A stretch of DNA of 64,000 bases, taken from Desulfotomaculum nigrificans DSM 574. GTDB taxonomy: Bacteria > Bacillota > Desulfotomaculia > Desulfotomaculales > Desulfotomaculaceae. Location of the stretch: positions 2,718,255 through 2,782,254 of the forward strand of contig NZ_KI912183.1 of assembly GCF_000189755.2 (NCBI RefSeq), in the 5' to 3' direction. The translations under genes and the position numbers were made by a program. Position 1 is the stretch's first letter; each line of letters begins with the position of its first letter. This document shows, piece after piece, positions 1 through 64,000 of the stretch. The notes beneath the pieces are model-generated. The model had not been told where the DNA came from, did no database searches, and saw only the letters and a program-made list of their open reading frames with translations.

Positions 1-1043
1 TTAGCCATTCTTTCAACATCCGAACGGTCTAGCACCCCGGGGCCTGAGACACCGATAAATACATCGGCACCCACAATAACATCTTTTAAAGCACCGTGTT
101 CGCACTGTTCATTGGTGTTTTGGGCAATCCATTGTAAGGACGATGCAGTATAAACTTTATCCCTGGCAATGGCCCCTTTTCTGTTACATACTATAATATT
201 TCTTACACCGGCTTGCAGTAGGATTTTACAAATGGCTGTGCCGGCCGCCCCGGCGCCTGAAATAACCACTTTGATTTCCTTAATATTTTTACCTACCACT
301 TTAAGTGCATTGATCAAACCGGCCAGAGTAACTACGGCTGTTCCGTGCTGGTCGTCATGGAAAACCGGTATATCCAATAACTGAGAAAGCTTTTCTTCTA
401 TTTCAAAGCACTTAGGAGCAGCAATATCTTCTAAGTTAATGCCGCCAAAGGAAGGAGCAAGGGCAACCACCGTATCAATTATCTGCTGGGGATCCTGGGT
501 ATTAAGACATAAGGGAACCGCATTGATATCGGCAAACTGTTTAAATAAAGCAGCTTTCCCTTCCATCACCGGCAAAGCCGGGGCGGCACCCAGGTTACCC
601 AAACCCAGTATGGCCGATCCGTCAGTAACAATGGCCACGGTAGTTCCTTTCATGGTCAAATTATAGACCAGGTCATGATCTTTGGCGATGGCCTCGGAGA
701 TTTTGGCCACCCCCGGGGTATAAACCAGCGACAAGTCATCCCAGTTACGGATGGGTTTTTTGGGAGTTATTTCAATTTTACCCCCCTGGTGGCTGGTAAA
801 GACCCGGTCTTTAATATGTAATACTTCTATTTTATCCATGGCCTTTAATCGGCTAATTAAACCGGGTAATTTGCTTTCATTACTTAACTTAACCATTAAC
901 TCCCGGGTTAGATAGGTGGGACTGGCGGAAATTAGATCAATGGCGCCTAAGCTGCCGCCTTCTTCACTGATCACGGTCAAGATTTTTGCCAGCATGCCCG
1001 GTTGATTGGGTAATTTTAAAGTAATCATAATACTGTTAGACAT
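1..1043 (-). CDS. NAD-dependent malic enzyme with N-terminal ACT domain (3' end outside window)
   Basis: The reading frame starts at the ATG complementary to 1041-1043, 8 nt after GGAGGGG, and runs off the left edge, so the C-terminus is missing. The first ~75 residues (MSNSIMITLKLPNQPGMLA...) look like an ACT regulatory domain. The malic enzyme N-terminal domain follows, with YTPGVA, TDGSAILGLG and HDDQHGTA, and then a Rossmann-like GAGAAG that binds NAD(P). The family converts malate to pyruvate and CO2. It lies 34 nt downstream of aspA on the same strand; together they would take aspartate through fumarate and, with a fumarase, malate to pyruvate. The ACT fusion suggests allosteric control by an unidentified ligand. 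Confidence 0.93.
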   Translation of the reverse strand, partial: MSNSIMITLKLPNQPGMLAKILTVISEEGGSLGAIDLISASPTYLTRELMVKLSNESKLPGLISRLKAMDKIEVLHIKDRVFTSHQGGKIEITPKKPIRNWDDLSLVYTPGVAKISEAIAKDHDLVYNLTMKGTTVAIVTDGSAILGLGNLGAAPALPVMEGKAALFKQFADINAVPLCLNTQDPQQIIDTVVALAPSFGGINLEDIAAPKCFEIEEKLSQLLDIPVFHDDQHGTAVVTLAGLINALKVVGKNIKEIKVVISGAGAAGTAICKILLQAGVRNIIVCNRKGAIARDKVYTASSLQWIAQNTNEQCEHGALKDVIVGADVFIGVSGPGVLDRSDVERMA

Positions 1044-1077
1044 GGTAAGGTCCCCTCCACTTTATTAATTTTATTTA

Positions 1078-2487
1078 TTAAGCCGGTCTGGCCGCTTTAA
1101 TGCCCGGTTCGGTTAAGGCTCTGGGAGATAAGAATTTTTCCAATTCACTACTACCCAACAACCCTTTCTGCTGAATTAACTCCTTTATTGTTTTGTTTGA
1201 GGTTAATGCTTCCTTAGCCAGCTTATTGGCTGCCTCATAACCAATCAGTGGGCTTAAGGCAGTAACTACTCCCACGCTTTTTTCCACCATCTCCTGACAG
1301 TGTTCCCGATTTGCTGTAATTCCTTGCAGGCAACGGGTACGGAAGACGCGGAGGGCATTGCGCAGAATATCCAGGGATTGAAAAAGGTTAAAAGCAATCA
1401 CCGGTTCCATCACATTTAAATCCAATTGCCCGGCCTCCACCGCCAGGGCAATGGTATGATCGTTACCCAGCACTTGAAAAGCCACCTGGTTAACCACCTC
1501 AGGTATAACAGGATTAACTTTACCCGGCATAATGGAAGATCCGGGCTGCAGCGGCGGCAGATTAATTTCATGTAACCCGGCCCGGGGGCCTGAGGCCATA
1601 AGCCTTATATCATTGGCAATTTTGGACATGGTCAGGGCCAGAACCCGCAGGGTGCCGGAAAAGGCGGCTAAAACATCAGTGTTTTGGGTGCCGTCAACCA
1701 GATGTTCCGCTCCTTTAATTGGCAGGCCGGATATTTTTCGCAGGTACTTGAGTGCCAGTTGAATGTATTCTTTACTGGCATTAAGTCCTGTACCCACTGC
1801 GGTGGCTCCCAGGTTTACTTCGTAAAGACTTTCCATAGCTGTACGCAGGCGCTGCATGTCCCTTTTTAACGCCCGGGCATAGGCGCCAAATTCTTGTCCT
1901 AAGCGGATAGGGACTGCATCTTGTAAATGAGTTCGCCCCACCTTAACCACATCATCAAATTCCTGTGCCTTGGCTAGAAAAGTTTCCTCCAGTGAGACCA
2001 GTTCCTCCAGTAATTGATGGGCCAGCCTGAGGGTGGCCAAACGAATGGCGGTGGGAAAGGTATCATTGGTAGATTGAGACATATTCACATGGTTATTGGG
2101 GGAAATTACACTGTAATCTCCTTTAGTGCCACCAAGTATTTCGATGGCCCGGTTGGCCAGCACTTCATTTACATTCATGTTTATGGAAGTACCTGCCCCA
2201 CCTTGAATTGCATCCACGATAAATTGATCAGCTAATGCTCCCGATAGTATTTCATCTGCTGATTGGATAATTGCCTGACCAATAGCTTTGTCTAACAGGC
2301 CCACTTCCATGTTGGCTAAAGCAGCGGCTTTTTTCACCATGATAAATGACCGGATTAACTGGGGATGGGGTCGGTAATTGGTTATGGGGAAATTTTCTTT
2401 GGCCCGCATGGTTTGAATACCGTAATAGGCATCTTTGGGGATTTCGTAACTGCCAAGGGTGTCATGTTCAATTCTACAACAGGGCAT
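1078..2487 (-). CDS. aspA: Aspartate ammonia-lyase (aspartase)
   Basis: The 469-residue protein belongs to the aspartase/fumarase superfamily. It carries the signature GSSIMPGKVNP and the substrate-loop segments GTSINMNVNEV and NMSQSTNDTFPTA. The N-terminus (RIEHDTLGSYEIPKDAYYGIQT) resembles aspartase more than class II fumarase. It should deaminate L-aspartate to fumarate and ammonia as a cytosolic tetramer. An AAGGAGG Shine-Dalgarno sequence precedes the ATG. It appears to be the first gene of an operon with the downstream malic enzyme. A perfect palindrome lies 45-65 nt upstream of the start and may be the operator. A fumarase assignment is the only serious alternative. Confidence 0.92.
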   Translation of the reverse strand: MPCCRIEHDTLGSYEIPKDAYYGIQTMRAKENFPITNYRPHPQLIRSFIMVKKAAALANMEVGLLDKAIGQAIIQSADEILSGALADQFIVDAIQGGAGTSINMNVNEVLANRAIEILGGTKGDYSVISPNNHVNMSQSTNDTFPTAIRLATLRLAHQLLEELVSLEETFLAKAQEFDDVVKVGRTHLQDAVPIRLGQEFGAYARALKRDMQRLRTAMESLYEVNLGATAVGTGLNASKEYIQLALKYLRKISGLPIKGAEHLVDGTQNTDVLAAFSGTLRVLALTMSKIANDIRLMASGPRAGLHEINLPPLQPGSSIMPGKVNPVIPEVVNQVAFQVLGNDHTIALAVEAGQLDLNVMEPVIAFNLFQSLDILRNALRVFRTRCLQGITANREHCQEMVEKSVGVVTALSPLIGYEAANKLAKEALTSNKTIKELIQQKGLLGSSELEKFLSPRALTEPGIKAARPA

Positions 2488-2531
2488 TTATTGTTCCTCC
2501 TTATACAAGTCCACATATCGGTCTCTGCGTA

Positions 2532-2552
2532 TTTTGTATATTGTATACAAAA
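2532..2552. promoter_or_regulatory. Palindromic operator candidate upstream of aspA
   Basis: TTTTGTATA and TATACAAAA form perfect 9-bp inverted arms around a TTG spacer. The palindrome lies 45 nt upstream of the aspA start in otherwise AT-rich DNA. Its size and symmetry fit a dimeric regulator, for example one of the GntR family. No regulator gene is adjacent, so the factor is unknown. Confidence 0.55.
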
Positions 2553-2597
2553 ATTTTAGAACTGGTAGTAAGAATTGTCAATAGTTTGGCCAACAAA

Positions 2598-2628
2598 AAG
2601 GAGTCTAACCTCAACGGCTAGACTCCTT
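2598..2628 (-). terminator. Rho-independent terminator of hcp
   Basis: AAGGAGTCTA (2598-2607) and TAGACTCCTT (2619-2628) form a 10-bp stem with an 11-nt loop. On the minus strand the stem is followed by TTTTTGTT. It lies about 20 nt past the hcp stop and upstream of aspA. Confidence 0.85.
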
Positions 2629-2646
2629 ATTTATTATTCACTTTTA

Positions 2647-3990
2647 TTATTCACCCAGCATTTTGGCCAGGTCAGCTTTCGCATCTCCACTGATTAACTG
2701 CAGGTTAAAGGTTTTTTGCAGAACTTCCACTACACCGGGGGTTAAGAATTCCGGTGCCTTGGGACCGATGTACATGTTCTTGACACCCAGGCTGAAGAGA
2801 CCCAGCAGGATAGCCACAGCCTTTTGTTCAAACCAGGACAGGACAATGCTCAGGGGCAGGTCGTTTACGCCACAGTTGAAGGCTTCAGCCAGTGCCAGGG
2901 CAATCTTAACCGCAGAACCGGAGTTGTTGCACTGACCCAAATCCAGGAAACGAGGAATACCGGTTCCTTCAATGGTGCCAAAGTCAATATCGTTGAATCT
3001 AAACTTACCACAGGAAGTGGTTAAAATTACGCAGTCTTTAGGAATAGCCAGGGCCAGTTCGCGGTAGTAGTCTCTACCTTTGGTGGGAGAGTCACAACCG
3101 GCGATAACGAAGAAGCGTCTAATTTTACCTGCTTTTACCGCCTCAACAATCTGGGGTGCCAGCGGCAGTACGTTCAGGTGGTGGAAACCGGTGGTAAAGG
3201 TTTGGGTTTCTTCGGCAGAACCGTTCAGTTTGCCCACAATTTTCTTCCACAGTCCGTCAGCCGGAGCACCAGGCAGGGACAGAGCCTTTTCAATCACCGG
3301 AGTGAAGTCTAAGCCTTCAATTACTTGTACCCCTTCCAGACCGGTGATGCCGTAGCAGAACATACGATCAGCGTAGGTAGCGTCTTTCCTAATGGGCATA
3401 ATGCAGTTGGTGGTGGCCAGAATGGCGCCGGGGAAAGCTTCAAAGACCTGTCTTTGATCGTACCAAGCTTTACCAACATTTCCTTTTAAGTGTTTGAATT
3501 TTTTCAGTTCGGGGTAACCGTGCGCAGGCAGCATTTCGGAGTGGGTGTAGACGTTAATGCCTTTGCCTTCAGTTTGTTTCAGCAGTTCCTTCAGGGCCAG
3601 CAGATCGTGACCGGTTACCAGAATGCATTTACCTTCCACTTTGTCGTTGGTAACAGAAACAGGGGAAGGTACGCCCAGAGTTTCAATGTGGGCTTTATCT
3701 AAAAGGTCCATTACTTTAACGGTGGCAGTACCTACTTTAAGAGCCATTTGAATGGTTTGTTCCAGGTTGAAGTTAACGTTGGTTAAAGTAGAGAAGAGGG
3801 CCTCTTCCATAATTTTGTTAACTTCGGGATCAGTGTAACCTAATTCTCTGGCGTGGTAGGCGTAAGCTGCCACACCCTTTAAACCTAAAATAATGGTATC
3901 CTGTAAGCTGGCGATGTTTTCATCTTTACCGCAGACACCAATTTTAGTGCAACCACCCTTAGGGGTCTGTTCGCATTGGTAACAAAACAT
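2647..3990 (-). CDS. hcp: Hybrid cluster protein (hydroxylamine reductase), short class III-like form
   Basis: The N-terminal cysteine motif (C3, C6, C14, C20 in MFCYQCEQTPKGGCTKIGVC) ligates the first Fe-S cluster. Downstream motifs typical of Hcp, such as TTNCIMP, VIAGCDSPTKGR and LTTSCGKFRFND, supply hybrid-cluster ligands. Family members act on NO or hydroxylamine in the anaerobic nitrosative-stress response. At 447 residues it lacks the roughly 100-residue helical segment of the ~550-aa class I/II proteins, as in class III enzymes. The ATG follows AAGGAGG by 9 nt. No hcr reductase is adjacent, so electrons probably come from a ferredoxin or rubredoxin (inference). Two CRP/FNR-type sites lie upstream. 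Confidence 0.93.
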   Translation of the reverse strand: MFCYQCEQTPKGGCTKIGVCGKDENIASLQDTIILGLKGVAAYAYHARELGYTDPEVNKIMEEALFSTLTNVNFNLEQTIQMALKVGTATVKVMDLLDKAHIETLGVPSPVSVTNDKVEGKCILVTGHDLLALKELLKQTEGKGINVYTHSEMLPAHGYPELKKFKHLKGNVGKAWYDQRQVFEAFPGAILATTNCIMPIRKDATYADRMFCYGITGLEGVQVIEGLDFTPVIEKALSLPGAPADGLWKKIVGKLNGSAEETQTFTTGFHHLNVLPLAPQIVEAVKAGKIRRFFVIAGCDSPTKGRDYYRELALAIPKDCVILTTSCGKFRFNDIDFGTIEGTGIPRFLDLGQCNNSGSAVKIALALAEAFNCGVNDLPLSIVLSWFEQKAVAILLGLFSLGVKNMYIGPKAPEFLTPGVVEVLQKTFNLQLISGDAKADLAKMLGE

Positions 3991-4051
3991 ATTGTAATTC
4001 CTCCTTCATATTTTTTGCCGGCGTTATAGCCGTGGTTTGTTTCCTGATGTA

Positions 4052-4117
4052 ATCATACCGAATTAACAGGAGGAAAGTTGTGACCATAGTCAATGGGGTA
4101 GTGTGAGATTGGTCACT
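4052..4117 (-). promoter_or_regulatory. hcp promoter with two CRP/FNR-family binding sites
   Basis: Reading the minus strand, TATGAT (complement of 4052-4057) is a good -10 box with no good -35. Upstream are two matches to TGTGA-N6-TCA: TGTGA at 4079 with TCAAT ending at 4094, and TGTGA at 4102 with TCACT ending at 4117. Their centres are 23 bp apart. If transcription starts near 4045 they sit at about -41.5 and -64.5, classical positions for a CRP-family activator. HcpR-type regulation of hcp is known in related anaerobes; which regulator binds here is inferred. Confidence 0.6.
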
Positions 4118-4306
4118 TTATAAAAGAAAAAGTATTTTTTATCACTTAATGAGAATACTATAGAAGTGTTTATAAAAAGAACATTTTCAAATTTAACCCG
4201 GTCAAAATAGACGATTTATTTTTACAATTACAAATTTAATTCTTAATCTAGCTAAAAGTGTTCGTTAGTGCTAATGTTTGAATAAATAAAAATGGGAGGG
4301 ATTTCA

Positions 4307-5506
4307 ATGTGGGAAACCAAGATGGCCATCAATGAAGTGAAGGAGATCAGGGCCAAAACTACTGTTTTTTTTGGCGTCGGGGCCATCAGAAAAATTAATT
4401 ACATTGCCCAGGAACTAAAACAAAGAGGGATTGATAAAGTTGTTGTGGTTACAGGTAAAGGTTCATATAAAAAGACCGGGGCCTGGAATTATGTGAATGA
4501 TGCCATGGGACAAGAAGGAATTAAACATGTCCTTTACGATCAGGTAACTCCCAACCCCACTGTGGATCAGGTGGATGAAGCAACAAAAATGGCCCGGGAG
4601 CTGGGAGCCCAGGCGGTCATTGCCATTGGCGGAGGAAGTCCCATTGATGCTGCAAAAAGCGTGGCTATCTTGCTTGCTTACCAGGATAAAACTGCCAGAG
4701 ATCTTTACGAGTTTAAATTTACACCTACTAAGGCCGTGCCCATCATTGCTATTAATCTGACCCACGGTACAGGAACCGAGGCCGACCGCTTTGCTGTAGT
4801 CAGTATTCCCGAGAAGGAATATAAACCGGCCATTGCTTATGACTGCATTTACCCGCTTTATTCTATTGACGATCCTGCCTTAATGGTACAGCTTCCGGCA
4901 AACCAAACCCGTTATGTTACCGTAGACGCTTTAAATCATATCGTTGAGGCAGCCACAAGTAAGGCGGCCAACCCATTCTCGATTCTTTTAGCCAAGGAAA
5001 CAGTACGCCTTATTGCCCGGTATCTGCCCCAGGCACTGACCCATCCGGAAGACCTTACGGCCAGATATTACCTTCTTTACGCATCATTAATTGCCGGTAT
5101 TTCATTTGACAACGGTATGCTGCACTTTACTCATGCACTGGAGCACCCGTTAAGTGCAGTGAAACCGGATTTAGCCCACGGTCTGGGATTGGCCATACTC
5201 CTGCCGGCTGTCGTTAAGCAAATTTACCCGGCCACTCCGGAAGTACTGGCAGATATCTTGGCACCAGTTGTTCCGGATCTTAAGGGAATTCCTGCGGAGG
5301 CTGAAAAAGCTGCCAAAGGTGTGGAAAGCTGGCTGTTTACTGTGGGCATTACCGAGAAACTAAGTACTGTAGGTTTTAAGGAAGAAGATATAGAAAAATT
5401 AACCGATCTGGCCTTTAATACGCCCAGTCTGGATTTATTGTTGAGCCTTGCTCCGGTTCCGGCTGATAGAAGCACTGTGGAAACAATTTTCCGGGATTCT
5501 CTATAG
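4307..5506 (+). CDS. Iron-containing alcohol dehydrogenase
   Basis: This 399-residue protein belongs to the type III (Fe-dependent) alcohol dehydrogenases. The NAD(P)-binding GGGSPIDAAKS lies near residue 105, followed by NLTHGTGTEAD and a C-terminal metal site built from DALNHIVEA, HFTHALEHPL and DLAHG. It should interconvert an aldehyde or ketone with an alcohol. The start is placed at the ATG at 4307 because GGGAGGG ends 6 nt upstream; the ATG at 4292 overlaps that Shine-Dalgarno sequence. The substrate cannot be read from sequence. It is divergent from hcp and appears monocistronic, with a terminator 20 nt past its stop. Confidence 0.9.
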   Translation: MWETKMAINEVKEIRAKTTVFFGVGAIRKINYIAQELKQRGIDKVVVVTGKGSYKKTGAWNYVNDAMGQEGIKHVLYDQVTPNPTVDQVDEATKMARELGAQAVIAIGGGSPIDAAKSVAILLAYQDKTARDLYEFKFTPTKAVPIIAINLTHGTGTEADRFAVVSIPEKEYKPAIAYDCIYPLYSIDDPALMVQLPANQTRYVTVDALNHIVEAATSKAANPFSILLAKETVRLIARYLPQALTHPEDLTARYYLLYASLIAGISFDNGMLHFTHALEHPLSAVKPDLAHGLGLAILLPAVVKQIYPATPEVLADILAPVVPDLKGIPAEAEKAAKGVESWLFTVGITEKLSTVGFKEEDIEKLTDLAFNTPSLDLLLSLAPVPADRSTVETIFRDSL

Positions 5507-5526
5507 TTTTTTAAGAAATACTAAGA

Positions 5527-5560
5527 CCTTACTATGTCTATTCCATAGTAAGGTTTTTTT
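5527..5560 (+). terminator. Terminator of the Fe-alcohol dehydrogenase gene
   Basis: CCTTACTATG (5527-5536) pairs perfectly with CATAGTAAGG (5544-5553) and is followed by seven T residues. It overlaps the 3' end of the convergent permease gene. Confidence 0.9.
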
Positions 5561-6359
5561 ATTTTCTGCTGTGTAAGATGAAAGATTGTAACGCCCCGTC
5601 TTGATTGAACAGTTTTTTATAAGACAGCCCCACCAACAGCAGGCAGCCAATGGCCACCGCGGCAGCAATCATGAGCATAACCACGATTTGATACCGCACA
5701 GCTTCTCTGGGGTCTGCCCCACCTAAAATCTGGCCTGTCATCATCCCTGGTAAACTAACTAAACCTACCACCATTAAAGAGTTGATGGTGGGGGTCATGC
5801 CGGTCCGAATGGCCTCCCGGACACTGTACCGAATGGCCTCCCAGGGAGTTGCGCCAAAGGTGAGTAAGGCTTCGATCTCAGCCGAGCGGGATCTGGCTTC
5901 GCCGTAGAGCCGGTCCAGGGAAATGGCGATGCCGTTCATGGAATTGCCTAAAATCATACCAAAGATAGGAATAACAATTCTGGCCGAATACCAGGGGGTA
6001 GGGGAAATAATTAGGACAGTAACAATTGTCCCCACCAGGTAGGTACTGGCCAATAGGGATAAAAAGGCCAGGGTAGTGGGAAATTCCGGTACATTGGGAG
6101 TACGACGCACCGCTGTGCGGGAGGCAATGTAACACATGGTGGTTACCACCGCAATGACTAACCACAGGTTATTTAATTTGAAGATGTAGGTCAGTGCATA
6201 ACCAACCAGCGTCAACTGAACAAAGGTTCGGATGGTACCCCAAATCAATGATTTAATCAAACCCAGCCGCAAAAGGGCGGAAATACCGCCTGTGATTAAC
6301 ACCAGCAAAACCGTGAAGGCCAGTTGAAAGTCCGATATAGGAATAGTAGAATTAGCCAT
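5559..6359 (-). CDS. fetB: FetB-like ABC transporter permease (UPF0014 family)
   Basis: This hydrophobic 266-residue protein has about seven predicted membrane segments. It contains the family-typical stretches MILGNSMNGIAI and TFGATPWEAIR, and SLPGMMTGQILGGADP near the C-terminus. The E. coli homologue FetB works with FetA to export iron and relieve metal or peroxide stress. The ATG at 6359 is preferred because AAGGGG lies 8 nt upstream; the GTG at 6368 abuts the Shine-Dalgarno. The partner ATPase gene ends 12 nt upstream, giving a two-gene operon. The substrate is assigned by family only. Confidence 0.85.
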   Translation of the reverse strand: MANSTIPISDFQLAFTVLLVLITGGISALLRLGLIKSLIWGTIRTFVQLTLVGYALTYIFKLNNLWLVIAVVTTMCYIASRTAVRRTPNVPEFPTTLAFLSLLASTYLVGTIVTVLIISPTPWYSARIVIPIFGMILGNSMNGIAISLDRLYGEARSRSAEIEALLTFGATPWEAIRYSVREAIRTGMTPTINSLMVVGLVSLPGMMTGQILGGADPREAVRYQIVVMLMIAAAVAIGCLLLVGLSYKKLFNQDGALQSFILHSRK

Positions 6360-6371
6360 TTTTTGCACCCC

Positions 6372-7013
6372 TTACACTATATCAAGAAAAGATACTCTGG
6401 CCAGGGAATCCACATCATTGTTGTGGGAAACCAGAACTGCTGCCCGGTGCGAACCCAGTAGCCATTTAGATAAGGTACGGTTGAAGGCTGCTCTGGATAA
6501 ATTGTCCAGGGCAGCTGTGGGCTCGTCCAGTAGTAGTACAATTGGCTCGGTGATAAGCGACCGCACAAAGGCCAGCCGGGCTGCTTCACCACCGGAGAGA
6601 GTCCTGGCATCATGGTTTAATAAATCCGGCGATAATAACAAGTCCTGCATTAGCCTTTTGGCTAAATCAAGGTTAAAAGACAGCTTTTTTTTCACCAGTC
6701 GCAGTTCAAATGGTTTGGTCAGGTTGTCCAGCACAGTTCCTTCAAATATAGCGGGTTTTTGGGCTAAATAATGCACCTGGGAACGCCAGTGAGTACTGGG
6801 GATAGTTTGCCAATTTTCCCCGGCAAGAAAAACCTCTCCACTTTCGCCGGGTTGTAATTTGGCTAATACCCGCAGCAGGGTAGACTTACCGGCGCCGGAG
6901 GGACCTCTGACCACCAGAATTTCTCCTTCCTTTAAAGAAGCAGAAACTGTTATTTTACGCTCCCCGCCGTTACCTAATTGGTAGGTTAGATTGTTAAAAG
7001 CTAACAGGGACAT
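6372..7013 (-). CDS. fetA: FetA-like ABC transporter ATP-binding protein
   Basis: The 213-residue protein is a single nucleotide-binding domain. It has Walker A GPSGAGKST (about residues 36-44), the signature LSGGEAARLAF, Walker B IVLLLDEP and the H-loop SHN. It should power the permease encoded just downstream, and family context points to iron export. An AAAGGA Shine-Dalgarno lies a few bases before the ATG. No terminator separates it from the permease gene, so the two are probably co-transcribed. No substrate-binding protein is present, consistent with an exporter. Confidence 0.88.
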   Translation of the reverse strand: MSLLAFNNLTYQLGNGGERKITVSASLKEGEILVVRGPSGAGKSTLLRVLAKLQPGESGEVFLAGENWQTIPSTHWRSQVHYLAQKPAIFEGTVLDNLTKPFELRLVKKKLSFNLDLAKRLMQDLLLSPDLLNHDARTLSGGEAARLAFVRSLITEPIVLLLDEPTAALDNLSRAAFNRTLSKWLLGSHRAAVLVSHNNDVDSLARVSFLDIV

Positions 7014-7246
7014 AGAATTTTCCTTTCTAATTGTTTAACTTCATAAGCCACCACAGTGTTTGTTTGTCATATTATTTCCTCTGTCAGTTAATTTACCACA
7101 TACCGGACCATCATTCAACGAAACAAGGCTCAAGTCATTGCTCTAGAATTTTCATTGTTTTTTATTATTCTGTTTAGTTTCCGCAGTATACTCTCCAAAT
7201 TTAGCGGAAGGGAAAGCTAATTCAAGTAAATATTTAAATTTTTGTA

Positions 7247-7275
7247 TTGAAACTGGCTGTAGGTTAAAGCATAAT
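7247..7275 (+). promoter_or_regulatory. Promoter of the ferredoxin gene, within a 320-bp gene-free stretch
   Basis: TTGAAA at 7247 and CATAAT at 7270 are separated by exactly 17 nt, a good match to a vegetative promoter, about 60 nt upstream of the ferredoxin start. The rest of 7014-7333 is AT-rich and shows no other gene or obvious repeat. Confidence 0.65.
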
Positions 7276-7333
7276 TAAGTTAGCCCAACTGGTTGTCTAA
7301 CCGGGTAATAAATTTCTAAGGGAGGAACTAACT

Positions 7334-7525
7334 ATGTACATGGTGTCCATCGACAGAGATAAGTGTGACGGCTGTGGAGCTTGTGTTGATGCTTGCCCCG
7401 CCGGCATCCTGGGTATGGCTGATGACGGAAAAGCTGATGTAGTTGGCGAAGCTTATGACTGCATGGGTTGCGAAACTTGTGTGGCTACCTGCCCCAACGA
7501 AGCTTACACTGTAAGTGAAGTTTAA
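7334..7525 (+). CDS. 4Fe-4S ferredoxin (two-cluster type)
   Basis: This 63-residue protein has two CxxCxxCxxxCP motifs, CDGCGACVDACP near residue 11 and CMGCETCVATCP near residue 43. Each should ligate one [4Fe-4S] cluster in the usual cross-wise pattern. It is a small soluble electron carrier of the kind used by pyruvate oxidoreductases, hydrogenases and dissimilatory pathways in anaerobes. GGGAGG lies 8 nt before the ATG. It has its own promoter and terminator and is therefore likely monocistronic and well expressed. Confidence 0.95.
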   Translation: MYMVSIDRDKCDGCGACVDACPAGILGMADDGKADVVGEAYDCMGCETCVATCPNEAYTVSEV

Positions 7526-7532
7526 AAAAACA

Positions 7533-7562
7533 AAACCGCCAGTCTTCGGACCGGCGGTTTTT
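7533..7562 (+). terminator. Terminator of the ferredoxin gene
   Basis: AAACCGCC (7533-7540) pairs with GGCGGTTT (7553-7560). The inner part GTC-TTCG-GAC forms a stable UUCG tetraloop. Short T runs follow on both sides, so it may also serve the convergent DUF1540 gene. Confidence 0.9.
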
Positions 7563-7575
7563 AGTTTACCTGTCT

Positions 7576-7734
7576 TTAGTATACTTCCTTGGGTTTAAAG
7601 GTGTTGCAGCAGGTGTGATCGGAAGTGGATACACGTTTGGTTCCGCTGGAGAGAACTTCGATACCATCGGCGTGGCATTTCATATCTTTGTTGTAATGAC
7701 ACTCTTCAATTTTACAGGTTGTTACTTTGCTCAT
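7576..7734 (-). CDS. DUF1540 domain small cysteine-rich protein
   Basis: A 52-codon frame, MSKVTTCKIEECHYNKDMKC..., ends in CCNTFKPKEVY. Its cysteine spacing (CxxxxC, a later C, and a CC pair near the end) matches DUF1540, short putative metal-binding proteins common in clostridia and of unknown function. A strong GGAGGTGA precedes two adjacent ATG codons; the second, at 7734, has the better 7-nt spacing. It converges on the ferredoxin gene. The protein is likely to bind zinc or an Fe-S cluster, but no role is established. Confidence 0.8.
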   Translation of the reverse strand: MSKVTTCKIEECHYNKDMKCHADGIEVLSSGTKRVSTSDHTCCNTFKPKEVY

Positions 7735-8007
7735 CATATCACCTCCCTATCTTTAAATAAATTTTACCCATTTTTTAAAAGGTTATTTATTTTTCTTCAT
7801 CCCTCCATTATTGTGGAACATTTGTTTAACCACACAAGATAAAAAATTCCGATTTGTGCAAAAGATGGTAACACTAATATGAAAAATGAATCTTTTTCTT
7901 GATTTAATGGCCTTCTATGACGTGGATTGTCGGAATAAAATGCTACAATTGTTAATATTTTACTGGTATAATTTAGCAAGACAAAACATAAGAAGGGGTG
8001 CCTACAA

Positions 8008-8886
8008 TTGGGAAAAAAAGTTACTTTTTCTGAAGGAGCTGAGTTGTTAGGGGTGCCAATTAGTACCATCAGTAAATGGTTCAGTCAGGGTCTGTTTAAA
8101 AGTGTGGATCTCGACCGCCAAAGCCCTAACGGACCAACTTACTTGCTTAGAATGGAAGAGCTGTTAGCTATAAAAGACGCCCTGGAGGCTGAGGGCAAAG
8201 GTTTAGCAATGGCTAAACAAGAGATTGCCGCTGCCGGTGAAAAAAAGGCTGAAAAAAAGAAAAGCCAGAATGATGATGATACAATCGTTGGTAGAAGAAA
8301 ACTCAGCTTGGTTAAGGCCAATTCTAAAAATAATGCCGTGGATAACTCCAATACCGGGGACTCCGGCAGAGAAATTGTTCTGAGAATCCAGGAAGATGTG
8401 GTTGCCAACTTGATCAATACATTAACAACTTACTTAAATAATTTTGAACAAAAGTTTCTCCAACATTTGGAGGAACAGGCCGATAAAAATATGCTTAAGT
8501 ATAATACCATGGCTATTGAACATTTAGAAACTTTGAAGGATATGTCCGCCAAAATGGAAACGGTAGTTGATGCGCTGGTTGCCATGCCGCAAAAGGTTAC
8601 CGGGGAGACTGCCGAAATGGTTAATAAAATCAAAGAGATTATCCCGGATATTAACCAGATTACACAGGCAAATACAGGGACCAATGAAAAACTGGAAGCC
8701 GTAAATAAAAAATTGGAAAGATTAACTGAGGAAATTAAAGACACCAAATGGGCGGTGGTTAAATTGGCCCGAGAAAACAATAAAATAGGTAAAAAAGTTA
8801 AAAACAAAAATAAAGCTGCATCATCTGGTTTCGGAGTTAACGGGTTGGTCAGTGGTCTAGGGAAGATTTTTAAGCTTGGAAGGTAA
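8008..8886 (+). CDS. MerR-like HTH plus coiled-coil protein (RacA-like architecture)
   Basis: The N-terminal ~60 residues contain a helix-turn-helix (SEGAELLGVPISTISKWFSQG) of the MerR/excisionase type. A lysine-rich linker follows, then about 150 residues of heptad-rich helix (roughly 115-265) that should form a coiled coil. The C-terminus is basic and ends in a possibly amphipathic helix, VSGLGKIFKLGR. The order of DNA-binding head, long rod and amphipathic tail recalls RacA, which links chromosome to pole in sporulating bacilli, but there is no clear sequence identity. The start is TTG, 8-10 nt after AAGGGG. It is monocistronic, with a terminator at 8904. The function is unknown. Confidence 0.75.
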   Translation: MGKKVTFSEGAELLGVPISTISKWFSQGLFKSVDLDRQSPNGPTYLLRMEELLAIKDALEAEGKGLAMAKQEIAAAGEKKAEKKKSQNDDDTIVGRRKLSLVKANSKNNAVDNSNTGDSGREIVLRIQEDVVANLINTLTTYLNNFEQKFLQHLEEQADKNMLKYNTMAIEHLETLKDMSAKMETVVDALVAMPQKVTGETAEMVNKIKEIIPDINQITQANTGTNEKLEAVNKKLERLTEEIKDTKWAVVKLARENNKIGKKVKNKNKAASSGFGVNGLVSGLGKIFKLGR

Positions 8887-8903
8887 CGTTAAAAATAATT
8901 TGG

Positions 8904-8931
8904 CCTGCTGTACGGCAGGTATTTTTTTTAA
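8904..8931 (+). terminator. Terminator of the HTH/coiled-coil gene
   Basis: CCTGC (8904-8908) and GCAGG (8915-8919) enclose a 6-nt loop and are followed by TATTTTTTTT. Confidence 0.75.
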
Positions 8932-9161
8932 GAAGATTATTTTATTAACAAGTTTTAGTCAATATTCATAAACATTTTGCCTATTTTGTTGATCAAATGA
9001 TTAAACAATAGATTGTTTGTCAAATGACCAATACTAATTAAATAATTAGATTTGTGAAGATTTTCAATATTATTTTAAATATATCAACTAAGGATTGTCC
9101 ACATAGTCAAATAACAAATTGCTTAATTGTTAAAAAAATAATAGTATACGATATGAGTATA
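8932..9161. other. AT-rich intergenic stretch without a gene
   Basis: About 230 bp of very AT-rich DNA lies between the HTH/coiled-coil gene and the liv operon. Short similar words recur (GTCAAATGAC, GTCAAATAAC, GATCAAATGATTA). They may be operator half-sites for liv regulation, but no clean palindrome or promoter stands out. Confidence 0.4.
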
Positions 9162-9197
9162 TATATCCTCCATGAGAGGACATAAAGGGAGGATATA
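9162..9197 (+). promoter_or_regulatory. Hairpin sequestering the livJ Shine-Dalgarno
   Basis: TATATCCTCC (9162-9171) is a perfect complement of GGAGGATATA (9188-9197), which contains the Shine-Dalgarno of the ATG at 9201. A competing hairpin pairs TCCTC (9166-9170) with GAGGA (9176-9180) and would free the ribosome site. The two folds exclude each other, so this could be a translational switch. No ligand or trigger is visible. Confidence 0.5.
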
Positions 9198-9200
9198 GGT

Positions 9201-10412
9201 ATGATACATAATTGTGGGAGGATGAGGAAAGTGTTGAAAAGGAAGTGTGTGGCCCTAATTGCCGTAGTGCTTATTGCCGCTATGGCTCTGGGGGGATGCG
9301 GTAGTGGTCAAAACAGTAAGGAGGCCAGCAAAGAAACCGCAGCCAATTCCAATGTGATCAAGATTGGTGTTTATGAGCCCCTTACCGGTACTAACGCTGC
9401 CGGTGGACAAATGACTGTAGAAGGTATTGAACTGGCGAATAAACTGTTTCCAGAAGTTCTCGGCAAAAAAGTTGAGCTGGTAGTGGTAGACAACAAAAGT
9501 GAAAAGCAGGAAGCTGCCAATGCTGTTGAGAGATTGGTGAGCAAGGAAAAGGTGGATGTCATTATCGGCAGTTATGGCAGTTCCCTTTCCATGGCCGGTG
9601 GCCCCATTGCCAAGGAAGCCGGTGTGCCTGTAGTGGGTTGCTCTCCCACCAACCCGGCTGTAACCCTGGATAACGATTACTACTTCCGGGTTTGCTTCAT
9701 TGACCCCTTCCAGGGTAAGGTAATGGCTAATTTTGCTGTGGAAAAACTTCATGCTAAGACGGCAGCTATTATCCAGGACGTTCAACAGGATTATTCAGTA
9801 GGTCTGAGCAACTACTTTGAAAAATCCTTTAAGGAGTTAACCGGTAACCAAAACGCCATTGTAGCTAAGGTTAATTACAACACCGGTGATAAGGATTTCT
9901 CCTCTCAATTAACTGCTGTTAAGGCTAAGAACCCGGATGTTATTTTTGCCCCCGGTAACTTCCTGGAGTGCGGTATTCTGGTACAAAAGGCCCGTGAACT
10001 GGGTATCACCTGCCCCATCCTGGGTGGCGATACCTGGGAAGCTGAAGAGTTCCTGAACAGTGTAAAAAACACCAAGGATATTTACTTCAGCACCCACTTT
10101 GATGCTGATCACCCGGTAACCGACATGTCCACCAAGTTTATGGATGAGTACAAAAAGGCTTATCCCGGCAAACAGGTTAACGCCTTTGGTGCTTTAGGTT
10201 TCGATGCTTACATTCTGGCCATTGATGCTATCAACAGGGCCGGTTCCACTGACCATAAAGCCATCCGTGACGCCCTGGCCGCCACCAAAGACTTTAAAGG
10301 GGCCACCGGTATTATTTCACTGGACGCCAACGGTGACGCCAACAAGACCGCCATTATTAAGAAAGTGGCTGATGGCAAATTCGTTTATGAAGGAAAAGTT
10401 GATCCTAAATAG
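9201..10412 (+). CDS. livJ: Branched-chain amino acid ABC transporter substrate-binding lipoprotein
   Basis: A type I periplasmic-binding fold (Leu/Ile/Val family) begins after a lipoprotein signal peptide with an LGGC lipobox. Family hallmarks are IKIGVYEPLTG near the mature N-terminus, DVIIGSYGSS and the later FGALGFDAY. It should capture branched-chain amino acids, or a related ligand, outside the membrane. The start is uncertain: the ATG at 9201 follows GGGAGG by 8 nt, but an in-frame GTG at 9231 has its own GGGAGG and gives a more typical signal peptide (KRKCVALIAVVL). It is the first of five liv genes. A stable hairpin separates it from livH. Confidence 0.93.
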   Translation: MIHNCGRMRKVLKRKCVALIAVVLIAAMALGGCGSGQNSKEASKETAANSNVIKIGVYEPLTGTNAAGGQMTVEGIELANKLFPEVLGKKVELVVVDNKSEKQEAANAVERLVSKEKVDVIIGSYGSSLSMAGGPIAKEAGVPVVGCSPTNPAVTLDNDYYFRVCFIDPFQGKVMANFAVEKLHAKTAAIIQDVQQDYSVGLSNYFEKSFKELTGNQNAIVAKVNYNTGDKDFSSQLTAVKAKNPDVIFAPGNFLECGILVQKARELGITCPILGGDTWEAEEFLNSVKNTKDIYFSTHFDADHPVTDMSTKFMDEYKKAYPGKQVNAFGALGFDAYILAIDAINRAGSTDHKAIRDALAATKDFKGATGIISLDANGDANKTAIIKKVADGKFVYEGKVDPK

Positions 10413-10434
10413 TTAATTGACAACTAAAAGTCCC

Positions 10435-10463
10435 GACTCCCCTCCTGTTACAGGGGGGGAGTC
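10435..10463 (+). terminator. Intercistronic hairpin between livJ and livH
   Basis: A 13-bp stem (10435-10447 with 10451-10463, one G-T wobble) closes on a TTA loop. It lacks a proper T tract, so it is probably a 3'-end stabiliser or partial terminator. That would favour high livJ expression over the permease and ATPase genes. Confidence 0.65.
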
Positions 10464-10523
10464 AATGTTGTTTAAAGTAGTTACCCAAAGAACCACTATA
10501 GGAGTTTTGGAAGGGGTTGTAAC

Positions 10524-11417
10524 ATGACTGGAGAAGCGTTTCTTCAAAATTTGGCTAACGGCGTTTCTTTGGGCAGTTTGTACGCACTAATTGCCATAGG
10601 TTATACCATGGTATACGGTATTTTAAGGTTAATTAACTTTGCCCACGCTGACCTGCTAATGGTGGCAGCTTATATTGCCTTTTACGGTATTTTGGTGTTT
10701 TCTTTGCCCTGGTGGGTGTCCTTTATTATTGCTGTTGTTATTACCGCATTGCTGGGTGTAAGTATTGAAAAAGTAGCTTACCGGCCGCTGCGTGATGCTC
10801 CAAGAATTTCGGTTTTAATCTCTGCCATTGGTGTTTCCTTTCTTTTGGAAAACCTGGGCATTGTGGCCATTGGAGCCCGTCCCAAAACCTTTCCCCGTCC
10901 GGAATCAATGGTTTGGAATATCAAAATAGGGGATGTTTCTTTCCTATCTTTAGCCATTATTATCCCGGTGGTTACCATTATATTACTGTTGGCGGTTGAA
11001 TTTTTGGTTAATAAAACAAAGATAGGTACGGCCATGCGGGCTGTTTCTCGAGACTTTGAAACTGCCAGTCTGATGGCTGTTGATGTGAATAAAGTAATCA
11101 GTACCACCTTCGTGGTGGGATCCGGATTGGCTGCTGTCGGTGGTATCATGTGGAGTTTACAATACCCTCAGATTGATCCGCTGATGGGTGTTTTCCCGGG
11201 CTTAAAGTGTTTTATCGCGGCAGTTATGGGTGGTATTGGTAACATTAAAGGAGCTATGTTAGGTGGCTTTATTTTGGGTATGGGGGAAGTATTCCTGGTG
11301 GCATTTATGCCGGATCTTTCCGGCTACCGGGATGCCTTTGCCTTTGTCATACTGATATTTATTTTACTGTTTAAACCCACCGGTATTCTGGGTGAAAAAG
11401 TAGTGGAGAAGGTGTAA
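10524..11417 (+). CDS. livH: Branched-chain amino acid ABC transporter permease LivH
   Basis: The 297-residue protein has about eight membrane helices. The N-terminal NGVSLGSLYALIAIGYTMVY is the LivH family hallmark, and the C-terminal GGIGNIKGAMLGGFILG contains the loop that contacts the ATPases. It pairs with LivM to form the membrane channel. The ATG is about 9 nt past GGAAGGGG. It sits in the middle of the liv operon. Confidence 0.95.
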   Translation: MTGEAFLQNLANGVSLGSLYALIAIGYTMVYGILRLINFAHADLLMVAAYIAFYGILVFSLPWWVSFIIAVVITALLGVSIEKVAYRPLRDAPRISVLISAIGVSFLLENLGIVAIGARPKTFPRPESMVWNIKIGDVSFLSLAIIIPVVTIILLLAVEFLVNKTKIGTAMRAVSRDFETASLMAVDVNKVISTTFVVGSGLAAVGGIMWSLQYPQIDPLMGVFPGLKCFIAAVMGGIGNIKGAMLGGFILGMGEVFLVAFMPDLSGYRDAFAFVILIFILLFKPTGILGEKVVEKV

Positions 11418-11420
11418 GGG

Positions 11421-12494
11421 ATGGATAGCAGACAAGGAATTAAAAAACTTTTAACCTTAGGACTGGTGGTTTTAAGCTGTGCCCTATTGTTTTTTACCCA
11501 AAACTTTTTGGATAATTTCCAGGCCCGGGTACTAAACTTGGCCGCCATTTATATTATTCTGGCTGTCAGCATGAACCTGGTGCTGGGTTTTACCGGTATG
11601 TTTTCTCTCGGTCACGCCGGTTTTATGTGTGTGGGAGCCTATGTTTCGGCTATTTTAACCATGTCACCGGCCAGTAAAGAAGTCATTTATTATATGCAAC
11701 CAATTATTTCTCCGCTGGATAAAATTCAATGGCCGGTATTTCCGGCTATTCTGGTGGCCGGTCTGGTGGCTGCGTTCTTTGGCTTTTTAATCGGCTTCCC
11801 GGCCCTGCGGCTGCGGGATGATTATCTGGCCATCGCTACTCTGGGTTTTGGAGAAATTATCCGTATTGTTGTCACCAATACCATTAACATCACCAACGGT
11901 TCCCTGGGATTAAAAAATATTCCGCCCATCAAAAGCATGTGGGTATACTGGGGTTTTGCCATTGCCACCATTTTAATTTTAAAGCAACTGATTAACAGCA
12001 GTTGGGGGTATGCCTTTAAGGCTATCCGGGATAATGAGATTGCCGCCGAGGCCATGGGCATTGACATCTTCAAACACAAGTTAATGTCCTTTACCATTGG
12101 GGCCTTCTTTGCCGGCATTGCCGGGGCCTTGATGGGGCACTTGATAACCTCCATCGACCCCACCATGTTCCGGTTCCTCTTTACCTTCCAAATCCTCTTA
12201 ATTATTGTTTTGGGTGGCTTAGGCAGCATGACTGGTTCGGTAATTTCTGCAGTGGTGGTGACAGTAATGATGGAAGTACTGCGTTTTGTGGAACAACCCA
12301 TGACTCTTTTGGGCTTTAACATCCCCGGCATTCCCGGTATGAGAATGGTTATTTTCTCAGTACTGTTACTTCTGGTTATTCTCTTCTATCGCCAGGGCTT
12401 AATGGGAACTAAGGAGTTTAACTGGGATTGGGTGCTGAACAAGTTTGGTGTAAAAAGAAGCAGCAGTGAAAGGGGAGTTAGGGCTGATGGTTAA
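11421..12494 (+). CDS. livM: Branched-chain amino acid ABC transporter permease LivM
   Basis: This 357-residue integral membrane protein is the second liv permease. It contains AVSMNLVLGFTGMFSLGHAGF near residue 50, GFPALRLRDDYLAIATLGFGEI, and the coupling motif GGLGSMTGSVISA. It starts 3 nt after the livH stop and overlaps the start of livG by 8 nt, so translation is coupled through this part of the operon. Confidence 0.95.
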   Translation: MDSRQGIKKLLTLGLVVLSCALLFFTQNFLDNFQARVLNLAAIYIILAVSMNLVLGFTGMFSLGHAGFMCVGAYVSAILTMSPASKEVIYYMQPIISPLDKIQWPVFPAILVAGLVAAFFGFLIGFPALRLRDDYLAIATLGFGEIIRIVVTNTINITNGSLGLKNIPPIKSMWVYWGFAIATILILKQLINSSWGYAFKAIRDNEIAAEAMGIDIFKHKLMSFTIGAFFAGIAGALMGHLITSIDPTMFRFLFTFQILLIIVLGGLGSMTGSVISAVVVTVMMEVLRFVEQPMTLLGFNIPGIPGMRMVIFSVLLLLVILFYRQGLMGTKEFNWDWVLNKFGVKRSSSERGVRADG

Positions 12495-13278
12495 TTCTTC
12501 GCAGGAGAAGGTTTTGCGGGTTGACAATATAACCATGCAGTTCGGGGGTTTGCGAGCGGTATCTAATTTAAACCTGGACATTGCTCCCCAACAAATTGTT
12601 GGCCTGATTGGACCTAACGGTGCCGGTAAAACAACAGCCTTTAATATGATTACCGGGGTGTACAAACCCACCAGCGGCCATATCTATTTTAAAGATACTG
12701 ATATTACAGGGTTGAAGCCCAACCGCATTACCGAACTGGGCATTGCCCGTACTTTCCAAAACATTCGCCTGTTCTCCAGTATGAGTGTGTTAGAAAATGT
12801 TATGATCAGTAAACACGTCCGGCTAAAGGCTAATCCCCTGGAAGCCATTTTGGGATTACCCAGATATACCAGAGCCCATAAACGCCACTATGAGGAATGT
12901 ATGCAGCTGTTGGAGCAGGTTCAGTTGGCTGATCTGGCTGACGAAAAAGCCACTTCATTACCCTACGGTAAACAACGCCGACTGGAGATTGCCCGGGCCC
13001 TGGCCACCCAACCGGAACTTATTTTGTTGGATGAACCGGCGGCCGGGATGAACCCCCAGGAATCACTGGAACTGATGGAGTTTATCGGCCGGGTCAGGGA
13101 TGAGTTTGGATTAAGCGTACTGATGATTGAGCACCACATGGAAGTTGTTATGGGTATTTGTGAGCATATTGTAGTCTTAGACCATGGGGAAACCATTGCC
13201 CAGGGAACACCCCAGGAGATCCAAAATAACCAGCAAGTAATTGAAGCTTATCTGGGGGTGGTGGAAGAAAGTGCTTAA
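12487..13278 (+). CDS. livG: Branched-chain amino acid ABC transporter ATP-binding protein LivG
   Basis: This 263-residue ATPase has Walker A GPNGAGKTT, Walker B ELILLDEP and the LivG-typical ARTFQNIRLF segment. It retains the Q-loop; the signature motif is SLPYGKQRRLEIARAL. The ATG at 12487 is chosen because AGGGGAGTTAGG precedes it; the GTG at 12466 lies upstream of that Shine-Dalgarno. It overlaps livM at its start and livF at its end by 8 nt each. Confidence 0.94.
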   Translation: MVNSSQEKVLRVDNITMQFGGLRAVSNLNLDIAPQQIVGLIGPNGAGKTTAFNMITGVYKPTSGHIYFKDTDITGLKPNRITELGIARTFQNIRLFSSMSVLENVMISKHVRLKANPLEAILGLPRYTRAHKRHYEECMQLLEQVQLADLADEKATSLPYGKQRRLEIARALATQPELILLDEPAAGMNPQESLELMEFIGRVRDEFGLSVLMIEHHMEVVMGICEHIVVLDHGETIAQGTPQEIQNNQQVIEAYLGVVEESA

Positions 13279-13981
13279 GGTAGAAAATTTGCATGTTTAC
13301 TACGGTGGTATTCACGCCCTCAAGGGAATTACCCTGGAGGTACCGGAAAATAAAATTGTCACTTTGGTGGGAGCCAACGGTGCCGGTAAGAGTACCACCC
13401 TGCGGGCCATCAGCGGCCTGGTGACGACAGCAGAAGGGAAAATAACCTTTCGGGGTGAAGATATTACCAGGACTAAAACGGCTGAGATTGTTAAAAAAGG
13501 GATTACCCTGGTGCCTGAAGGAAGGCGGATTTTTGCTAACCTGACCGTATTGGAGAATCTGAATATGGGTGCCTATGCCCGTAATGATAAAGATGGTATT
13601 AAAAAGGATATTAATAATATTTACGAAATGTTTCCTCGCTTAAAGGAAAGGGAGTGGCAGGCGGCCGGCACTCTGTCAGGTGGCGAACAGCAAATGCTGG
13701 CCATCGGCCGGGCCCTCATGTCCCGTCCTGCCTTGTTAATGATGGACGAGCCTTCCCTGGGCTTAGCGCCCCTGTTAGTAAAGGAAGTATTTAAGATTAT
13801 TAAAGACATTTACAGTAAAGGCATGACTATTCTGTTAATCGAACAAAACGCCACTGCCGCGCTGCAGGTGGCTGATTACGGTTATGTTTTGGAAACCGGG
13901 AATATCGTGTTACAGGGTCCGGGCAAGGAACTGGCGGCCAATGAAGAAGTTAAGAAAGCATATTTAGGCAAAGTACAGTAG
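13271..13981 (+). CDS. livF: Branched-chain amino acid ABC transporter ATP-binding protein LivF
   Basis: The 236-residue protein carries Walker A GANGAGKST, the LivF-specific VPEGRRIFANLTVLENL, signature LSGGEQQMLAIGRAL and Walker B LLMMDEPSLGLAP. It forms the heterodimeric motor with LivG. The GTG at 13271 gives the usual family length and N-terminus (VLKVENLHVYYGG); it overlaps the livG stop. A terminator directly after its stop ends the operon. Confidence 0.94.
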   Translation: MLKVENLHVYYGGIHALKGITLEVPENKIVTLVGANGAGKSTTLRAISGLVTTAEGKITFRGEDITRTKTAEIVKKGITLVPEGRRIFANLTVLENLNMGAYARNDKDGIKKDINNIYEMFPRLKEREWQAAGTLSGGEQQMLAIGRALMSRPALLMMDEPSLGLAPLLVKEVFKIIKDIYSKGMTILLIEQNATAALQVADYGYVLETGNIVLQGPGKELAANEEVKKAYLGKVQ

Positions 13982-14004
13982 ACCGGAGGGGACAACCCTC
14001 CGGT
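13982..14004 (+). terminator. Terminator of the liv operon
   Basis: ACCGGAGGG (13982-13990) and CCCTCCGGT (13996-14004) form a perfect 9-bp stem with a GACAA loop. AT-rich sequence with short T runs (TAATTTGTTTATT) follows. Confidence 0.8.
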
Positions 14005-14217
14005 TAATTTGTTTATTGGCAAAAAATTTCCCCTGCTTGGGTCAGGGGTTAATGGAACAGAGGAGGGTAATTATCTAATTTAACTGTAACCTGAAAAGCT
14101 CACAAGACAATTACGTTGTAATTACAAATTAATTAAATCATTCTCCAGAGGTCCAGGCAATGGTTTATTAAAGTTTATGTACTGGGCAAAATTTTTGGCT
14201 TTAACGGGTTTAAGATG

Positions 14218-14259
14218 TTGACAAAGTAAAAATGTTAATTTATAATGATTATAAATTAA
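14218..14259 (+). promoter_or_regulatory. perR promoter overlapped by a PerR box
   Basis: TTGACA (14218-14223), a 17-nt spacer and TATAAT (14241-14246) give a perfect consensus promoter. A perfect PerR box, TTATAATGATTATAA (14240-14254), covers the -10 and extends into a 25-bp palindrome (14235-14259). A bound repressor would block polymerase, so peroxide-inducible autoregulation of perR and the downstream rubrerythrin is expected. Confidence 0.88.
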
Positions 14260-14278
14260 TAGGAGATATAAATTTAAA

Positions 14279-14692
14279 ATGATGATAAATAAACTTAAAA
14301 ATTTAGGTCTGAAATTAACACCTCAAAGATTGGCAATTTTAAATTTGCTTGAAGGAAATACAAAACATCCGTCAGCAGAGGAAATATACAAGCAATTAAA
14401 ACCACGATTTCCTTCTTTATCCCTTGCGACGGTATACAATACCCTGGAAATACTGGCTAAAGCAGGGGAATTGCAAGAGATAAGGATAAAGGCAGATAAA
14501 AGACATTTTGATCCAAATCCTAACCCCCATGGTCATTTTTTATGCCGGAGTTGTCAATCTATTTATGATTTGGATGCAGGACCTCTGGAAATACAAAGGC
14601 CATTTAATATTAATGGGTTTCTGGTAGAAGAGTATACACTTTATTTTTATGGAATATGCCCGAACTGCAGGGAAAAAAGCAGCAGCCAATAA
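14279..14692 (+). CDS. perR: Peroxide-responsive repressor PerR (Fur family)
   Basis: The 137-residue Fur-family protein has a winged helix with TPQRLAIL and SLATVYNTLE, and a C-terminal dimer domain. Both structural zinc motifs, CRSC and CPNC, are present. The regulatory metal ligands of B. subtilis PerR (H37, D85, H91, H93, D104) all have counterparts here: KHPS, HFDP, HGH and YDL. PerR senses peroxide by metal-catalysed histidine oxidation. The PerR box over its own promoter and the rubrerythrin gene 46 nt downstream support PerR rather than Fur or Zur. Confidence 0.9.
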   Translation: MMINKLKNLGLKLTPQRLAILNLLEGNTKHPSAEEIYKQLKPRFPSLSLATVYNTLEILAKAGELQEIRIKADKRHFDPNPNPHGHFLCRSCQSIYDLDAGPLEIQRPFNINGFLVEEYTLYFYGICPNCREKSSSQ

Positions 14693-14738
14693 CCCGAACA
14701 GGGAATTATATAAAAATTAAGTTTAGGAGGTAAAATCT

Positions 14739-15284
14739 ATGAAAAAATGGCGTTGTACTGTTTGTGGATATGTCTGCGAGGGTGAATCTCCGGTAGAAAA
14801 ATGCCCCAACTGCGGCGCGCCCCGGGAAAAATTTGAACTGCTGACCACCACCGGTCCGGACCTGGTGGACTGGAATAAAATAGGCGTGGCCAGAGGTTCC
14901 GGTTTTGAAGGGGACCTGAATATGCAGTTTAAGGGAGAATGCATGGAGGTCGGCTTGTATATTGCCATGGCTCGTCAGGCTGAACGGGAAGGCTATCCGG
15001 AGATAGCAGAAACAATGAAGCGTATAGCCTGGGAGGAAGCTCATCACGCAGCTCGCTTTGCTGAACTTCTGGGGGAAGGATTAAGCGAAAGCACCGAGGA
15101 AAACCTGAAAAAACTGGTAGACGGTGAAGCCGGTGCCAACCGCGGGAAAAAGGAAATTGCCACCCGCGCCAAAAAGGAAGGACAGGACGCAATCCATGAT
15201 GCCATTCATGAAGCTTGCAAAGACGAAGCCAGACATTGCATGGCCTTCTACGGTCTTTTGAAAAGGTACTTCCCGAAAGCTTAA
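14739..15284 (+). CDS. Reverse-order rubrerythrin (NADH peroxidase component)
   Basis: The 181-residue protein has an N-terminal rubredoxin domain, CxxC at residues 6-9 and 22-25 (WRCTVCGYVC, CPNCGAP), followed by a ferritin-like diiron domain (EEAHHAARFAELL and EACKDEARHCMAFYGLL). This is the reverse of classical rubrerythrin and matches the revRbr peroxidases of clostridia, which reduce hydrogen peroxide with electrons from NADH via rubredoxin oxidoreductase. It follows perR closely and should be derepressed by peroxide. AGGAGG precedes the ATG and a long-loop terminator follows. Confidence 0.93.
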   Translation: MKKWRCTVCGYVCEGESPVEKCPNCGAPREKFELLTTTGPDLVDWNKIGVARGSGFEGDLNMQFKGECMEVGLYIAMARQAEREGYPEIAETMKRIAWEEAHHAARFAELLGEGLSESTEENLKKLVDGEAGANRGKKEIATRAKKEGQDAIHDAIHEACKDEARHCMAFYGLLKRYFPKA

Positions 15285-15321
15285 GATTTTTACATAAGAA
15301 TATAAAGACTTCGTTATTAAA

Positions 15322-15361
15322 TAGCAAGGGATGCTTTTTTCGACAATAAAATCCCTTGCTA
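15322..15361 (+). terminator. Terminator after reverse rubrerythrin
   Basis: TAGCAAGGGAT (15322-15332) and ATCCCTTGCTA (15351-15361) pair perfectly over 11 bp around an 18-nt loop. The stem is followed by ATTTTTAATT. Confidence 0.8.
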
Positions 15362-15446
15362 ATTTTTAATTGGCTTGATTCAATTAATTGAGGTCTTTTG
15401 CGGCGGAATCAGGAATTATTCCCAATTATGGTAGGGGGGAGTTACT

Positions 15447-15863
15447 GTGTGGAAAGAAAAATACCGTATCGGAGTAGAGTTGATTGACGAGCAGCATAAA
15501 GAGTTATTTCGCCGGGTGACAGAGTTTATAAAAACGCTTCAGTCTCAGGAGCCCTGGGAAAAAAAGCTGGTTCATGTACAAGAAACTTTGGAATTTATGA
15601 AGGACTATGTGGTGATTCACTTTGCCGATGAGGAAACCTACCAGGCAGAAATAGCATATCCGGAGCGGGAAAAGCATCAAGTCATTCATGAACAGTTCAA
15701 GGCGGAAATAGAAAAGTACGTAGCAAAGTTTAATCAAGATCGATACAATGAAGAAACCCTGAAGGAGTTGGGAGGCAGGCTGTTAGCCTGGCTTGTTTAT
15801 CATGTTGCCGGGGATGACCAAAAGATAGGCCGGTATGTAGCACAGGGCAAGGTGGTGAAGTAA
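15447..15863 (+). CDS. Bacteriohemerythrin
   Basis: The 138-residue protein has the hemerythrin diiron ligand pattern: H in DEQHKELF, the VIHFADEE helix, H in KHQVIHEQF, and a C-terminal helix with a histidine (LVYHVAGDD). Such proteins bind oxygen reversibly and may buffer, deliver or sense it. It starts with GTG after GGGGGGAG. The next gene, cheX, begins 1 nt after its stop, so the two are translationally linked and may share a role in oxygen-related taxis (inference). Confidence 0.92.
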   Translation: MWKEKYRIGVELIDEQHKELFRRVTEFIKTLQSQEPWEKKLVHVQETLEFMKDYVVIHFADEETYQAEIAYPEREKHQVIHEQFKAEIEKYVAKFNQDRYNEETLKELGGRLLAWLVYHVAGDDQKIGRYVAQGKVVK

Positions 15864-15864
15864 T

Positions 15865-16329
15865 ATGCAGATAAAGGCTGATTATGTAAACGCATTTTAT
15901 CTGGCCACAAAGGAAGTTTTTAAGCAGATGCTGGACGTGGAAACTGAACTGGGGCAGCCCAGAGCAGTGGAGGATATGCTTGCCGGTAAAGAAGCCAATG
16001 TGCTGATTGGGTTGACAGGGGACATAGCTGGTTCGGTTTTATACAGTTTCCCGCAAAAAATGGCCCTGGAGATGGTAAAAATCTTGTCCGGAATGGAGAT
16101 GGAAGAACTGGATGTTTTTGTAACATCGGCCCTGGGAGAAATGGCTAACATTATAAGCGGCAATGCAGCCTCGTTTTTGGAAAAAGCGGGATTAAACTGC
16201 AATATCTTCCCGCCCCAAATTATCCTGGGTAAACATAAAACCGTTTCGGTGGCTGCTCAAAAAGCTATTGTCTTGCCTTTAAAGACAAATATTGGGGAAT
16301 TTGAGGTAAGCGTGGCGGTAAAAAATTAA
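15865..16329 (+). CDS. Chemotaxis phosphatase CheX-like protein
   Basis: This 154-residue protein matches the CheC/CheX/FliY family. SALGEMANIISGNA near residue 92 contains the ExxN catalytic motif used to dephosphorylate CheY-P. A second conserved half typical of CheX follows. It is soluble, with no signal peptide. It is coupled to the bacteriohemerythrin gene rather than to a chemotaxis operon, which is unusual. CheX-like domains also occur outside chemotaxis, so a CheY partner is not certain. Confidence 0.85.
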   Translation: MQIKADYVNAFYLATKEVFKQMLDVETELGQPRAVEDMLAGKEANVLIGLTGDIAGSVLYSFPQKMALEMVKILSGMEMEELDVFVTSALGEMANIISGNAASFLEKAGLNCNIFPPQIILGKHKTVSVAAQKAIVLPLKTNIGEFEVSVAVKN

Positions 16330-16387
16330 ACCAAATATCATGGATTAAACAATCCACATGATGGTATGGCAGACACTTAGATAAGAT

Positions 16388-16424
16388 AAGCAAAGGGATT
16401 TAAGTCATACACCTTTGCTTTTTT
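16388..16424 (+). terminator. Terminator after cheX
   Basis: AAGCAAAGG (16388-16396) and CCTTTGCTT (16412-16420) form a 9-bp stem followed by a T run. Confidence 0.85.
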
Positions 16425-16449
16425 GGCATATTGAAAAGTATAAACTTTC

Positions 16450-16530
16450 CGACATGCACAAGGGCAACTAAGGCTGCCGTTGGCGCCCAAAGGCTTGACG
16501 CCGGCCAAGTTTTCTTTGCAACGGGGTGAA
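16450..16530 (+). promoter_or_regulatory. GC-rich structured leader of the HEAT-repeat gene
   Basis: Between the cheX terminator and the next start lies a GC-rich leader, unlike the AT-rich spacers nearby. CCGTTG (16477-16482) can pair with CAACGG (16519-16524), which touches the Shine-Dalgarno ACGGGGTG. GGGCAAC can pair with GTTG and GCCC nearby. Words such as GGGCAA and CCAAAGG recall GEMM (c-di-GMP) riboswitches, but the GAAA tetraloop and other fixed positions are absent. It is a candidate cis-regulatory RNA of unknown class. Confidence 0.4.
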
Positions 16531-16534
16531 TGAA

Positions 16535-17185
16535 ATGTCTCTGCGGGAAAAAATAAATGCTTTAATTACCCAAGCCAGGTATGATGAGCTGGTGAATATG
16601 GCCCTGAGAGATAAGGGGGCCATAAAATACATTTTGAGGCACCTGTACCATCCCTTTGGGATTGAGCGATGGCAGGCCATAGAAGGTTTGGGGCGGGTTT
16701 GTGCAGCACTGGTGCATACGGAGCCGGAAACTGTTAAGGAACTAATCAGACGTTTGCTATGGTCGATGAATGATGAGTCGGGTACCACCGGTTGGAGTGC
16801 CCCGGAAGCAATTGGTGAAATTATTTACCGCTGTCCGGACAAATTTCAGGAGTTCATCTCCATTGTGGTGCATGCCTCGGAGGAAGAGATTTTTCATCGC
16901 GGTATAGCCTGGGCTTTGGGACGAATTGGTCAGTTAAGGCCGGAGATGGTGCAAGAATTTATTCCGCTGTTAATTAGCTTTACAGGCCATACCCGGCCGG
17001 AGGTCAGAGGGTATGCTGCCTGGGCTTTAGGGCAGATAGGCGCTTCAGAGGCGGTGCCTAAACTGGCACAGCTTCAGCATGATCACGCTCAGGTGGAGTT
17101 ATATGAGAAGCAAAAAATAATCTACAAAAGTGTTGGACAATTGGCATCTACAGCCCTCCATCAAATTAATAACAGGATATCATGA
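16535..17185 (+). CDS. HEAT-repeat protein (DVU0298-like)
   Basis: The 216-residue all-helical protein has recognisable HEAT-type pairs: RWQAIEGLGRV, SAPEAIGEIIYR, HRGIAWALGRIGQL and VRGYAAWALGQIG. The C-terminal repeat resembles PBS-lyase HEAT units. Proteins like this, found in sulfate reducers and clostridia, are probable scaffold proteins with no known enzyme activity. The ATG at 16535 is preferred because GGGGTGA lies 5 nt upstream; the GTG at 16526 overlaps it. It has its own structured leader and no obvious operon partner. Confidence 0.78.
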   Translation: MSLREKINALITQARYDELVNMALRDKGAIKYILRHLYHPFGIERWQAIEGLGRVCAALVHTEPETVKELIRRLLWSMNDESGTTGWSAPEAIGEIIYRCPDKFQEFISIVVHASEEEIFHRGIAWALGRIGQLRPEMVQEFIPLLISFTGHTRPEVRGYAAWALGQIGASEAVPKLAQLQHDHAQVELYEKQKIIYKSVGQLASTALHQINNRIS

Positions 17186-17248
17186 AGGTGAAAGACAAAC
17201 TGATGCCGAAGAATTACAAGTAACATTATTTCGGTGGGGGTGGCTGTG

Positions 17249-18175
17249 ATGCCAAAGGGCGGTCAACCTAAAATTAATCCTTATGTGGTTATTTTGCTGG
17301 GGGTTGTGGGAGCAGGGTTCTCCAGTATTTTTACCAAACTGGCCCAGGCGCCGCCCTTAATTATTGCCTTTTACAGGCTGAGTTTTACGGTGCTGTTAAT
17401 AGCCGCTCCTACTTATGTTACCGGTGGTTCGGAATTGCGTAATATCAGCAGGCGGGATTTAAAGTGGGCTTGTCTGGCCGGAATTTTACTGGCGCTGCAT
17501 TTTGCCGTTTGGATTACCTCCCTTAACTATACTTCCATTGCCAGTTCCACGGTGCTGGTAACTATGCAGCCCCTTTTTGTAATTAGCGGGGGATATCTTT
17601 TTTACCGGGAACAAATTGGTAAGCTGGGCTTGCTGGGATCTGCTCTGGCTTTAACCGGCAGTGTGATAATTGGTTTAAATGATTTTCGCATTGGTGGCCA
17701 GGCCCTTTATGGTGATATACTGGCCTTTGCCGGAGCAATCTTTATTGCCGGTTATGTTTTAATTGGCCGGGAATTGCGAGCCAGAATGTCCCTGCTGCCA
17801 TATACCTTTTTAGTTTACGGGGTGGCGGCAGTTGCCCTGGCCATGTTAAATTTGGCTTTAGGCTGCGCCTTTTATCCTTATCCGCCTATGACCTGGGTAT
17901 GGTTTATGGCCCTGGCCGTGATACCCACCATATGTGGTCACTCAATTTTTAACTGGGCCTTAAAATATGTCAAGGCGGCGGTGGTATCTGTCAGTATCCT
18001 GGGGGAGCCGGTGGGAGCTACTGTTTTGGCTTATTTTATCTTTCGCGAGATACCCAGTATGATGCAATTAATTGGTGGGTTGATTATAATTACCGGACTA
18101 TATATATTTATTTCCTCCCAACGGCAACCGGAGCCAAAGCCTACTAATCAATTGCCAGATTCCAAGGGGGTTTAA
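17249..18175 (+). CDS. EamA/DMT-family transporter
   Basis: The 308-residue membrane protein has about ten helices arranged as two EamA repeats. The first half has GAGFSSIFTKLAQ; the second has VIPTICGHSIFNWALKYVKAAVVS and LGEPVGATVLAYF. These drug/metabolite transporters usually export amino acids or other small metabolites; the substrate cannot be inferred. The ATG at 17249 is preferred over the GTG at 17234 because GGTGGGGGTGG lies between them. The ogt gene follows after 3 nt and its Shine-Dalgarno overlaps this gene's end. Confidence 0.85.
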   Translation: MPKGGQPKINPYVVILLGVVGAGFSSIFTKLAQAPPLIIAFYRLSFTVLLIAAPTYVTGGSELRNISRRDLKWACLAGILLALHFAVWITSLNYTSIASSTVLVTMQPLFVISGGYLFYREQIGKLGLLGSALALTGSVIIGLNDFRIGGQALYGDILAFAGAIFIAGYVLIGRELRARMSLLPYTFLVYGVAAVALAMLNLALGCAFYPYPPMTWVWFMALAVIPTICGHSIFNWALKYVKAAVVSVSILGEPVGATVLAYFIFREIPSMMQLIGGLIIITGLYIFISSQRQPEPKPTNQLPDSKGV

Positions 18176-18178
18176 ATT

Positions 18179-18706
18179 TTGCAGGTTCAGTATATTCATA
18201 CAACCCTGGGGTGGTCTGCTGCTGCCTGGCAGGACAGTCAACTGGCCGGTATTACTTTACCCTGCACTGATAAAGAGGCGGCCCTAACCACCCTGGCCAG
18301 CTATTTAAAACTGGATGCCAAGTCGTTGGCCGGAGAAAACCTGGCCAAACCCGATAAATTCCAGCAACACCTGGAAGAAAGTTTGCTGCAGTACTTTGCG
18401 GGAAAACCTGTTACCTTTAACCTGCCCATCAGTTGGCAGAGGGTCACCCCCTTTCAGCAAAGGGTGTTAAAAGTAGTGGCAGCAATCCCTTACGGGGAAT
18501 CCCTCACCTATGGTGAAATTGCCAGGATCATCGGTTGCCCCAGAGGCCCCAGGGCGGTGGGGGGAGCGGTGGGTGCCAACCCCTGGTTGTTGGTGGTCCC
18601 CTGTCACCGGGTGTTGGCCCGGGAGCGGGGTTTAGGTGGTTTTGGCTGTGGACTGGCGTGGAAAAAAAGACTTTTAGAAATCGAAGGCATTTCTTATAAG
18701 GAGTAA
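18179..18706 (+). CDS. ogt: Methylated-DNA-[protein]-cysteine S-methyltransferase
   Basis: The 175-residue protein has the alkyltransferase active site VVPCHRVLA, with the acceptor cysteine, near residue 142. The preceding winged-helix segment FQQRVLKVVAAIPYGESLTYGEIA binds DNA. It repairs O6-alkylguanine by suicide transfer. The start is TTG after AAGGGGG, which overlaps the stop of the upstream transporter gene. A perfect terminator follows within 25 nt. Confidence 0.92.
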   Translation: MQVQYIHTTLGWSAAAWQDSQLAGITLPCTDKEAALTTLASYLKLDAKSLAGENLAKPDKFQQHLEESLLQYFAGKPVTFNLPISWQRVTPFQQRVLKVVAAIPYGESLTYGEIARIIGCPRGPRAVGGAVGANPWLLVVPCHRVLARERGLGGFGCGLAWKKRLLEIEGISYKE

Positions 18707-18725
18707 CTCCTTGGTAAACAAGACT

Positions 18726-18749
18726 AAAGGCCCGACTGAACGGGCCTTT
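18726..18749. terminator. Bidirectional terminator between ogt and a small membrane protein gene
   Basis: AAAGGCCCG (18726-18734) pairs with CGGGCCTTT (18741-18749) around a 6-nt loop. It follows ogt on the plus strand and overlaps the stop codon of the small minus-strand gene at 18748. Confidence 0.85.
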
Positions 18750-18912
18750 ATTTGTAATGAGACTTATTCTTTTGTTGGTCGCATAGTGAGAAAGTTTTGC
18801 TGACCTGACGCCCAATGGGTGCTCCCATGACGGTGGCAAGCCCTAAACCGAAGGCCAGGGCTGTGGGAAAAACCCACCAGGGATGATGCCGGTTACCGGA
18901 AGTTAAAATCAT
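18748..18912 (-). CDS. Small membrane protein, 54 aa, unknown
   Basis: The frame MILTSGNRHHPWWVFPTALA... has a single hydrophobic segment (VFPTALAFGLGLATVMGAP) and a polar C-terminus. GGAGGG lies 7 nt before the ATG at 18912. I do not recognise the family. It converges on ogt and shares its terminator, which supports a real transcript. The longer frame beginning at 18957 lacks a Shine-Dalgarno. Confidence 0.6.
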   Translation of the reverse strand: MILTSGNRHHPWWVFPTALAFGLGLATVMGAPIGRQVSKTFSLCDQQKNKSHYK

Positions 18913-19000
18913 AATTATCCCTCCGGTGTTATTTTGGCTGAAATAAAGTAAGTTCATCCGTCGGCCAACTGTCCATTATGTGCCATTGGTGATGACCGGT

Positions 19001-19087
19001 TTATTCTTCATCCCACTTGCTGCGCATAGACCACCTTGATAACACCACTAAACCGATGATAATTAAAATTAAGAGGATTTTACCCAT
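19001..19087 (-). CDS. Tiny single-span membrane protein, 28 aa, unknown
   Basis: A 28-codon frame encodes a hydrophobic N-terminal helix (GKILLILIIIGLVVLS) followed by a charged tail, RWSMRSKWDEE. GGGGTGAT lies 4 nt before the ATG. Proteins this short are usually missed; the Shine-Dalgarno, membrane-helix design and charged tail support a real gene, but there is no family assignment. It could be transcribed together with the 54-aa gene downstream. Confidence 0.5.
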   Translation of the reverse strand: MGKILLILIIIGLVVLSRWSMRSKWDEE

Positions 19088-19261
19088 ATTTATCACCCCG
19101 TAAGTGTTTCGTTAAATCCTACTCAAATCCCTGTGTCAATAGTAGAAATATTTTGCTATATTTTTCTGCAGATTTATCCAAAGGAAATAATTTACGGTAA
19201 AATATTTAATCCTATTTTAACCTGATCGTGTTATAATCAACAGCGGAAGGAGGGTAATTTG

Positions 19262-19417
19262 TTGCGCAAAATAAAAAGAAACATAGAAAGAAAAACCGTT
19301 GATCAAGTAAGAAAAGATAACTTCCAAGAGGCCAATCAAGGTTTTAAAAAGATTTTGATTGCCATCAGCGGAGGGTTATTATTACTAACAGGTATTATCT
19401 TTGCCGCCCAAATATAG
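19262..19417 (+). CDS. Small membrane protein, 51 aa, unknown
   Basis: The frame is a basic N-terminal half (RKIKRNIERKTVDQVRKDN) and one C-terminal membrane helix, ILIAISGGLLLLTGIIFAAQI. AAGGAGGG lies 7 nt before the TTG at 19262, with another TTG directly upstream. A TATAAT at 19232 may be its -10 box and a terminator hairpin follows. The tail-anchored layout suggests a membrane-associated regulator or structural peptide; the function is unknown. Confidence 0.6.
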   Translation: MRKIKRNIERKTVDQVRKDNFQEANQGFKKILIAISGGLLLLTGIIFAAQI

Positions 19418-19421
19418 TGGA

Positions 19422-19450
19422 CAAGGCCCGGGCCAATCCCCGGGCTTTAG
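19422..19450 (+). terminator. Terminator after the 51-aa gene
   Basis: GCCCGGG (19426-19432) pairs with CCCGGGC (19439-19445), extended by weaker A-T/G-T pairs, and is followed by TTTAGTATT. Confidence 0.7.
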
Positions 19451-19500
19451 TATTAGCATAGAAAAATAAAACGAACCAATACCAATCATTGGTTCGTTAA

Positions 19501-19577
19501 TGGCGGAGCTGACGGGAGTCGAACCCGCGATCTCCTGCGTGACAGGCAGGCATGTTAGGCCTCTACACCACAGCTCC
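19501..19577 (-). tRNA. tRNA-Asp (GTC)
   Basis: The minus strand gives a full cloverleaf. The acceptor stem GGAGCTG pairs with CAGCTCC, the discriminator is G, and CCA is encoded. The anticodon loop CTGTCAC lies between CCTGC and GCAGG, giving GTC. The T loop GGTTCGACTCC is canonical. Confidence 0.96.
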
Positions 19578-19581
19578 ATTA

Positions 19582-19657
<76 letters not shown>

Positions 19658-19679
19658 ATTGTCTCGACTCACATGTGAT

Positions 19680-19708
19680 ATAATAACAAAATAATAACCA
19701 AGAGTCAA
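19680..19708 (-). promoter_or_regulatory. Promoter of the minus-strand tRNA-Val/tRNA-Asp pair
   Basis: On the minus strand TTGACT (complement of 19703-19708) and TATTAT (complement of 19680-19685) are separated by exactly 17 nt, about 22 nt upstream of the tRNA-Val 5' end. Confidence 0.7.
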
Positions 19709-19725
19709 TGTTAATTTTAAACATG

Positions 19726-20166
19726 TTAACTTTTTTCGAAACGGTAAAAAATTGTCCCACAACGGCAACCGTATGTTACTCGATCCTTTATACCTTCCTT
19801 AATGCTAAGTATTCTAACTGGACCGTCCGGTGCATAAATATCACAGTTACAACCGGGGCAAAGGTGGCTAAAGGCCGGGATTTTACCATAAATATAGGAC
19901 AAATCGGAGTCTACAGCACAATGCACAGAAAAGGTAATGAAATTATATTTTGAAATACTGTACTTATCAAGTATATGGCGGATATTACGCAGCATCATTT
20001 CCCTGTTCTTGCCACTTTGATGCCTGAGAAAATATTTGATGGATGTGATGATAACATTTAAATCACCTGCTGATGGAAAGTTCAATACTTTGGCTGACAG
20101 AAGAAACCCTCCGCATAACCTTTTCTTATACTTAAAAGTATGTTCATATAATTTTTTTTCAAACAC
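19726..20166 (-). CDS. Hypothetical protein with C-terminal cysteine motif, between two tRNA-Val genes
   Basis: The 146-codon frame has a basic N-terminus and a C-terminal CPGCNC ... CRCG pattern that could form a zinc ribbon. I do not recognise the family. The GTG at 20166 lacks a Shine-Dalgarno, so the true start may be internal, for example an ATG pair following AGGGAA (MMLRNIRH...). A good Shine-Dalgarno with an ATG (AGGTGATTTAAATG) lies inside the gene in another frame, so a frameshift relative to an ancestral gene is possible. It occupies the segment between two inverted tRNA-Val copies. Confidence 0.45.
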   Translation of the reverse strand: MFEKKLYEHTFKYKKRLCGGFLLSAKVLNFPSAGDLNVIITSIKYFLRHQSGKNREMMLRNIRHILDKYSISKYNFITFSVHCAVDSDLSYIYGKIPAFSHLCPGCNCDIYAPDGPVRILSIKEGIKDRVTYGCRCGTIFYRFEKS

Positions 20167-20181
20167 AGGAAGAAATTTTTA

Positions 20182-20210
20182 TTGACTTAAGTATTAATAT
20201 TTGTTACCAT
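20182..20210 (+). promoter_or_regulatory. Promoter of the plus-strand tRNA-Val/tRNA-Thr pair
   Basis: TTGACT (20182-20187), a 17-nt spacer and TACCAT (20205-20210) lie 13 nt before tRNA-Val. The words around the -10 (TTGTTA, ATATCAC) resemble those in the minus-strand tRNA-Val promoter. Confidence 0.65.
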
Positions 20211-20223
20211 ATCACTTGTCAAC

Positions 20224-20299
<76 letters not shown>

Positions 20300-20304
20300 T
20301 ATTT

Positions 20305-20380
20305 GCTGCTATAGCTCAGTAGGTAGAGCGTATCCTTGGTAAGGATAAGGTCACCGGTTCAATCCCGGTTAGCAGCTCCA
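20305..20380 (+). tRNA. tRNA-Thr (GGT)
   Basis: The acceptor stem GCTGCTA pairs with TAGCAGC, followed by T and an encoded CCA. The anticodon loop TTGGTAA lies between TATCC and GGATA, giving GGT. The T loop GGTTCAATCCC is canonical. It starts 5 nt after tRNA-Val. Confidence 0.95.
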
Positions 20381-20383
20381 TTG

Positions 20384-20420
20384 AAAAGTTTTGCGGGTTG
20401 TGCAGAACTTTTTGTTTTTT
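20384..20420 (+). terminator. Terminator of the tRNA-Val/tRNA-Thr transcript
   Basis: AAAAGTTTTGC (20384-20394) pairs with GCAGAACTTTT (20402-20412) with one G-T wobble, and a T-rich run follows. Confidence 0.75.
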
Positions 20421-20490
20421 ATAAACGTTGCAGGACAGGCTTCTGGTATGTTAAAATAACTGCGTATTTAATCTAATAGTATTTGCACTG

Positions 20491-20566
20491 GCCGATGTGG
20501 CTCAGTTGGTAGAGCAGCTGATTCGTAATCAGCAGGTCGTGGGTTCGAGTCCCATCATCGGCTCCA
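20491..20566 (+). tRNA. tRNA-Thr (CGT)
   Basis: The acceptor stem GCCGATG pairs with CATCGGC, followed by T and an encoded CCA. The anticodon loop TTCGTAA between GCTGA and TCAGC gives CGT. The T loop GGTTCGAGTCC is canonical. It forms a second transcription unit after the terminator. Confidence 0.95.
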
Positions 20567-20574
20567 ATAAAATC

Positions 20575-20605
20575 AAGGCTTCCGGGTTTACGGCCCGGAA
20601 GCCTT
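20575..20605. terminator. Terminator after tRNA-Thr (CGT), probably bidirectional
   Basis: AAGGCTTCCGGG (20575-20586) and CCCGGAAGCCTT (20594-20605) form a perfect 12-bp stem around a 7-nt loop. It also lies just past the end of the convergent gene at 20620. Confidence 0.85.
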
Positions 20606-20619
20606 TGCCAATCTCTGGA

Positions 20620-20898
20620 CTATGCTACTTGAATTAAAGCTGTTTTATCTTCTTTGGAATAATAGCCTTGTATTCGGTCTCCCTGCTTTAAGGTAACTTT
20701 ATTTTTAACCTTTAGCATCAGAGTTCGATTGGTCTCGTTTTTAATGATGATTTTATATTTGACCTTGCCTTTGGGGTATCTTTCCAAATAAATAATTGTT
20801 CCCTTTACCGGGGTCATGTTTTCAGTAATGGTTTTAGCCATTCTACGGATGAGCTTTTCTTTAATCTTAGCAATTAACGACTTAAAAAACTGTATCAA
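20620..20898 (-). CDS. Hypothetical protein, 92 aa
   Basis: A basic N-terminal helix (MIQFFKSLIAKIKEKLIRRM) is followed by a beta-rich part, KYKIIIKNETNRTLMLKVKNKV ... GDRIQGYY, that could form a small barrel. The start is TTG, 8 nt after AAAGGAGAGG. I do not recognise the family. The basic amphipathic N-terminus could bind membrane or nucleic acid. It is monocistronic and converges on the tRNA-Thr gene. Confidence 0.65.
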   Translation of the reverse strand: MIQFFKSLIAKIKEKLIRRMAKTITENMTPVKGTIIYLERYPKGKVKYKIIIKNETNRTLMLKVKNKVTLKQGDRIQGYYSKEDKTALIQVA

Positions 20899-20947
20899 CT
20901 ATAACCTCTCCTTTGCGGTGTTCTGGTTAAGGACAATTTTTGTCTCT

Positions 20948-21234
20948 TATAATAGACGTATTTACCAAGCAATTCGGATCGCGGTAAATGCGGTAAATAG
21001 TGTTAGCAAACACTAATAAATCCCGGATATTGGTATAAATAACTATCCGGATGGAAAAAATATCATTGCCCACATGCTATTTGTTTTGCGTTACCCCCGC
21101 CGATATGGTGGGGGGTTGTTTTTTAATGGCATCCCCATGCGGGATACCATTTATTTGGCAATTTCCAGAGGAATTATCCAATATGTGACGAAATAGGTAA
21201 AAATAACGTCTAAAACTTATGGAAGGCTTGGGTT
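20948..21234 (+). promoter_or_regulatory. Long structured leader region upstream of the S-layer gene
   Basis: This gene-free stretch holds a possible -10 box (TATAAT, 20948), an imperfect hairpin near 21017-21054 (CCGGATA and TATCCGG), and a terminator-like hairpin at 21093-21116 (ACCCCC with GGGGGT) followed by TTGTTTTTT. A further hairpin pairs GGCATCCC with GGGATACC near 21128-21150. A terminator with no plus-strand gene before it suggests attenuation or a small RNA ahead of the S-layer gene. Confidence 0.4.
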
Positions 21235-21272
21235 AGTCGAATACCTGTACAATGCACCACAGGCATCCGACT
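21235..21272 (+). promoter_or_regulatory. Stem-loop just upstream of the S-layer gene
   Basis: AGTCG (21235-21239) pairs with CGACT (21268-21272), and inside it CCTGT (21244-21248) pairs with ACAGG (21259-21263). The structure ends 13 nt before the Shine-Dalgarno and may stabilise the abundant S-layer mRNA. Confidence 0.4.
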
Positions 21273-21298
21273 GGTTCAACCAAAGGAGGGGTTGTTTT

Positions 21299-23758
21299 TT
21301 GAAAAGGAGATTTATATCACTTTTACTGGTTTTACTGGCATCCCTGCTACCATGTGCTGCCTGGGCTGCAACTACAACCGGGCAGTTTAAAGACATTACC
21401 GGCCAATGGTGGGCGCAATCCATTGAAGAATGCAATGCGGCAAATATTGTAGGGGGTCGCAGTGCCAGTATATTTGCCCCCAAGGATCCGGTCACCCGTT
21501 TAGAGGCTGTGATCATGCTCAACCGGGCCTTAGGCCATCGGAATGAAGCCGATAATTATGATATGGCGCCGGGGGGCTATAATTTTCCCGCTGATTTTCC
21601 GGAATGGGGTAAAAGAAATGTGGCCTTTGCTGCGGATAAAGGTTACATCTCTAAAGCAGGCATCCCCAATATGGGACCAAAGCATGCCGCCAGCCGGGCT
21701 GAAATAGCAGTGCTGTTTGCCAATGCGTTAAAGTTAACGGCTGACGGGTACGAGTTAAATTTTACCGATAAGTCTGCCATTCCGGCATCAATGCAACCCT
21801 TTGTGGCAGCTGCGGTGAAACATGGCATTATGGTGGGTAAAGCTGGCAATAAGTTTGACCCCAATGCCAATGTCACCAGGGGCGAAATGGCGGCTATTAT
21901 TGCCCGCCTGTTTGAAAATGGCCAAATTAACCCGCAGCCGGACAGATATTTCATAGCCAAGGTCAGTGCGGTGGATGCCGCTAAAAAGACGATTGCGGTG
22001 GTTAAGGGAGGGCAAACCGCAACTTATAATCTAGCCACCACCAGTGTTATTTATCGAAGTGGCAGCAAAGCAAATTTAACATCATTTAAAACCGGGGAAA
22101 ATGTCAAGCTAGTTTTGGATACCACTGGTAAAGTGATCTTTGTGGCTTATACTACAGCCAATCCTACTAACAATAGCAGTAATCCCGTAACTACTACCAC
22201 CACTTATACCGGCACCATTCTTAGTTTAAATTTAGCTAATCAGTTGACTCTATCATTTCAGCCGGATAATGGATCTCAAAACTCATACCCCCTGGCTAGT
22301 TCGGTAAAGATTACGCAAAATGGCTTAACTAAAGACTTAACCGCTTTAAATCCAGGCACCAGAGCTGAGATTAAAGTAATTGATGGCAGTGTGGCGGAAA
22401 TAAATTTACTCGCCAATGCAGCAACCGGTAACCAAATAAAGGGATACGTTGTTAATGTATTTCTGGATGGCATCACTGTACATTATGATGACGGAACATC
22501 TGAAAGACTGGATAAATGGGCCAACGGGGTGAATTTTTACGGCCTAACCAGGGGGCAGAGAATAGCTCTGACCAAAGACGGCGATATGGTTACCAGCCTG
22601 ACCACCTTAAGCGAAACCCAAAAAGTTTTTGGTTCGGTGGTTAGCCTTGGTTCCTCCAGTATTTCCTATGAAGACGATGACGGCTATGAACGTTCCCTGG
22701 ATCTGGCGTCAAATTACCGGCTGAAGGATAAAGATGGAGATTCCATTAACCAAGAGGACGTTGAAGATGGTGATTCCATAGAAATAGAACTAAACAGTCA
22801 GGGGCAAGCAGTAACCATCAAACTTACCGATAGCACCTCATCATCTTCTTCTGACCTGGAAGGGGAGGTTACTTACATTAAAACTTCCGGGGACTACCGC
22901 CTTACCATTAAGAAACAAGATGGCAGCGAAAAAACCTATGATGTTAATAATGATGTATATGTCACCCAAAACGGTAAAGACCGGGACTTTGAGGACATTA
23001 ACGAGCAAGATTATGTAAAACTGGATGTGGATGACGACGACAATGTAACAGACATAGAAATCCTGGACGTGGAAGTGGTTGAAGGGGAAGTAACTGATAT
23101 TAATACCTATGACGAAGATACTATCACCATTGAAAACTCAGATGGTGATGAAGAGGATTACGATGTAGCCAGCAATGTTAGGGTATGGGAGGATGGCAGC
23201 AGCCGTAACTTCAGGAACATTCATTCCGGGGATCAGGTACGTTTGCTAATTAATGATGATGATGAGGTCTTTGTCATTAACATCTTGGACGAGTCATCGT
23301 CCAGCGGCACCTATGCGGGTACTATTTACGAACTTGATCTTGATGAAGACAAGCTGGTCTTAGAAGATGACGGTGAGAGAACTACTTATAACCTTGATAA
23401 TGATGTAGAGGTAGAAAAAGACAATGATAACATTGATCCGGAGGACATTATTATAGGTTCCGAAGCAGAAATTACAGTGAAGGACAGTAAAGTTACCAAG
23501 ATTGAAATTACTGACGATGAGAATATCGAAATAGAAGGGAAGTTGTACCGGGTATCAGGTGCGCGTATCACCATTGAACAAGAGAATGGCACCAGCAGCG
23601 GAACAAGACATACATTTATTACAAAAGAAAAAGTTTCCATCAAGGACCCTGATGGCGACTCTATTTCATTGAGTAAACTGGAAGATAATTATATTGGTGA
23701 CGACGTGGTTATAGAATTGGATGACGGAGAGATCGATTCTTTAGAGGTGTTAGATTAA
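21299..23758 (+). CDS. SLH-domain cell-surface protein with eight acidic beta repeats
   Basis: The 819-residue protein begins with a Sec signal peptide (KRRFISLLLVLLASLLPCAAWA). Three S-layer homology domains follow (about residues 27-80, 93-145 and 148-205; for example RLEAVIMLNRALG, SRAEIAVLFANAL, TRGEMAAIIARLF), which anchor the protein to pyruvylated wall polymers. The rest consists of about eight units of ~65-75 residues, each beginning with a G-x-[IV] strand and ending in a D/G-turn strand. Later units become very rich in Asp and Glu. It is likely an S-layer or envelope protein, perhaps binding calcium. The start is TTG after GGAGGGG. Confidence 0.88.
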   Translation: MKRRFISLLLVLLASLLPCAAWAATTTGQFKDITGQWWAQSIEECNAANIVGGRSASIFAPKDPVTRLEAVIMLNRALGHRNEADNYDMAPGGYNFPADFPEWGKRNVAFAADKGYISKAGIPNMGPKHAASRAEIAVLFANALKLTADGYELNFTDKSAIPASMQPFVAAAVKHGIMVGKAGNKFDPNANVTRGEMAAIIARLFENGQINPQPDRYFIAKVSAVDAAKKTIAVVKGGQTATYNLATTSVIYRSGSKANLTSFKTGENVKLVLDTTGKVIFVAYTTANPTNNSSNPVTTTTTYTGTILSLNLANQLTLSFQPDNGSQNSYPLASSVKITQNGLTKDLTALNPGTRAEIKVIDGSVAEINLLANAATGNQIKGYVVNVFLDGITVHYDDGTSERLDKWANGVNFYGLTRGQRIALTKDGDMVTSLTTLSETQKVFGSVVSLGSSSISYEDDDGYERSLDLASNYRLKDKDGDSINQEDVEDGDSIEIELNSQGQAVTIKLTDSTSSSSSDLEGEVTYIKTSGDYRLTIKKQDGSEKTYDVNNDVYVTQNGKDRDFEDINEQDYVKLDVDDDDNVTDIEILDVEVVEGEVTDINTYDEDTITIENSDGDEEDYDVASNVRVWEDGSSRNFRNIHSGDQVRLLINDDDEVFVINILDESSSSGTYAGTIYELDLDEDKLVLEDDGERTTYNLDNDVEVEKDNDNIDPEDIIIGSEAEITVKDSKVTKIEITDDENIEIEGKLYRVSGARITIEQENGTSSGTRHTFITKEKVSIKDPDGDSISLSKLEDNYIGDDVVIELDDGEIDSLEVLD

Positions 23759-23779
23759 TAGCTAAATAACCAAACCAAA

Positions 23780-23812
23780 AACGGTGGTCGCGGCCACCGT
23801 TTCTACTTTAAA
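23780..23812 (+). terminator. Terminator of the S-layer gene
   Basis: AACGGTGG (23780-23787) pairs with CCACCGTT (23794-23801), with a 6-nt loop followed by TCTACTTT. Confidence 0.75.
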
Positions 23813-23851
23813 AAACACTTATCATATAAGATACAAATGGGAGTTTTATGT

Positions 23852-24115
23852 CTATCTTTTGTAACCACCCAAGTTCAGCAACGAATCATAGTATTCCAAA
23901 TCTGACATGCCCACGTCTTCAACACTGTCCTTGGTGGCAGGGACGGATGGGTTAACTGTGCCTGGACTGGCCATATCCTTTTTTATCAGTAAACGGATAT
24001 ACTGGCTGCGGTTGGTTTCTTCAAAGGAACTGCGATTGATTTGCATTATTTTTTTATCTAAGTAATCAATTAAATCCTCCGGGATACTAATGGTAATAGT
24101 CTTGTGTCTACGCAT
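23852..24115 (-). CDS. Ribbon-helix-helix (CopG-like) DNA-binding protein
   Basis: The 87-residue protein starts with KTITISIPEDLIDYLDKKI, the strand-helix of a ribbon-helix-helix fold, followed by NRSQYIRLLIKKD as the second helix. The C-terminal part is unstructured and acidic. It is probably a small transcriptional repressor or an orphan antitoxin; no toxin gene is adjacent. AAGGGGG lies 9 nt before the ATG. It is divergent from an XRE-family gene, and the shared intergenic region holds a 12-bp direct repeat. Confidence 0.78.
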   Translation of the reverse strand: MRRHKTITISIPEDLIDYLDKKIMQINRSSFEETNRSQYIRLLIKKDMASPGTVNPSVPATKDSVEDVGMSDLEYYDSLLNLGGYKR

Positions 24116-24186
24116 GCTATGGCGCCCCCTTTATGGTTTCTTTTGCTATGGTATATCATATGTACCGATAATAGGATTAAATAACC

Positions 24187-24228
24187 TTAATTGGTAAAAA
24201 TACGAGGACAGGTTAATTAATTGGTAAA
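24187..24228. repeat. Direct repeat in the RHH/XRE divergent promoter region
   Basis: TTAATTGGTAAA occurs at 24187-24198 and again at 24217-24228, exactly 30 bp apart and so on the same face of the helix. It lies between two divergent DNA-binding-protein genes and is a plausible operator for one of them. Confidence 0.5.
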
Positions 24229-24313
24229 TAATCCTTTCAGGAAAAATTACCACACATAGCACCAAAAGATGGGCAAATAATATCGGTAGCAATATTTTAA
24301 AGGAGGCGACATC

Positions 24314-24622
24314 GTGTATAGCCCGAAGAAATTAGGCCTCAAAATTAAAGAAGCCCGTGAGCGCAGGGCTAAAAGAAGCGGTCGACCATTTTCCCAAAAA
24401 ATGTTGGCGTTCAAAATAGGAGAAACTTCCAAGTGGGTGCAAAGGTTAGAAAAAGGGCAGTTTTATCCTGAATGGGATGCTCTGGAATTAATTGCCGATA
24501 CCTGTGGTGTTACCATTGAGTTTTTAACCGGGGAAGATTTTAAAAATGAGCTTGAATATGAAGAAGCAATTAAGGGTGGTCAGGTGGCCCGAACCATTGA
24601 TCAAAAAGAACTGTATTTATAA
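24314..24622 (+). CDS. XRE-family helix-turn-helix protein
   Basis: The 102-residue protein has a Cro/C1-type HTH with FSQKMLAFKIGETSKWVQRLEKG at about residues 27-50, then ALELIADTCGVTIEFLTG. The N-terminal region is strongly basic (KEARERRAKRSGR). A short acidic tail follows. It is a likely autoregulated repressor. The start is GTG, 8 nt after AAAGGAGG. No phage or toxin genes are near, so its target is unknown. Confidence 0.8.
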   Translation: MYSPKKLGLKIKEARERRAKRSGRPFSQKMLAFKIGETSKWVQRLEKGQFYPEWDALELIADTCGVTIEFLTGEDFKNELEYEEAIKGGQVARTIDQKELYL

Positions 24623-24670
24623 AATGGTGGCTAAGTTAACGCCGTAAGGAGTTTTTTAATGCCAAAAGCA

Positions 24671-24696
24671 AAACCGAATGCCTTGGCATTCGGTTT
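24671..24696. terminator. Bidirectional terminator between XRE gene and zinc-ribbon gene
   Basis: AAACCGAATGCC (24671-24682) and GGCATTCGGTTT (24685-24696) form a near-perfect stem. On the minus strand it is followed by TGCTTTTGG and serves the zinc-ribbon gene ending at 24707. Confidence 0.75.
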
Positions 24697-24706
24697 ACTC
24701 AACTTG

Positions 24707-25015
24707 TTAACGATACTGTCTGCTTCTGGCTTTTTGGAAGCATTCTCTGCAATAAACAGGTTTAGTACCGCTGGGTTGGAAAGGAACTTGGGTGATGCAA
24801 CCACATTCATCACAAACAGCTTCAAACATCTGCCTTTGGGTAGTGCGGTAACCGTCATTACCGGTATTACGCTGTTTGCGAGCCGCCCGACAAGCAGGAC
24901 AACGGGAAGGATCATTTTGGAATCCTTTCTCAGCAAAGAATTCCTGCTCACGTGCAGAAAATACAAATTCCGCTCCACAGTCACGACACTTAAGGGTCCG
25001 GTCAGAAAACACCAA
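24707..25015 (-). CDS. Double zinc-ribbon protein
   Basis: The 102-residue protein has two treble-clef or ribbon motifs, CRDCGAEFVFSAREQEFF...CPACR and CDECG...VYCRECF. The first matches a widespread small zinc-binding domain of clostridia whose function is unknown. The linker is basic and polar (RNTGNDGYRTTQ). The start is TTG, 8 nt after GGAGG, with a GTG one codon later. It might bind nucleic acid or serve as a zinc reserve. Any reading of the opposite strand here is a shadow. Confidence 0.8.
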   Translation of the reverse strand: MVFSDRTLKCRDCGAEFVFSAREQEFFAEKGFQNDPSRCPACRAARKQRNTGNDGYRTTQRQMFEAVCDECGCITQVPFQPSGTKPVYCRECFQKARSRQYR

Positions 25016-25186
25016 ACTTATCTCCTCCGCAAAATAGACTCCCTAAATTTTTTAGGTGCCAACCAAGTAAACTACCCATACCTGACACCGATAAATTCGG
25101 GAGGAGATAGCCCAGTTAGCGTTAAAAACTTAGAGGTAACTTAAGTATAACACTAAGAACAAGGTAAAATCAATTCATTATTAAAT

Positions 25187-26134
25187 TTAGGCCTCGGCAA
25201 ACTCGGCAATCAGCCTATCAAAAATTGTTCTCACGGGCAGGATATCATTAATTTTGTGTACATTCTGACCGCAAAAAACCAGACCTTCTTCTAAATTGCC
25301 ATTACGGCTGTTCATCAAAGCGTCCATAATACAAAATGAATGGGAACAATGCTTAAGACAGCCCTGGCAGTGTTCCGGTTCTGGTGCATTGCCGCCAAAC
25401 AGACGTGCCACAAAAGAGTTTTTCAGAGCCCTACCAGGGAGGCCCACCGGACTTTGAATAGTAACCACGTCTTCAGGTTTCGATTTTAAATATAACTTCT
25501 TAAAGCCTTCCGATACGGCGCATTCCAAACTCATCACAAAACGGGTGGCCATTTGTACGCCATCGGCCCCCAGGCGAATCATTTCAGCGATTGCTTTCCC
25601 GTCAGTGATACCACCGGCGGCAATAACCGGAATTTTAACCGCCGCTCTTATTTCCGGTAAAATATCTTTGATGGATCTATCAGTACCCAGGTGGCCACCG
25701 GCCTCAGTTCCTTCGGCTACTACAGCCGAGGCACCAAGCTTTTCTGCTAATTTGGCCAATTTGGCAGAAGAAACAATGGAAACAATGGGTACGTTACTTT
25801 CTTTACCCCAGCCAAAGATATCGCGTGAAAAACCGGCACCGGTAAAAATCATATCTATCTTCTCTTCAATAGCAGTGCGTACTAATTTGGCGAATTCTCG
25901 AGCCGCATACATAATGTTAATGCCAATAATACCGTTGGGGGCAATTTCTCTGGCTTGTCTGATCTCGCTGCGCAGTTCATCAGCATCCATACCGGTGGCG
26001 CCGATCACACCAATTCCGCCGGCCTTAGCCACTGCCCCGGCCAGTGGGGCCGTGGAAACCCTAACGGCCATGCCGCCTTGGATAATAGGGTATTTGGGAG
26101 TAAATCGCCCAATAGTTAGGGTGGGAAATTTCAC
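25187..26134 (-). CDS. Nitronate monooxygenase/enoyl-ACP reductase II-like flavoprotein
   Basis: The 315-residue TIM-barrel flavoprotein begins KFPTLTIGRFTPKYPIIQGGMA. It has AEGTEAGGHLG and AAGGITDGKAIAEMIRLGADGVQMATRF, which form the FMN phosphate site. The family covers nitronate monooxygenases and FabK enoyl reductases, and sequence alone does not choose. The GTG at 26134 is preferred, 10 nt after AAGGAG; a frame extending upstream to 26278 lacks similarity. A cysteine cluster, CQGCLKHCSHSFC (residues 256-268), and C288 near the C-terminus suggest a metal or Fe-S site. It lies downstream of trkH with a 144-nt gap. Confidence 0.85.
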   Translation of the reverse strand: MKFPTLTIGRFTPKYPIIQGGMAVRVSTAPLAGAVAKAGGIGVIGATGMDADELRSEIRQAREIAPNGIIGINIMYAAREFAKLVRTAIEEKIDMIFTGAGFSRDIFGWGKESNVPIVSIVSSAKLAKLAEKLGASAVVAEGTEAGGHLGTDRSIKDILPEIRAAVKIPVIAAGGITDGKAIAEMIRLGADGVQMATRFVMSLECAVSEGFKKLYLKSKPEDVVTIQSPVGLPGRALKNSFVARLFGGNAPEPEHCQGCLKHCSHSFCIMDALMNSRNGNLEEGLVFCGQNVHKINDILPVRTIFDRLIAEFAEA

Positions 26135-26278
26135 TTTATAATTGCTCCTTCCTTTATACCAGTTAGGTACCATTATTATTAAATCAAAAATCAACATCAT
26201 TTGCAAATTTTCTTTTAAGATTACATATAACAAAATTAAACAACCAATATAGTTAACATTATATAAATGTTTAGTCAC

Positions 26279-27718
26279 CTAACGCCAGAATCTCACACTA
26301 AAGACCACCAGCACTGTATATATTTCCAGTCTGCCGATTAACATCAACAGGGTTAAGGTTAGTTTGCCCAGGTCGGGAACGCCCGAGAAATTGGACATGG
26401 GTCCCACCAGATTCAGGCCCGGCCCCACATTGCCCAGGGCAGTAATTGAAGCAGAAGCTGCCGAAATCAGATCTAAACCAAGCCCGGTCAGGATTAAAGC
26501 ACCGGCTGCAAAAATTAAGATATATAACGTAAAGAAATTGTAAACAGATTCAACCACTTCATGATTCACCACATCCCGGCCAATTCTAACCCGGAGAACT
26601 GCCTGGGGGTGAATTAAGCGGGTGAGCTGACAGGAAACTGATTTAAATAGAATTAAAATGCGACCGGCTTTTAAGCCCCCTCCGGTGGAACCAGCACACC
26701 CCCCGAAGAACATGAGTATTAGGAGTATGAATTTACTCAGGGGCGGCCATTTTTCAAAATCAGCGGTGGCAAAACCGGTGGTAGTAATGATTGAGGTCAC
26801 CTGAAAAGAGGCCTCCCGCAGGGCCTTGGTGGCAGCATAATCCATATTGTTCATCAAATCAATAATGATGAGAGCTATACTGACCACAATAACACCTAAG
26901 TAAAGTTTGCTTTCCCGATCCTTCCATAGGGGTGCCAAGTTACCCCGCATAGCATAATAATGCAGGCTAAAGTTCATACCGGAGATAATCATAAAAAAGA
27001 TAATGATAATTTCCACCGAGACGCTCTGGAAATGGCCGACACTGGCATTATAATTAGAAAAACCGCCGGTGGCCACCGTGCCAAAGGAATGTATAGCGGC
27101 ATCAAACCAGGATAAACCTGCCAGTTTGAGTAAAATGATTTGGGTTACCGTAATAATTACATATACTTTATATAACTGACGGGAAGTTTGCGCCACCCGG
27201 GGCAGTACTTTGCTTTTGGTGGGGCCGGGTACTTCGGCCTTAAACATTTGCATGCCGCCAATATTTAAAGAAGGTATTAAGGCTAAAGTAAGTACGATGA
27301 TACCCATACCGCCTAACCAGTGGGTCATACTGCGCCAGAACAAAACGCTTTTGGGTAATATTTCTATATTGGTTAACACCGAGGAACCGGTGGTGGTGAA
27401 ACCGGACATGGTTTCAAAAAGGGCATCTACATAACTGGGCAGGGCTCCGGACAACACAAAAGGTATAGCGCCAAAGATTGCCAATAGTAGCCAGCCAAAG
27501 GTGGCAATGGCAAAACCCTCCCGGTAGCCTACATTTTTATTCTTGATGGGCACCAAATACAAGCCCAGGCCCACCAATCCGGCAGCCGTAATACTTATCA
27601 AAAAAGGTTGCGGATTACTTTCATGGAAAAAGAGACCAACAAAAAGAGACGGGACCATGGCTGCTGCCTCAAACAGCAACACCAGTCCCAGTGTTTTAAG
27701 GACTAAATTTATATGCAA
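26279..27718 (-). CDS. trkH: Trk-type potassium transporter membrane subunit TrkH
   Basis: The 479-residue protein has the four pore-loop repeats of the Trk/Ktr family with selectivity glycines: TTTGSSVL, ATGGFSNY, TTTGFATA and ALGNVGPG. It mediates potassium uptake under control of the cytosolic ring formed by TrkA. The TTG start is 2 nt after the trkA stop with GGGAGG inside the trkA end, so translation is coupled. The length and N-terminus are typical. Confidence 0.94.
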   Translation of the reverse strand: MHINLVLKTLGLVLLFEAAAMVPSLFVGLFFHESNPQPFLISITAAGLVGLGLYLVPIKNKNVGYREGFAIATFGWLLLAIFGAIPFVLSGALPSYVDALFETMSGFTTTGSSVLTNIEILPKSVLFWRSMTHWLGGMGIIVLTLALIPSLNIGGMQMFKAEVPGPTKSKVLPRVAQTSRQLYKVYVIITVTQIILLKLAGLSWFDAAIHSFGTVATGGFSNYNASVGHFQSVSVEIIIIFFMIISGMNFSLHYYAMRGNLAPLWKDRESKLYLGVIVVSIALIIIDLMNNMDYAATKALREASFQVTSIITTTGFATADFEKWPPLSKFILLILMFFGGCAGSTGGGLKAGRILILFKSVSCQLTRLIHPQAVLRVRIGRDVVNHEVVESVYNFFTLYILIFAAGALILTGLGLDLISAASASITALGNVGPGLNLVGPMSNFSGVPDLGKLTLTLLMLIGRLEIYTVLVVFSVRFWR

Positions 27719-27720
27719 GA

Positions 27721-29070
27721 CTATTTTCCTCCCACATCAAACAGCTTTTCTATGGTACTTAATTTGTAACCCATGGCAAAGACCACTAATCTGTCCTCCG
27801 CATAAATCTTCTCCGTTCCTTGGGGAATGATAGCCTGTCCATTCCTTAAAATAGCGCCAATAATAACATTTTTAGGTAACCCGCATTTAGCCAGGGGCTT
27901 GCCAATGATACGACTGCTGGGGGGTATAATTAGTTCGGCCACCTCTGCTTTACCATTGAGCAATAGGAACAAGGACAATAGCCGACCACCCTGAATAAAA
28001 CGCACAATTTCACTGGCCGTAATCAGTCTGGGGCTAACCGCCGCATCCACACCCAGAGTCTCCACGATGGGTGCGTAACTAGCTCGGCTAACCTTGGCTA
28101 TCACCATTTTAGCCCCCATTTGTTTGGCCAACAGGGAAATGAGCAGGTTTTCTTCATCCAGTCCGGTAACTGCTACAAAACCATCGGTTTCCTTAATGCC
28201 TTCCCGCTTAAGCAACTCCACATCGGTACCGTCACCGTTTAGGATTAATGCATCGGGTAAACGTTCGGCTAATTCCTGGCAACGGGCATAGTTTTGTTCG
28301 ATAATCTTTACCGAAACACCAAGAGAACAAAGCTTGTCCGCCAGGTAGAAAGCCAGGCGCCCGCCACCTAAGATCATAACGCTTTGCATTTTTCTGTGCT
28401 TACCCTTTTTAACCTTTGCGGCCAGGATATCAATACTGCTGGGCAGCCCCAAAATATAAAGGGTATCACCTGGTAAAATTGTATCCATACCACCGGGTAC
28501 AATCATGTCACCCCGGCGGGAAATGGCCACAATAAGGCAAGAAGGGGGCATATTTAAATCTTTAATTTTTTTATTAGCGAACAGAGACATACCTTCATCC
28601 ACCGGAATATCGGCCATCTGCACCTTGCCATCGCCAAAGGGTTCGGTGTGCACCGGCAGGGCCATAGTGAGCATACGAACGATTTCCCGGGCCGCGGCAA
28701 ATTCCGGATTAATGATTAAATCCAAACCAAGGTCCTCCCGGGAGAAGGATGAGTCCTGGGCATAGTGAGGATCCCTAACTCGTACTATAGATTTACCAAT
28801 ACCCAACCTTTTCGCAGTGATGCCGGCAATGATATTTACCTCATCACTGTTAGTCACGGCCAGCAACAAATCGCTGTCCACCACCTGGGGATCCTTTAAT
28901 ACCTGGGCAGTGGCCCCATTACCCCGCAGGATCATCACATCCAGTTGTTCCTCCACCTTAGCCAACTTGCTCTCGTCTTTATCCACCACCAGAATATCGT
29001 GGCCTTCCTCGTAAAGACGGCGGGCAGTCTCCAAGCCCACTTTACCGGCACCGATTATTGTAATTTTCAT
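27721..29070 (-). CDS. trkA: Trk potassium uptake regulatory subunit TrkA
   Basis: The 449-residue protein contains two RCK units. The first begins MKITIIGAGKVGLETARRLYEEG with an NAD-binding glycine motif; the second begins SVMILGGGRLAFYLADKL. Each is followed by a TrkA_C domain, for example EVAELIIPPSSRIIGKPLAK. It binds nucleotides and gates TrkH. GGAGGT precedes the ATG. It is the first gene of the trkA-trkH operon. Confidence 0.94.
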   Translation of the reverse strand: MKITIIGAGKVGLETARRLYEEGHDILVVDKDESKLAKVEEQLDVMILRGNGATAQVLKDPQVVDSDLLLAVTNSDEVNIIAGITAKRLGIGKSIVRVRDPHYAQDSSFSREDLGLDLIINPEFAAAREIVRMLTMALPVHTEPFGDGKVQMADIPVDEGMSLFANKKIKDLNMPPSCLIVAISRRGDMIVPGGMDTILPGDTLYILGLPSSIDILAAKVKKGKHRKMQSVMILGGGRLAFYLADKLCSLGVSVKIIEQNYARCQELAERLPDALILNGDGTDVELLKREGIKETDGFVAVTGLDEENLLISLLAKQMGAKMVIAKVSRASYAPIVETLGVDAAVSPRLITASEIVRFIQGGRLLSLFLLLNGKAEVAELIIPPSSRIIGKPLAKCGLPKNVIIGAILRNGQAIIPQGTEKIYAEDRLVVFAMGYKLSTIEKLFDVGGK

Positions 29071-29272
29071 ATATTGGCCGTACCTCCGACAGCTTTAAGT
29101 AAAAAGTCTAATACTTTAATACTTGATTGAACAACAAAAATCAAGAATTATTTTTTGAGGCCTAAAAAGCTAAAAAATATTGATACTAACATATGTCTTA
29201 TTAAATTTAGCAGAATATGAAGGGGTTCAAATACTTAAACCAATTGACTTCATGCAGCGCTTTTATCAACAC

Positions 29273-29315
29273 GAGGGTGACCCAGGTCTATTTTAAGACT
29301 TTTTGAGTCACCCTC
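29273..29315 (-). terminator. Terminator of the cotJ operon
   Basis: GAGGGTGAC (29273-29281) and GTCACCCTC (29307-29315) form a perfect 9-bp stem with an inner AGTCT/AGACT-type pair. It lies just past the cotJC stop. The T tract is weak. Confidence 0.6.
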
Positions 29316-29322
29316 TTGCCGT

Positions 29323-29895
29323 TTAATAAAATTTCTTCTGCCGGCAATATTCTTCCACGTGCATCAGAGTTTCACCAAAGCGTTGGTAGTGCACAACTTC
29401 CCGTTCCCGTAAGAAACGCAACACATCTTTGACACAAGGGTCATCAGTTAAATGAAGCAGGTTTTCATATACGGCCCGGGCCTTTTGTTCGGCAGCCAAG
29501 TTTTCATGCAGGTCGGCCACCGGGTCGCCGGTGGCGGATACATAGGCTGCTACCCAGGGTACACCGTTGGGATCGGTCCAGTACAGGGATCTGTCGTGGG
29601 TGGCGTAGTGACCGCCCAGGTCAGCTGCCTTAATGGCTTCCAGAGAGGCACCTTCCAGGAGTTTGTAAACCAGGGTGGCCACTATTTCCATATGAGCCAA
29701 TTCCTCGGTACCAATATCCGTAAGCACACCCTTAGCCCGCGAGGTGGGCATGCTATAACGCATGTTCAGATATCGCAGGGAAGCGGATAATTCTCCCTCC
29801 GGCCCGCCGTACTGGGTAATAACATATTTGGCCATGCGGGGGTCAGGGGCAGTAACTCTTACGGGAATCTCTAATTTCTTTTCGTAAATCCACAT
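29323..29895 (-). CDS. cotJC: Spore coat protein CotJC (manganese catalase-like)
   Basis: The 190-residue ferritin-like protein has the dimetal motifs EELAHMEIVATLV and HENLAAEQKARAVYENL, and EREVVHYQRFGE near the C-terminus. It matches CotJC, a manganese catalase-like protein assembled into the spore coat. The ATG at 29895 is chosen, 9 nt after AAAGGA; a GTG two codons upstream is too close to it. Last gene of cotJABC. A mother-cell sigma factor probably drives it, though I could not place that promoter. Confidence 0.9.
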   Translation of the reverse strand: MWIYEKKLEIPVRVTAPDPRMAKYVITQYGGPEGELSASLRYLNMRYSMPTSRAKGVLTDIGTEELAHMEIVATLVYKLLEGASLEAIKAADLGGHYATHDRSLYWTDPNGVPWVAAYVSATGDPVADLHENLAAEQKARAVYENLLHLTDDPCVKDVLRFLREREVVHYQRFGETLMHVEEYCRQKKFY

Positions 29896-29913
29896 AATCA
29901 CAAGTCCTTTCTC

Positions 29914-30177
29914 TTAGTATTTGATTTCCCAGGGCCAGGGAGTCTCTGCCCATACCCAGGTATTTTGTCTGGCCGGGGAGAAACCATAGCTAAGTAGCGG
30001 GCCGTAATACTGCTCATAGTTTTGTACACACTGCATTAATTGTTGATGAACCTGGTTATACAGGGCCAGGGCCTGTTGGTCATCCGGATGAGTATCTAAA
30101 AACAGGTTTAGCTCCACCGCCGTAAATTCCAACTGTTGAATTTGCAGCAACATTTGGGCTTGTTGACGGGTATCCAC
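29914..30177 (-). CDS. cotJB: Spore coat protein CotJB
   Basis: The 87-residue helical protein contains QIQQLEFTAVELNLFLDTHPDD and YGPLLSYGF, diagnostic of CotJB. The GTG at 30177 is chosen because GGAGG lies 8 nt upstream; the GTG three codons earlier is part of that Shine-Dalgarno. It is 18 nt from cotJC. Confidence 0.9.
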   Translation of the reverse strand: MDTRQQAQMLLQIQQLEFTAVELNLFLDTHPDDQQALALYNQVHQQLMQCVQNYEQYYGPLLSYGFSPARQNTWVWAETPWPWEIKY

Positions 30178-30194
30178 AGAATTCACCTCCGCGC

Positions 30195-30488
30195 TTAATA
30201 AGGATAGGGCCGGTATAGTTCAGGGAAAAGGGTACCGGTTTCCAGGGCTTTGGCATAGTCATACAATGGGCCGAAGCGCTGGATGGGGATGTAGGCCCGG
30301 GCTAATTCCATACCCGTGTACATTCCGGGATAATACCCCGGCTGGGTTCCGGGCATGGATGGGTAGGAGGGAGTAGTCATGCCTGGTTGACCCTGATGGG
30401 GTGGCATACCAGGCTGGCCAGGCATAGGCATATACCCCGGGGTGGCCTGAGCCTTGGCTTGTTCCTGTTGCTTATCTTCTCTAAACAA
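30195..30488 (-). CDS. cotJA: Spore coat-associated protein CotJA
   Basis: The N-terminal half is rich in Pro, Gly, Met and Tyr (MPMPGQPGMPPHQGQPG), a low-complexity coat-like tract. The C-terminal part, AYIPIQRFGPLYDYAKALE, is the CotJA domain. TTG at 30488 is the likely start, 8 nt after GGAGG; the track's longer frame overlaps the Shine-Dalgarno. It is first in cotJABC and would recruit CotJC to the coat. Confidence 0.85.
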   Translation of the reverse strand: MFREDKQQEQAKAQATPGYMPMPGQPGMPPHQGQPGMTTPSYPSMPGTQPGYYPGMYTGMELARAYIPIQRFGPLYDYAKALETGTLFPELYRPYPY

Positions 30489-30722
30489 AGCGCATACCTC
30501 CAAAAACCAAATTTTGTATAGGGCTCTTTTGATTACCAGAATATGAAGAAATATTACCGAATGTTACATGATGGGTTGAGAATATACATTGGTGTACAAA
30601 ATAATCTTTGGCTGAGGTTTTGCCGAAAAAATGGGTAAACTAACTTAGTATTTTAGAAGGAAATAGTTGACCATAAACATAATTAGTGGAAAGGGCTGTA
30701 AATTTAGAGGGGGGGGTTAATT

Positions 30723-32126
30723 TTGGAGCAAATGCAAATAAAATTGGATTTTAATAATATGATGGCTGAATTCCTGGGGGAAAAAGAGGGGTTTACCAGG
30801 CAAGATATTGAGGCCATACTACCTCAAATTAATCAAGCCCACCAGAATATGACGGAAAAAAGGGACACCGGGATGGAGTGGCGCAACCTGCCCTTTAATC
30901 AACAACAGGTGGTTGAACAAATTTTAAATACTGCCGCAGACATACGTAGCCGCTGTGACACATTTGTGGTGCTGGGCATTGGTGGATCCGCCCTGGGTCC
31001 CCTGGCGGTGCAGACAGCTTTAAACCACTGGCACTATAATGAACTGCCCCCGGAGAAGCGGGGCGGGCCCAGGTTTTATGTGGTTGATAATGTGGACCCG
31101 GAGCGGGTGGCGGCTCTATTTGATGTAATAGATTTGTCCAGGACGGTTTTTAACGTAATCAGTAAGTCCGGCAGCACCTCCGAGACTATGGCCCAGTTTA
31201 TGATCATACATAAAATGCTGCAGGATCGGCTGGGGGACCGGTATGTCCACCATATCATTGCCACCACTGACCGGGAAAAAGGTAACCTGATTAAAATTGC
31301 CCGGCAGGAGGGTTTCACTACCTTTATCATCCCCGGCGGGGTCGGGGGCAGGTATTCGGAACTCTCTCCGGTGGGGTTGCTGCCGGCTGCTGTGTGCGGC
31401 ATTGATATTAAAGAGCTTTTGGCCGGGGCCGCCTATATGGATAAGATCTGCCGGCAAGGAGATGTGTTTAGCAACCCTGCTTACATGTTTGCCGTATTAC
31501 AGTACCTGGCCATGGGACGGGGCAAAAATATTTCCGTGATGATGCCCTATGCCGATTCACTAAAATACTTTGCCGATTGGTATGCTCAGCTATGGGCAGA
31601 AAGCCTGGGCAAGCGGTTTGATCTGAACCAACGGGAAGTATTTGTGGGCCAGACGCCGGTAAAAGCCCTGGGTACCACTGATCAGCACTCCCAGGTGCAG
31701 TTATACACCGAAGGCCCCTTTGATAAAGTGGTTACCTTCTTAAAAGTGGAGCGTTATCGCCAGGAACTGGCTATTCCCAAGATATTTGCCGACATCCCCT
31801 CCATTGGATTCCTGGGTGGTCACGCCATGGGAGAGCTGATCAGTGCCGAGCAGTTGGCCACCGAGTATGCTCTGCTAAAGGCCCACCGGTTAAATCACAC
31901 TATTATTTTACCGGAAGTCAATCCTTTTACCGTAGGGCAACTGATCCAACTGCTGGAAGTGGCCACCGCTTTTACCGGAGAGTTGCTTAACATCAATGCC
32001 TTCGACCAACCAGGGGTAGAAGAAGGTAAAAATGCCACCTATGCTTTATTAGGCAGGCCGGGCTATGAAGAGAAAAGGCAAGAGTTAGCAGATAGGCCCG
32101 CTAAAAAACCGGAGTATATTATTTAA
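30723..32126 (+). CDS. pgi: Glucose-6-phosphate isomerase
   Basis: The 467-residue protein has the SIS-fold PGI signatures GIGGSALGP, SKSGSTSETM and the C-terminal ATAFTGELLNINAFDQPGVE. It interconverts glucose-6-phosphate and fructose-6-phosphate in glycolysis or gluconeogenesis. TTG at 30723 is the likely start, after a G-rich Shine-Dalgarno; an ATG at 30732 is possible. It stands alone among unrelated genes. Confidence 0.95.
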   Translation: MEQMQIKLDFNNMMAEFLGEKEGFTRQDIEAILPQINQAHQNMTEKRDTGMEWRNLPFNQQQVVEQILNTAADIRSRCDTFVVLGIGGSALGPLAVQTALNHWHYNELPPEKRGGPRFYVVDNVDPERVAALFDVIDLSRTVFNVISKSGSTSETMAQFMIIHKMLQDRLGDRYVHHIIATTDREKGNLIKIARQEGFTTFIIPGGVGGRYSELSPVGLLPAAVCGIDIKELLAGAAYMDKICRQGDVFSNPAYMFAVLQYLAMGRGKNISVMMPYADSLKYFADWYAQLWAESLGKRFDLNQREVFVGQTPVKALGTTDQHSQVQLYTEGPFDKVVTFLKVERYRQELAIPKIFADIPSIGFLGGHAMGELISAEQLATEYALLKAHRLNHTIILPEVNPFTVGQLIQLLEVATAFTGELLNINAFDQPGVEEGKNATYALLGRPGYEEKRQELADRPAKKPEYII

Positions 32127-32127
32127 A

Positions 32128-32165
32128 CAGCTGATAGCCGATGACTGAAGGCTGACAGCCGACCC
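32128..32165. repeat. Short dispersed repeat tract rich in GCTGATAGCC-type words
   Basis: CAGCTGATAGCC, GGCTGACAGCC and similar words cluster between pgi and the next gene. A related but not identical tract occurs at 59281-59370. Such imperfect tandem or inverted words are common between genes in clostridia; no function is evident. Confidence 0.45.
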
Positions 32166-32200
32166 TAAAAAATACCTATTACTTGGAACGGAGGTAAAAC

Positions 32201-32533
32201 ATGCAGCGTCTACCGGAGCAAGATATCTATGTTTATGAAATGCCAGGGGAAGAAGTACACAAGATTCTGGTGGGGGATATGGACGGCAAGCGGCTTAAGG
32301 CTTTTGCCAAGAAAGAAACCGCCACCGGGGAAATTGTTTTCAAAGTTATTGCCGAGGACGCCCATCATAAAACTGAAGTACTGACCGAAGGAAGGGGCAC
32401 CGCTGCAGACTTTGACCGGGAAGTCAACCGGTTAGGTGAAGAGCTTTTAAAACCGTTAGGAGAAGCATGGCGGGAGGTACAGCCCAAATACCTGAGCCAC
32501 TTCAACCCCAAACATCCCTGCCCTAAGCACTAA
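32201..32533 (+). CDS. Hypothetical protein, 110 aa
   Basis: The protein is charged and soluble, with a beta-rich first half (IYVYEMPGEEVHKILVGDMDGKR) and a helical second half ending in HFNPKHPCPKH. I do not recognise the family. ACGGAGG lies 7 nt before the ATG. The His/Cys-rich end could bind a metal. It is probably monocistronic; an inverted-repeat element follows immediately. Confidence 0.65.
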   Translation: MQRLPEQDIYVYEMPGEEVHKILVGDMDGKRLKAFAKKETATGEIVFKVIAEDAHHKTEVLTEGRGTAADFDREVNRLGEELLKPLGEAWREVQPKYLSHFNPKHPCPKH

Positions 32534-32535
32534 AG

Positions 32536-32666
32536 AATGAGGCTGACCTAAAAGGGTTAAAGGTGTTTTTTCGGTGCGGAGATCGTGGGTAAACGGTGGA
32601 CAGATGTCCCTGCGGCTAGATAAGCAAACCAATCTAAGCTAGGCTAACCTTTGGGTCAGCCTTATT
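32536..32666. repeat. 131-bp inverted-repeat element, MITE-like
   Basis: The element is bounded by AATGAGGCTGACC (32536-32548) and its near-perfect inverse GGTCAGCCTTATT (32654-32666). Inside it, 32570-32583 (TTCGGTGCGGAGAT) and 32626-32662 recur, with 6 mismatches in 37 in the latter, at 53830-53881. There the 42 nt between the two blocks are absent. It has no coding capacity. It may also act as the terminator of the preceding gene. No clear target duplication flanks it. Confidence 0.6.
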
Positions 32667-32728
32667 CTTTATCCGTATAATAACCTTGTCATCCCTTAAC
32701 TCATAAAATGTAGTATAATAAGCAAAAA

Positions 32729-33391
32729 TTGGGGGTGATTGCCATTATACCTTTAAAGGACAATATACCATCAAGAAGATTTCCTATCGTTACGGTAACC
32801 ATCATTTTACTAAACGCCCTGGTCTTTTTTTATGAACAATCTCTGGGACCATATGTTGATCAATTGATTATGACCTTTGGTGTAACGCCGGCCCATATAT
32901 TTGAATACAGTTTGACCGGGCAGCTGATTTTGCTTACCACAGCCATGTTTTTACACGGGGGCTGGATGCATTTTTTGGGTAATATGCTTTACTTATGGAT
33001 TTTTGGGGATAATGTGGAAGACCGGTTGGGCAGGCTCAGGTTTCTTTTATTTTATTTAATCACCGGCTATATTGCTACCATAGCCCATGTCTTCCATGAT
33101 CCTACCTCCACCTCACCCCTGATAGGAGCCAGTGGAGCAATTGCCGGGGTATTAGGCGGGTATTTTATTCTTTATCCCCATGCCAGAGTATTAACCCTGG
33201 TGCCGATATTTATTTTCATTTCCATTATCCATATTCCGGCCCTGGTGTTCCTGGGTTTATGGTTTTTACTTCAGGTCTATTACCAAACCATGAGTTTAGA
33301 AGGAGGGCAAACTGTAGCCTTTCTGGCTCATATAGCCGGATTTGCCGCCGGGGCTATTCTAGTTAAGGTTTTTCAAAAATATCGTTATTAA
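32729..33391 (+). CDS. Rhomboid family intramembrane serine protease
   Basis: The protein has six or more membrane helices. The catalytic serine lies in GASGAIAGVLGG and the histidine in FLAHIAGFAAG; HGGWMHFLGNMLYLWIFG is also diagnostic. It cleaves membrane-spanning substrates. The start is unclear: homologues begin at the equivalent of IIPLKDNIPSRRFP, here encoded by ATT at 32744, 6 nt after GGGGGTGA. The TTG at 32729 and GTG at 32735 lie upstream of, or overlap, that Shine-Dalgarno. I list the outermost start. Confidence 0.88.
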   Translation: MGVIAIIPLKDNIPSRRFPIVTVTIILLNALVFFYEQSLGPYVDQLIMTFGVTPAHIFEYSLTGQLILLTTAMFLHGGWMHFLGNMLYLWIFGDNVEDRLGRLRFLLFYLITGYIATIAHVFHDPTSTSPLIGASGAIAGVLGGYFILYPHARVLTLVPIFIFISIIHIPALVFLGLWFLLQVYYQTMSLEGGQTVAFLAHIAGFAAGAILVKVFQKYRY

Positions 33392-33497
33392 CTCTTTCAC
33401 AAAAAAACGGGAATTTTGTTGTACTAAGCAGGTTATCCTGATCTACTGGCGAATATATATTAAGACATATACCAGGACGCTGTTAGGAGATGCAACT

Positions 33498-33950
33498 ATG
33501 CTGATCAGAAAAGCTAAAATTTCCGATGTTGAGGATATACACAGTCTGATTAACCATTACGCCGCCGAGGGTCAAATGCTGGCCCGGGCCAGGACCACTC
33601 TTTATGAAGGTATTCGGGAATTCTCGGTGGTGGAAATAGACGGCAAATTGGTGGCGGCGGGTTCTTTACATGTACTGTGGAGTGATTTGGCAGAAATTAG
33701 GGCCTTAGCCGTGGCCCCTGAATATATAAGACAGGGTTTGGGGAAAAGGCTGGTACAAGCGTTTTTAGATGAGGCTCGGGAGTTAGAATTGCCTCAGGTG
33801 TTTGCCTTAACCTATAAACCCGAATTTTTTATGAAGTGCGGATTTCGCTTAATTAAAAAAGAGGATTTACCGCAAAAGGTTTGGAAGGAGTGCGTGAATT
33901 GCCCGCAGTTTCCTAACTGCGAGGAAAGTGCCATGATTATTGATCTCTAA
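33498..33950 (+). CDS. GNAT N-acetyltransferase, ArgA-like
   Basis: The 150-residue protein has the acetyl-CoA-binding motif VAPEYIRQGLGKRLV and a family-typical start, MLIRKAKISDVEDIHSLIN. The ending FMKCGFRLIKKEDLPQKVWKEC, with a CVNCPQFPNC cysteine cluster, matches short N-acetylglutamate synthase-like proteins of clostridia. It would acetylate glutamate for arginine synthesis if that assignment holds. GGAGATG precedes the ATG. It is monocistronic and no arg genes are adjacent. Confidence 0.8.
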   Translation: MLIRKAKISDVEDIHSLINHYAAEGQMLARARTTLYEGIREFSVVEIDGKLVAAGSLHVLWSDLAEIRALAVAPEYIRQGLGKRLVQAFLDEARELELPQVFALTYKPEFFMKCGFRLIKKEDLPQKVWKECVNCPQFPNCEESAMIIDL

Positions 33951-34093
33951 TTCCATATTTTGCATGACTTTATATACAGGGATATAGATAAAAACGTAGA
34001 AACAGTCATACCATCTCTTTTTTGAGTAATGTTGGTTGTGTCCTTTTAACCGGCTGTGGTAAAATGACTCTTGGTGTCAAGGGAGGGTTATTG

Positions 34094-34609
34094 ATGCGAC
34101 ATAGTTTGGCCGTTCTGGTATTAAATAAACCAGGTGTACTGGCCCGTATTTCGGGGTTGCTCAGCCGTCGTATGTTTAACATTGAGAGCATCGCGGCCGG
34201 TTATACCGAAGATCCCAACATCACCAGAATTACCCTGGTAGTACAAGGTGATGACCATATCCTTTATCAAGTGGTTAAACAGCTAAGCAAACTGGTAGAT
34301 GTCATAAAAATTCACGAATTGGCTGTTTCAGATTCCATTAGCCGGGAACTGGCCTTAATCAAGGTCAGGGCCAATGATGCCAGCCGCCGGGCGGATATCG
34401 TAAATATTGTTGATATCTTCAGGGCCAATGTGGTGGATGTGAACACCGAGACCATGGTCATTGAGTTAACCGGTACTGAGGAAAAAATTGATGCCCTGTG
34501 CAGTGTACTGCGGGAACATGGAATTGTGGAAATAGTGCGTACCGGTAAGATTTGTCTTGATCGCGGGCCGGGGGCGGCTAAAGATGGGCCTGACATTAGT
34601 CTGACATAA
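34094..34609 (+). CDS. ilvN: Acetolactate synthase small (regulatory) subunit
   Basis: The 171-residue protein starts with an ACT domain, HSLAVLVLNKPGVLARISGLLSRR, followed by the C-terminal IlvN/IlvH domain (ELALIKVRANDASRRADI). It confers valine feedback on the catalytic subunit IlvB, which is not adjacent here. The ATG at 34094 is preferred, 6 nt after GGGAGGG; the longer frame from 34022 lacks a Shine-Dalgarno and similarity. No T-box leader is visible. Confidence 0.9.
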   Translation: MRHSLAVLVLNKPGVLARISGLLSRRMFNIESIAAGYTEDPNITRITLVVQGDDHILYQVVKQLSKLVDVIKIHELAVSDSISRELALIKVRANDASRRADIVNIVDIFRANVVDVNTETMVIELTGTEEKIDALCSVLREHGIVEIVRTGKICLDRGPGAAKDGPDISLT

Positions 34610-34674
34610 TTTGCCCGTTTTTGGGTATATATTAATCATATATAAATAAGTATTGATGACAGGGGGTCCGGTAG

Positions 34675-34950
34675 GTGTCTCAGGCACAGGTTAAAAGAAT
34701 TATGATTAGCCTACCCGACAGTCTGCTGGCGGAAGTGGACGACATAGTGGAGGCAGAAAGAGTAAACCGCAGCGAATTTATCAGGGAAGCAATGAAGTTA
34801 TACATTGCTGAACGAAAGCGCCGCTTGTTGCGGGAACAAATGAAAAAAGGCTATTTGGAGATGGCAAAATTGAATCTGGCTCTGGCCATTGAATATCAAC
34901 GTATTGAAAATGAAGCCACTGGTTATGAGCTGGCCAAAGCGGAGGGATAA
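34675..34950 (+). CDS. mazE: MazE-type antitoxin (EndoAI), ribbon-helix-helix
   Basis: The 91-residue protein has an N-terminal ribbon-helix-helix (VKRIMISLPDSLLAEVDDIVE, NRSEFIREAMKLYIAE) and a helical tail that should wrap the toxin, like B. subtilis EndoAI. It starts with GTG after AGGGGG. Its stop abuts the toxin gene. It likely represses its own operon together with MazF. Confidence 0.9.
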   Translation: MSQAQVKRIMISLPDSLLAEVDDIVEAERVNRSEFIREAMKLYIAERKRRLLREQMKKGYLEMAKLNLALAIEYQRIENEATGYELAKAEG

Positions 34951-34956
34951 TTGCCC

Positions 34957-35307
34957 ATGCAAGTCCGGCGCGGAGATGTATTTTTTGCTGACCTAAGTCC
35001 AGTGGTTGGCTCAGAGCAGGGGGGCATCAGGCCGGTATTAGTGTTGCAAAATGATATAGGCAACCAATATAGTCCCACTACTATTATTGCCGCTATAACC
35101 TCCCAAATCGCCAAGGCTAAACTTCCCACCCATGTGGAAATTCAAGCTAAAACCAGCGGCTTGGAAAAGGACTCGGTGATTCTTTTGGAGCAACTGAGGA
35201 CCATTGATAAAAGCCGGTTGTTTGAAAAGGTATCATCATTAAACGACGAGCTTATGGAGCGGGTCAATAGAGCAGTGGAAATCAGTCTTGGCTTAATTGA
35301 GATATAG
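34957..35307 (+). CDS. mazF: MazF-type endoribonuclease toxin (EndoA)
   Basis: The 116-residue protein closely resembles B. subtilis Ndo[33 protein letters not shown], and a C-terminal EISLGLIEI. It cleaves single-stranded mRNA at short motifs. The ATG at 34957 gives the family N-terminus and length; a TTG at 34951 lies two codons upstream. GGAGGG lies at the mazE end, so translation is coupled. A terminator follows. Confidence 0.93.
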
Positions 35308-35312
35308 TACAG

Positions 35313-35343
35313 AATACACTCCTTCAGCGGGGTGTATTTTTAT
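35313..35343 (+). terminator. Terminator of the mazEF operon
   Basis: AATACACTCC (35313-35322) pairs with the GGGTGTATT arm (35330-35338), with one T-G wobble near the loop, and is followed by a T run. Confidence 0.75.
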
Positions 35344-35420
35344 TAGGGTTCACTGCTTATGGTTATGCATAATATAAAAGACCAAGGGTTTGGCAAAGCT
35401 AATGTATTGGTGGGGATAAT

Positions 35421-36128
35421 ATGGCTCCTATTATTGGTATAACCAGTTCCTATGATCAGGAAGCTGGACGGATATTTCTTCCCCGTTATTACATTGATGC
35501 GGTGGCGGCCGCCGGTGGGGTGCCGATGGTGTTATCCGGCGTGCTTTCAGCAACTATGGTTGACCAAATTTTGGATTCCATAGACGGCCTGTTGCTATCC
35601 GGGGGAGTAGATGTGGATCCCTTGTTATTTGGAGAGGAACCGGAGCCCGGCATGGGGGAGATTTGCCCTGAGCGGGATCAATTTGAACTAAGTTTAAGCC
35701 GCCGGGCCTTGACTATGGATATGCCCTTGTTTGGTATCTGCCGTGGTATTCAAGTGTTAAATATTGCTGCCGGGGGGACTGTATTGCAGGATATAAGTAC
35801 TGCTGTTCAAAATCCTTTAAAGCACCACCAGCGTGCTCCTCGCTGGTACGGTACCCACACTATTAAAACCCTGCCCGGCAGTAAATTAGCTGCTATTTTA
35901 GGTGGTCAGATGGCGGTAAACAGCTTCCACCACCAGGCAGTGGGCCGGGTGGCAGAAGGGTTTAAAGTGACTGCCTGGTCTGCCGATGGTGTGGTGGAGG
36001 GAATTGAAAGCATTGAGCATAAATTTGTGTTGGGATTACAATGTCATCCGGAATGTATGTGGGAACATGACCAGCGTATTTTTGGCTTATTCAAAGCATT
36101 TATAGCCGCAGCCAAGATAAGTAACTAG
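35421..36128 (+). CDS. Gamma-glutamyl-gamma-aminobutyrate hydrolase family protein (peptidase C26)
   Basis: The 235-residue class I glutamine amidotransferase-like protein has the nucleophile elbow GICRGIQVLN and the catalytic histidine and glutamate in LQCHPEC. The PuuD-like N-terminus is PIIGITSSYDQEAGRIFLPRYYIDAV. It probably hydrolyses gamma-glutamyl bonds. GGTGGGG lies 6 nt before the ATG. The amidohydrolase gene follows after 21 nt, suggesting a two-gene catabolic unit. Confidence 0.88.
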   Translation: MAPIIGITSSYDQEAGRIFLPRYYIDAVAAAGGVPMVLSGVLSATMVDQILDSIDGLLLSGGVDVDPLLFGEEPEPGMGEICPERDQFELSLSRRALTMDMPLFGICRGIQVLNIAAGGTVLQDISTAVQNPLKHHQRAPRWYGTHTIKTLPGSKLAAILGGQMAVNSFHHQAVGRVAEGFKVTAWSADGVVEGIESIEHKFVLGLQCHPECMWEHDQRIFGLFKAFIAAAKISN

Positions 36129-36149
36129 TTGATTTAGGGGGCTTTAAAA

Positions 36150-37301
36150 TTGCTAGCCATAATAAACGGAACTATTTTAACCATGGCCGGTGCCCCTATC
36201 CCCAGAGGCACCGTGTTAGCAGATAATGGAAAAATTTTACAAGTGGGGCAGGATATTAAGGTACCGGTGCAAGCTGAAATTATTGATGCCACCGGTAAAA
36301 TTGTTATGCCCGGGTTAATTGATGCCCATACCCATGTAGGCATTATGGAAGAGATTTACCGGATTGAGGGGGACGACACCAATGAAACCACTGACCCGGT
36401 GACACCTCATCTGCGGGCCATTGACGCGGTAAACCCTCAGGACCTGGGTTTCCAAGATGCCCTGGCCGGGGGCGTTACCACGGTGGTGACTGGACCCGGC
36501 AGCGCCAATATTGTAGGTGGCCAAATGGTGGCCATGAAAACCCATGGCACTGTGGTGGATGAGATGATTATTCGTTTTCCGGCTGGCTTGAAATGTGCGC
36601 TGGGGGAGAACCCCAAGCGAGTTTATGGCAGTAAAAAAATGCCCGCCACCCGTATGGCCTCGGCGGCATTGCTGCGGGAAACACTGGCAGCTGCCCAGAT
36701 TTATCTGGCTAAACAGGAACAGGCCGGGACGGAAGGTGCTAAGGCCCCGGACCGAGATTTAAAACTGGAGGCGGTTGGCAGGGTATTGAAAGGGGAAATC
36801 CCATTACGGGTGCATGCTCACCGGGCTGATGACATCATGACGGCGGTACGTATTGCCCGTGAATTTAATGTTGATCTGGTGATTGAACACTGTACCGAGG
36901 GGCATCTAATCGCGCCCTGGCTGGCTAAAGCCGGTGTGAAGGCCGTGGTGGGACCAATTATCAGCAACCGGGCCAAAGTAGAATTAATGAATAGAAGCCT
37001 GGAGACAGCCATGGCCTTATTCCGGCACGGGGTACCCTTTGCCCTGATGACAGATCACCCGGTGGTACCAGTTAATTATCTAAGTTTGTCGGCTGCTCTG
37101 GCGGTTAAAGGCGGCCTGCCGGAGGAGGAGGCATTAAAGGCCCTTACCATTAACGCTGCTAAATTATTGGGTTTGGCGACCCGGATTGGTTCTCTTGAGC
37201 CGGGCAAAGATGCAGACATTATTGTGCTGGACCGAACCCTTCTTGATCCCCGGCATCGAGTGGAGAAGGTAATTGTAGGAGGGTGTCAAGTCATTAACTG
37301 A
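36150..37301 (+). CDS. Amidohydrolase, imidazolonepropionase-like
   Basis: The 383-residue protein has the amidohydrolase metal site: DAHTHVG, HAHRADD, IEHCTEGH and MTDHPV. A C-terminal composite domain, GSLEPGKDADIIVLD, completes the fold. The substrate is unknown; related enzymes hydrolyse cyclic amides or peptides. TTG at 36150 follows GGGGG by 8 nt. It lies behind the peptidase C26 gene, so the pair may act on the same nitrogen compound (inference). Confidence 0.85.
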   Translation: MLAIINGTILTMAGAPIPRGTVLADNGKILQVGQDIKVPVQAEIIDATGKIVMPGLIDAHTHVGIMEEIYRIEGDDTNETTDPVTPHLRAIDAVNPQDLGFQDALAGGVTTVVTGPGSANIVGGQMVAMKTHGTVVDEMIIRFPAGLKCALGENPKRVYGSKKMPATRMASAALLRETLAAAQIYLAKQEQAGTEGAKAPDRDLKLEAVGRVLKGEIPLRVHAHRADDIMTAVRIAREFNVDLVIEHCTEGHLIAPWLAKAGVKAVVGPIISNRAKVELMNRSLETAMALFRHGVPFALMTDHPVVPVNYLSLSAALAVKGGLPEEEALKALTINAAKLLGLATRIGSLEPGKDADIIVLDRTLLDPRHRVEKVIVGGCQVIN

Positions 37302-37335
37302 ATGTGAAATTTTTTCCAAAAAAATAGTTTTTTAA

Positions 37336-37363
37336 GCAGGAATTTGTTTATCTCCCGTCGAAA
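37336..37363 (+). promoter_or_regulatory. Candidate sigma-H promoter of spo0F
   Basis: GCAGGAATT (37336-37344), a 12-nt spacer and GTCGAAA (37357-37363) match the sigma-H pattern RnAGGAwww-N11/12-RnnGAAT at all but the last base. B. subtilis spo0F is transcribed by sigma-H, which supports the call. Confidence 0.5.
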
Positions 37364-37431
37364 CAAGAACAAAAATGGTAATATATTACTTTTATGGAAT
37401 GTTGTCACATATTGTCGGGAGGCGTAGAAAA

Positions 37432-37839
37432 ATGAAGGATGCCCTTGATGTATTGATGGTAGATGACCAGGTGGGGGTACGTTATCTACTGGAGATACTG
37501 GTTAAAGAATCAGGTCACAGAGCCCATACAGCTCAAAACGGGGTTGAAGCAGTGGAAAAGGTTCGGTCCATCAAACCTGATTTAGTGTTTATGGATGTGC
37601 GTATGCCCATTATGAATGGTTTAGAGGCGTTGGGAAAAATTAAAATGATTGCCCCACGCACACAGGTTGTCATGATGACAGCCTACAGTGCCGAGGATAC
37701 CGCAACCATTGCCCTACAAAAGGGAGCCCTGAAGTGTATGAGTAAACCCTTTGACGTGGAAGAAATTAAAGAGATATTGGAGAATTTTGCCTGGAATTGC
37801 CAACTCTATGAACAGGCCTGCCTGGAGAACTATGCCTGA
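37432..37839 (+). CDS. spo0F: Single-domain response regulator, Spo0F-like
   Basis: The 135-residue receiver-only protein has the acidic pair in VDDQ, the phosphorylated aspartate in VFMDVRMP, the threonine in MTAYSA, and the lysine in MSKPF. The lack of an output domain matches Spo0F, the phosphorelay intermediate in sporulation. The ATG at 37432 follows GGGAGG; the frame from 37375 has no Shine-Dalgarno. Other single-domain regulators such as CheY are less likely given the spore genes nearby and the candidate sigma-H promoter. Confidence 0.8.
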   Translation: MKDALDVLMVDDQVGVRYLLEILVKESGHRAHTAQNGVEAVEKVRSIKPDLVFMDVRMPIMNGLEALGKIKMIAPRTQVVMMTAYSAEDTATIALQKGALKCMSKPFDVEEIKEILENFAWNCQLYEQACLENYA

Positions 37840-37953
37840 CACTTTGCAGCGGGCCTAAACAAATAGAGTAATTTATTGTTTTTAGAAAAGGAATTTCTTA
37901 CGGCTTGTTGAAATATAATCTTATAATTGTTAGGTTAAATCTTATATTAAACC

Positions 37954-38050
37954 AATGGGGGGGCCCGGTGAGGCGGGCTGAGATAAGCACCCGATGAAGT
38001 GCTTGACCCTTTGAACCTGATCTGGTTAGTACCAGCGAAGGGAAGGTGGG
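37954..38050 (+). ncRNA. TPP (Thi-box) riboswitch
   Basis: The conserved cores GCTGAGA (about 37977) and CCCTTTGAACCTGATCTGG (38008-38026), with AGCGAAGGGAA at the 3' side, identify a thiamine pyrophosphate aptamer. It lies about 85-180 nt upstream of thiE. The terminator at 38069 makes transcriptional attenuation the likely output. Confidence 0.95.
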
Positions 38051-38068
38051 AAATATTGTTACTTAACT

Positions 38069-38100
38069 ATACCCATGGCTTCCCATGGGTATTTTATTTT
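38069..38100 (+). terminator. Terminator of the TPP riboswitch
   Basis: ATACCCATGG (38069-38078) pairs perfectly with CCATGGGTAT (38083-38092) around CTTC and is followed by TTTATTTT. It lies between the aptamer and thiE, so TPP binding should stop transcription here. Confidence 0.9.
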
Positions 38101-38133
38101 ACAACCATACTCAGACTTAGCGAGGTGAGAAAA

Positions 38134-38784
38134 ATGCCAAAGCCGATTCCCGATTATAGTTTATATGTTATTACCGGAGAAAGTTTTTCTAAAGGCCGCT
38201 CCACCGAAGATGTAATACGGCAAGCCATTTTGGGTGGGGCCACCGTTATCCAGTTAAGGGAAAAGGAATATTGCGGCAAGGAGCTTATCCGGGTAGGTAA
38301 ACTGCTGCGGGACATGACCAGGGAAATGGGAGTCACTTTTATTGTTAATGACCGGGTGGATGTAGCCTTTGCCGTGGATGCAGATGGTGTTCACTTGGGT
38401 CAAGATGATCTACCCATTGAGGTGGCCCGACAAATATTGGGGCCGGATAAAATTGTCGGCATATCCGCAGGAAATATGGATGAGGTCCTGGCAGCTCAGG
38501 CTCGGGGCGCTGATTACGTTGGTCTGGGACCGGTGTTTGCTACCGGAACCAAATCCGATGCCGGGGAGGCTGTGGGGTTGGATTTAGTTAAGCAGGTTTG
38601 CACCCGGGCAACCATCCCGGTAGTTGGTATAGGTGGCATTAAAGCCAACAATGCGGCTCAGGTGATTGAGGCAGGGGCTGCCGGGGTATCGGTGATAACC
38701 GCAGTGGTCAGTGCCGATGACGTCACCGAAGCAGCCCGGCAATTAAGACACCAAATAGATTTAGCCAAAGGATTAAAAGGATAA
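38134..38784 (+). CDS. thiE: Thiamine-phosphate synthase
   Basis: The 216-residue TIM-barrel protein has the ThiE motifs VIQLREKE, VNDRVDVAFAVDADGVHLGQDD, GADYVGLGPVFATGTK and VGIGGI. It joins the pyrimidine and thiazole moieties to thiamine phosphate. The ATG at 38134 follows GAGGTGAG by about 5 nt; a longer frame would run through the riboswitch terminator and is rejected. An IS607-type element now separates it from thiC. Confidence 0.94.
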   Translation: MPKPIPDYSLYVITGESFSKGRSTEDVIRQAILGGATVIQLREKEYCGKELIRVGKLLRDMTREMGVTFIVNDRVDVAFAVDADGVHLGQDDLPIEVARQILGPDKIVGISAGNMDEVLAAQARGADYVGLGPVFATGTKSDAGEAVGLDLVKQVCTRATIPVVGIGGIKANNAAQVIEAGAAGVSVITAVVSADDVTEAARQLRHQIDLAKGLKG

Positions 38785-38877
38785 TGTAAGTTAATTTTAT
38801 ATTTATGGAGGTTAGTAACAGCTACCTTATTTCCGACAAACCTTAACAAAACATGACAAATATAATATAATAAATTT

Positions 38878-39543
38878 ATGGAACTATTAACTATAAGCAA
38901 AGCGGCAAAGAAATTAGGTGTACATCCGAACAGCCTGCGCAACTGGGAGAAGCAAGGCTTGATTAAGCCTGTCCGTTTACCTGGCGGTCAGCGCCGGTAC
39001 TCCATGGACGAACTCAACAGGCTTTTGCAGTCCGGTCAATTAACTGATAGTCAAGAAGCAGTTGTGCTTTACGCCCGGGTATCCACTAAAAAGCAGGCCG
39101 ATGCGGGCAACCTGGACCGGCAGATGGAACGGTTGCGCCAATATGCCCGAGAACGCAAATTTAACGTCAAAGCGGAATTAACGGACGTAGCCAGCGGTTT
39201 AAACCAAAAACGCCGCGGTCTGACAAACGTGCTCAAGTTGGCCGAGCGGGGTGAGTACAAAAAACTAATTATCGAATATCCCGACCGGCTGGCCCGGTTC
39301 GGGTATTCGTACATTGAGCGGCATTTAAGGTACTGTGGCGTAGAAATCGCAGCCATAGCTGAAAAAGAGCCGGAAGACGCACAATCCGAATTGGTCAGGG
39401 ACTTATTGGCAATAGTCACGTCTTTTTCGGCCCGGCTGTATGGCGCCAGGGGCGTGAAGAAGGTCAGGCAGGGTTTTCGGGAACTGATAGCGGAGGCATC
39501 TCAAAGTGAAAAAACGGAAGAACAACAAGAAGAAGCCGACTAA
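38878..39543 (+). CDS. tnpA: IS607 serine recombinase TnpA
   Basis: The 221-residue protein joins an N-terminal MerR-like HTH (TISKAAKKLGVHPNSLRNWEKQGLI) to a small serine recombinase domain starting VVLYARVSTKKQ, with the nucleophile serine in ARVST, and RLARFGYSYIERHL. This order is characteristic of IS607 transposases. The C-terminus is acidic (KTEEQQEEAD). Its end overlaps tnpB by 38 nt. Both motifs look intact, so the element may still move. Confidence 0.93.
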   Translation: MELLTISKAAKKLGVHPNSLRNWEKQGLIKPVRLPGGQRRYSMDELNRLLQSGQLTDSQEAVVLYARVSTKKQADAGNLDRQMERLRQYARERKFNVKAELTDVASGLNQKRRGLTNVLKLAERGEYKKLIIEYPDRLARFGYSYIERHLRYCGVEIAAIAEKEPEDAQSELVRDLLAIVTSFSARLYGARGVKKVRQGFRELIAEASQSEKTEEQQEEAD

Positions 39544-41215
39544 GACTGGCGGCGGCATAAGCTGCACCGTCTGCGGCGAATTTTTTCCAGAGGTCTACCC
39601 TGCCTTCCGCTCTCAAAAGTGGAGCCGCGGGATGGAGGACCCATTAGACACCGAGATGCGGCTGTTCTGCTCCTGCACCCGCTGGGCCTTCAACCGGTTA
39701 CAGGAAGATAATTCCCGCCAAGAGCTAAAGAAGCAGGGTCAAGGAACATTCGGCATAAACTCCCGCTATTGCGACGACGCCATACTGAAGGCCAAAGCCG
39801 TAATTGAATCGCAAAAAGAGCTGCTTGAATTGGAGATCGAAGAAACAGAAGCAAAGTTAGCCCGTGCCAAGAAAAAACTCAGTTGGGCAGAAAAAGACCT
39901 GGACAGGGCTGTTAAAGCAAACAATCAGGCTAAAATCGAGGACTTTAAGCACACCGTACACGGCCGCAAAGCCAGGGTAAAAAAGCTGGCTGACAAGCTG
40001 GACGAGCTAAAGGTCCACCGGGACAACGGCACCATACCAAAAGTAATTTTCGGAGGCCGTTCTCTGTGGAAGCGAGTGTGCAGAGGCAGGGTTTCGAGAG
40101 AAGAATGGCGGCAGGCCCGGCAGGACAGGCTGTACGCCCGCGGCGACGAGACCAAAGGCGGCAACCCGAATCTCAAAATAAGCTGGCATAATGGAGAGTT
40201 CACCCTGTCTGTGACCATCTCTCACCTGTCCGAACAGAAAGGGACAGACAAGAAGGGTAGACCCATAATGACCAGGGCACCCCGGGTAACGGGCAAGCTC
40301 TGGCTGCCTGAGAAGCACCGGCAAAAAGTGCTGGAGTTGCTCTTATCAGGTGTGCCTTACACTGTGGAGCTAATCAAAGGTAGGGACAGCCGGTATAGGG
40401 TGCACATCACCTTTGCCGTTACAGCCCCCGTTTTAGTGACCAACCCCAACCAGGGTTACCTGGGTGCAGACACCAACCCCGACGGAGCAGCGCTGGCCAA
40501 CGTCGGTTACACCGGACAGCCCGCGCCCTGGCCGGAAGGTTTCACCGTACCCTATCCGAAAGCACTGCACAAATTCGCCGGGGAATTTCAGATAACCATG
40601 CACCCGAACGGGTTTCTTTACATCAAGGTACCCGAATTGTCCTACAGCCGGGGCTTCCGGCGCACGTACTTAATTGGCGTGCTTGCCAAAGTAGTGGTGG
40701 ACACAGCTAAAACTTTAGGCAAACCCATCGCTTTAGAGAGCCTGGACTTCGGCAAAGACCGTTTTGACACCAACCGGAAATTCAACCGCATGGCGGCCAA
40801 TTTTCCGTTCAAGAAGATGGTCGAGGCCGTCATCCGTAAAGCCTTCAAAGAAGGCGTCGGTGTAAAGCAAGTCTGGCCGGCGCACACGTCCACCATCGGC
40901 TATTACAAATACATGGAGCGTTACGGCATAATTATCCACCACGCCGCGGCATTAGTGATAGCCCGCCGGGCAATCGGTTTCAAAGAGTACATAACCAAAG
41001 AGTTAAAGCAGAAAGTTCAGGCCGTCAAAGAGAAGCTGAGTCAAAAGGTAAATTCCTTGCCTGGGGAAGGAAGAGGGATGACCCGAAAGGTGAAGCAACT
41101 CTTCAAGCGGCTGGACGGAAAGATTTCTGTACACAACGGTTTGACCCGTTACAAACAGGAATCGTTTCACTCTGTCTGGCATGACTTGAAACACCTTGCT
41201 TTATCAAGTAGGTGA
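39506..41215 (+). CDS. TnpB-like RuvC-fold protein lacking the zinc ribbon
   Basis: The 569-residue protein has RuvC-I GADTNPDG (D322) and RuvC-II ALESLDFGKD (E411). In the RuvC-III region the usual D-x-N-A-A is replaced by IHHAAALVIARR (H478/H479), and the CxxC zinc ribbon normally between II and III is missing. Residues 75-170 form a long coiled coil. An N-terminal CxxC...CxC occurs in a segment with MRLFCSCTRWAFNRL. Standard TnpB (~400 aa) is an RNA-guided nuclease; whether this variant cuts DNA is doubtful. It starts with GTG inside tnpA after GGAGG. Confidence 0.85.
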   Translation: MKKRKNNKKKPTKTGGGISCTVCGEFFPEVYPAFRSQKWSRGMEDPLDTEMRLFCSCTRWAFNRLQEDNSRQELKKQGQGTFGINSRYCDDAILKAKAVIESQKELLELEIEETEAKLARAKKKLSWAEKDLDRAVKANNQAKIEDFKHTVHGRKARVKKLADKLDELKVHRDNGTIPKVIFGGRSLWKRVCRGRVSREEWRQARQDRLYARGDETKGGNPNLKISWHNGEFTLSVTISHLSEQKGTDKKGRPIMTRAPRVTGKLWLPEKHRQKVLELLLSGVPYTVELIKGRDSRYRVHITFAVTAPVLVTNPNQGYLGADTNPDGAALANVGYTGQPAPWPEGFTVPYPKALHKFAGEFQITMHPNGFLYIKVPELSYSRGFRRTYLIGVLAKVVVDTAKTLGKPIALESLDFGKDRFDTNRKFNRMAANFPFKKMVEAVIRKAFKEGVGVKQVWPAHTSTIGYYKYMERYGIIIHHAAALVIARRAIGFKEYITKELKQKVQAVKEKLSQKVNSLPGEGRGMTRKVKQLFKRLDGKISVHNGLTRYKQESFHSVWHDLKHLALSSR

Positions 41216-41412
41216 CCCTGTTTAGCCGGAGTACGGGAACAACCGGTAGGCCGCATCAAACAGATTGCGGGAAGCAGAGCCGCAAGGCTTTCGCTGGACG
41301 GTCAACGCAAGACGGAAACCCCCGTGGTTTTCCATATGGCCGCGTTTTGCGCCCGTAAAGCACTGTTTTTCCGTCCGGGTGAGACTCCCGGGGCCGAGGC
41401 CCCCTGTCACCC
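41216..41412 (+). ncRNA. Candidate omega-RNA/right-end RNA of the IS607 element
   Basis: Directly after tnpB lies about 200 nt of GC-rich non-coding sequence with several stems. AGCC-GCAA-GGCT lies near 41279. GACGGAAA (41311-41318) pairs with TTTCCGTC (41368-41375). CCGGG pairs with CCCGG (41375-41391), and GGGGCC-GA-GGCCCC lies at 41390-41403. TnpB guide RNAs derive from this position, the element's right end. The remainder to 41521 is AT-rich and holds the thiC Shine-Dalgarno. Confidence 0.5.
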
Positions 41413-41521
41413 CAGGGAAAATTTTTCATGGAGGTGTAAAGCCTGGTCATGGGGGGCCGGGTTTACAAAAATCTAACTTATGTTAGGTATTGTGAACTTT
41501 TTTGAACCAGGATAAAAAGAG

Positions 41522-42820
41522 ATGACACAGATGTTAGCTGCCAGAGCAGGAGAAATAACCCCGGCCATGCGCCGGGTGGCGGAAAAGGAGAAGGTCAGCC
41601 CGGAATTTATCCGGGCCGGGGTAGCTGCGGGCACCATTGTGATTCCCGCCAATATTAACCATAAAAGCCTTGACCCGGTTGGTTATGGCCGGGGATTAAA
41701 AACCAAGGTAAATGCCAACATTGGTACTTCCACCAGTTTTCCGGACATTGAAAAGGAACTGGACAAACTGAAAGTTGTGCTGGAGGCCGGAGCTGATGCA
41801 GTGATGGACTTAAGTACCGGCGGGGATATTGACCGGGGTCGCCGCAGAATTATTGCCGAAAGTACCATAACGGTAGGTACCGTACCCATTTACCAGGCTT
41901 TTTTGGAAAACAGGGAAAAGCGAGGCAACATGATTGAAATGTCTGCCGATGACCTTTTTGAGGTAATTGAAAGGCATTGTGCTGATGGGGTGGATTTCAT
42001 TACCGTTCATTGTGGTGTTACCTTAGAGGTGTTAAAGCGGCTCAAAGGGCAAGGCCGGATTACCGATATCGTAAGCCGAGGCGGCTCATTCCTGACTGGC
42101 TGGATGCTGCATCACGGTAAAGAAAACCCCCTTTATGAACAATATGACCGGCTGTTGGACATCTGCCTGAAGTACGATGTAACCTTAAGCCTTGGTGATG
42201 GTCTACGTCCCGGCTGCCTGGCTGATGCCACTGACCGGTCACAAATTCAGGAGTTAATTATCCTGGGTGAACTGGTTGACCGAGCCCGGGCTAAAGGAGT
42301 TCAGGCTATGGTGGAAGGACCGGGTCATGTTCCCCTGGATCAAATCGCGGCTAACATCCAGATACAAAAGACTATTTGTAAAGGGGCACCTTTTTATGTC
42401 TTGGGCCCCCTGGTTACCGATATCGCACCGGGTTACGATCATATTACCGCCGCCATCGGTGGAACCGTGGCTGCGGCTGCCGGGGCGGATTTTCTCTGTT
42501 ACGTGACCCCATCGGAGCACCTGGGCCTGCCTACTTTGGAGGATGTGCGGGAAGGGATTATGGCTTCCCGGTTGGCCGCTCATGCAGCGGATATTGTGAA
42601 AGGTGTGCCCGGCGCTATGGAATGGGACAGGGAAATGGCTAAGGCACGTAAAGCCTTGGACTGGCAAAAGCAAATTAACCTGGCCCTGGATCCCCAAAGG
42701 GCGGCTAAAATTCGCCGGGAGCGCAATCCCGAAGATCACGAGGCCTGTACCATGTGCGGTGATTTTTGTGCCATGAGAATTGTGGCCCAGTATTTGGGAA
42801 AAGAACCGGAATTTTGCTAA
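41522..42820 (+). CDS. thiC: Phosphomethylpyrimidine synthase
   Basis: The 432-residue protein has ThiC motifs [26 protein letters not shown] and the C-terminal radical-SAM cysteine motif CTMCGDFC. It rearranges aminoimidazole ribotide to HMP-phosphate for thiamine. The paralogue BzaF, which makes benzimidazole for cobamides, is similar in size, but thiE and thiL in the neighbourhood support ThiC. AGGA lies 9 nt before the ATG. It is separated from the TPP riboswitch by the mobile element, so its regulation may have changed. Confidence 0.92.
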
Positions 42821-42885
42821 CGGGATGTTTGCTAAGTTTAAATAACGGATATACTGTCAGTAGCTATAATTCTCAGGTGATTATC

Positions 42886-43107
42886 TTGATCGCAGCTCAA
42901 GTATTACAACCGGTCACTTCCATTGTAGTAATAGCAGTGGCATTTGCTCTATGGCTGTGGTTGGCTTGTTTAGCCATGAAGTATATACCTGTGCTGACCG
43001 GTAAATTAGGCTTGGGAGAAACACCGGGCCTTATCGTGGCGGTTATTTCTCTCTGGCCGTTGTTTGCCCTGACCTACCAATTATGTAGACATTTCCTTCC
43101 CTCCTAA
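42886..43107 (+). CDS. Small two-helix membrane protein, 73 aa
   Basis: The protein starting at TTG 42886 (LIAAQVLQPVTSIV...) has two hydrophobic helices around YIPVLTGKLGLGETPG and a short C-terminus. AGGTGA lies 5 nt upstream and a TATAAT at 42866 may be a -10 box. A longer frame reaches back into thiC and is rejected. I do not recognise the family. It lies between thiC and thiL and is closed by a terminator. Confidence 0.55.
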   Translation: MIAAQVLQPVTSIVVIAVAFALWLWLACLAMKYIPVLTGKLGLGETPGLIVAVISLWPLFALTYQLCRHFLPS

Positions 43108-43113
43108 TACCTG

Positions 43114-43146
43114 AAGACCCCAGCTTTTACAAGCCGGGGTCTTTGC
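43114..43146 (+). terminator. Terminator before thiL
   Basis: AAGACCCC (43114-43121) pairs with GGGGTCTT (43136-43143), with an inner GCTT/AAGC pair, and T residues follow. Confidence 0.8.
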
Positions 43147-43186
43147 TATATAATAACCATAGTTTGGGCAGGAAGGAGTTTTTTTA

Positions 43187-44194
43187 ATGCGGATTTCCCA
43201 GGTGGGCGAGTTTGGACTGATCAACCTGTTAAATAAAGCCATGATCAATTCCCCCACCGGTGTGGTGGCAGGCATCGGGGATGATGCCGCAGTGCTAAAG
43301 GTCTCCGGCGACCAATGGCAGCTGTTTACCACCGATATGCTGGTGGAAGGTATTCATTTTCGCCTGGATTGGGCCAGTTACTTTGATGTTGGCTGGAAGG
43401 CTTTGGCTGTAAATATCAGTGATATTGCCGCCATGGGTGGTAAACCCACCCATGGGGTGATTTCATTAGGCATTCCGGCGGAAACCAGGGTGGAGGATAT
43501 GGAGGAACTTTACCGGGGGCTTAGGGCAGTGGCCCGGCGCTTTGGGGTTAACCTGGTGGGGGGTGATACCGTTAAATGTCCGGAGCGACTGGTGATTAAC
43601 GTGGCCCTGTTGGGTGAGGTGGCTGCCGGTAAAGCCATTCTTCGCTCCGGTGCCAGGCCCGGAGATATCATTTATACGACAGGTACCCTGGGGACGGCAG
43701 CAGCGGGTTTACATATCTTACTTAACGGTGGCAACTACCCGGACCCCATTAAGGAGACGGTACTGCGGGCCCATTTGCGGCCTGAACCACGGGTGCAGGC
43801 GGGTACTCTGTTGAGCTCCCTACCCGGTGTCACTGCACTGGATGATAACAGTGACGGGTTGGCAGCAGAATTAAGGGAGATTGGCCGGGCCAGTGGCGTG
43901 GGCTGTTTAATTTGGGAAAAAGCATTACCGGTGGCTGCAGAGGTACAGCAATTAGCTGCCCTAACCGGTGCCGATATATTGGACTGGGTGATGAACGGCG
44001 GCGAGGACTTTGAACTGGTGTTTACGGTGCAACCGGCATATCAGAAACAAGTAGAAGCAGCATTAACCAAGGCCGCGGTGGATTTTGCGGCCATTGGCGT
44101 GATCACATCTGCCCGGGAAGGGCTGATCATGGAACGGGTTAACGGAACCAGGGAAGCCATGGGCCAAACCGGTTACAATCATTTTACTGATTAA
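43187..44194 (+). CDS. thiL: Thiamine-monophosphate kinase
   Basis: The 335-residue PurM-like kinase has GIGDDAAVL, TTDMLVEGIHFR, NISDIAAMGG and DDNSDGLAAEL. It phosphorylates thiamine phosphate to the active TPP. AAGGAG precedes the ATG. No TPP riboswitch is upstream of it; a terminator separates it from thiC. The t6A genes follow 126 nt later. Confidence 0.94.
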   Translation: MRISQVGEFGLINLLNKAMINSPTGVVAGIGDDAAVLKVSGDQWQLFTTDMLVEGIHFRLDWASYFDVGWKALAVNISDIAAMGGKPTHGVISLGIPAETRVEDMEELYRGLRAVARRFGVNLVGGDTVKCPERLVINVALLGEVAAGKAILRSGARPGDIIYTTGTLGTAAAGLHILLNGGNYPDPIKETVLRAHLRPEPRVQAGTLLSSLPGVTALDDNSDGLAAELREIGRASGVGCLIWEKALPVAAEVQQLAALTGADILDWVMNGGEDFELVFTVQPAYQKQVEAALTKAAVDFAAIGVITSAREGLIMERVNGTREAMGQTGYNHFTD

Positions 44195-44320
44195 AAAATT
44201 TTAAAATCTTAGGGAATTTAGGTTTTATCAATATTGTCGATAATATAAAATACCAAGAAGACCTGGATTTTAACAAACCACTGATCTGGGACTTGGCGGA
44301 AGGTGGTTCATTTTAGATTG

Positions 44321-44806
44321 ATGAGAAAGGAAGTTATCAAAACCTTTTCGGCGGCGGAGACCAGGGCATTGGGCGAAAAGCTGGCCCCACTGCTTAAGCC
44401 CGGAGATGTGATTTGTCTTAACGGTGACCTGGGAGCCGGTAAAACTGCCTTTTCCCAGGGGGTAGCCAGGGGCCTGGGGGTTACAGACCCTGTGACCAGC
44501 CCGACCTTTACTTTAATTAATGAATACCAGGGCAGACTACCCCTGTATCATTTTGATGTTTACCGGCTGGGTGGCCCCGAGGAGATGGAGGACCTGGGTT
44601 ATGAGGAGTATTTTTACGGCCGGGGTGTCTGCCTCATTGAATGGGCCCAGTTAGTAGAGGATGTATTGCCGGAAGATCGCCTGGACATTAACCTGACCAG
44701 GGGGGCAGATTTGGCAGATACCAGGGTGGTTGAGCTGGTCCCCGCAGGCGAACGCTACCGGCAATTGGTGGAGGAGTTGATTGAAAGTGTACGTACTGGG
44801 GATTGA
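44321..44806 (+). CDS. tsaE: tRNA t6A biosynthesis ATPase TsaE
   Basis: The 161-residue protein has a Walker A motif, GDLGAGKTAFSQG, and TSPTFTLINEY, with YHFDVYRL typical of TsaE (YjeE). It is the ATPase that drives the TsaB-TsaD complex in making N6-threonylcarbamoyladenosine at tRNA position 37. The start is uncertain: ATG at 44321 is used, but a TTG at 44318 is closer to the GGAAGGTGG Shine-Dalgarno, and a GTG at 44303 overlaps it. Its end overlaps tsaB by 26 nt. Confidence 0.92.
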   Translation: MRKEVIKTFSAAETRALGEKLAPLLKPGDVICLNGDLGAGKTAFSQGVARGLGVTDPVTSPTFTLINEYQGRLPLYHFDVYRLGGPEEMEDLGYEEYFYGRGVCLIEWAQLVEDVLPEDRLDINLTRGADLADTRVVELVPAGERYRQLVEELIESVRTGD

Positions 44807-45491
44807 GGCAGCTACACCGGTGGCCGGGGTGGCACTAACGGAAGACGGGCGCATCCTGGCGGAAAGATTAGTCAACAACCGCCGTACTCACTCGGTTAAC
44901 CTGCTGCCGATGATTAAAGCTGTGATAGAAGAAGGCGGTATAACCAGGGAGCAGGTTAATGGGATAGCGGTATCGGCGGGGCCTGGGTCCTTTACGGGAC
45001 TGCGGATTGGGCTAGCCACCGCTAAGACACTGGCCCTGGCCTGGCAGGTACCGGTGGTGGGAGTGTCCACCCTGGAGGCATTGGCTCTGCCGCTGGCAGC
45101 GCCGGGCCAACTGGTTTGCCCCATTTTAAATGCCCGGAAAAATGAGGTTTATGCCAGTATACTCAGAGGCACCACCGGTCAACCGGAACTGCTGGCCGGC
45201 CCCTTGGCGCTGGGCATTGTCGAATTGGCAGGTATTCTGGCCCAATGGCAAGAGCCGGTTATTTTCTTAGGTGATGGTGTACCGGTGTTTAAAGAAGAGA
45301 TTGTCAACTTACTGGCAGACCGGGCGGTGTTTGCACCCCAGTCGGCCCTGTTGCCCCGGGGCGCGGCAGTGGCTGAACTGGGCTACCGGGAACTGGCAGC
45401 AGGCCGGGGGTTATCACCTCTGGAACTGAAGGCCAGTTATATTCGTTTATCCGAGGCGGAGGTTAAGTTAGCTGCCCGATGTAGGAAGTGA
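44781..45491 (+). CDS. tsaB: tRNA t6A biosynthesis protein TsaB
   Basis: The 236-residue ASKHA-fold protein has GIEAATPVAGVAL, SAGPGSFTGLRIGLATAK and PILNARKNEVY, all typical of TsaB (YeaZ). It dimerises with TsaD as its scaffold partner. The TTG at 44781 follows GGAGGAG by 4 nt; a GTG at 44787 is an alternative. It overlaps both neighbours, so the four genes are tightly coupled. Confidence 0.94.
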   Translation: MKVYVLGIEAATPVAGVALTEDGRILAERLVNNRRTHSVNLLPMIKAVIEEGGITREQVNGIAVSAGPGSFTGLRIGLATAKTLALAWQVPVVGVSTLEALALPLAAPGQLVCPILNARKNEVYASILRGTTGQPELLAGPLALGIVELAGILAQWQEPVIFLGDGVPVFKEEIVNLLADRAVFAPQSALLPRGAAVAELGYRELAAGRGLSPLELKASYIRLSEAEVKLAARCRK

Positions 45492-45496
45492 TTAAT

Positions 45497-45958
45497 GTGG
45501 TAGATTATCAACTGGTAAAAATGCAGATAGACCACATTCCCGGGGTGCTAGAAATAGAGCAGGTCTCTTTTTCCACCCCCTGGTCCCAGCAGGCCTTTAC
45601 CTATGAAATACTGCAGAATAACTTTGCCGATTATATAGTGGCAGTGCAGGGGGATAAGGTGATAGGTTATGCCGGGATGTGGCTGGTGTTGGATGAAGCT
45701 CATATCACCAACGTAGCTGTACACCCGGCATACCGGGGGAAGAAACTGGGGCAGGCCCTCATGACAGAGCTGATGCGCCGGGCTATGTTGATGGGGGCCG
45801 TGCGCATGACCTTAGAAGTAAGACCATCCAATAAGGTGGCCAGGGAATTATATAAAAAGCTTGGCTTTCAAGAAAAGGGCCGGCGTAAAAAATATTATAC
45901 CGATACCAATGAAGATGCCATTATTATGTGGGCAGACTTGTGCCGGAGGGTACCATGA
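45497..45958 (+). CDS. rimI: Ribosomal protein alanine N-acetyltransferase
   Basis: The 153-residue GNAT protein contains [21 protein letters not shown] for acetyl-CoA binding and [19 protein letters not shown], diagnostic of RimI. It acetylates the N-terminal alanine of ribosomal protein S18, and often sits with tsaB-tsaD. GTG at 45497 is chosen, 10 nt after AGGA; the GTG at 45488 is too close to it. Its TGA overlaps the tsaD ATG. Confidence 0.92.
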
Positions 45959-46977
45959 GTATAACCATACTAGGAGTAGAGACATCCTGTGACGAGACCG
46001 CTGCTGCGGTACTGGTGGACGGAGTAGAGCTGCGTTCCAATATTGTGGCCTCCCAGGTGGAGGTACATAAAAAATTTGGCGGGGTCGTACCAGAGGTGGC
46101 ATCCCGCAAGCATCTGGAGAATGTCAACCCGGTAATTATGGAGGCTTTGGACAAGGCGGGCATAACCTTAAGGGACATTACCGCAGTGGCCGTGACTTAC
46201 GGGCCGGGTCTGGTGGGGGCGCTGCTGGTGGGAGTGGCGGCAGCCAAGGCTTTAGCCTATGCACTGGATATACCGCTGATAGGGGTCAACCACCTGGAGG
46301 GACATATAGCGGCTAATTTCCTGGCCCGGCCGGATTTGGAATTTCCCCTGCTTTGCCTGGTGGTCTCCGGCGGTCATTCAGATTTGGTGTACATGCCGCA
46401 CCGGGGGGTATACCAACCCCTGGGCCGCACCAGGGATGACGCGGCCGGAGAAGCCTTTGATAAAGTGGCCCGGGCCATGGGCCTGGGATACCCGGGTGGC
46501 CCCTTGATTGATAAACTGGCCCGGCAAGGAGACCCGGAGGCCATCAAATTTCCCCGGGCCTTTCTGGAAGAGGGAAGCCTGGACTTTAGTTTTAGTGGCC
46601 TTAAGTCCGCCGTGTTAAATTACCTGAACCGGGCCAGGATGTTAAACGAAGAAATCAATATGGCCGATTTAGCCGCCAGTTTTCAACGGGCGGTGGTGGA
46701 AGTTTTAGTGGATAAAACCATTGTCGCCGCGGAGAGATGTGAAGTGAAGACCATTATGATGGCCGGTGGGGTGGCCGCTAACGGCGGCTTAAGAAGTTTG
46801 CTGGAGCAAAGGGCCGCAGATGTCGGCTGCCGGGTGGTCTATCCGCCCCTAAATCTGTGCACCGATAATGCGGCTATGATTGCCTGTGCTGGCTATTACA
46901 AATTTTTAAGAGGTGATTTTGCCCCCCTGACCCTCAATGCCATCCCGGGCCTGCCCCTGGGGGAGGACAGGTATTAG
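45955..46977 (+). CDS. tsaD: tRNA N6-adenosine threonylcarbamoyltransferase TsaD
   Basis: The 340-residue protein has [14 protein letters not shown], the metal ligands in [10 protein letters not shown], and [11 protein letters not shown], with GGPLIDKLA. It transfers threonylcarbamoyl to A37 of ANN-decoding tRNAs. The ATG at 45955 follows GGAGGG by 4 nt and overlaps the rimI stop as ATGA. Last gene of the thiL-tsaE-tsaB-rimI-tsaD run. Confidence 0.96.
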
Positions 46978-47040
46978 TAAACATAGGCAAGCCTCTTACA
47001 AGACAACGGTAACAGTATACATAAATCGTTTACTTTTTAA

Positions 47041-47091
47041 GGCTTATCCACTGTTCTGTGGAACATTTTTTGTGGATAATGTGGATAAGCC
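47041..47091. promoter_or_regulatory. DnaA-box cluster forming a hairpin
   Basis: Two perfect DnaA boxes, TGTGGATAA at 47071-47079 and 47080-47088, lie head to tail with no gap. An inverted TTATCCACT (one mismatch) is at 47044-47052. The outer bases also form a perfect 11-bp inverted repeat, GGCTTATCCAC (47041-47051) with GTGGATAAGCC (47081-47091). No replication gene is near, so this may titrate or bind DnaA away from oriC, or regulate the next gene. Confidence 0.6.
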
Positions 47092-47123
47092 TGTTAATAA
47101 CTTAGCAAATAAGGACTTATCTT

Positions 47124-48491
47124 GTGAATAGACCTGTGAAACACAACGAACATTATATTAACGCTTTAATCCTGCAGGCCGCCCGTCAGGCTAATATACT
47201 GCCCATCACCTCCGTGTGTAATGTGGCCTGCCTGTTCTGCAGCCATCGACAAAACCCACAGGGTGTGGAAAGTTTTCATATCGGACACCGGACCTTAGAG
47301 GAAATAAGGAGTTCCCTGGCTTTTATTAATCCACAGCAACCTGTGATTATCGGGGAATCGGTGACCCGGGTGATGGAAGGGGAGCCCTTTTATCATCCAC
47401 AATTCCCCCAAATCTTAGAGGAAGTACGGCGCCGTTTTCCCCATACCCCGATCCAAATTACTACCAACGGTACTATGTTAGACCAAGCTACGGTGGAATG
47501 GCTGGCCGAATTATCCCCCATAACCATTTACCTGTCGTTAAACAGTGCCAGTTCTGCCAATCGCCGGCTGCTAATGAAGGATAGGCGGGCTAACCGGTCA
47601 GTGGAGGCAGCCAGGCTGCTGGGTGAAAGGGGCATCGAGTATCAGGGCAGCATCGTGGCTATGCCCTGGATCACCGGTTGGGACGACCTGACCCGGACCA
47701 TAACCTACCTGGACCGGTGCGGGGCCCAGGTAATCAGGATATTTCTGCCCGGTTATACCAGGTTAGCTAAAGAAGAGCTTAAGTTTCCTCTGACCATGTG
47801 GGATCAATTGAGGTCCTTCGTTGGCCGAGTAAGACAGCAGGTCAGGGTACCGGTGGTTTGCGAGCCTCCTAAAATAGATAATTTTAAGCCCGAAATAGTC
47901 GGCATCATACCAGGCAGTGCCGCTGACCGGGCCGGCTTAAAACCAGGCGATATCCTGGTTGCGGTCAGTGGTAAGCCGGTCCTAACCAGAGTACACGGGT
48001 TTCACCTGACTTATCAACTGGCCAATCCCATGTTGGAAATACAAAGAGAAAACCGGCCTTTGGCCGTCCCGTTAACCAAAGGGGCCCGCGAACGCTCAGG
48101 GTTAGTCATGGATTATGACTTGGACCCGGCTTTGTTTGAGGATATCCGGAAGGTGGTGCGGTTCCACCGGGCCAGCCAGGTCTTACTGCTCACTTCCCCA
48201 TTGGCTTATACCAGAATGGTGTTGGGGGTGAATAAGTTTTACCCGGAACCAGGGCAGTTAAAAGTGTGCCGGGTGGCCAGCCGGTTTTTCGGTGGTTCCA
48301 TTATGGCCGCCGGGTTGTTAACGGTAGCGGACTTTAGCCTTGCTCTGCAGCAGTATCTGGCAGCTTCAGCCACAAAACCGGAGTTGATCTTACTTCCCGC
48401 CATTGCCTTTGACCAGCGAGGGCGGGACCTGGCGGGTGAGACTTACCATAAACTGGCGGAAACCTTTGGCATACAGGTGGAAGTTATATAA
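47124..48491 (+). CDS. Radical SAM protein with PDZ and DUF512-like C-terminal domains
   Basis: The 455-residue protein starts with a radical SAM domain whose cluster motif is CNVACLFC (C33-x3-C-x2-C), followed by ITTNGTML. A PDZ domain occurs at about 255-310 (VGIIPGSAADRAGLKPGDILVAV). The end, CRVASRFFGGSIMAAGLLTVAD ... ILLPAIAFDQRG, resembles the C-terminal DUF512 domain. The common DUF512 order is PDZ, radical SAM, DUF512, so here the PDZ has moved inside. The reaction is unknown. It starts with GTG and has a weak Shine-Dalgarno. Confidence 0.8.
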   Translation: MNRPVKHNEHYINALILQAARQANILPITSVCNVACLFCSHRQNPQGVESFHIGHRTLEEIRSSLAFINPQQPVIIGESVTRVMEGEPFYHPQFPQILEEVRRRFPHTPIQITTNGTMLDQATVEWLAELSPITIYLSLNSASSANRRLLMKDRRANRSVEAARLLGERGIEYQGSIVAMPWITGWDDLTRTITYLDRCGAQVIRIFLPGYTRLAKEELKFPLTMWDQLRSFVGRVRQQVRVPVVCEPPKIDNFKPEIVGIIPGSAADRAGLKPGDILVAVSGKPVLTRVHGFHLTYQLANPMLEIQRENRPLAVPLTKGARERSGLVMDYDLDPALFEDIRKVVRFHRASQVLLLTSPLAYTRMVLGVNKFYPEPGQLKVCRVASRFFGGSIMAAGLLTVADFSLALQQYLAASATKPELILLPAIAFDQRGRDLAGETYHKLAETFGIQVEVI

Positions 48492-48634
48492 AATTTTTCT
48501 CATGTCGGCGGATTGGACTATGACTGAGAAATAATTTTTTGTTAATTTTGTATAACAAGTAGGGAACTTAAGTCCTTTTGTAGAATACACTTGGATTTAA
48601 GTAAGTAGTATGGTTAATATGGGGGTGTAATTAG

Positions 48635-49939
48635 TTGACAACGTATTGGGATCAATATCATGAAACCATGTCCCGCGACCAGTTAGCCGACATTCAACTG
48701 AAAAGACTGAAAGTATTAGTGGAAAGAGTTTATACCTCTGTTCCCTTTTACCGTCAGGCATTTCAAGAGAAAGGTATATCCCCCGGGGATATCAAATCTC
48801 TGGACGATTTAAAGCATTTACCGTTTACCACTAAAAAAGATTTGCGAGATACTTACCCCTTTGGCCTGTTTGCCGTCCCCCGCAGTGAGATTGTGCGCAT
48901 GCACGCATCCTCCGGCACCACCGGCAAGCCTATTGTGGTGGGTTATACCAAAAAGGATTTGGACACCTGGGCCGATCTAGTTGCCCGTTGTTTTGCCATG
49001 GCCGGCGGAACTAAAGAGGACGTAGTGCAAAATGCCTATGGTTACGGATTATTCACCGGTGGCCTGGGTATTCACTATGGTGCAGAACGTTTGGGAGCCA
49101 CCATTGTACCTATTTCCGGTGGTAATACAGCCCGACAAATCATGCTGATGCAGGATTTTGGCACCACCATTTTGGCCGGAACTCCTTCCTATTGCATGTA
49201 CATGGCTGATGAAATCATTGCTGCAGGTATAGATCGTAAGTCCCTCCGCCTCAAAGCCGGGATATTTGGTGCTGAACCATGGTCTAATAATATGCGGGCC
49301 CAGCTAGAGGAAAAGCTGGGTATTAAAGCCTATGATATTTACGGCCTCAGTGAGGTTTTGGGACCTGGTGTAGCTATGGAGTGCCCTTACCAAAACGGCT
49401 TGCACATCTTTGAAGATCATTTCATTCCGGAAATCATTGACCCGGAAACCGAGCAACCCCTACCCTATGGTCAGAAGGGTGAATTGGTCTTTACCACTTT
49501 AACTAAAGAAGGCTTCCCGGTTATCCGCTACCGCACCAGGGATATCTCGGCCCTTTACCCGGAAAAATGCGCCTGTGGCCGCACCCATCTGCGCATGGAG
49601 CGCATCACCGGCCGCACCGACGATATGTTGATTATCCGTGGTGTTAACGTATTCCCGACCCAAATTGAGAGTGTGCTGCTGGAGTTTGGGGAAACTGAAC
49701 CCCACTACCTGCTGGTGGTGGATCGTAAAGCCGCCATGGATGATCTGGAGATCCAGGTGGAATTGTCCTCCCGGATGTTCTCCGATAAGGTGGCCGGGTT
49801 GGAGGTTTTGGAAAGAAGACTGCGTGAGCGTATCTTAAGTGTGCTGGGCATATCCGCCAGGATTAAGTTGGTAGAACCGAAAACCCTGCCGCGCAGTGAA
49901 GGAAAAGCTAAAAGGGTTATTGATAAACGGGAAATATAA
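48635..49939 (+). CDS. paaK: Phenylacetate-CoA ligase
   Basis: The 434-residue AMP-forming enzyme has the adenylate motif [16 protein letters not shown] and the later [21 protein letters not shown] and [22 protein letters not shown], all typical of PaaK. It activates phenylacetate or a related aryl acid with CoA. In anaerobes the product often comes from aromatic amino acid breakdown. TTG at 48635 follows GGGGGTG. An ACT-domain gene follows 26 nt later and is a usual partner. Confidence 0.93.
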
Positions 49940-49965
49940 TACTGTTAGATAAAGGAGGCCGTGGG

Positions 49966-50397
49966 ATGAGAGTACAGCAAATTTCTATTTTTTTGGAAAA
50001 CAAAAAGGGCCGTTTGGCCAGGGTAACCGAAGTGCTGGGCGAGAACAGCATCAACATCCGAGCACTTTCCATTGCTGACACAACGGATTTTGGCATTCTG
50101 CGTTTGATTGTCAATAAACCTGACCTGGCCTATAAAGTTTTAAAAGAAGCCGGTTTTACCGTCAGCACCACCGATGTCATTGCTGTAGAAGTAACTGACC
50201 AGCCGGGCGGCCTGAGTAATATTCTCCGGCACCTGGATAAGGTAGGCATCAACATTGAGTATCTCTATGCCTTTGTGACCCAAACAGCCAGCTCCGCTTT
50301 AATTGTCTTCCGGGTGGAACAGGTGGATGAGGCCATTAAGATACTGCAAGAGAACGGTGTTCGCATCGTCCCCGGCAGTGAAGTTTACGAGATCTGA
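49966..50397 (+). CDS. Tandem ACT-domain protein
   Basis: The 143-residue protein is made of two ACT domains: QQISIFLENKKGRLARVTEVL at the N-terminus and VIAVEVTDQPGGLSNILRHL in the middle. Such proteins accompany paaK in many anaerobes and probably bind an amino acid or aryl acid to regulate the pathway. AAAGGAGG precedes the ATG. It is co-transcribed with paaK and the cyclo-ligase. Confidence 0.9.
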   Translation: MRVQQISIFLENKKGRLARVTEVLGENSINIRALSIADTTDFGILRLIVNKPDLAYKVLKEAGFTVSTTDVIAVEVTDQPGGLSNILRHLDKVGINIEYLYAFVTQTASSALIVFRVEQVDEAIKILQENGVRIVPGSEVYEI

Positions 50398-50401
50398 TAC
50401 C

Positions 50402-50974
50402 TTGGATAAACAACTGCTGAGAAAACAAATTCTGGCCGCCCGCAGTGCCATGGATAGGCAACAGGTAACAGCCAAAAGTGAACGTATTATAACCAGATTA
50501 ACGGAACTGAAAATTTACCAGGATGCTGAAATAATCATGGCCTACCTTGACTTCCGTAATGAAGTTAGTACTGTATCCCTGGTTAAACAGGCCCTTAAAC
50601 AAGGCAAAAGGGTGACGGTGCCGGTAGTTAACCGGCAGGAAAGGTCCATGACACCGTCTCTATTGGAGAGATATCCCGAAGATTTGATCGAGGGAGCGTA
50701 TGGAATTTTAGAACCCTGCCAGGTAAAACCGCTGGCTCCGGAGGAACTTGATCTGGTGGTTGTACCAGGCGTGGCCTTTGATGAACGGGGGAACCGGATG
50801 GGTTACGGCGGCGGTTATTATGACCGTTTTTTACCCCGGTTAAGGGCAGGAGCGGTAACCATAGCTCTAGCCTACGAGCTGCAGTTAGTGGCGGATTTAT
50901 CACCATTCATGGGTCCGTACGACCAACCAGTACAATATATTTTGACCGAAGAACGACTGATAAAATGTAAATAA
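50402..50974 (+). CDS. 5-formyltetrahydrofolate cyclo-ligase
   Basis: The 190-residue protein has the signatures RKQILAARSAM, the YLDFRNEVST region, and the C-terminal VPGVAFDERGNRMGYGGGYYDRFL for ATP and folate binding. It converts 5-formyl-THF to 5,10-methenyl-THF. TTG at 50402 gives the family length; its Shine-Dalgarno is weak, and it starts 4 nt after the ACT gene stop, so it is probably reached by coupling. The usual symbol would be mthfS/fau. Confidence 0.92.
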   Translation: MDKQLLRKQILAARSAMDRQQVTAKSERIITRLTELKIYQDAEIIMAYLDFRNEVSTVSLVKQALKQGKRVTVPVVNRQERSMTPSLLERYPEDLIEGAYGILEPCQVKPLAPEELDLVVVPGVAFDERGNRMGYGGGYYDRFLPRLRAGAVTIALAYELQLVADLSPFMGPYDQPVQYILTEERLIKCK

Positions 50975-50978
50975 TCGG

Positions 50979-51012
50979 AAACGGGCTTCCCTTAGTTGGA
51001 AAGCCCGTTTCT
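50979..51012 (+). terminator. Terminator of the paaK operon
   Basis: AAACGGGCTT (50979-50988) and AAGCCCGTTT (51001-51010) pair perfectly. The convergent bactofilin-like gene ends at 51019. Confidence 0.85.
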
Positions 51013-51018
51013 TACTTA

Positions 51019-52476
51019 TCACAGGAGTTTGTTTTCATCACTATCTTTTGGTTCTTCTTCCACCGTTGTTTCAGACTGATTGCCCGTATCCCTGGTCTTG
51101 CGGGATTGCCGCCAGGATTGCCAGCGTGTTTTCAATCTGGGCCACCAGAGCATTGTCACACTGCCCAGACCCATTAACCACAGAACTAACAGCACAATCC
51201 AGCCCAGTATCGGAATCCAAATTAAGTGGGCCACCAGCAAAATACCCAGCAGCATTTCTTTGATCTGGGAGAGACTATTCAAGCCAAAGGCGGCGCTGAC
51301 CTTTTGGCCAATCTTCTGGCAGACACCGGATAGGCCTACCAATGAAGCCAGGATTAAAGCAATCCCCAGGGAAATTGATACCGGAATGCCGATAATGGAG
51401 ATAAACAATAGGAACATTAAAGGTAGGCCCAAGACCACCGATACAAAGCCCAGCCAAATGCTGCGCAAGGGTTGACCGCTGATGTTTTCAATGCTGGTTG
51501 TAGCATCTTTGGTAAAGAAGCCGTAAGTGATGAACAGAGTGGCTAAAATACCTAACAGGACCGGTATCCAGAGCAGGACCAGAGTGAAAAGGGGGTTATT
51601 ATCCCGTACAATCACCTGCCCCGCCGGCTGAGGGTAATGTACCCGCTCGGGGGAGATGTTGCGGTAAGTGTCTACCCCGTCGGTCTCCACCTTGACAATT
51701 TTAATGGGCTTATTATCACTATTAATAATGCGACCCTGCACGCTAGCCCCCGGTTCCATCATCACCGACTCGCTGCTGGTGATAACATCACCGTGAATGA
51801 CTGCGGTGGAACGTAAAATAACCTGTCGGCCAGTGGCGTTACCCTGTACGGTGCCCGCCAGATCCAACTGGCTTTCAGGTGTACCCACCTGGCCCAGTAC
51901 AGAGGTACCCGGTAGAGTGGTAATTTCACCGCCGATAATATTACCATATACAATCCCTTTGGTCTTTCTTTCTTCTCCATCGGGATAATAGTCTGCCCGC
52001 CTTGGCATCTTATTCTCCAGTTCCGGGTTGTAATAGGGGGCTAACAGCACCCTTGCCCCCTGCACATTTTGCTTAACTGAACCGCCGTAGATAGCCGCCT
52101 GCTCAGTGGCCAGTATAGAACCCACCTGGGCATCCTCACCTAAATGAACTTCTTTGGCTTGCACAGTGCCAATAACCCTGCCTTGTTCTATTCTTACACG
52201 CTTATTAGGTTCCTTTATTTCAGAAAGTATTTCATTGTTGTTCTGAATATAATGCCACTCATCTTCCTGAACCGGCGTAGTTATGTCTCTCCGCTGGACA
52301 GGGGGGATGTTCTTGTCCAGCCACCATTCTTCGGTAGGTAGGTGCAGGGCAAAGGATATTTCCTTAGCCAGGTACCCTCGTTCTAAGAAACTGAACCCCA
52401 CCACCAGCGCTGCTATCACAGCCAGGATGGCGGTCCACTTCAGCAGGAATTTGCAAACGGTTTTAAATGTGGACAA
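51019..52476 (-). CDS. Membrane protein with bactofilin-like beta-helix domain
   Basis: The 485-residue protein has an N-terminal transmembrane helix, then a repetitive extracytoplasmic region (about 95-270) with bactofilin-type turns such as VHLGEDAQVGSI, LAGTVQGNATG and AVIHGDVITSSESVMMEPGASVQG. A cluster of four or so C-terminal membrane helices follows. Bactofilin-like domains polymerise as beta-helices. TTG at 52476 directly follows the anti-sigma stop and GGAGAG. As third gene of the sigma operon it may be an envelope-stress component; the function is not known. Confidence 0.82.
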   Translation of the reverse strand: MSTFKTVCKFLLKWTAILAVIAALVVGFSFLERGYLAKEISFALHLPTEEWWLDKNIPPVQRRDITTPVQEDEWHYIQNNNEILSEIKEPNKRVRIEQGRVIGTVQAKEVHLGEDAQVGSILATEQAAIYGGSVKQNVQGARVLLAPYYNPELENKMPRRADYYPDGEERKTKGIVYGNIIGGEITTLPGTSVLGQVGTPESQLDLAGTVQGNATGRQVILRSTAVIHGDVITSSESVMMEPGASVQGRIINSDNKPIKIVKVETDGVDTYRNISPERVHYPQPAGQVIVRDNNPLFTLVLLWIPVLLGILATLFITYGFFTKDATTSIENISGQPLRSIWLGFVSVVLGLPLMFLLFISIIGIPVSISLGIALILASLVGLSGVCQKIGQKVSAAFGLNSLSQIKEMLLGILLVAHLIWIPILGWIVLLVLWLMGLGSVTMLWWPRLKTRWQSWRQSRKTRDTGNQSETTVEEEPKDSDENKLL

Positions 52477-53151
52477 TTAAATTCTCTCCTCTCCGTGATC
52501 AAAAAATATTCTGGAGCTAAAGTAGGTTGTCACCAGAGCTACCACCAGCCAAACCAATAACCCGACCAGAACAATAGCCAGGACGCTGCGGTGGGATAAC
52601 AGTTGCTGCCATAAGGAAAGGCTGTTGCCTAACAGTGAGTTCCCTGAGTGGGCCGGCCAATTTACGGCGGAACTCCAGATATTATATAAAGTTGAGGCTA
52701 GTATGGTAGCCCAGTGGTCTATAGATAACCGAAGTTTTTCCCATCCGCTGGTGGTGGCCAACCACATTAGACGGGGCGGTGCCGCCCATCCATACCTTTG
52801 GCCCAGGTAAATTACCCAGGACAGGACCGCCAGCAGCGTGGTTGATACCAGCAGGGCAAATCCCCTGAGACTAAAATCCCACCAGGTGAATTCACCGGTT
52901 ACTACCGTCCGCCTGGCCTCAGCCAGGGGTTTAATGGCCAGCAGAATGTTATTGGTTAGTTCCGGCGGGGGAGGTTCCAGAGTCAGGTGGTCCAGCATTT
53001 GATTTAAACGGTGCTGTTCCTCCCACCACTGGCGGCAATCAGGGCAGTGGCTTAAGTGTTGGCTAATGGCAGTCCGGTCTGCCGGCCCCAACTGGTTGTC
53101 GCCATAAGCGGTTAAATTTCTCCTTACCCATGGGCAATTGGATTTATCCAT
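52477..53151 (-). CDS. Anti-sigma factor with zinc-finger (ZAS) domain
   Basis: The 224-residue protein has an N-terminal zf-HC2-type motif, HLSHCPDC near residue 31, followed by a helical linker and two or more membrane helices (ALLVSTTLLAVLSWVIYLG and VLAIVLVGLLVWLVVALVTTY). The cytosolic N-terminus would hold the ECF sigma factor encoded directly upstream. AAGGGGG precedes the ATG, which overlaps the sigma gene by 8 nt. Confidence 0.88.
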   Translation of the reverse strand: MDKSNCPWVRRNLTAYGDNQLGPADRTAISQHLSHCPDCRQWWEEQHRLNQMLDHLTLEPPPPELTNNILLAIKPLAEARRTVVTGEFTWWDFSLRGFALLVSTTLLAVLSWVIYLGQRYGWAAPPRLMWLATTSGWEKLRLSIDHWATILASTLYNIWSSAVNWPAHSGNSLLGNSLSLWQQLLSHRSVLAIVLVGLLVWLVVALVTTYFSSRIFFDHGEERI

Positions 53152-53716
53152 GAGGATGCCCCCTTTCCTGGAGCTGTTTAAGCTTTTTCTGTAATAGAGC
53201 CTTGGCCCGGTAAATTTGGGTGCCTACCGTTTGTACCGGGATTTGCATAATGTCGGCGATTTCCTGATAACTAAATCCTTCTAAATGTCTTAAAACCAGC
53301 ACGGTACGATATTTTAGGGGTAATTCGGCAATGGCCCTTTGTAAGGTTAATTGCCACTCCTTGTTTTGGTAAATTTCCGCCGGGTCTGTGCTATTGGGAT
53401 AGGATGCTGTTGAGGCCAACTGATCATGGTATTCCGGTAGAATATTCTCCCGCTGCTTTTTGTTCCGGTGGTATCTATCCAAACAAACATTGGTGGCGAT
53501 ACGGTAAAACCAGCTGGTAAACTTGGCCTCCCCGCGAAAGGTGGGCAGGGCCGAGTATAGCTTGATGAAGGCCTCCTGGGTCGCGTCCTGGGCCTCCTCC
53601 CGGTCATTCAGGATACGGAGGGCCAGGTTATAGATGCCGGTTTGGCAGTGCTGCACAATGGCTGCAAAGGATTCCATATCGCCCTGCATGGCCTGCTCAA
53701 TTAAAATCTGTGGCAC
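53144..53716 (-). CDS. ECF-type RNA polymerase sigma factor
   Basis: The 190-residue protein has region 2 (DATQEAFIKLYSALPTF, SWFYRIATNVCLDRYHR) and region 4 (LPLKYRTVLVLRHLEGFSYQEIADIMQI). It belongs to the sigma-W-like ECF group. The GTG start at 53716 has no Shine-Dalgarno within normal range: AGGAGG lies about 24 nt upstream, so the true start may be upstream and non-canonical. It heads the sigma/anti-sigma/bactofilin-like operon, which is probably autoregulated. Confidence 0.9.
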   Translation of the reverse strand: MPQILIEQAMQGDMESFAAIVQHCQTGIYNLALRILNDREEAQDATQEAFIKLYSALPTFRGEAKFTSWFYRIATNVCLDRYHRNKKQRENILPEYHDQLASTASYPNSTDPAEIYQNKEWQLTLQRAIAELPLKYRTVLVLRHLEGFSYQEIADIMQIPVQTVGTQIYRAKALLQKKLKQLQERGHPHG

Positions 53717-53829
53717 ATCCGGTGTTGCGATAACCTGCCGCCTCCTTTCCCGCCCTTGATTTACATCTAATATGACTTAGTTGGTTGTTACTTTATTTCA
53801 AGTACTGAAAATATTTTTTTAACTTTTGC

Positions 53830-53883
53830 TTCGGTGCGGAGATTAAACCAAACTAAAAGAGGCTAACCTTTTGGTCAACCTCA
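53830..53883 (-). repeat. Short relative of the 131-bp repeat, serving as hemZ terminator
   Basis: TTCGGTGCGGAGAT (53830-53843) is identical to 32570-32583, and 53845-53881 matches 32626-32662 at 31 of 37 positions. The 42-nt middle and the outer left arm of the longer element are missing. On the minus strand GAGGTTGACC-AAAA-GGTTAGCCTC plus TTTTAG forms a terminator just past hemZ. Confidence 0.6.
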
Positions 53884-55356
53884 TAATTTCTTTAAATCAT
53901 CAATATGCTTGAGCTTCCGCCCTATATATTCTGCCAGTCGTTCCATGTACTGCCGGGGTTCCTTGGCATTGTACTCGTTAATTAAATTCCAGGTGTCAGG
54001 GTTCACCCATTTTGAACCGGCCCCCACACCCAGACCGATGATGGTCTGCCGCTCCTCAATCATCTGGATATTATAAATACATTCATGGCCCGGCAGGGTG
54101 TAGCCGATATTCTCTAAATTGCCCACCATTTGTTTTTGCCGGTACATATAGTAGGGATGCATCTCTAACTTCCTGGCTCCCTGCGCTGTTTCCTGCCACA
54201 TAGCCACCGCCTCATCAGCGGTGGCCGGGGGAAATTGGTCTAACCGCTGTTTAAGGTCAGAAGCCCTTTTTAGGGCCAGGGCATGTACCGTCAGGTTTTC
54301 CGGCTTTAATTTTACGATCCGGGCCACCGTTTGGCTGACATCTCTGGTGGTTTCTCCCGGTAAACCAATGATTAAGTCCATGTTTAAGGTGGGAAAATTA
54401 AATTGCCGGGCCAATTCAACCGCCCGGTAAACATCCTCAACGGTATGGGCGCGGCCGATGGCCTCCAGGGTTTGCTGATTCATACTCTGGGGGTTGATAC
54501 TTAGCCTGGTTACACCATATTGGGCCAGCAGGCCCAACACATCCTGGTTTAAGGTATCAGGCCGCCCCCCTTCTACGGTGAATTCCCTGGTATCAGGTTG
54601 TTTTAAATAGCTTTGCACTGCCTCCAGCAGACAGCGCAATTGGTCTAAATTTAAACTGGTGGGCGTACCGCCGCCTAAATAAATGGTCTGTACTTTTAAA
54701 CCATGGGCCTGGAGGGCTTCACCCACCAACTTGATTTCCTCCAGTAAGGACTTCATAAAAGGTTCCACCATATTACGGTGCCTTTTAATGGAGTAAGAGG
54801 GGAAGGAGCAGTACAGGCAGCGGGAGGGGCAAAAGGGAATGCCAATATATACCGCCACCAAATGCCGGGCTTGCTCCCGAGAGAGTAAAAAAGGCCGCTG
54901 CCAGTGGGCTATGTCAGTTATTAAGGTGGCTTTATCCGGCCGCAGGGCGTATTTTTCCACCAGGTAGTCCCGCACCTTATCTACTGCCCACCCACCATCC
55001 ATTAACCGGTGTACCACCTTGGTGGGACGAATGCCGGTCATAATGCCCCAGGGGCTGGGGGTCTGTCCGGTCCGGGCTTGCAGCACCCGGTATACCACCA
55101 ACCGGGCCAACCTTTTGAATTCGTTGGGGGCTTCCTCAGCCATCAGCGGGATGGCGGTTTCCCGTCGGGCCGTAGCGGCTCCTGATTGGTAAAGTTGAGC
55201 CTCAGCCCAGAGTTCCACCCCTTGTTGACCTAATTCCAAATGAATATATGTACTGTTCTTATCTTCAGGAATTAATGCGGCACCGGGATAAAACAACCAA
55301 ATAATATCCTGGATGGTGCCAATAAAATCTATAGCCGCACCGGAAAGACCAATCAT
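53881..55356 (-). CDS. hemZ: Coproporphyrinogen III dehydrogenase-like radical SAM protein HemZ
   Basis: The 491-residue protein has an N-terminal extension absent from HemN and then the radical SAM motif YIGIPFCPSRCLYCSFPSY, IYLGGGTPTSL and NMDLIIGLPGET. The N-terminal domain with WGIMTGIRPTKVVHRLMD marks the HemZ subgroup of Firmicutes. It is annotated as oxygen-independent coproporphyrinogen oxidase, though the in vivo role of HemZ is uncertain. ATG at 55356 follows AAGGAG by 8 nt. Confidence 0.88.
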   Translation of the reverse strand: MIGLSGAAIDFIGTIQDIIWLFYPGAALIPEDKNSTYIHLELGQQGVELWAEAQLYQSGAATARRETAIPLMAEEAPNEFKRLARLVVYRVLQARTGQTPSPWGIMTGIRPTKVVHRLMDGGWAVDKVRDYLVEKYALRPDKATLITDIAHWQRPFLLSREQARHLVAVYIGIPFCPSRCLYCSFPSYSIKRHRNMVEPFMKSLLEEIKLVGEALQAHGLKVQTIYLGGGTPTSLNLDQLRCLLEAVQSYLKQPDTREFTVEGGRPDTLNQDVLGLLAQYGVTRLSINPQSMNQQTLEAIGRAHTVEDVYRAVELARQFNFPTLNMDLIIGLPGETTRDVSQTVARIVKLKPENLTVHALALKRASDLKQRLDQFPPATADEAVAMWQETAQGARKLEMHPYYMYRQKQMVGNLENIGYTLPGHECIYNIQMIEERQTIIGLGVGAGSKWVNPDTWNLINEYNAKEPRQYMERLAEYIGRKLKHIDDLKKL

Positions 55357-55482
55357 TTTCTTCACTCCTTACTATCGTTATGCAAAAAAAAACATAACAG
55401 TCCCTGGGACCGGCAGGATATTTTGCCATTGCATTGTAATAATAACACAAATGGTATTATTTATTGTTAAGGGGAGGATTAT

Positions 55483-55662
55483 ATGAGTGAGCAAAATGAA
55501 AAATTAGTGCAATCAGTTAAGGAAGCAGCTCGGGATGGCCGGCTTTCCTGCACGATGGCGCGGAAAATTGCCGCTGACTATAATGTGCCCCCCAGGACAG
55601 TGGGGGATATCTGCAACCAACTGAAAATTAAGATCAAGGCCTGTGAATTGGGCTGTTTTTAA
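55483..55662 (+). CDS. Small helix-turn-helix-like protein, 59 aa, in the molybdenum cluster
   Basis: The frame MSEQNEKLVQSVKEAARDGR... has a central MARKIAADYNVPPRTVGDICNQ that reads as a helix-turn-helix, and ends KACELGCF with two cysteines plus an earlier LSCT. GGGGAGG lies 5 nt before the ATG. The moeA start is 13 nt downstream, so it is in the operon. I do not recognise a characterised family. It could be a small metal- or cofactor-responsive regulator (inference). Confidence 0.7.
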   Translation: MSEQNEKLVQSVKEAARDGRLSCTMARKIAADYNVPPRTVGDICNQLKIKIKACELGCF

Positions 55663-55675
55663 TGGAGGGTTAGCT

Positions 55676-56905
55676 TTGGAATTATTTAACGTGTTGACAG
55701 TGGCACAGGCCCGCAGCACCCTGGCCAGTCATTTACCAGCCAGAACCCAAGCGGAGACAGTACCCCTCCTGCAGGGCCTCAACCGGATTTTAGCCCGGGA
55801 CATTACTGCCCTGGAGGATGTACCCGGTTTTGATCGTTCCACCATGGACGGTTATGCGGTTCGGGCCAGGGATACCTTTGGCGCCACCGAGTCCCTGCCG
55901 GCCTATGTGGATGTAACGGGGGAAGTGATGATGGGTCAAGAGGCCGTCGGCAAACTGGGTTCCGGCCAGGCCTGGCTGATACCCACCGGGGGTATGTTAC
56001 CCCCCGGCGCTGATGCGGTGGTGATGGTGGAATATACCGAGGAACTGGATACTAACACCATTGGCATAACTAAGCCGGTGGCCCCCGGGGATAACATGGT
56101 GCGGCGGGGTGAAGATGTGGCCGCCGGTTCTGTGGTGCTGACCGCCGGCCGGCGGTTGCGGCCTCAGGATTTAGGCTTACTGTCCGCCGTGGGAGTAACC
56201 GAGGTACCGGTGATGTTACCGGTTAAAGTAGGTATTTTGTCCACCGGCAACGAGCTGGTGGGACCGGATCAGCCGGCCGCGCCGGGTAAAGTCAGGGATA
56301 TTAATTCCTACACCCTTTACGGCCAGGTGTTGGAGGCCGGTGGTATCCCTAAACTGTACGGTATCATTCAGGATAACTTTGATGCTTTGCAGGCAGCCAT
56401 GAGACAAGCCCTGGCGGAAAATGACATGGTGCTGGTATCCGGCGGTAGCTCAGTGGGGGCCAGGGATGTGACGGCCAGGGTGATTGCCGCATTAGGTCAG
56501 CCGGGGGTACTGTTTCACGGTATCGCCATTAAACCAGGTAAGCCTTCCATTGGCGCGGTGGTAGACGGTAAAGCCGTTTTTGGCCTACCGGGTCACCCGG
56601 TGTCAGCCATGGTTGTCTTTAACTTACTGGCCCGGCCCATCATTCAGTCCGCCGGGTTGCCCGTTCAACAGACCAGTTTCCCCCTGCGGGCGGCCATTAC
56701 CCGGAATGTTCACTCCGCTACCGGTCGGGATGATTTTTTGCGGGTAACTCTGCGGCGGCTGGAGGATGGCAGCATTGTAGCCGATCCGGTGTTAGGCAAG
56801 TCCGGCCTGATTAGTACCATGGTGAAGGCAGATGGGGTGGCCCACCTGCCCTTAACCAAAGAAGGTGTCGAGGCCGGGGAACTGGTGGATGTATGGTTGT
56901 TTTAA
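55676..56905 (+). CDS. moeA: Molybdopterin molybdenumtransferase MoeA
   Basis: The 409-residue protein has MoeA motifs FDRSTMDGYAVRA, IPTGGMLPPGADAVVMVE, LSTGNELV, VLVSGGSSVGARD and FGLPGHPVSAMVVF. It inserts molybdate into adenylated molybdopterin. TTG at 55676 follows GGAGGG by 6 nt; a longer frame overlaps the small HTH gene. The next moeA-type gene starts 41 nt downstream. Confidence 0.94.
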   Translation: MELFNVLTVAQARSTLASHLPARTQAETVPLLQGLNRILARDITALEDVPGFDRSTMDGYAVRARDTFGATESLPAYVDVTGEVMMGQEAVGKLGSGQAWLIPTGGMLPPGADAVVMVEYTEELDTNTIGITKPVAPGDNMVRRGEDVAAGSVVLTAGRRLRPQDLGLLSAVGVTEVPVMLPVKVGILSTGNELVGPDQPAAPGKVRDINSYTLYGQVLEAGGIPKLYGIIQDNFDALQAAMRQALAENDMVLVSGGSSVGARDVTARVIAALGQPGVLFHGIAIKPGKPSIGAVVDGKAVFGLPGHPVSAMVVFNLLARPIIQSAGLPVQQTSFPLRAAITRNVHSATGRDDFLRVTLRRLEDGSIVADPVLGKSGLISTMVKADGVAHLPLTKEGVEAGELVDVWLF

Positions 56906-56946
56906 CAACCTTCCAGATAATTCCACTTAAGAACAGGAGAAGTATC

Positions 56947-58881
56947 ATGAGAACCAGAAGAGATGTCTATTTGAACGACAAGCCCTGGGAAGAGGCATTG
57001 GCCGAGTACTTGCAGCACCTGGCAGCCAAAGGCGCCCTGCAGCCGGGAACGCCGGAGGTAATTCCCACGGAGCAGGCTCTGGGGCGGGTTACGGCAGAGC
57101 CTGTCTTTGCCCAAATTTCATCACCTCACTATAACGCCTCCGCCATGGATGGTATAGCTGTGGATTCTGCCATTACCTTTGGTGCTTCAGACGCCACACC
57201 CAAACGTCTTCAATTAGGGGACAAGGCCCAGGTGGTGGATACCGGCGATCCCATTCCGCCGGGTTGTGATGCGGTGATTATGATTGAAGATGTGCATTTT
57301 GTGACGGATGATGTTTTTGAAATTACTTCCGCCGCCGCTCCCTGGCAACATGTACGGGCCATTGGGGAAGACGTGGTGGCCACCGAAATGATTCTGCCGG
57401 CCAACCATACAGTCCGACCGGTGGATATTGGCGGCATTTTGGCTGGCGGTGTGGGGGAAATTAAAGTGCACCCCCGCCCCAGGGTAGCTTTGTTACCCAC
57501 CGGTACTGAGTTGGTGCAGCCGGGGACAGAGTTAAAACCCGGTGATATTGTTGAATATAACACCAGGGTGTTTGGAGCCATGATCGAGACATGGGGCGGC
57601 GAGCCAATGCGGCGGCCCATTACCATTGACGATTGGGACCAACTGAAGAACACCATCATGACCGCCGTTGAGGAGGCCGATGTGGTGGTAATTAACGCCG
57701 GCTCATCCGCCGGTCGGGAAGATTTTACCGCCGACCTAATCAGGGAACTGGGCACTGTGTTAACCCACGGGGCAGCCATAAAACCGGGCAAGCCGGTGAT
57801 CCTGGGAGAAATTAAGGGGAAACCGGTGATTGGCGTACCTGGTTACCCGGTTTCCGCGGCCCTGTGTATGGAGTTGTTCGTACGGCCCATTATTTATCGT
57901 AAACTGGGCTCCACCCCCCCACCGCCCCAGACTACCTCCGCCATTATTTCCCGTAAAATGCCCTCACCCATGGGGGTGGAGGAGTTTATCCGGGTTAAAC
58001 TGGGCCAGGTGGGAGAAAAGATCGTGGCCACTCCCATTTCCCGGGGGGCCGGTGTAATTATGTCCATGGTCCGGGCTGATGGTATGTTGCGGGTGCCTCG
58101 CTTGTCCGAGGGTTTCCGGGCCGGGGATACCGTGACGGTGGAACTGATGCGACCGTTGGAGGAAGTGCGCCAGACTACGGTTATTATCGGCAGCCATGAT
58201 ATGGCCCTGGATGTTTTGGCCAATCACCTGCGCCGTAAATTCCCGGCGGCCAGTCTTTCCAGCGCCAATGTGGGCAGTCTGGGCGGCCTTTCGGCCATTA
58301 AGCGGGGCGAATGCCATTGTGCCGGTACCCACCTTTTGGATGAAGAGACCGGGGACTATAACGTAAGTTATGTTAAAAGATTGTTGGGCGACCGGCCGGT
58401 GGTACTGGTAAATCTGGTTTATCGCCAGCAAGGCCTAATGGTGGCTAAGGGCAACCCCCTGGGGATCAAAGGACTGGAGGATTTAACCCGGGAGGGTATC
58501 CGGTTTATTAACCGCCAGCGGGGCGCAGGCACTCGTATTTTATTGGATTACCGCTTGCAGCAACTGGGTATTGACCCGGACAGCATTTACGGCTACAACC
58601 GGGAAGAATATACCCACATGGCGGTGGCAGCGGCAGTGGCCAGCGGAGCGGCAGATGCTGCCCTGGGCATCAAGGCAGCGGCTAACGCCCTGGGATTGGA
58701 CTTTGTGCCGGTGGTGGAGGAAAGATATGATTTATGTATTCCCGGTGAATTTTGGGATACCCCCTATATTACCAGGTTGCTGGAAGTAATGGCCACCTCG
58801 GAGTTCAGACAACAAGTAGCAGCATTGGGAGGATATGATCTGCGGGATTGCGGCGGTGTCATGTACCGGCAAGGTATTTAG
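56947..58881 (+). CDS. MoeA fused to a periplasmic-binding-like (PBP) domain
   Basis: The 644-residue protein has a full MoeA part (residues ~1-410, with NASAMDGIAVDS, IEDVHFV, LLPTGTELVQ, VINAGSSAGRED and IGVPGYPVSAAL) and a C-terminal PBP-like domain (~420-640, GSHDMALDVLANHLRR, INRQRGAGTRILLDYRL). This fusion is common in anaerobes with tungsten or molybdenum enzymes; the C-terminal part may bind the oxyanion or a cofactor intermediate. ATG at 56947 follows AGGAG by 7 nt. It could serve tungsten while the shorter MoeA serves molybdenum (inference). Confidence 0.92.
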   Translation: MRTRRDVYLNDKPWEEALAEYLQHLAAKGALQPGTPEVIPTEQALGRVTAEPVFAQISSPHYNASAMDGIAVDSAITFGASDATPKRLQLGDKAQVVDTGDPIPPGCDAVIMIEDVHFVTDDVFEITSAAAPWQHVRAIGEDVVATEMILPANHTVRPVDIGGILAGGVGEIKVHPRPRVALLPTGTELVQPGTELKPGDIVEYNTRVFGAMIETWGGEPMRRPITIDDWDQLKNTIMTAVEEADVVVINAGSSAGREDFTADLIRELGTVLTHGAAIKPGKPVILGEIKGKPVIGVPGYPVSAALCMELFVRPIIYRKLGSTPPPPQTTSAIISRKMPSPMGVEEFIRVKLGQVGEKIVATPISRGAGVIMSMVRADGMLRVPRLSEGFRAGDTVTVELMRPLEEVRQTTVIIGSHDMALDVLANHLRRKFPAASLSSANVGSLGGLSAIKRGECHCAGTHLLDEETGDYNVSYVKRLLGDRPVVLVNLVYRQQGLMVAKGNPLGIKGLEDLTREGIRFINRQRGAGTRILLDYRLQQLGIDPDSIYGYNREEYTHMAVAAAVASGAADAALGIKAAANALGLDFVPVVEERYDLCIPGEFWDTPYITRLLEVMATSEFRQQVAALGGYDLRDCGGVMYRQGI

Positions 58882-58890
58882 GAGTATGTT

Positions 58891-59268
58891 ATGAAAAAGG
58901 AATCTGGCGGGGATTTAAACCAACCGTTGGTGGAAATGTTTCGCCCCTGTTATAAGGTTTGGATAGAGCGGGGCAGCACTGATTTTGGCGATGGTCTCTA
59001 CTATCTGCTGATGTACGTCAAGGAATATGGTTCAATTTCTCAGGCCGCCCGGGAGATGGGTATGTCTTACCGGGCAGCCTGGGGCAAGATTAAGAAAATA
59101 GAAAAAAACTGGGGCCTCAAACTGGTGGAAACCCAGGTGGGTGGTGACGCCGGGGGAGGTGCCAAATTAACCGAAGCCGGAGCAGAACTGTTAGAGTCCT
59201 TTGGCCATTTTCGTCAAAAAATAGAAGAGGCGGTGGAGCGGGTGTTTAGGGAAAGCTTTGCTAAGTAG
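58891..59268 (+). CDS. ModE-like winged-helix regulator
   Basis: The 125-residue protein has the LysR-type HTH of ModE: LLMYVKEYGSISQAAREMGMSYRAAWGKIKKIEKNWG, with QVGGDAGGGAKLTEAGAELL. It lacks the C-terminal molybdate-binding (MOP) domains of E. coli ModE, so it may sense through another partner or act as a simple repressor. It starts 9 nt after the preceding gene with a short GGAG. It is likely to regulate molybdate uptake or cofactor genes. Confidence 0.88.
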   Translation: MKKESGGDLNQPLVEMFRPCYKVWIERGSTDFGDGLYYLLMYVKEYGSISQAAREMGMSYRAAWGKIKKIEKNWGLKLVETQVGGDAGGGAKLTEAGAELLESFGHFRQKIEEAVERVFRESFAK

Positions 59269-59280
59269 CCGGGACTTTTG

Positions 59281-59370
59281 GGTCAGCTGTCAGCTTTTAC
59301 CGGGGGAATTTTATAGGGTCATTGCTGGCCTGTTGGTACTGGCGAAAAGCCAACAGCCAAAGGCCAACGG
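59281..59370. repeat. Dispersed repeat tract between modE-like gene and fdhD
   Basis: Words such as GTCAGCTGTCAGC and AGCCAACAGCCAAAGGCC recur in a tract that resembles the one at 32128-32165. It contains no gene. It lies between two convergent genes and may contribute to termination. Confidence 0.4.
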
Positions 59371-60159
59371 CTATCCCAAGACCCTTTCCGGATAAGTATA
59401 CACATTCATCCGTTCGCCCTTGGCAAAACCTACCACGGTGATGCCCAATTTTTCGGCCATTTCCAGGCCCAGGCTGGTGGGGGCGGAACGGGAGATGATC
59501 ATGGGCAAGCCCATTTTACCTACCTTAATGACAATTTCTGAGGAGACCCGGCCACTGAAGACCAGGATTTTATCTTCCAAAGGAATATCATTCAGGAAGG
59601 CCCGGCCAAAGATTTTGTCCACCGCATTGTGCCGACCCACATCTTCGTAAAACAATATTACTTCTGTAGGGGTACACAGGGCAGCGTTGTGTACTCCGCC
59701 GGTTTCCTTAAACAATACCGACATTTCCTCCAGCCGGTCGGAAAGATCCCAAACCTGTCCGGGGGTAACCAACAGGTTAGTGGTTACTTTGTTCATGCTC
59801 TTGGCATCATTGACATAATAAAAAATTGGCCGACCCCGTCCGCAGCAGGACGTAATGTATCTTTTAAGAAATCTACCTTCGGCCTCACCTTCGATGGCCT
59901 CTACATAAATAACCCCCTTTTCCTCGTCAATTTTTAAGTCCTTGAGGTCATCAGGTGATTGCAGTAAGCCTTCGGAACAGAGAAAGCCTACGGCCAGTTC
60001 CTCCAGATTTTGGGGTGAACAAACCAGGGTGACAAATTCTTTACCATTAAGGAACAGGGTAATGGGGACTTCCTGGACAATAGTATCCTGGGTGCGAAAG
60101 ATTTTATCGCCTTTAATTTTAACTATATCTATAGTTGTTTTATTAACCTGCCGGACCAA
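59371..60159 (-). CDS. fdhD: Formate dehydrogenase accessory sulfurtransferase FdhD
   Basis: The 262-residue protein has the double-cysteine motif TSCCGRGRP near residue 110, GGVHNAALC, EDVGRHNAVDKIFG and the C-terminal SRSAPTSLGLEMAEKLGITVVGF. It transfers sulfur to the molybdenum or tungsten cofactor of formate dehydrogenase. TTG at 60159 follows GGGGG by 8 nt. It is divergent from mogA, with about 90 nt between them. Confidence 0.94.
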   Translation of the reverse strand: MVRQVNKTTIDIVKIKGDKIFRTQDTIVQEVPITLFLNGKEFVTLVCSPQNLEELAVGFLCSEGLLQSPDDLKDLKIDEEKGVIYVEAIEGEAEGRFLKRYITSCCGRGRPIFYYVNDAKSMNKVTTNLLVTPGQVWDLSDRLEEMSVLFKETGGVHNAALCTPTEVILFYEDVGRHNAVDKIFGRAFLNDIPLEDKILVFSGRVSSEIVIKVGKMGLPMIISRSAPTSLGLEMAEKLGITVVGFAKGERMNVYTYPERVLG

Positions 60160-60247
60160 TTTCTTAACCCCCAGTTATTAAAAAGATAAATATATTGTAA
60201 CCCAAACATCCTGGAATGTGAAGGTAGATCAAATGTGAGGTGTAACT

Positions 60248-60736
60248 ATGTACAAAATTGGCATTGTAACCATGAGTGACAAGGGTTCCCGGGGCGAGCG
60301 GGAGGATGCCAGCGGGGCTACCATCAGAGAGATGGTGGCGGGACTTGGTACCGTGGAGCAGTACCGGGTGATTCCTGACGATCCGGAGATAATTAAAGCT
60401 ACTTTAATAGAATATGCGGATCAGCATAAGTTAGACTTAGTCCTGACCACAGGCGGCACCGGCCTGGGCCCCCGGGACAACACCCCCGATGCCACCCTGG
60501 CCGTGGTTGACCGGCTGGTACCCGGACTGGCTGAAGCCATGCGAGCCGAGAGCCTGAAAAAAACACCCAAGGCCATGTTGTCCCGGGCGGTTAGTGGAAC
60601 CAGGGGGCAAACTTTAATCATTAACTTACCGGGTAGTGTAAAGGGTGTACGGGAATGTTTAGAAGTGGTTCTGCCGGTACTGCCGCACGGATTAGAAATC
60701 CTCACTGGCCGGGGTGGCGAATGCGGCCAGCCCTGA
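60248..60736 (+). CDS. mogA: Molybdopterin adenylyltransferase (MogA/MoaB family)
   Basis: The 162-residue protein has GIVTMSDKGSRGEREDASG, DLVLTTGGTGLGPRDNTPDAT and INLPGSVKGVRECLEVVLP, typical of the MogA/MoaB fold. It adenylates molybdopterin before MoeA adds the metal. The GGTGTAACT just before the ATG is a modest Shine-Dalgarno. It completes the Mo cluster, though moaA and the modABC transporter are not in this window. Confidence 0.92.
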   Translation: MYKIGIVTMSDKGSRGEREDASGATIREMVAGLGTVEQYRVIPDDPEIIKATLIEYADQHKLDLVLTTGGTGLGPRDNTPDATLAVVDRLVPGLAEAMRAESLKKTPKAMLSRAVSGTRGQTLIINLPGSVKGVRECLEVVLPVLPHGLEILTGRGGECGQP

Positions 60737-60777
60737 TGGAGAAGCGAGATGAAAGAGGTTAAAGGTTAGATTTTTCT

Positions 60778-60808
60778 TTAAGTGGCCTTTAGAGCCACTT
60801 AATTTTTT
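60778..60808 (+). terminator. Terminator after mogA
   Basis: TTAAGTGGC (60778-60786) pairs with GCCACTTAA (60794-60802) and is followed by six T residues. Confidence 0.85.
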
Positions 60809-60991
60809 AGCAGAGAAAACAAAAATTGTAAGTTTTCTGTATAAAATAGACAGCTCTGGCAAAAATATTTATTAAGTGGTTTGGGAAAATAAAATACCCT
60901 GTAAATGTAATGTAGAAGGAGAAATTAAAAGATAAATATCCGTAAAATGGATTATTAGTTAAGAATTTGACTATCTTTACCTTGTGGATAT
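60809..60991. other. AT-rich intergenic stretch upstream of groES
   Basis: No gene is visible between the mogA terminator and the groES promoter. The region is AT-rich with runs of A, and possible further promoter elements (TTGACT at about 60967) cannot be paired confidently. Confidence 0.4.
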
Positions 60992-61020
60992 TTGATTTTA
61001 ATGTTCTTGTTCTATATTAT
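60992..61020 (+). promoter_or_regulatory. groESL promoter
   Basis: TTGATT (60992-60997), a 17-nt spacer and TATTAT (61015-61020) form a sigma-A promoter whose start point would fall a few bases before CIRCE. Confidence 0.65.
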
Positions 61021-61032
61021 ATTTACTGGGTG

Positions 61033-61059
61033 TTAGCACTCAGTGCAAATGAGTGCTAA
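61033..61059. promoter_or_regulatory. CIRCE element (HrcA operator)
   Basis: TTAGCACTC (61033-61041), 9 nt, and GAGTGCTAA (61051-61059) match the CIRCE consensus exactly. HrcA bound here represses groESL in the absence of heat stress. Confidence 0.98.
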
Positions 61060-61110
61060 CAAAACAAATCTGTTAATAAAAAACCTTAATAATTAAAAGG
61101 AGGGTTTTTT

Positions 61111-61395
61111 GTGATTAAACCACTAGGTGACAGGGTAGTAGTTAAGGCACTGCCCCAAGAAGAAAAAACCAAAAGCGGTATTGTACTGCCGGACACTGCT
61201 AAGGAGAAACCCCAGCAGGGTGAAGTAATCGCCGTAGGTCCCGGCCGTCTGCTGGAAAATGGTCAGCGTGCCACCATTGATTTAAAGGTTGGCGACAAAG
61301 TATTCTTCTCCAAATATGCCGGTAATGAAGTTAAGATTGATGAAGAAGAATATCTCATCCTGCGTGAAATGGATATTCTGGCTGTCATTGAATAA
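61111..61395 (+). CDS. groES: Co-chaperonin GroES
   Basis: The 94-residue protein begins [21 protein letters not shown] and has the mobile-loop region followed by [15 protein letters not shown] and [26 protein letters not shown]. It caps the GroEL cavity. It starts with GTG after AAGGAGG. The operon is controlled by CIRCE. Confidence 0.97.
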
Positions 61396-61441
61396 TCCTC
61401 AAGTTGCCAAGCATTAAATCTAAAAATCTAAGGAGGTATAA

Positions 61442-63067
<1,626 letters not shown>

Positions 63068-63129
63068 GTAAGTGCTGATGCGCCTTATTTTACAAGGGTT
63101 TATCACACCTGATAAATTATGACCACAAA

Positions 63130-63174
63130 ATGCCCACATTGGTTATCAAAACCGATGTGGGCATATATTTTTTC
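63130..63174 (+). terminator. Terminator of groESL
   Basis: ATGCCCACATTGG (63130-63142) pairs with CCGATGTGGGCAT (63152-63164), with one mismatch or wobble, and is followed by ATATTTTTT. Confidence 0.9.
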
Positions 63175-63427
63175 CACAAGCTTCTCATTAAATTTTGGGC
63201 AGATTTTTTAAAAACAGAAGGAAAATTATTCACAGTACAGAATATATAAATTAATAAACATTATTCGATAATCACGAATATTAAATTTTGCAAAGGTTTT
63301 TAGCTTGCAAATGCATATCAATATTTCAAATTAATCGCCGTTTCTGGCATTTTTTGGCCGTAGCGGTGATTTTTTATAAGGAACCTCAATATTACACTTA
63401 ACTATTCGGTAAACTAGGAGAAACACT
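63175..63427. other. AT-rich intergenic stretch after groESL
   Basis: No convincing gene, RNA or repeat is seen. An inverted word pair, ATTCGATAATCACGAAT, lies near 63262-63278 and AGGAG lies just before the MFS gene start. Base composition becomes more AT-rich than in the preceding genes. Confidence 0.4.
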
Positions 63428-64000
63428 ATGAACCTAGAGACCAATTTAGCTAATTCACGAAGTTCTTCCCATTCAAGGGCATGGTTACTTATCCTTGGAA
63501 TTATTCTCTTAGCGTCGACACTTCGTGCTCCTCTTACGGCTGTAGGACCTTTAATTGGTTTTATACGCGATGACACAGGTATATCCAATACATTTGCCGG
63601 CCTGCTTACAACGTTTCCGTTGCTCGCTTTCGCTTTTTTCTCCCCACTTGCACCTAAACTTGCCCGTCGATTTGGGACGGAGTATACATTGTTTGCTAGC
63701 TTAATTGTTATGTCGCTTGGAATTGTCTTACGTTCGTTACGGTCACTGGAGACACTCTTGGTGGGTACTGCTTTAATAGGAATAGCTATCGCATTCGGTA
63801 ATGTGCTGTTACCCAGCCTGATAAAACGGGATTTTCCCGAAAGAGTCGGCCTAATGACAGGTATTTATTCGATTTTTATGAATATGTGGGCAGCTGTTGC
63901 CTCAGGAATTAGCATTCCACTTGCACAAAAATTAGGGTTTGGCTGGCGTGGTTCTCTTATATGTTGGTCAGTTCTTTCCATAGTTTCCCTGGTGGCCTGG
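63428..64000 (+). CDS. MFS transporter, CynX/NimT-like (3' end outside window)
   Basis: The frame opens with ATG at 63428 after AGGAG and runs off the right edge with 191 codons. It starts with a polar N-terminus and RAWLLILGIILLASTLRAPLTAVGPLI, then several membrane helices with PKLARRFGTEY between helices 2 and 3, as in the cyanate/nitroimidazole (CynX/NimT/YycB) branch of the major facilitator superfamily. Its codons (CTT, CGT, CGA, TCG) differ from those of the upstream genes, which suggests a different origin. The substrate is unknown. Confidence 0.85.
   Translation, partial: MNLETNLANSRSSSHSRAWLLILGIILLASTLRAPLTAVGPLIGFIRDDTGISNTFAGLLTTFPLLAFAFFSPLAPKLARRFGTEYTLFASLIVMSLGIVLRSLRSLETLLVGTALIGIAIAFGNVLLPSLIKRDFPERVGLMTGIYSIFMNMWAAVASGISIPLAQKLGFGWRGSLICWSVLSIVSLVAW

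Follow-up and report, generated by a model that had tools for sequence, protein, structure and literature searches.

A compact row of predicted DnaA boxes stands directly behind tsaD in the window, by which we mean the whole stretch of 64,000 nucleotides analysed here. The boxes keep a fixed spacing, are retained behind tsaD in relatives and recur in a second copy elsewhere in the same genome. On balance, we favour the interpretation that the row is an ancient DnaA-box cluster of fixed geometry outside oriC, a predicted counterpart of the gcp/ydiF cluster of Bacillus subtilis that would sequester DnaA and restrain initiation. Because the same row with the same spacing is found behind tsaD in distant relatives, and because a known DnaA site of B. 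subtilis lies at this place, the row is probably an old part of chromosome replication control. Clusters outside oriC are already known in B. subtilis. The open-licence literature searched gave no mention of the phylum-wide conservation, of a fixed spacing from B1 through B4 or of a copy beside comFC, and the primary papers on the B. subtilis clusters may say more. A compact array that stays behind one gene, in one direction and with one spacing, from Desulforamulus, the probable genus of the window, to Bacillus, with a further copy beside comFC, indicates that spacing matters. The array adds evolutionary depth to the gcp cluster of B. subtilis and offers a minimal sequence of about 80 bp for testing.

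The row of boxes and its setting

Table 1. Features of the array and its flanking genes, in positions of the window
Feature	Position	Strand	Remarks
tsaD (gcp), tRNA t6A threonylcarbamoyltransferase gene	45958..46977	+	Pfam TsaD 6.4e-101; ORF end 46977
Inverted near-match DnaA box TTATCCACT	47044..47052	+	One mismatch; stem partner of B2
B0, half-conserved upstream box (TGTGG... half-site)	47057..47065	-	Consensus TGTTCTGTGGA in alignment A1
B1, perfect DnaA box TGTGGATAA, first of gapless pair	47071..47079	-	
B2, perfect DnaA box TGTGGATAA, second of gapless pair	47080..47088	-	
B3, weaker box TGTTAATAA, same direction	47092..47100	-	3 bp after B2
B4, weaker box TGTGAATAG, same direction	47123..47131	-	34 bp after B2
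Radical SAM/PDZ/DUF512 gene, downstream neighbour	47124..48491	+	Pfam; varies among relatives

The features of the array are listed in Table 1, in which the start of tsaD is a choice made inside the listed open reading frame. A sequence-only reading of 47041-47091 had described two perfect boxes that abut and a third, inverted near-match box, and both descriptions hold, with zero gap in the pair and one mismatch in the inverted box. The stem that it had noted is also present, at a length of 12 bp (47040-47051 paired with 47081-47092) in place of the 11 bp claimed, and its remark that the site lies away from replication genes is right as regards dnaA, which is 472 kb distant. B3 and B4 fall outside 47041-47091, and both keep their position among relatives. 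B4 overlaps the GTG at 47124 that is the listed start of the radical SAM open reading frame; this gene is a neighbour and is judged to lie outside the element.

The predicted DnaA boxes of the array are real and go beyond chance expectation. When one mismatch is allowed, 34 boxes are found in the window against 17.3 expected, a number reached in none of 100 shuffles, and three such boxes within 45 bp did not occur in any of 200 windows simulated with a first-order Markov model. The whole genome contains 44 exact boxes and a single occurrence of the exact tandem, and 0.0003 gapless same-strand exact pairs are expected genome-wide. Its grouping of several boxes in roughly 100 bp, at a distance from dnaA, gives the array the make-up of a cluster outside oriC. 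A repeat or mobile element was considered and rejected: no other exact tandem exists in the genome, and the second copy has the box core and the spacing in common with the first, not the flanks (by eye). Two further exact boxes in opposite directions, their starts 44 bp apart, lie at G000:C1:1372127-1372179, far from dnaA.

Conservation of the boxes, the stem and the neighbouring gene

At the level of the order, tsaD was found in 41 genomes, the window's own included, and 40 tsaD 3' regions were used after G023, with a partial tsaD, was dropped. The sequence-only reading had proposed conservation in relatives as a check and had named loss of the boxes with retention of the hairpin as the refuting outcome; the opposite was found. 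The tandem with at most one mismatch is present in 30 of the 40 regions and in all nine of the genus (L011-L018, L058), and of these 30 arrays 11 (7/9 in the genus) carry an inverted box within 70 nt upstream, while 12 have a perfect stem of at least 8 bp. No array stands behind tsaD at the ten remaining loci (L038, L039, L040, L050-L054, L056, L057). In alignment A1 of the 30 sequences, all 23 invariant columns fall inside the nonamers B1-B4, with seven of the nine columns of B3 invariant and the TGTG of B4 likewise. What is conserved is thus the boxes, neither the hairpin nor the downstream gene.

These data make it most improbable that the array is merely an RNA hairpin, a terminator or mRNA 3' end whose letters resemble DnaA boxes by chance. 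The stem of 12 bp, the predicted fold of 47030-47110 (-24 kcal/mol, z = -3.99), the place directly after the gene, on the tsaD strand in 48 of 48 phylum-level cases, and one plus-strand terminator-like match, in which a 5-bp stem (47047-47062) is followed by a T run, all fit such a hairpin. However, terminator-like sites number two against 0.7 in shuffles, among the nine genus loci only the window has a T run behind the short stem, and RNAalifold predicted no pair and no conserved fold on the 30-sequence alignment. An Rfam search at E <= 1 gave no match, and the same array was found again beside comFC. A conserved stem followed by a T run, the mark of an intrinsic terminator, was looked for in the relatives, and neither stem nor T run is kept there. 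The terminator or RNA-element reading was rejected because there is neither fold conservation nor an Rfam match, the boxes outlast the stem and the T run belongs to the window only. Our preferred reading as a DnaA-box cluster agrees here with the earlier judgement that the site is not a mere chance terminator, the boxes being kept in relatives with no conserved fold.

The gene on the far side of the array changes. With a small query set of our own, the first recognised downstream gene at 27 order loci was a radical SAM gene in 15, a paaK-like gene in ten and an ACT gene in two; a paaK-like gene is the first recognised neighbour at the seven other genus loci scanned, and the window has the radical SAM gene instead. 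The gene names paaK, ProS, TrmB, hpf, csp and comFC were assigned by their fit to the Pfam matches. A role of the array as a DnaA-controlled transcription element for tsaD or for the downstream gene is improbable. Its position between tsaD and the radical SAM gene, with B4 over the listed GTG, would suit such a role, and the sda promoter of B. subtilis is a DnaA target (excerpts of PMC4447404). However, the first recognised downstream gene varies over the 27 order loci while the array is present in 27 of 27, and the B. subtilis cluster lies downstream of both gcp and ydiF, as described in the excerpted text of PMC4447404. A scan of 46800-47300 for sigma-70-like sites likewise gave none on the plus strand and two on the minus strand against 0.8 expected. 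Simple control of the downstream gene was rejected, since the neighbour differs among relatives. The sequence-only reading had spoken of DnaA-titrating or DnaA-regulated sites; the titrating part stands, whereas DnaA-regulated gene expression is the less likely part because the downstream gene changes and the array stays.

The phylum-level genome set, which we take to be Bacillota, was searched with R1, a model built from sequence only and anchored on no gene. Among the matches listed, R1 was found at E <= 1e-3 in 211 of 299 genomes and was missing in 88, the Bacillus genome G176 included. tsaD was looked for in 74 genomes picked for their strong R1 hits, the top of the list and so a non-random choice, and in six Bacilli; it was found in 71 of the 74. 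Among the matches listed, an R1 hit lies within 1.5 kb 3' of tsaD in 48 of these 71 genomes, at -5 to 830 bp from the gene and on its strand in all 48 cases; when the nine genomes used to build R1 are removed, the hit is behind tsaD in 39 of 62. For 26 of the 74, including three with no tsaD found, the matches listed contain no R1 hit behind tsaD, and at least three of these genomes (G082, G158, G222) carry the tandem itself within 200 bp 3' of tsaD. When one mismatch is allowed, the tandem is present, among the matches listed, in 204 of the 299 genomes; a reversed-pattern control matched in four (G062, G206, G251, G267), by reading of the matches listed.

The spacing of the weaker boxes is fixed as well. 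Over 156 distinct elements, many of which come from related genomes so that the counts are not independent, TGTGG of B4 follows B3 at 21 bp in 3 counts, at 22 bp in 41 and at 23 bp in 14 (58), with a smaller peak of 24 counts at 32-35 bp. The upstream TGTGG (B0) precedes B1 by 14 bp in 24 counts, by 15 bp in 17 and by 16 bp in 8 (49 over the 156 elements). A scrambled control word gave at most three counts at any offset.

Second copy, Bacillus counterpart and candidate function

The window's own genome is one contig of 3.05 Mb. In it dnaA occupies 2292637-2293932, which puts the array at a distance of 15.5% of the chromosome; given this position of dnaA, a reading of the start of contig C1 as oriC was rejected. 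A CRISPR-like array with a 37-bp repeat is found near the contig end (L042, in the last 2.3 kb of G000:C1). The second array, TGTGGACATTGTGGATAAGTCTGTTAATAAC..., is at G000:C1:2083987-2084054 (L002), between csp/hpf and comFC, and its neighbours carry S30AE, cold-shock and zinc-ribbon/phosphoribosyltransferase domains by Pfam. It lies 6.8% of the chromosome from dnaA, on the side opposite to the tsaD array, and here too 34 bp separate the pair from the following TGTGG. Both copies were placed in six complete genomes, of which five have one copy on each side of dnaA and G087 has the two on a single side; the comFC neighbourhood was checked in five of the six, the second site of G004 being placed by its R1 hit alone. 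Over 15 complete genomes, a list of those with available coordinates that leaves out G053, G293 and others and takes the element positions of G006, G008, G016 and G032 from tsaD coordinates, the tsaD copy lies 8.8-27.5% from dnaA. Since the position of tsaD itself may explain this distance, the distance is weak evidence for a position rule.

The possibility that the array is a secondary origin or a DnaA unwinding site has very little probability. The same-direction tandem boxes adjoin an A+T-rich stretch, and same-direction DnaA boxes are also a feature of the Bacillota oriC2 unwinding region. However, the DnaA-trio is written with n > 3 in the excerpted text of PMC7561715, and by eye just two consecutive trio-like triplets follow the boxes of the window. 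Furthermore, dnaA has boxes of its own on either side and, by eye, a trio-like run after it, whereas the window array is far from dnaA. A secondary origin was therefore rejected on the lack of a DnaA-trio run by eye.

The place and geometry of the array recur in Bacillus, where ten tsaD 3' regions were sampled from the genus. In genome G364 (locus L261), which we take to be B. subtilis 168, the gcp 3' region carries TGTGGATAGTGTGTATAA and, 34 bp on, TGTGGATAA, which is the spacing of the window. The same 34-bp gap is found in five more of the ten regions and a gap of 33 bp in two; L241, from outside the ten, also has 33 bp. In the last two of the ten, L264 and L269, the 600 bp after tsaD contain no abutting pair. 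The L261 region holds six boxes with at most one mismatch in 350 bp. It matches R1 weakly, with 18.1 bits over model positions 16-84 and an E of 3.3e-5 in 21 kb; at whole-genome scale (R1, E <= 1e-3), among the matches listed, G300 of the Bacilli is matched and G176 and G229 are not. Both arrays thus lie 3' of tsaD/gcp and have a gapless same-direction pair with the next box exactly 34 bp on, which is the gcp type of arrangement. Their relative distance from dnaA is also alike, 15.3% in B. subtilis, with dnaA taken to lie at position 410, and 15.5% in the window.

Because such clusters are known in B. subtilis, where gcp/ydiF is one of six outside oriC, the window array is a member of the outside-cluster kind by place and geometry. 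The gcp/ydiF region is one of eight major DnaA regions bound both in vivo and in vitro and is region 4 of the in vitro table of Smith and Grossman, with ten sites and an apparent Kd of 0.15 uM (ATP) or 0.33 uM (ADP); at 55 nM it shows a 16-fold preference for ATP (all from excerpts of PMC4447404). The B. subtilis cluster has its ten sites downstream of both neighbours (excerpts of PMC4447404), whereas the window array is compact, with a perfect pair and a third box TGTTAATAA. The earlier proposal of a DnaA-titrating type of site therefore fits best, its place being that of a known strong B. subtilis DnaA region (PMC4447404, in excerpt).

By analogy with B. subtilis, DnaA would bind B1 and B2 of the window array tightly. 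Further DnaA molecules, pointing the same way, would then bind cooperatively at B3 and B4, and at B0 or the inverted box. A short head-to-tail oligomer of DnaA may in this way start at the strong B1/B2 pair and extend over B3 and B4. At 15.5% from dnaA, and with the second copy by comFC on the other side, the array would be duplicated early after initiation and could then hold extra DnaA so that oriC is kept from early refiring. We infer both the oligomer and the restraining role of a single site. The restraint is suggested by the published joint deletion of the six clusters outside oriC in B. subtilis, which leads to early initiation, an effect that becomes strong only with the loss of the full set of six (excerpts of PMC5295017 and PMC13220808); one review, as excerpted, terms this effect minor. 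Because about 10-fold overproduction of DnaA does not cause over-initiation in B. subtilis, simple titration is disfavoured there (excerpts of PMC13220808).

Simple sequestration explains the conservation of the boxes. The fixed spacing, however, exceeds the needs of simple titration and suggests a defined complex. DnaA control outside oriC is best known from datA and DARS of Escherichia coli. The array may accordingly be asked to do more than hold DnaA, and we give some, though minor, weight to a Bacillota counterpart of datA/DARS, in which a DnaA oligomer would alter the nucleotide state of DnaA by ATP hydrolysis or ADP release. Orientation and spacing are conserved at two loci, outside oriC as datA is, and the essential boxes of datA share one direction; the DARS1 and DARS2 cores are likewise two loci that share their box spacing, and in them box I opposes boxes II and III, which the genus form with an inverted box resembles (excerpts of PMC5742627). 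The 16-fold preference of the B. subtilis counterpart for ATP-DnaA at 55 nM (PMC4447404, in excerpt) also favours this reading, as does the statement in the excerpted 2026 review that the regulators balancing ADP-DnaA and ATP-DnaA in B. subtilis are unknown (PMC13220808). However, the excerpts of the same review call datA and DARS absent from B. subtilis, and those of a 2017 review give no identified B. subtilis regulator of DnaA-ATP/ADP conversion (PMC5295017). Furthermore, datA and DARS2 require IHF (PMC5742627, in excerpt), whereas B. subtilis is described as being without IHF in the excerpts of PMC13220808. In the window the inverted box stands opposite two same-direction boxes, an arrangement that is DARS-like as regards box direction; unlike the opposed box of the DARS core, it is not generally kept (11/30).

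A broader form of the same idea, which we put forward tentatively and consider unlikely, is that a phylum-old pair of fixed-geometry arrays, one at tsaD and one at comFC/hpf, flanks oriC in Bacillota as a datA/DARS counterpart. Such a pair would set DnaA activity through a head-to-tail oligomer of defined size, not by simple soaking up.

Arrays beside other genes

A DNA-pattern scan of named genomes with no gene anchor found at least 120 loci, with titles for 80 of 120. The first 120 comprise 36 loci by tsaD, 40 by comFC/csp/hpf and 44 by other genes or contig ends. At all 36 tsaD-adjacent loci the array is 3' of the gene and on the same strand, 20-263 bp off. When the 29 'other' loci of the first 80 were clustered by their flanking proteins, they fell into small groups with no third constant neighbour; the largest is of a binding-protein/transporter type, with seven proteins in six loci (one representative scanned).

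In metagenome-assembled genomes (MAGs) labelled Clostridia, the array stands near a class II tRNA synthetase group at six loci (L127, L128, L140, L146, L160, L174) and near a Methyltransf_4 group at four (L151, L169, L187, L189), one representative being scanned in each group. The array is also found in MAGs labelled Aerophobetes, Armatimonadetes, Sumerlaeota and Actinobacteria (L130, L156, L164, L138, L179, L183), and at three Aerophobetes-labelled loci it is behind tsaD. Transfer, a wrong bin or an older origin may account for the array in MAGs with labels outside Bacillota. In three large Bacilli genomes (G062, G253, G105), Paenibacillus-like by our guess, the tandem is on the tsaD strand at a distance of 2.7-3.2 kb 3' of the gene, with a T-box-like leader sequence, by eye, between tsaD and the tandem.
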